Assembly: GCA_004298675.1 (NCBI GenBank)
Contig: SCRI01000012.1
Coordinates: forward strand, 1 to 16,108
Direction: 5' to 3'
Origin: a bacterium
GTDB lineage: Bacteria; Vulcanimicrobiota; Vulcanimicrobiia; Vulcanimicrobiales; SCRA01
Length of the DNA: 16,108 nt
Made by a program: the position numbers and the translations under genes. This document shows positions 1 through 16,108 of this stretch, piece by piece (position 1 is the stretch's first letter; the number at the start of each line of letters is the position of its first letter). The notes under the pieces were generated by a model, which saw only the letters and a program-made list of their open reading frames with translations, made no database searches and was not told the origin of the DNA.

Positions 1-25
1 TCGAGAGCGCCGCCGCTCGTGCTCG

Positions 26-1120
26 CTACAGCCTCGGCGACGGCGCTGGGATTGCGCGCGTGGCGGCGTAGGACCCGCCATTCCAACTAGCCATCACGGT
101 CTGCTTCGCTCCCACGCCGCCGGTAACGACGATCAGAATATCATCCGCTGACTGCGCCGCGCGCAGGGGGGCGCGCAGCACCTCGCCGCGGGAGCGCCGC
201 CGCCGCAACACCTCTTCGCGCATGCTCGGCGAGAGCCGATCGAGCGGGCAGGCCGCGCGCTTGAAGAGACTTGCCTTGACGTCGCGCTTGCTCAACCCTT
301 CGCTGGCCAGGGCACGTGCCCACTCGGGTGAGATGAGCACGATCGGCTGTCCGCCGCCAACCAGTGGGTCGTCGGTCGGAGCGATCGCAAACGGTGCGGC
401 TAACGTCTCCGCCAGTGAGTGCAGGTAGTCACGCGAACTCTGCGCGTAACCGTTGACCACTTCGATGGTTCCCGAGATGGCGAAGACGGTGACCGCGCTT
501 TCCTCGCGCGCGAGCCCGCGCTCAGCATGGAGTGGCTCCCACGGACTCTCTTCTTCGTTCTCGGCGAAACAGCAGGTATATTTCGCCGGCTGGCCCATCG
601 TCGACATATCCGTGACGCCGGGCAGCGCTCCGGCCACGAAGCGCGTCAGCAACGCTAGCGCACGCCCCACGGCCGCGTTGGCGCGCGTGCCCGGGCCCAG
701 AAAGTTTGCCCCGGCGTTGAACCCGAGGCGTTTGCGCGCTGGGCCGCTGACGACTGTCACCAGCGCTGCCGAGCCCGTGGTGGTCAGCACGCCGCGCACG
801 TTGAGCGCCGGATCCGTTAGCGCAGCGGCGCAGGCACGCAGCACCGGCAGATGTTCCGGCATGCAACCGGCGACGAGCGCACAGAGCGCGAGCTCCTTTA
901 CGCTCGTTTCGCGGTCGCGCGGTGGAATGGCCGCGACGGCCTCGTCGCCAGCGAGGTCGTTGGCAGCGAGGATGGCGGCTAGTCCCTCAGGCGTCGGCCG
1001 GACCACCGGCAGCCCATCGTAGAGACCGGCGCTGCTCAGCTCCCGCAGCAACTGCGCCTCGTCCAGGGAAGCCCAGCGTGCGACGCTCTCGTCGATTTCT
1101 TGCGCCGCCAGCGACGTCAC
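26..1120 (-). CDS. UGSC-operon protein B (uncharacterised, paralogue of the preceding gene)
   Basis: Protein of 364 residues, function unknown. The GTG start at 1118-1120 overlaps the TGA stop of the upstream gene (GTGA), which implies translational coupling. A longer open frame continues upstream to 1438, but that part is out-of-frame shadow of the neighbouring gene. Visible motifs are DGLPVVRPT (about residues 35-43), AGCMPEH (84-90), FLGPG (140-144), QPAKY (177-181) and ENEEESPW (187-194), followed by AVTVF and a C-terminal DDILIVVTGGVG (about 326-337). The same motifs occur in the same order in the gene just upstream, so the two are tandem paralogues. The invariant Cys and His of AGCxPxH may matter for redox or metal chemistry; this is inference. 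It carries no signal peptide and is probably cytoplasmic. It is the last gene of the selenoprotein operon seen here; what follows lies outside the window. Confidence 0.85.
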   Translation of the reverse strand: MTSLAAQEIDESVARWASLDEAQLLRELSSAGLYDGLPVVRPTPEGLAAILAANDLAGDEAVAAIPPRDRETSVKELALCALVAGCMPEHLPVLRACAAALTDPALNVRGVLTTTGSAALVTVVSGPARKRLGFNAGANFLGPGTRANAAVGRALALLTRFVAGALPGVTDMSTMGQPAKYTCCFAENEEESPWEPLHAERGLAREESAVTVFAISGTIEVVNGYAQSSRDYLHSLAETLAAPFAIAPTDDPLVGGGQPIVLISPEWARALASEGLSKRDVKASLFKRAACPLDRLSPSMREEVLRRRRSRGEVLRAPLRAAQSADDILIVVTGGVGAKQTVMASWNGGSYAATRAIPAPSPRL

Positions 1121-2181
1121 GCGTTCTGCGGCTCGATGCCGACGGTCACGAAGTGGGAGGCACCGAAGCCGGGAATGACGGACGAGTGCTTTCCCGCGCC
1201 GCCCGCCACGAGGATGACGATGGAATCGGCATCTCGCACGCAGGGGAAGGTCGCCTCGTCGTCGTCCGCTTGCGCGTTCATCCAGGCAGGCCAATCGCGC
1301 ATCCCCCACATGCCACCCTTGCGCAGGTCCCGAACGGGACGCACGGCATGCTGAAAGAGGTAGCGCTGTACATCGGCTCGCGTCCAGCCGTCGGCAGCGA
1401 TGAGCGCCGCATGTTCGGGCGAGAAGACGACGGCGCAATCATTGCGCCCGGACTGCGTGAGGTACCAGGTGTTATGCCCCAGGCCGCGCATCACGTCGGC
1501 AACGATCTCGAGCAGGCGGGTCGGCGAGTTGCTCTCGTGGTCGTTGATGTTGTGCGTCGCCTCGCCGCCGAAAACCGTCACCGCGTTCTCGTTCGCGTCG
1601 AAGCCACGGCTGGCGTGGAACTCGGGCCACGGGCTTTCGGCGACGTTTTCGGTGATGGCGTAGGCGTACTTGGCAGGACTGCCTTGTGTGGCGCGGTCGC
1701 GTTCGCCGGGATAGGCGCCGCCGACGTTCATGAGAATCAAACGGATTGCACGGCCGATCGCCGAGTTGGCCAAATAGCCCGGACCGAAGACGCCGGCGCC
1801 GCCGTTCATCCCGATCTCGCGCGCGATAGGGCCGTGCACCACGACCAACGGCGCCACGGGATGTGTCGTCGCCTGCACGCCGTAGAGATTGAACGCTGGC
1901 TCTAGCAGCGCGCGCACCGCGGCGACTACCACCGCAAAATGAAGCGGCCGGCAGCCCGCCATCACGGCGTTGGCCGCGAGCTTTTCAAGCGTGGCGTCGT
2001 TGGCCGCCGGGAGCATCGTTCCCAGCGAGCGCTCACCCGGCGCACCGATGGCGGCAAGCATTGCGGTGACGCGCTCCTCGGTGGGCGGCACGATCGGCAG
2101 ACCGTCGGTCAAGCCGTGTTCCTCGAACCACGCCTGCACGCTGTCGAAGTCGCCGGTTAGCTCGTATCGATCAGCTAACAT
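1117..2181 (-). CDS. UGSC-operon protein A (uncharacterised, DGLPIVPPT family)
   Basis: Protein of 354 residues, function unknown. The ATG at 2179-2181 lies inside the last codons of the selenoprotein gene (11-bp overlap), so translation is probably coupled. Motifs: DGLPIVPPT (26-34), VMAGCRPLH (73-81), NGGAGVFGPG (126-135), GSPAKYAY (167-174), ENVAESPW (178-185), AVTVFGG (200-206) and a C-terminal GGAGKHSSVIPGFG (327-340). This set is shared with the following gene, and from recall of the family such proteins are repeatedly encoded next to UGSC selenoproteins. The conserved AGCxPxH Cys could be a partner of the selenol in the upstream product; this is inference only. No signal peptide or membrane segment is visible, so the protein is likely cytoplasmic. 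I am confident it is a gene and not confident of any reaction. Confidence 0.88.
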   Translation of the reverse strand: MLADRYELTGDFDSVQAWFEEHGLTDGLPIVPPTEERVTAMLAAIGAPGERSLGTMLPAANDATLEKLAANAVMAGCRPLHFAVVVAAVRALLEPAFNLYGVQATTHPVAPLVVVHGPIAREIGMNGGAGVFGPGYLANSAIGRAIRLILMNVGGAYPGERDRATQGSPAKYAYAITENVAESPWPEFHASRGFDANENAVTVFGGEATHNINDHESNSPTRLLEIVADVMRGLGHNTWYLTQSGRNDCAVVFSPEHAALIAADGWTRADVQRYLFQHAVRPVRDLRKGGMWGMRDWPAWMNAQADDDEATFPCVRDADSIVILVAGGAGKHSSVIPGFGASHFVTVGIEPQNA

Positions 2182-2785
2182 CGGCCGGCACCTCCAGCCA
2201 TGCGTTCAGACTTTTCCACGCCGCCTCGATACGTACGGAGAGGTCCTCCTCGGTGATTCCACCCAATGGGTGCGGGATCGGCGCGATGGGGAGCGGTGTG
2301 CTGGTAAGCGCCTCGAATTGCAGCTTTGCCAGGGGCAGAAATGAAGCCGTGCAGATGGTCAACGTACGTAGGCCGTGCTGCTCGAGCTCAACGGAGTCGT
2401 GGACACTCCACGACGTGCAGGACCCTCAGTCACCTGTTCCGTTGATGACTCGTCCGCATTCGAGTGCGATGCGCTCGATGAGATCCTCACTTGCGCCCAG
2501 CGCCGCGCTCTCCTTCTCGTAGAAGCGGACATTGAATCCGCGCTCCTCGAGACGCTTGCCGAGCACACCCTGCAGCATGCCGGTGTTGGGCTTGCGGTTC
2601 GACAGAAAGCCGATGGCCTTTGCCGTGCCGTGGTGAGGCGTTCGCTCGCCGATGGCGAGACGGGATACGGAAGAGCCCACGGGGTTGACGAGACGCCAAA
2701 CGCCTACGTCCACTGTCTCATCCTCGCTTTCCCGCCGCTCGTGTCGTTGCCACGCCGGCGCCATGTGCGCATGCGTCATCCGCAT
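2171..2785 (-). CDS. UGSC family selenoprotein (in-frame TGA = selenocysteine)
   Basis: The frame reads through TGA at 2426-2428 and gives 204 residues, ending at TGA 2171-2173. Flanking residues read GTGD-U120-G-S-C-TSWSVHDSVELEQHG. This is the defining signature of the UGSC selenoprotein family, in which the residue before GSC is selenocysteine or a substitute. Upstream similarity is also in frame: LVNPVG (32-37), then FLSNRKPNTGMLQ (60-72). U120 and C123 form a UxxC redox pair; the physiological substrate is unknown. Start choice: ATG 2783-2785 lies about 36 nt after the expected transcript start but lacks a clear ribosome site. A GTG at 2711-2713, preceded by GAGGA, would give a protein starting at Val25 and is a fair alternative. 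It is the first gene of a three-gene coupled operon. An ordinary gene caller would split it into two hypothetical ORFs. Confidence 0.88.
2396..2414 (-). promoter_or_regulatory. Bacterial SECIS-like hairpin for UGA recoding
   Basis: In the mRNA sense (minus strand), an 11-nt gap after the UGA is followed by GTCGTGGA-GTG-TCCACGAC. This is a perfect 8-bp stem with a GTG triloop, or a 7-bp stem with loop AGTGT. The apical loop begins 18-19 nt after the UGA and has G in its first two positions, which matches the known geometry of bacterial SECIS elements recognised by SelB. The stem sits inside the coding sequence (residues about 124-130). Confidence 0.8.
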
Positions 2786-2827
2786 GATCTACTGAAGGAA
2801 TACTCAGCATAGGGCTGATGTGCGCGT

Positions 2828-2857
2828 ATTATATGAGCACGCGCGTTAGCTTGTCAA
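2828..2857 (-). promoter_or_regulatory. Consensus sigma70 promoter of the selenoprotein operon
   Basis: On the minus strand, TTGACA (2852-2857) and TATAAT (2828-2833) are both perfect hexamers, separated by 18 bp. Transcription would start near 2821, giving a leader of about 36 nt before the ATG at 2785. An 8-bp palindrome TCATATGA (2859-2866) lies immediately upstream of the -35 and could bind a regulator. Confidence 0.8.
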
Positions 2858-2875
2858 TTCATATGATCAATATTG

Positions 2876-2889
2876 TTCTCTAGAGAGAA
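2876..2889. promoter_or_regulatory. 14-bp perfect palindrome in the divergent promoter region (candidate operator)
   Basis: TTCTCTAGAGAGAA is a perfect palindrome located between the leftward selenoprotein promoter and the putative rightward promoter of the importer operon. The position fits a shared operator for the divergent operons. No regulator gene is adjacent, so the binding protein is unknown. Confidence 0.45.
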
Positions 2890-2896
2890 TCAACAG

Positions 2897-2926
2897 TTGT
2901 CGAAAATGGCGGCTACCTGCTACGAT
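2897..2926 (+). promoter_or_regulatory. Candidate promoter of the ABC importer operon
   Basis: TTGTCG (2897-2902), an 18-bp spacer and TACGAT (2921-2926) are preceded by TGC, which gives an extended -10 appearance. A start near 2933 would leave a short leader before the ribosome site GGAGGG (2947-2952). The match is weaker than the opposing promoter, so this is a tentative call. Confidence 0.4.
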
Positions 2927-2956
2927 GAAAGCGGGTGTGCGGCCGCGGAGGGAATC

Positions 2957-4168
2957 ATGAAACGTCAGAAGACCGCCATCATGACGCTTCTCTTGGGGTT
3001 ACTCGTCTGCGCTAGCCTCGTCTTCGGTGCCGTTACGCGCGCTTCGGCACAGGGTACCGCGCCGGGAGTCAGCGGCAAGGAAGTCACGCTTGGCGCGTGG
3101 ACGCCTGAGTCCGGGCTTGCGACGGTCCTGCTCTCCATCAGTCAAGGCGCCGACGCTTACTTTCGTTGGTCCAACGACCACGGTGGCATCAACGGCTATC
3201 ACTTCAAATTCGTGTTGGCCAACGACCAGTACAATCCGGCCTTGACGCCGGCGGCAGCACGCCGCCTCGTGGAGGTCGACAAAGCCTTCGCCATCGTCAC
3301 GGCGGTAGGGACGCCATCGAACGTGGCCGCGCTTTCGTATATCTCACGCGTGGGTATCCCCAACGTCGGCCCGCTCACGGGCGATCCGGCGCTGACGCAT
3401 CCGGTGCGCAAGAATATCTTCACCGTCATGCCGGACTACACGACCGAAGGTGCCTTCCAGGCGCAGTTTGCGCTCGATAATCTGCACTCGAAGTCGCTGG
3501 CGGTGATCTATCAGAACGACGCCCTCGGAAAGAGCGGGGTCGACGGCGTCGTGAAGCTGCTCGCGCAACGCGGCCTCAAAGCCGCGACCACCGTGCCCTA
3601 CGATTTGGGCACCGTGAACTTCACGCCGATGATCGCTCGCTTGAAAGCCAGCGGCGCCGACACCGTGATCGTCTGGGGCTCGGTGCCGCCGTTCGTGCCG
3701 ATTCTCAAAGGGGCGCAGGCGCTCGGTTACCAACCGAAGTGGCTAGCGTACCTCTTCGACGCGGCGCCCGCCGTGCTCGACCAGATTCCGCCTGCGCAAG
3801 TGAGCAACGCGTACTTCGATTCGTGGGTACCGCTCCCCAGCGATGCAGCGATGGCCGCCTATCGCGAGGCGATGGCGAAGTACTACCCGCAGGTCACCAG
3901 CAGCAGCTTCCTGCCGGCCACGGGTTGGGCTTTGGCCTCCGTCTTCTCCTCGGGCTTTTCGCGGATGGTGGCCGGTGGCGCGGAGCCCAGCTGGAGCGGA
4001 CTGGAGGGAGCACTCGAAGGGATGCACGATTTCTCCAACGCGTACGTGCACGGGCTGACGTTCGCGCCGGACAATCACCAGGGTGAGCCCGCGGAGTACG
4101 TGATGAAGTACGAGAGCGGCAAGTTCGTCAAGGTCGCTCCGTATATGCCGTTGCCGGCCATTCACTAG
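2957..4168 (+). CDS. Branched-chain amino-acid type ABC transporter substrate-binding protein
   Basis: Protein of 403 residues. Start chosen at ATG 2957 because GGAGGG (2947-2952) lies 4 nt upstream and because the protein then opens with a signal peptide: MKRQK, a hydrophobic stretch to about residue 25, and a likely cleavage after ASA (29-31). The open frame runs further upstream to 2873 without support. There is no proper lipobox (LLVC), so the protein is probably periplasmic or secreted rather than a lipoprotein. The mature part follows the type I periplasmic binding fold (Peripla_BP_6/LivK): VTLGAWTPESG at the start, then a DGGING-like DHGGINGYHFKF, AIVTAVGTPSNVAA, IPNVGPLTGDP and DTVIVWGSVPP. 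The first gene of a five-gene importer operon. The real ligand may not be Leu/Ile/Val, since this family also binds amides, urea and aromatic acids. Confidence 0.92.
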   Translation: MKRQKTAIMTLLLGLLVCASLVFGAVTRASAQGTAPGVSGKEVTLGAWTPESGLATVLLSISQGADAYFRWSNDHGGINGYHFKFVLANDQYNPALTPAAARRLVEVDKAFAIVTAVGTPSNVAALSYISRVGIPNVGPLTGDPALTHPVRKNIFTVMPDYTTEGAFQAQFALDNLHSKSLAVIYQNDALGKSGVDGVVKLLAQRGLKAATTVPYDLGTVNFTPMIARLKASGADTVIVWGSVPPFVPILKGAQALGYQPKWLAYLFDAAPAVLDQIPPAQVSNAYFDSWVPLPSDAAMAAYREAMAKYYPQVTSSSFLPATGWALASVFSSGFSRMVAGGAEPSWSGLEGALEGMHDFSNAYVHGLTFAPDNHQGEPAEYVMKYESGKFVKVAPYMPLPAIH

Positions 4169-4176
4169 CAGCGCCA

Positions 4177-5052
4177 GTGCTGGCGACGCTGGTCGTAGCT
4201 GGGCTCGTCACCGGCGCAATTTACGCCCTGGTCGGGCTCGGCCTGGTGATCATCTATCGCACCTCCCAAGTCGTGAACTTTGCTCAGGGCGACGTTTCCA
4301 CGCTGCTAACCTTCGTGGGCTTCACGTTGATGACGCAATGGGGGATGCCGTACTTGGCCGCCTTTGCGCTCACACTCGTGGGTGCGTTCCTGTTCGGCGC
4401 GCTCGTGGAGCGCACGGTGATTCGCCCCGTGGCCTCACGTAGCCCGATCGTGGCGGTGGGGGTGACGCTAGGCGTGGCGCTGATCCTCAACGGCGCCAGC
4501 AGTTGGCGCTGGGGGACGCAGGTGCAGAGCTTCCCCGCACCTACCACCGCTACTGGCATCACCGTCGGCGGGATGACGGTCTCGGGTGCGAGCCTGGTGA
4601 TCCTGGGGGTAACGGCTCTCTCTGTGGCGCTGCTGGTGGTGTTATATCGCTACACGCGCATCGGGATCTCGATGCGGGCCACGAGCGAGGACTCCCCTGC
4701 GGCCGAACTCATGGGCATCGACGTGCGTGCCATGGCCGCACTGAGCTGGGGGATGGCCGCGGTCCTGGGTGCTACGGCGGGCATGTTGGTTTCACCGGCG
4801 ATTACGTTGACGCCCAATCAGTTGGACCTGGTGGTGATTCGCTCGTTCGCGGCGGTCGTGGTGGGTGGCTTCACCAGCACCGTGGGCGCAGTCGTTGGCG
4901 GGCTCTTCATCGGTGTGGTGGAGAGCGTGGTGGCGGGATACGCGCCCGCCGATCTGACGAACATCGCGATGTTCGCGATCGTGCTGATCGTGCTGGTCTT
5001 CCGGCCGCAGGGACTGTTGGCCGGCGAAGAGACCCGCAAGAGTCTGGTATGA
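4177..5052 (+). CDS. livH: Branched-chain amino-acid type ABC transporter permease (LivH-like)
   Basis: Protein of 291 residues with a GTG start 8 bp after the binding-protein stop; no strong ribosome site is visible. Its N-terminus reads GLVTGAIYALVGLGLVIIY followed by VNFAQGD, the classic LivH opening (YAL..GL..IY and NFAQG). Several hydrophobic membrane segments follow, and the tail LVFRPQGLLAG is also typical. The cytoplasmic EAA-type loop that contacts the ATPases falls around GISMRATSEDSPAAELMGID (about residues 163-182). It would pair with the next gene's product to form the inner-membrane channel. Its stop overlaps the next start (ATGA), so translation is coupled. The gene symbol is by family, and the substrate is not proven. 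Confidence 0.92.
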   Translation: MLATLVVAGLVTGAIYALVGLGLVIIYRTSQVVNFAQGDVSTLLTFVGFTLMTQWGMPYLAAFALTLVGAFLFGALVERTVIRPVASRSPIVAVGVTLGVALILNGASSWRWGTQVQSFPAPTTATGITVGGMTVSGASLVILGVTALSVALLVVLYRYTRIGISMRATSEDSPAAELMGIDVRAMAALSWGMAAVLGATAGMLVSPAITLTPNQLDLVVIRSFAAVVVGGFTSTVGAVVGGLFIGVVESVVAGYAPADLTNIAMFAIVLIVLVFRPQGLLAGEETRKSLV

Positions 5053-5993
5053 GCGCGCGGCGCGGCTGGAGTGCGGTTGCGATCGCCGCGGTCTTGGCGT
5101 TCCCCTGGGCGGCGGGGTCGTATGTCGATTACGTGGCGTGCTTGGCGCTGGCCTACAGCTTGGTGACCCTTTCACTGAACTGGGTGATGGGCTATGCGGG
5201 CCAGATCACGCTGGGGCAGGGCGGCTTCTTCGCCGTCGGGGCCTACTTCACGGCTTGCGCAGTGGTGCATGCGGGCTGGCCGCTGCCGGCGGCGATTCTG
5301 CTGAGTGCGGTTGCCACCGGCATGCTCGGTCTGCTGCTAGGGGTGCCGGCGCTGCGCCTGCAAGGGCACTACCTCGCGCTCGCAACGCTGTTCTTCAGCC
5401 TCGCAGTGCCCGAGGCGATCATGGCGCTCCCGTTGCTGACCGGCGGAGCCAACGGCATCAATGTGCCGCCGTCGGTGACGTTCTTCGGGCTGCATCTCTC
5501 GAATCTGCACGACGCGTACTACGTGTTGATCGTGCTGGTAGCGTTGGTTGTGGTGGCGGACCGCACGATGTTGCGCAGCAAGCTGGGGCGCGCGTTTTTG
5601 GCGATCCGCGATAGCGAAACGGCGGCTGCCTCTGTGGGTATCCCGATCGCGGTCTACAAGGTCACGGCGTTTACCGCGTCAGGCGTGATCGCGGGTCTGG
5701 CGGGCGGATTCTACGGCGCAATCGCGGGCTACCTCAACCCGAGCATGTTCGACCTCTGGCTCTCGATCTATTTCTTTGCTGCGCTGATTGTCGGCGGCTT
5801 GGGAAACGCCTACGGTGCCGTGATCGGCGGAATCTTGGTGGTGGCGCTGCCGCAACTGTTCAGCCAAGCGCAGAACCTGGCCAACATCCTGTATGGTGCG
5901 ATTTTAGTGGTCGTGCTGCTGGCGTTGCCCGGCGGGATCGCGGATTGGCCACGCCTGAGCCGCGCGGTGAGGTGGCTATGGCATCCGCGCTAA
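5049..5993 (+). CDS. livM: Branched-chain amino-acid type ABC transporter permease (LivM-like)
   Basis: Protein of 314 residues starting at ATG 5049, which overlaps the TGA of the LivH-like gene by 4 bp. The longer frame upstream (to 4503) overlaps that gene and is spurious. LivM hallmarks are YAGQITLGQGGFFAVGAY (about residues 51-68), the loop LGRAFLAIRDSETAAASVGI with the EAA-like ATPase contact, and a final membrane pair ending in IVGGLGNAYGAVIGG. It is the second channel subunit of the importer. Its 3' end overlaps the following ATPase gene by 16 bp. Confidence 0.92.
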   Translation: MSARRGWSAVAIAAVLAFPWAAGSYVDYVACLALAYSLVTLSLNWVMGYAGQITLGQGGFFAVGAYFTACAVVHAGWPLPAAILLSAVATGMLGLLLGVPALRLQGHYLALATLFFSLAVPEAIMALPLLTGGANGINVPPSVTFFGLHLSNLHDAYYVLIVLVALVVVADRTMLRSKLGRAFLAIRDSETAAASVGIPIAVYKVTAFTASGVIAGLAGGFYGAIAGYLNPSMFDLWLSIYFFAALIVGGLGNAYGAVIGGILVVALPQLFSQAQNLANILYGAILVVVLLALPGGIADWPRLSRAVRWLWHPR

Positions 5994-6736
5994 GCGTCGC
6001 TGATCTGACCGTGCGTTTCGGGGGACTTACCGCCGTCTCGGGCGTGAACCTGGCGGTCGAGAACCACGGAAGGCTTGGCATCATCGGCCCCAACGGCGCG
6101 GGCAAGAGCACGCTCTTCTACGCAATCACCGGGCGGGTGCGTCCGGCAGCCGGACGGCTGGTAGTCGACGAGCATGAGGTGACGCATTGGCCCACGTACC
6201 GGCGCGCAGCCAGTGGAATCGTCCAGACGTTTCAGAACATCCAACTCTTCGGATCGCTCTCGGTGTTGGAGAACGCGATGGTAGGCGGGCATCTGCGTGC
6301 GGCGTATCCGGCGGTGTTGGGGTTCTTCAGGTTGCCGCGCGTGCGGCGCGTGGAACGTACGCTCGCGGAGGAGGCACGTACGCTGCTGCGCCGTTTCGAG
6401 CTAGTGGGGGTAGAGGGGCGGCGGGTCTCGGAGTTGCCATATGCCATGCAGAAGCGTGTGGAGGTGGCGCGCGCGCTGATGGCGCGACCGCGCGTGCTGC
6501 TGTTGGACGAGCCGGCAACGGGGATGAATGACTACGAGAAGGGCTTCTTCGTCGAAGCGGTGCGGGAGATGCAGAGCGCCCTGGGCTTCGCGCTGGTGGT
6601 GATCGAGCACGACGTGGTATTCCTCGCGCGGTTGGTGGAGCGCATGGTGGCGATGAGTTTCGGCCAGATCATCGCGCAGGGGAACCCGGAGTCGGTGATG
6701 GCGACACCTGCGGTCGTCGAATCGTACACGGGATAG
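5978..6736 (+). CDS. livG: ABC transporter ATP-binding protein (LivG-like)
   Basis: Protein of 252 residues. ATG 5978 is chosen over an upstream TTG (5945) because GAGGTGG sits just before it and the family's opening (LSVADLTVRFGGLTAV) follows at once. Walker A GPNGAGKST (37-45), Q-loop VQTFQN (82-87), Walker B VLLLDEPA (173-180) with catalytic Glu178, and H-loop His211 are all present. The signature region reads LPYAMQKRVEVARAL. The usual glycine of LSGGQ or LPYGxQ is alanine here, a mild departure also plausible within the LivG group. It energises the LivHM-like channel together with the next gene's product. Confidence 0.92.
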   Translation: MASALSVADLTVRFGGLTAVSGVNLAVENHGRLGIIGPNGAGKSTLFYAITGRVRPAAGRLVVDEHEVTHWPTYRRAASGIVQTFQNIQLFGSLSVLENAMVGGHLRAAYPAVLGFFRLPRVRRVERTLAEEARTLLRRFELVGVEGRRVSELPYAMQKRVEVARALMARPRVLLLDEPATGMNDYEKGFFVEAVREMQSALGFALVVIEHDVVFLARLVERMVAMSFGQIIAQGNPESVMATPAVVESYTG

Positions 6737-6740
6737 CGAC

Positions 6741-7448
6741 GTGAAGCTGGAGATCGAAGATGCCCGGGTCTCGTACGGCGAGGTGGAGGCGTTGCGTGGG
6801 GTCTCGCTGACGGTGAACGCAGGCGAGATCGTGGCGGTACTGGGTGCAAATGGTGCGGGGAAGTCGACCTTGGCGCGGGCGATCTCGGGTCTGGTTGCGC
6901 GACGGGGGCGGATCCTGGCCGACGGCGAGGCGATCGAGCGGTTGCGGGCGCACCAGATCGTCCGGCGGGGAATCGTGCAGGTGCCCGAAGGGCGGCACGT
7001 CTTCCCCGGGCTCACGGTGCGAGAGAACTTGGTGCTGGGGCACCTGAGCAGTCGTGCGCCGTTTGCGGAGCGGCTAGCGGCGGTTTGCGAGATGTTTCCG
7101 CGATTGGCGGAGCGGATGGCGCAGCGTGCGGGGACGCTTTCGGGCGGCGAGCAGCAAATGCTGGCCTTAGGGCGAGCGCTGATGGCGCAGCCGCGGCTGC
7201 TGATTCTGGACGAGCCGTCGATGGGCTTGGCGCCGGCGCTGGTGAAGGCAACGTTTGCAGCGCTGCGAGCGATCAACGCGACGGGCGTGACGATCCTGCT
7301 GATCGAGCAGAACGTGAACCTGTCGTTGGAGGTGGCGCATCGGGCATACGTGCTGGTGCTGGGGCGAGTGGTGCACCAAGGTGCGGCGCAGGAGTTACGC
7401 GCGGACCAGGGTTTGCAGGCGCTCTATCTCGGCGGCTCCGCGCTTTAG
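6741..7448 (+). CDS. livF: ABC transporter ATP-binding protein (LivF-like)
   Basis: Protein of 235 residues, GTG start 4 bp after the LivG-like stop. Walker [10 protein letters not shown] (35-43), the LivF-specific VPEGRHVF (81-88), a canonical signature LSGGEQQ (133-139), Walker B LLILDEPS (153-160) and IEQNVNLSL (189-197) around the H-loop position are visible. In the LivF family the H-loop histidine is normally replaced by Gln in IEQN, as here. It completes the importer. The stop codon TAG (7446-7448) overlaps the stop of the convergent P-type ATPase gene, so no terminator can fit between the two genes. Confidence 0.92.
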
Positions 7449-9769
7449 ACTGTGATCGTCGGCGCGCTCGCAAGTGTAAAGCGTTTCGCGTTGAGAAGCA
7501 GCGCGTTGAACGTGACGGAGATCGTCGAGGCCGCCATCAACAGCGCCGCCCACTCCGGAGCGAGCCATACACCGAAACGCGGATAAAGAACGCCGGCGGC
7601 GATCGGCAAGGCGAAAAGATTATAGATCGCCGCCCAAAACAGGTTCTGTACCGTCTTCGTGCGGACGGCGCGCGCGATGCTCACGGCCGTCGCGACTGCC
7701 GATGGATCGTTGCGCATCAAGACGATGCCCGCTGTTTCGATAGCAACATCGGTTCCCGCGCCGATTGCGATCCCAACGTCGGCTCGAGCTAGTGCAGGCG
7801 CATCGTTCACGCCGTCCCCGACCATCGCAACGCGCGCTCCAGAATCGTGCAGCCGAGCAACCTCGTCGGCTTTGCCCTCGGGGGGCACTTCGGCGATGAC
7901 CGTCTCGATCCCGAGTTGCCGTGCGATCGCATCGGCCGTCTTGCGGTTGTCTCCGGTCAGCATGACCGCACGCAGCCCAAGAGATTGAATGGCCCGAATC
8001 GCGGTGACCGCACCCGGCCGGATTGCGTCCGCCACGGCGATGAGCCCCAGCAGTTCGGCTCCGCGCGCGACGTACATCGCCGTCTTCGCGTCAGCCGCGA
8101 GATTTGCCGCGCGTCCATCGGTATCGGCAGGAATCGGCACATGCTCGCGCTCGAGCAGCGCGCGGTTCCCCAGCAGGATCGTCGCGCCCTCAACCTCTGC
8201 CCGCACGCCGTAGCCGGGAATCGCCTCGAATCGTGATGCGGCCGGAAGAGCTCCAGCTTTCTGCCCCGCCTCGACGATCGCGCGCGCGAGCGGGTGTTCG
8301 CTTTGCGCGTCCGTCGCCGCGGCGAGGCGCAGTAAGGTATGCTCGTCACCCGACAGCGTCACGATATCCGTAACCACCGGATGGCCGACGGTCAACGTCC
8401 CGGTCTTGTCGAAGATGACCGTGTCCAGCGAGGCCGTTGCCTCCAAGACCGTTGCGTTCTTGAAGAGGATCCCCAAGCGCGCTGCCCTGGCAACGCCGAC
8501 GGTAATTGCCGTCGGCGTTGCCAGGGCGAGTGCGTCGGGGCAGGCGATGACGATCGTCGAGACCGCGGCGGTCACGGCAAAGAGCGCACCGGCGCCAAGG
8601 AAATACCAGACCAGGAACGCGATCGCTCCCGAAGCTAAGGCGACGTACACGAGGACCGACCCGGCGCGGTCCGCGAGTTGTTGCGCCGGTGCCTTGGATG
8701 CCTGCGCATCGCGAACCATCTCGACGATGCGCGCTAGCGCCGTATCGGCACCGACGGCGGTCGCGCGAAATGCGAACGCGCCGCGCTGGTTCATCGTCCC
8801 ACCGGCCACGCTGGCGCCGGCGGTCTTGGCCACGGGAATCGGCTCGCCCGTGATCATCGACTCGTCAACGTAACTCTCGCCCGAGATCACCTTCCCATCG
8901 ACCGGTACGCGCTCGCCCGGGCTCACGAGAACCTCGTCGCCGACGACCACGCCATCGAGTGAGACGACCTGTTCGGTGCCGTTGCGCCGGACTCGCGCCG
9001 TCGGCGGAGCGAGCCGGAGCAGTGCCTCGACGGCCTGCCCAGTGGCGAAGCGGCTGCGCATCTCCATCCAATGGCCCACAAGCGAGAAGACCGTCAGCAT
9101 CGCCGCCGCGTTAAAGAAGACGTCGCCTCCGTTGAGGAACGTGATAACGGCGGAATACGTGTAGCTCACGAGGATGCCCAGCGCGATCAGGGTCATCATG
9201 TTGAGCTCGCCGCGCAGCAGTGCGCGCCAGGCCGAGGAAATGAAGACCCAACCGCACCAGAGCACGATCGGGGTCGTCAGGACGAAGCCGAGGATGTCCT
9301 CGCTCATGCCGAAAGGCGGGTGCTTCGTGAACCCGACCATCGCCCCCATCGGAGAATAGAGGATGACGGGGATGGCTAACATCGCCGCGATAATCGCTTT
9401 GCGCAGCATGTCGTTGATCATCTCGGGGCCGTGACCTGCGTGCTCGCCGTGACCTGCGTGCGCCGCAGATTCGCGCGGTGCGGCATCGCCGCCCTCGTGC
9501 ATATGTGCATGTGCAGCCTCATCTTCAATCGGGGAGCAATCGCAGCCGTAGCCTGCCGCTTTCAGAGCCTGTTCCAGGACCTCGGCAGACGTGACATTCG
9601 ATTCGTACGCTACGCGGACGACGGCGCGCGTCCGATCGAGAGTGGCGCTGTGTACTCCTGACTGACGATCGAGGAACGCCTCCAATCCCGCCTCTTCGCT
9701 GGCATCATAGCAATCGTGAAGATGAATCTCCGCACGGGTTAGCGGCACTGTCACGGTTGCGTTTCCCAT
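7445..9769 (-). CDS. P1B-type heavy-metal (copper-like) transporting ATPase with CPD motif
   Basis: Protein of 774 residues, ATG preceded by GAGGAG (9777-9782). Order of parts: a degenerate HMA-like N-terminal domain (about 12-77) without the usual CxxC, with HDCYD at 18-22 and CDC at 76-78; a His-rich linker (about 87-113); membrane helices; actuator TGEP (307-310); transmembrane motif C410-P-D412; phosphorylation site DKTGT with Asp454; nucleotide-binding HP (492-493); hinge GDGVNDAP (651-658); then YN (716-717) and MAAST (745-749) in the last helices. The His-rich N-terminus and MxxST resemble CopB (P1B-3), but CopB has CPH at the central motif. Copper or silver export is likely but the metal is uncertain. 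An unusual palindrome lies within the codons just after CPD (8484-8527). The stop overlaps the convergent importer operon by 3 bp. Confidence 0.9.
8484..8527. repeat. 44-bp near-perfect palindrome inside the metal ATPase gene
   Basis: Arms GCCCTGGCAACGCCGACGG (8484-8502) and its exact reverse complement (8509-8527) flank TAATTG, whose AATT core is also self-complementary. It encodes the conserved [15 protein letters not shown] segment right after the CPD motif. The reading frame and family motifs are intact across it. Confidence 0.85.
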
Positions 9770-9840
9770 TGGAACTCTCCTCAGCGGGGCGACCGTCGAG
9801 CTAATCGACGTATCGAAGATCGGGCTCCAAGGTCCTGATA

Positions 9841-11751
9841 TTAGCGACGTTGACTATGAAGGACTTGCATGGAAGTGCCCCCGCGGTTTTGCGCGATGAT
9901 TTCGGCGTAACGCTTGCTGGCTTCGGTGGGCATGCGCTTGAGATCTGGATCGTGGTCGAGGTCGATGTGATAAAGCCCGAAGTCGCTGTTGTCGTCGAAG
10001 GGCAGGCCCCACTCGCGATTGGACGTGATGCTCCAACAGAGGTAGGCGACGACGGGAACGCCCTTCTCGACGGCATGCCGGACCTCACGGATGTGCGCGC
10101 TCAGGTAGTCGGCACGTGAGAATCCATCGGCGCTGGTGACGCAGCCGTTCTCGATGACGATCACGGGCTTGCCGGGAAACTGCTCCCGCGACTCGTACAG
10201 CAACTGCTCGAGCATGCCGGGCCACACTGGAGCGTTCGAGTACCGGCACTCGCCGGCGGCGAACAGGCGCTGTAACTGGCGGGGCCAGACCGAGGGCACG
10301 CCCCAGTAGTAGTCCACGCCCACGTAGTCGAGCGTGCCGGCGCACTCGGGCGGGCAGAGGAACTGCGGTAAGCGCCCCGCCATGCCCAGATTCCACCAGT
10401 TCGCGCCCAGCAGGGTGGTGAAGAGCGCGTACGACTTGCGCAGATCGTCGAACATGCGCAGCCACGAGCGCGTGGCGCGCAGGCGCTGCTCCCCGTGCAG
10501 CGGTACGAAGCGCACCTTGGCACCCGGGGAGCCGAGGATGCGGCGCGCAATGGCCTGCGCGATCTCCGGCTCCAGGCCGCGGTACCCGCTCTTGCCGTCC
10601 GGCATGCACAAGCCCTCGACGCCGGGATGGATGCCGACGCGCAACACCCCACGCTTGCGGATGGCTTGCAGCGAGCGGTCGAGATCGGGAACCTCGTCAT
10701 GCCTGCCGTCGCCGCCGCGCAGGTGCTCGCGGCCGATATGCGCCACCGTCTTGCGGTTGTAGGCGTCCGGAAGGTTTGGATTATGACGCCTGAGGTCGCG
10801 CAGCGCGCGGTCGACCGCATTGAGCAAGGCGCGGCTGCCCAGGGCCATCGCCACGGCGTAGAACCGGCCATCCGGCGCGACAGCATAGGGCTCAGAGAAG
10901 AGCGCGCCTTCGATGCGCTCGTCGGTGACGGCGATCTGCGCGATGGAGACGTCGACCTTGCCCGAATCGAGGACGGCGCGCTGCGAGAGGCGCGCGGCCT
11001 GGCGGCGCGCGTGATCCTGGGAGGGCAGATGCGTGGCGTTGCGGTCGGCCAAGCGCTGCAGCCAGCGCGGCAGTCCGAGGACCAGCGGATTCGCGCCCAC
11101 CTTGGCCTGCGGATGCACATGCAAGATCGCGCGGCGCGCCAGTGCATGGGCGCGGAAGAGATTTGGAATGAGCTGCAGCACCGCATCCATCTGTTGTTCG
11201 GACGTGGCATACGGCTCCAACCCCGGCGGCACCGCGTATGCCCGCATCCAGAAGCCTTTGATGAAACCGTAGACGAGCTGGTTTGGTTCGTTGAGGGTGA
11301 CGTAGTAGTCGATCAGATCGCCCAGGCGCCGCGCCACTTCCGCAGCGTAGGCAGCCATCTTCGTTGGAAAGTTGGCGTCCAGCATCCCGGCACCGTTGCC
11401 GGCGGCTTGGACGTGCAGCGGCCAGGCGTTGTGATGGAGCGTCACGATGGTGACCATCTCCGCGTCGCGCAAGTATTGCAGCACGTCGCGGTAGTGCTGG
11501 AACGCCTCGTCGTCCCATCTTCCGGGCTCGGGCTCTAGACGCGCCCAGGCCAACGAGAGGCGAAAGGCCCGGCACCCGAGACCCTTAGCGAGATCGACAT
11601 CTTCGCGATAGCGCTGCCAGAAGTCCGTCGCCCGCCCACGCGGCGTCAGGCCGCGCACGCGCTCCCAGACGTCGCGAATGTCGTCCTGCCCGGTGTACGC
11701 CTCGCACTGGTGGTCGGCCGTGGCCACGCCGAAGCGAAACGGTGCCGCCAT
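9841..11751 (-). CDS. GH1 family glycoside hydrolase (beta-glucosidase type) with inserted solute-binding-protein-like domain
   Basis: Protein of 636 residues from ATG 11749-11751, where the GH1 opening [15 protein letters not shown] starts. The frame extends upstream to 11961 but overlaps the divergent SDR gene, so that start is rejected. Acid/base Glu155 in TLNEPN and nucleophile Glu534 in VIENG are both present, as are late GH1 motifs [13 protein letters not shown] (570-582) and [11 protein letters not shown]1 enzymes are usually about 450 residues. The surplus lies at about 260-432, between the KVG strand (217-219) and DYVGVDYY (475-482). Within it, [18 protein letters not shown] (262-279) and FSEPYA (285-290) precede [14 protein letters not shown] (361-374), all motifs of family-3 solute-binding proteins but in swapped order. 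No signal peptide, so probably cytoplasmic. Substrate unknown; a retaining beta-glycosidase is likely. Confidence 0.88.
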
Positions 11752-11775
11752 GAGGACGGATGCTTGCCGCACGCG

Positions 11776-11796
11776 GGCCTTTCCTTCAGCAAGGCC
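11776..11796. repeat. Small inverted repeat between divergent GH1 and SDR genes
   Basis: GGCCTT (11776-11781) and AAGGCC (11791-11796) are separated by 9 nt in the 58-bp gap between the divergent starts. It could be an operator or chance. No clear promoter hexamers are visible in the gap. Confidence 0.25.
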
Positions 11797-11809
11797 GAAC
11801 GTGCGAACC

Positions 11810-12544
11810 ATGGCGAGGTTCGACGGGAAGACCTGCATCGTGACGGGCGGAGGATCCGGCATCGGCCGCGCCACGTGCCTGCGCATGGCCTCCGAAGGCG
11901 GCCGCGTGGTGGTGGCGGACCTGAACGCCGACGCCGCCAAGGTCACCGCTTCCAACATCACCGCCGCCGGCGGCCAAGCGATCTCCGTGGCGGTAGACGT
12001 CGGTAACTCGGCCCACGTGCAGGCGGCGATCGCCGCCGCCGTGGCTGCGTATGGCGCGATTCACGTCATCGTCAACGACGCGGCGATGATGACGTACACG
12101 CCCATCGTCGACATCGCGGAGGCCGACTTCTTCCGCGTCGTCACGACCAACCTCGGCTCGGTCTTCTTGTTCGCGAAATACGGCGCGCCGCACATGCCGC
12201 CCGGGTCCGCCTTTGTCAACATCAGCTCCGTGCACGCGCACGAGACCACCAAGAACGTCGTGCCCTACGCGGCGTCCAAGGGTGCGATCGAGGCGTTTAC
12301 CCGCGGCTTCAGCATCGAGATGGAGGAGCGCGGCATCCGCGTCAACTGCGTGGCGCCCGGCGCCGTGGACACGCCGATGCTGTGGAACAACCCGAACGTC
12401 AAGAGCGGCGTCGAGAAAGTGGAGGGCGCTATCGGCAAGCCGGAGGACCTTGCCGCCGCGATCTGCTTCATTGCCTCCGACGAGGCACGCTTCATCAACG
12501 GCACGACACTGGTGGTGGACGGCGGGCGGCTGGATGTGTTGTGA
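11810..12544 (+). CDS. SDR family NAD(P)-dependent oxidoreductase
   Basis: Protein of 244 residues starting at ATG 11810; an upstream in-frame ATG at 11678 would overlap the GH1 gene and is rejected. It has the classical short-chain dehydrogenase layout: cofactor motif TGGGSGIG (12-19), ADLNAD after the second strand, NDAA (89-92) in place of NNAG, catalytic Ser140 in NISS, Tyr153 and Lys157 in YAASK, then VAPGAVDTPM (181-190) and the ending GTTLVVDGG. Asp37 after strand two suggests NAD rather than NADP preference; this is inference. The substrate cannot be read from sequence, but 3-ketoacyl, sugar and steroid alcohols are common in this group. Divergent from the GH1 gene by 58 bp, which hints at carbohydrate metabolism. 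Confidence 0.9.
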   Translation: MARFDGKTCIVTGGGSGIGRATCLRMASEGGRVVVADLNADAAKVTASNITAAGGQAISVAVDVGNSAHVQAAIAAAVAAYGAIHVIVNDAAMMTYTPIVDIAEADFFRVVTTNLGSVFLFAKYGAPHMPPGSAFVNISSVHAHETTKNVVPYAASKGAIEAFTRGFSIEMEERGIRVNCVAPGAVDTPMLWNNPNVKSGVEKVEGAIGKPEDLAAAICFIASDEARFINGTTLVVDGGRLDVL

Positions 12545-12566
12545 GACAAGGGAGATCGACGGGTCA

Positions 12567-12582
12567 AGGGGGCCAGCCCCCT
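12567..12582. terminator. Short GC hairpin after the SDR gene (weak terminator candidate)
   Basis: AGGGGG, loop CCAG, CCCCCT forms a 6-bp stem 22 nt after the SDR stop. It is followed by CTTGTATT, not a proper U-tract, so termination would be weak. It may instead mark the edge of the IS21-like remnant that follows. Confidence 0.35.
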
Positions 12583-12629
12583 CTTGTATTCGCCCCCAGA
12601 AACTCTAGATTTCCGCGGTGTAATTCCTC

Positions 12630-12942
12630 CAACTCCCGCTCGGTGCCGTGAGCTGCCCGCCAAGAGCGCAGGCGCCGCTGCGACGGGCGTAGCTTGCCAG
12701 TCCGCATGCTCCGGATGGAGCCGTTGCAGCTAACCCAAGAGCGTTACAGCGCCAACTTGTGCGGTGGCCTCTAAGAGCGGCAGGAGCTCCGCCTCCCACA
12801 CTTCGGCGAACGGGTCGGGGCAAGTTCGCCAATCCCGAGGCGCAAGCGGGAAAACAGTCCGTCGCGGGCCTCGAGGCTGCGGACGCTTCGCTCACTGATG
12901 CCAGCCCTGGCGGCCTGTTTGCGTGCGCGTTCAGCGCTGACC
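12630..12942 (-). pseudogene. Decayed IS21-family transposase (istA) fragment
   Basis: No intact gene lies between 12545 and 13091, but minus-strand frames contain pieces of an IS21-type IstA N-terminus in the right order: VSAERARKQAARAGISERSVR (about 12942-12880; a helix-turn-helix), then in another frame DPFAEVWEAELLPLLEA (from about 12816), TLLG-stop-LQRLHPEHA, and in a further frame RRLRSWRAAHGTERE (about 12680-12633). An in-frame TAG replaces an expected Trp codon after TLLG, and at least two frame changes are needed, so it is dead. The downstream portion and istB are missing. Recognition rests on recall of the DPFAxVWExELLPLLE and LQRRxRxWRAxHGxERE phrases of IS21 transposases. The stretch 12943-13091 shows nothing else. 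Confidence 0.65.
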
Positions 12943-13091
12943 CTTGTAGATGAGCACTTGGTGATCAGTAAATCCTTTTGCCGGGCATCCGCTCGAATTC
13001 GGCCTAGTGGTCGGCGGCTCGCGGTTCCACCCCGAAGCATTCCCGCATCGGCTCTCAACCGGCCAGGGTAGTTGTCGCTAGCCACGGGGGT

Positions 13092-13964
13092 TTAGCCGCC
13101 GAGAGGGAATGATTCTGTTGAAAGCAGCTGCGTAGCGCTGAATTCGTCTAAACTTCGTACGTCCAAACGAGGCTCCAGAGCGCGCTTCCGATCAACCGCT
13201 CTTGAGAGGTCTAGCAGGAGGCTCAGCAGATCGGTCCTCAAAGTGCTTGTGTCGCTTTCCGGCGGGATTAGAGCGACCACATTCACCGGAAATGGCTCCG
13301 CGTCATCCGGCATCGGCGTGCGAAGCAGCACGCGTTCAAGCGCATACAACCGTGGATCGCCGGCCGCAGAGATTTCCTGCAACCGCGCACCGATCGGATC
13401 TATCACGGCCGCGACAAAACCGTCGGGGAAGTCCGGCCGCGAAAACCGCTCCCCGACCCATCGCCGGAACGCGCGCGCCGTTGCGGCATCGGGCGGCCCA
13501 AATTCGTGCTTAAGCCCACGCAGTACCGGCTTCTCGATAAGAACGGTTGAGGTGAGATCCACAATCATCGCGCGCTTGTCATCGGTCCGGCGTAACATGA
13601 ACTTGCGCACGGACCCGACCTGCGCCATCGCAATTTCCCGCTGATCCCCGGTGACGAAAACACGGGCAGCGAGGACGCACGGCTCGATGTTCGTCGCGCG
13701 CGCTATATCGCACGTTTGCGAAATGACGATAAGTTGCTCACCAGCCTTAGATGGCACGGAAGCACCGTAGGCGTGCCTCGGAACGTCCGGTGTTTTCGGC
13801 TGATGCTGGTGAATGTCGGTGATCGGCCGCGATATTGAAGAGGCCCGCTCATTCGGGTCAAACAGCACCAAATAAGGCAGCAGCGGCAGAAGGCTCCCCT
13901 GCTGCAATCCTGATTCGATTAATGCCGCATTGATCGGTTTATCCGAATTTGAATCCTGGGCCAA
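13092..13964 (-). CDS. Uncharacterised protein with VISQTCDIA motif (third gene of accessory cassette)
   Basis: Protein of 290 residues, not recognised as a named family. The start is a TTG at 13962-13964, overlapping the HTH gene by 26 bp; no ATG or GTG is available before the conserved part, so coupling is likely. Visible features are LQQGSLLPLLPY (20-31), EQLIVISQTCDIARATN (76-92) and a region RAFRRWVGERFSRPDFPDGF (164-183). The phrase QG...VISQxCDI recurs in small proteins of mobile and defence-type cassettes, but no activity is established that I can name. The Cys and Asp of TCDI are candidate functional residues. No membrane segments. Base composition is visibly less GC-rich than the importer and ATPase genes, which fits horizontal transfer with the two upstream genes. 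Confidence 0.8.
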   Translation of the reverse strand: MAQDSNSDKPINAALIESGLQQGSLLPLLPYLVLFDPNERASSISRPITDIHQHQPKTPDVPRHAYGASVPSKAGEQLIVISQTCDIARATNIEPCVLAARVFVTGDQREIAMAQVGSVRKFMLRRTDDKRAMIVDLTSTVLIEKPVLRGLKHEFGPPDAATARAFRRWVGERFSRPDFPDGFVAAVIDPIGARLQEISAAGDPRLYALERVLLRTPMPDDAEPFPVNVVALIPPESDTSTLRTDLLSLLLDLSRAVDRKRALEPRLDVRSLDEFSATQLLSTESFPLGG

Positions 13965-14610
13965 CGGCTATCCAATCATCCTCGACAGTGGTTGTGTCGT
14001 CGCTATCTCGAACGAACGTCCCCATCGCCTCTGCTGCATCGCGGATGCGATCAAAGGGGCGCGCTTGGATAAACGAGACGGGCTTTATTCGTGATACTGT
14101 AGGCGTCGGCAGCGGCGGGATCGTCCCGTATGCGATCGCCATTACAACATCGTCCCTGCCGCAGCCCAACAAATCGATCGGACTTCCTACGGCGGTCGGC
14201 CGCTGAACGAAGGTCGCCAAATCCTCATGCCGTGCACGGACTTGGAATAGAAGCGTAAGCACAGTTTGGAGGCGTTGCTCGTTCTCGCCAGCTATCGTTT
14301 CACCCCTCAACCACCCTTGCACCGATTGCCTGGAAACACCCATAATTCTCGCCAGGCGTTCGCGTGACACGCCCGGTAGTATATCTGCCAGTTGCTTCAT
14401 CAAGTTCGGCGCGACAACGGTTTCCGTAAACGCTCCCGTCGACTGCGCCTCCAAGTAGATATCGGGAACCTTATACGATAGGCGTCCAGCTACGATATCC
14501 ATGGCCGTAGTGCGCGTGCAGCGCGGAAGTGCTGGTGGGACGACGAGCGCCGCCGTTAAGCTAACGCTGAGCAGCGAGCGTTGAACGACCTGCTCCAACG
14601 TCAAGCTCAT
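13939..14610 (-). CDS. Xre/MbcA-like helix-turn-helix protein (putative antitoxin or regulator)
   Basis: Protein of 223 residues. ATG 14608-14610 overlaps the stop of the upstream TIGR04255 gene (ATGA). A helix-turn-helix is visible at about 82-104 (SRERLARIMGVSRQSVQGWLRGE). It is followed by HEDLATFVQRPTAVGSPIDLLGCGRDDVV (128-156), in which the GSPIDLL..GR pattern resembles the C-terminal part of Xre/MbcA-type antitoxins of RES toxin systems. No RES toxin lies next to it. The N-terminal 70 residues and C-terminal 60 residues are unassigned. It is the best candidate to bind the large palindrome upstream of the cassette (15427-15478) and autoregulate it. Confidence 0.8.
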   Translation of the reverse strand: MSLTLEQVVQRSLLSVSLTAALVVPPALPRCTRTTAMDIVAGRLSYKVPDIYLEAQSTGAFTETVVAPNLMKQLADILPGVSRERLARIMGVSRQSVQGWLRGETIAGENEQRLQTVLTLLFQVRARHEDLATFVQRPTAVGSPIDLLGCGRDDVVMAIAYGTIPPLPTPTVSRIKPVSFIQARPFDRIRDAAEAMGTFVRDSDDTTTVEDDWIAVGPGFKFG

Positions 14611-15407
14611 TGTCGTGGCCTCCTGAACTCTGCTATCAGCGTACCATCGCCGTCAGTGACCCAACGAAATACTTGGTAAATGAAGTCGTTGTAGGCCCTC
14701 AGTCGTGGTTCGAAATTGGGGTTGAAATCTTGATACTGCTCGTTGAAGTAATCGAGATCAATGAGGTAAAACGGTCCGAGCGGTTGAGATGGCGCGCCGG
14801 GCCGCGGCGGCACGGTCGAACCGCCGGGTATAAAGCCACGCCGTATGCGGAATACTCCGTCATTCCGTGCCACGGAGAGTTCAGAAATCGTGTTTTGCAC
14901 AACCCCCTCGAATTCGTTTGCCGCATCGTATCCCAACACGTTTCGGTTAAGGACTCTGCGCCAAAACGAATACTCGTTTCCGCCTACAATACGGATTTCA
15001 TTGATGAAGCGAAATCCAAGACGCGTTTGCCCGTGAACCGGCAGATGCGCTTGTAGCGCTCGCGTGACTTCACAAAAACGTTCGCTGAACTCGACGATCC
15101 CGGGATATGCCGGCCCTCTGCATTCGAGCGCAACCTGATCGGCACCAAAGACAACGGACCAACTGTAATCCGGCGTGCTGAAGCGGTACTGCGGCTCACC
15201 CTGTTGTTGAGCCACGCCCTTATCGGTAACGAGCAAGTTCACGACGCGGTCTTCGGACCATAGCGGATATCGCCTTAGAACCGATTCCGCAAACGGCGCG
15301 ACGTGCTGGCGCTCGGCAAACAGCGGCAACGCCGGGAACCGCACTTGGGCCAGGGCAATCGCTACGGGGTTATTAGGAAGAGTCTCGCATGGCGCTCGAG
15401 GGATCAT
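14607..15407 (-). CDS. TIGR04255 family protein
   Basis: Protein of 266 residues. ATG 15405-15407 is chosen because AGGGGAGG (15413-15420) stands just upstream. An in-frame ATG at 15438-15440 adds 11 residues but lies inside the palindromic operator and has no ribosome site. Features of the sporadically distributed TIGR04255 family are NNPVAIALAQVRFPALPLF (12-30), a central YSWSVVFGADQVALECRGPAYPGIVEFSERF (81-111) and QTRLGFRFINEI (127-138), the last being the family's RLGLRYIN-like core. The family has no established biochemical function; members occur patchily across bacteria, often in accessory regions. It is the first gene of a three-gene coupled cassette. Confidence 0.82.
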   Translation of the reverse strand: MIPRAPCETLPNNPVAIALAQVRFPALPLFAERQHVAPFAESVLRRYPLWSEDRVVNLLVTDKGVAQQQGEPQYRFSTPDYSWSVVFGADQVALECRGPAYPGIVEFSERFCEVTRALQAHLPVHGQTRLGFRFINEIRIVGGNEYSFWRRVLNRNVLGYDAANEFEGVVQNTISELSVARNDGVFRIRRGFIPGGSTVPPRPGAPSQPLGPFYLIDLDYFNEQYQDFNPNFEPRLRAYNDFIYQVFRWVTDGDGTLIAEFRRPRQ

Positions 15408-15426
15408 GGCCGCCTCCCCTCGGGGC

Positions 15427-15478
15427 TGTAAAGTGAGCATGTAAAGCGCACGCTTGCGCCTTACATGCCTGGTTTACA
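15427..15478. promoter_or_regulatory. Four-half-site TGTAAA palindromic operator upstream of the accessory cassette
   Basis: TGTAAA occurs at 15427-15432 and 15440-15445, with CTTACA at 15460-15465 and TTTACA at 15473-15478. Both pairs share one centre of symmetry (15452.5), with 13-bp offsets on each side. The inner arms extend to GCATGTAAAGCGC (15437-15449) and GCGCCTTACATGC (15456-15468), 12 of 13 positions complementary across a 6-nt centre. It ends 20 nt before the chosen TIGR04255 start, the place expected for an autoregulatory site of the HTH protein. Confidence 0.65.
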
Positions 15479-15511
15479 TTCTCCTTCCCATCGGAACCCC
15501 GTCTCGGCAAG

Positions 15512-15559
15512 GGGCGCCCCGCCACCCCGCTCTAGCTGTTCACCAGCGGCGGGGCGCCC
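15512..15559. repeat. GC-rich inverted repeat (12-bp perfect stem, 24-nt loop)
   Basis: GGGCGCCCCGCC (15512-15523) and GGCGGGGCGCCC (15548-15559) are exact reverse complements. No gene is supported between 15479 and 15665, so this may be a terminator-like structure at the end of the SRAP remnant or the edge of the inserted cassette. It is not followed by a T-run in either direction. Confidence 0.5.
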
Positions 15560-15665
15560 GCTTCCATGCCCACCCGGCCGTTCGATCGATCTCGGACGCC
15601 CCTTCGGTCCTACTTATGGGTGACGCTAGCCTATGGGCTCGAGCCCCGCTCTCGTCTCGGCTCCG

Positions 15666-15887
15666 TCACCAGGCAAGCTCCCATTCACGACACGCCTCCA
15701 CGAGATCCGGATCGTCGTTGCGCACGTTGTTCACGCGCGTCGAGATCGGCCGCGCTTCAATACCATCGTTCGGGTACGGCCGGAACATCGGCACGAGACC
15801 CGTGGCGGCTACGTCGCCCGATTCGAGCCACTCGTCGTAGGCATCCTCCGGCAGGATAACGGGCATCCGGCTGTGGATCAGCGCCAT
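15666..15887 (-). pseudogene. SRAP (SOS response-associated peptidase, YedK/HMCES-type) C-terminal remnant
   Basis: About 73 residues read MALIHSRMPVILPEDAYDEWL, then LVPMFRPYPNDGIEARPISTRVNNVRNDDPDLVE. These match the last third of SRAP proteins (IHxRMPVIL and VSTRVNNxRNDDP). The family is normally about 220 residues and needs the catalytic Cys2 at the very N-terminus (MCGR), which binds abasic sites; that part is missing. The frame continues upstream to 16061, but residues before MALIH do not look like SRAP and overlap the IS end. The gene was probably truncated by a rearrangement near the IS element. Confidence 0.75.
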
Positions 15888-15989
15888 CGGCTCGCTTTGG
15901 ACACACTTCGGCGGCCTCGCCCGCTTCTTTGGCCTCAGCTCAGCTATCTCACGTTGTCCCGGCGACACCGTCGTCTGGGTGAACACACG

Positions 15990-16108
15990 TGAAGTGACCC
16001 CCTCGGGGACTGGACACCTCTGAAGCGAAGTGAAGGTGTCCGATGAAGAAACCCACTCCACCGGCCAGTCCGGCGAGCGAGCCCGAAGCGTTCGGGCGCT
16101 GGACCGCG
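15990..16108 (+). mobile_element. Left end of an IS3-family-like insertion sequence (continues past the window)
   Basis: TGAAGTGACCCCC (from 15990) resembles IS3-group left ends that begin with TG. A short leader with an 8-bp inverted repeat GGACACCT (16012-16019) / AGGTGTCC (16034-16041) follows, then a coding start. The exact terminal base and the target duplication cannot be judged from one end. Confidence 0.55.
16043..16108 (+). CDS. Putative IS3-family transposase OrfA, N-terminus only
   Basis: ATG 16043 is preceded by GAAGGTG and opens a frame of 22 codons to the window edge: MKKPTPPASP then EPEAFGRWTA. OrfA proteins of one IS3-type group start with a Pro/Ser-rich stretch and then FGRW[ST]ARRK, the first helix of their helix-turn-helix. 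Only the beginning of that phrase is visible, so the call leans on the flanking IS-like end. Confidence 0.5.
   Translation, partial: MKKPTPPASPASEPEAFGRWTA

Follow-up and report, generated by a model that had tools for sequence, protein, structure and literature searches.

The closest described systems are the glycine and proline reductases, in which a selenocysteine (Sec) subunit, GrdB or PrdB, works together with a pyruvoyl-carrying subunit to reductively remove the substrate amine (PMC13188914, PMC9908766). Cleavage of fluoroacetate has also been proposed for relatives of GrdB (PMC10838667). The UGSC-containing selenoproteins form a family in which most members carry Sec, specified by UGA, and in which Cys forms are rare (PMC2398784, PMC13188914). 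The 2008 description (PMC2398784) proposes a thioredoxin-like fold and gives no partner, operon or reaction for these proteins. It also notes a UGSC/'Unknown_1' fusion, which may be the fusion of UGSC to its partner that we find here. A 2026 review still counts the UGSC family as uncharacterized.

We analyzed a UGSC-family gene and its surroundings in a stretch of 16,108 nucleotides, referred to here as the window (Table 1). The sequence-only reading of this DNA had proposed that two minus-strand frames are a single UGSC-family gene split by an in-frame TGA. Translation of the minus strand from 2785 to 2171 gives one phase with a sole in-frame stop, the TGA at 2428-2426, which is preceded by NGTGD and followed by GSCTSWSVHD. 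The read-through protein matches the Pfam UGSC model PF24696 over residues 33-197, a span of 165 residues that crosses the TGA (8.1e-32, 111.1 bits against a cut-off of 25), and an orthologue in an independent genome of the same genus (L050), 70% identical, retains both halves and the TGA. Both the joining of the two frames and the family assignment are thus upheld. All 72 aligned homologues match PF24696 as well, and the window gene is a further member of a family that had been described by 2008. Its motif is U96 G97 S98 C99, with Sec at the UGSC column and G and C after it. Against the NCBIfam equivalog model for UGSC, NF041046, the protein scores 107.9 bits, under the cut-off of 125, so we regard it as a divergent subfamily member and do not claim the equivalog label. 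The expectation that a standard gene caller would miss the gene is therefore right only in part: the score does lie under that cut-off, but NCBI does have a model for the family. A search of the window against Rfam gave no match.

Table 1. Features of the UGSC locus and its flanks, in window coordinates
Feature	Coordinates	Strand	Remarks
Partner B, paralogue of partner A (34% identical)	26..1120	-	GTG 1120 overlaps partner A stop by 4 nt
Partner A, 354 aa	1117..2181	-	11-nt overlap with UGSC gene; family without a Pfam model
UGSC-family selenoprotein gene	2171..2713	-	180 aa from the probable start; PF24696 111 bits, read-through translation, AlphaFold2 model
SECIS-like hairpin	2396..2414	-	stem GTCGTGGA/TCCACGAC, loop GTG; 8/8 pairs formed
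Cys99 codon TGC, second residue of UxxC pair	2417..2419	-	present in 71/72 homologues
TGA codon for selenocysteine	2426..2428	-	Sec96 counted from GTG 2713, Sec120 from ATG 2785
Sigma-70-type promoter-like site, TTGACA-18-TATAAT (12/12)	2828..2857	-	upstream of selenoprotein gene; consensus match only
Substrate-binding protein gene, branched-chain-amino-acid-type (Liv) ABC transporter	2873..4168	+	divergent; PF13458 5.1e-53
Permease and two ATPase genes, same Liv-type transporter	4177..7448	+	PF02653, PF00005

The true start of the UGSC gene is probably GTG 2713, although the open reading frame can be extended to ATG 2785. We prefer the GTG because family similarity begins only at residue 33 and a GAGG lies upstream of this codon. 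With this start the active site is numbered Sec96-x-x-Cys99. The residue numbers first given, Sec120 and Cys123, depend on the start codon and are the less likely ones, whereas the placement of Sec at the TGA is supported. The UGSC stop codon (2171-2173) falls inside the start of the partner A gene (ATG 2181-2179), which makes UGSC the first gene of an operon extending to position 26, and the gene is translationally coupled to partner A and its paralogue. The perfect match to a sigma-70-type promoter in front of the operon is unusual for this G+C-rich window, and a near-palindrome, TTCTCTCTAGAGAA, lies upstream. On the other strand, the gene for the Liv-type substrate-binding protein probably starts later than 2873. 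Judged only by its position, the Liv-type transporter may act in the same pathway as the UGSC operon.

Four independent lines of evidence bear out the reading of the TGA as Sec: the Sec machinery of the source genome, the composition of the family column, a SECIS-like hairpin and the co-distribution of selA with the Sec form of the protein. The source genome, with a size of 3.03 Mb and a completeness of 98.5%, contains selA, selB, selC and selD, the absence of which would have counted against Sec. selA and selB are adjacent on contig 71, and the tRNA-Sec is 11 kb from them (71.7 bits, gathering score 47; also called by ARAGORN as tRNA-SeC, anticodon tca). selD is on contig 43 and has an in-frame TGA of its own. 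The genome contains four UGSC genes, each with exactly one in-frame TGA. Homologues without Sec or Cys at the UGSC column would likewise have spoken against Sec, but each of the 72 aligned ones has either TGA or a codon for Cys there. Cys99 is kept in all but one of these, and a redox pairing of Sec96 with Cys99 is therefore plausible. The distribution of selA follows that of the TGA. Among 46 genomes bearing the module, 42 have UGSC genes with TGA and every one of them has a SelA match (39 strong and three weak, the latter in G159, G187 and G189). The four genomes without SelA are exactly the four with Cys-UGSC (L067, L079, L086 and L092), including the haloarchaeon Natronomonas gomsonensis (L079). 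This co-distribution gives a Fisher p of 6e-6, or 2e-4 if only strong SelA matches are counted.

A single in-frame stop is a minimal observation, and the sequence comes from a MAG, so the TGA at 2426-2428 could be considered a normal stop codon, an error of sequencing or a sign of gene decay. However, the same TGA occurs in the independent genome of the same genus and in dozens of other homologues. Together with the Sec machinery, the SECIS constraint and the selA co-distribution, this leads us to reject a pseudogene or plain stop and leaves a negligible chance for any reading of this kind. On the strength of these comparisons, we take it as almost certain that the window gene is a real Sec gene.

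The SECIS-like hairpin lies directly downstream of the UGA. It begins 11 nt past the TGA, its stem is made of nucleotides 15-22 and 26-33, and the loop contains GU. Over 67 Sec genes, 90% of the pair cells are formed, compared to 62% expected from synonymous codon shuffling of the same proteins, and the fraction falls to 20-51% if the partner strand is displaced by 1-3 nt. Pair 21-27 is compensatory (GC in 47 genes and CG in 19), and fold stability stands out at this position only, with a mean z of -1.7 versus -0.5 to 0.4 at neighboring offsets. Folded alone, the hairpin of the window is no more stable than shuffles (z about 0). The case for the hairpin thus rests on the comparison across 67 homologues, in which it is conserved beyond what the protein sequence demands.

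Two things escaped the sequence-only reading: the selenoprotein belongs to a conserved multi-gene module, and its domain has a relation to GrdB and PrdB. Each of the four UGSC genes of the source genome has a partner A homologue next to it, and in one case the two are fused. Of the 27 UGSC matches in 101 related genomes, 26 adjoin a partner gene; judged by its coordinates, the remaining match covers only half of a gene and lies on a fragmentary contig. The association was also found starting from the other side. A search of species genomes that used only the partner as query yielded 80 loci, and UGSC was present at 76 of these, always on the same strand and in 71 cases within 300 bp; at three of the four loci without UGSC, the partner is at a contig edge. 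UGSC and partner are a single open chain in 16 genes, and their numbers per genome correlate across 22 further genomes (Spearman 0.92). We consider it very likely that UGSC and the partner constitute a two-part module.

The partner is a widespread protein that has no name in any family database. None of 86 members matched Pfam at E 0.01, and the search against NCBIfam gave one marginal match (0.003), in one member. Partner A is modeled by AlphaFold2 with a pLDDT of 95.5, and comparison of the model with the PDB returned no convincing relative (the top Foldseek match had E 1.1e-3 and a TM under 0.3, and the highest Z was 6.3). Since the structure search gave no clear fold, we claim none for the partner. 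Searches of the sequences of solved structures, with UGSC and with the partner, found nothing credible. We also compared UGSC and the partner with each other and found them unrelated, and rejected the partner as a GrdE homologue (0.15% in profile comparison).

Because the UGSC motif is reminiscent of GrdB and PrdB, we tested the relation by profile comparison. Eight GrdB genes were chosen by their N-terminal PF07355 match only, and each has an in-frame TGA followed by GT[CSG]. In hhalign, UGSC aligned with the C-terminal domain of GrdB at 95.4% (E 2e-8) over 97 columns, in which the two Sec positions coincide. Against a combined profile of GrdB and PrdB-like proteins it reached 96.5% (7e-10). 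The match to PrdB-like proteins is firm only with more sequences, at 47% with eight and 95.7% with 27. That set was picked by a motif pattern partly shared with UGSC, whereas the GrdB-only set is free of that pattern. Unrelated families from the gene neighborhoods, compared with the same profiles as controls, reached 27% or less, the top one being a short-chain dehydrogenase family. PF07355 matched neither the window protein (E 0.001) nor any of the 72 homologues (E 0.01), and for this reason we do not file the UGSC protein as a member of the GrdB/PrdB family (PF07355). Instead, these profiles suggest that the Sec domain of UGSC is likely a distant relative of the Sec domain of GrdB and PrdB. 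The source genome also has a PrdB-like selenoprotein gene on contig 18 (L166:1237-1887; LLTGG-U-PLC), and in relatives (L169) the ORF immediately downstream is peroxiredoxin-like and contains Sec.

The AlphaFold2 model of UGSC (mean pLDDT 91.3) has five strands alternating with helices, and Sec96 lies between strand 88-94 and helix 97-112, at the N-terminus of the helix. The model is similar to flavodoxin, PurE and receiver-like proteins (many ties at a Z of about 10), and no thioredoxin is among the structural matches listed. It makes the published thioredoxin-like fold less likely and points to a flavodoxin-like one. This prediction bears on whether UGSC could be a general thiol-disulfide oxidoreductase or peroxidase of thioredoxin-like fold, with the partner as its dedicated client. 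Such a role would suit the UxxC motif, the fold guessed in 2008 and the fact that many selenoproteins are redox proteins. We find it quite improbable given the predicted fold, a profile comparison that favors GrdB/PrdB, and the presence of up to dozens of paralogues in a single genome, each with its own partner, which fit substrate-specific enzymes better than a general reductant.

We lean toward the view that UGSC is the catalytic Sec subunit of a two-part, GrdB/PrdB-like selenoreductase that acts in small-molecule catabolism. The UGA at 2426-2428 would be read as Sec with the aid of the hairpin directly downstream. The UGSC subunit, with its predicted flavodoxin-like fold, would supply the selenolate of Sec96 and the resolving Cys99, and partner A (and paralogue B) would be the larger and probably substrate-binding subunit. 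After import of a small substrate, the selenolate would attack one of its carbons, in activated form, and expel a leaving group, Cys99 would resolve the seleno-intermediate as an Se-S bridge, and a thioredoxin-type donor would reduce this bridge. We infer complex formation, the reductive-cleavage chemistry, the substrate and the electron donor, and by analogy with the known reductases we give the mechanism as proposed an even chance.

Two other divisions of labor were weighed. It could be that the partner is the enzyme proper and that UGSC has the role of GrdA toward GrdB, handing over no more than electrons or an intermediate bound to selenium. Of the two proteins, the partner is the larger, and it is highly conserved, with many invariant polar residues (D26, R144, E178 and W185; Cys77 is present in 81 of 86 members), while UGSC is small and its UxxC is exposed. 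We nevertheless think this arrangement unlikely, because the Sec domain, in a comparison that covered GrdB and PrdB-like proteins, aligns with GrdB, a substrate-handling selenoprotein and not an electron carrier, and because the occurrence of at least one partner per UGSC and the direct fusion of the two suggest a fixed active-site composition. Alternatively, the reaction could be non-reductive, such as hydrolysis or acyl transfer, with Sec acting as nucleophile or binding a metal, and the partner could be a distant relative of cyclic amide hydrolases or class I fumarases. The partner model has weak Foldseek matches to both (E 0.01 and E 1.1e-3, respectively), and amidohydrolase and LamB/YcsF genes are found in the neighborhood. 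However, the matches have TM values of 0.15-0.28 and a best Z of about 6, below the level that is meaningful for the tool, and conservation of the second residue of the UxxC pair points to redox cycling, all of which makes a non-reductive reaction decidedly unlikely.

The genes near the modules encode transporters (Liv, TctC and DctP), CoA-transferase III, acyl-CoA dehydrogenase, amidohydrolase and SDR proteins. This neighborhood fits small-molecule catabolism, although such genes are common in these lineages. A CoA-transferase family III gene of the source genome (L026:5581-6732) lies directly before a partner-UGSC pair, and the same family recurs near 15 of the 80 partner loci. The fused copy (L027) is followed by genes for a thioredoxin-reductase-like flavoprotein (2967-3899) and a LamB/YcsF protein (3886-4668). 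The flavoprotein is a possible electron source, and LamB/YcsF is possibly a hint of lactam chemistry.

Copy number differs widely between genomes. A Chloroflexi MAG of 5.0 Mb (G153, JACPQD01; L058) has at least 96 UGSC and at least 92 partner matches, and nearly all UGSC genes among the matches listed have an in-frame TGA. Tandem pairs occur on single contigs of this genome (L203-L208), with 19 U-containing copies in 69 kb, though in a MAG some of these may reflect strain mixing. The largest published bacterial selenoproteome comprises 63 genes (PMC13188914). One UGSC paralogue beside a partner gene (L206:7001-7498) reads GWSGVYT and no longer has the U/C motif, so the expansion includes copies that are degenerate or repurposed. 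Two further loci titled 'Bordetella parapertussis' (L064 and L118) come from MAGs, and the titles look like mislabeled betaproteobacterial bins.

We speculate, more tentatively than for the enzyme itself, that UGSC and its partner represent a separate class of selenium-dependent reductases, in which the Sec domain of GrdB/PrdB is combined with a different substrate subunit that replaces the pyruvoyl protein. This class would be widespread in uncultured Rokubacteria, Chloroflexi, Beta- and other Proteobacteria and Actinobacteria, and each of the roughly one hundred paralogues in the one Chloroflexi genome would handle a different small-molecule substrate. If true, uncultured bacteria would carry out many selenium-dependent catabolic reactions that have so far stayed hidden. 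The obligate partner and the link to GrdB/PrdB turn an 'unknown redox protein' into a concrete and testable two-subunit enzyme hypothesis, and a partner family without a Pfam model gains a context. The relation to the Sec subunit of glycine and proline reductases also suggests what the long-unexplained UGSC family may do. Neither the constant partner nor this relation was found in papers that mention UGSC (subscription journals and supplements were outside the search), and this setting looks like the new part of the finding.

Known systems resemble the module in different respects. The monofluoroacetate dehalogenase operon of Cloacibacillus (PMC10838667) also contains a transporter and is a case in which GrdB-type proteins were recruited to a substrate that is not an amino acid. 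However, it combines GrdB relatives with a radical SAM protein, and no UGSC or partner is described in it. PrdB of D-proline reductase and the PrdB-like proteins are, like UGSC, small Sec proteins; their motif is of the UPxC/UxxC type, and their Sec domain is related to that of UGSC. In contrast to UGSC, PrdB pairs with the pyruvoyl protein PrdA, and PrdB-like genes are separate from UGSC genes within the same genomes. GrdB, the selenoprotein of component B of glycine, sarcosine and betaine reductase, has UGTC or UGTS where UGSC has its name-giving motif, and both proteins are encoded with a larger partner gene, which for GrdB is GrdE. UGSC lacks the N-terminal part modeled by PF07355, and it keeps the second Cys that is lost (UGTS) in several of the GrdB copies examined. 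Its partner is unrelated to GrdE, the pyruvoyl subunit, and GrdB chemistry therefore cannot be transferred unchanged to UGSC. With the known UGSC selenoproteins (PF24696, NF041046), the window protein shares the domain, the UxxC site and Sec encoded by UGA. It differs from them in scoring below the equivalog cut-off, and in the two features found for it here, its constant partner and its relation to GrdB/PrdB.
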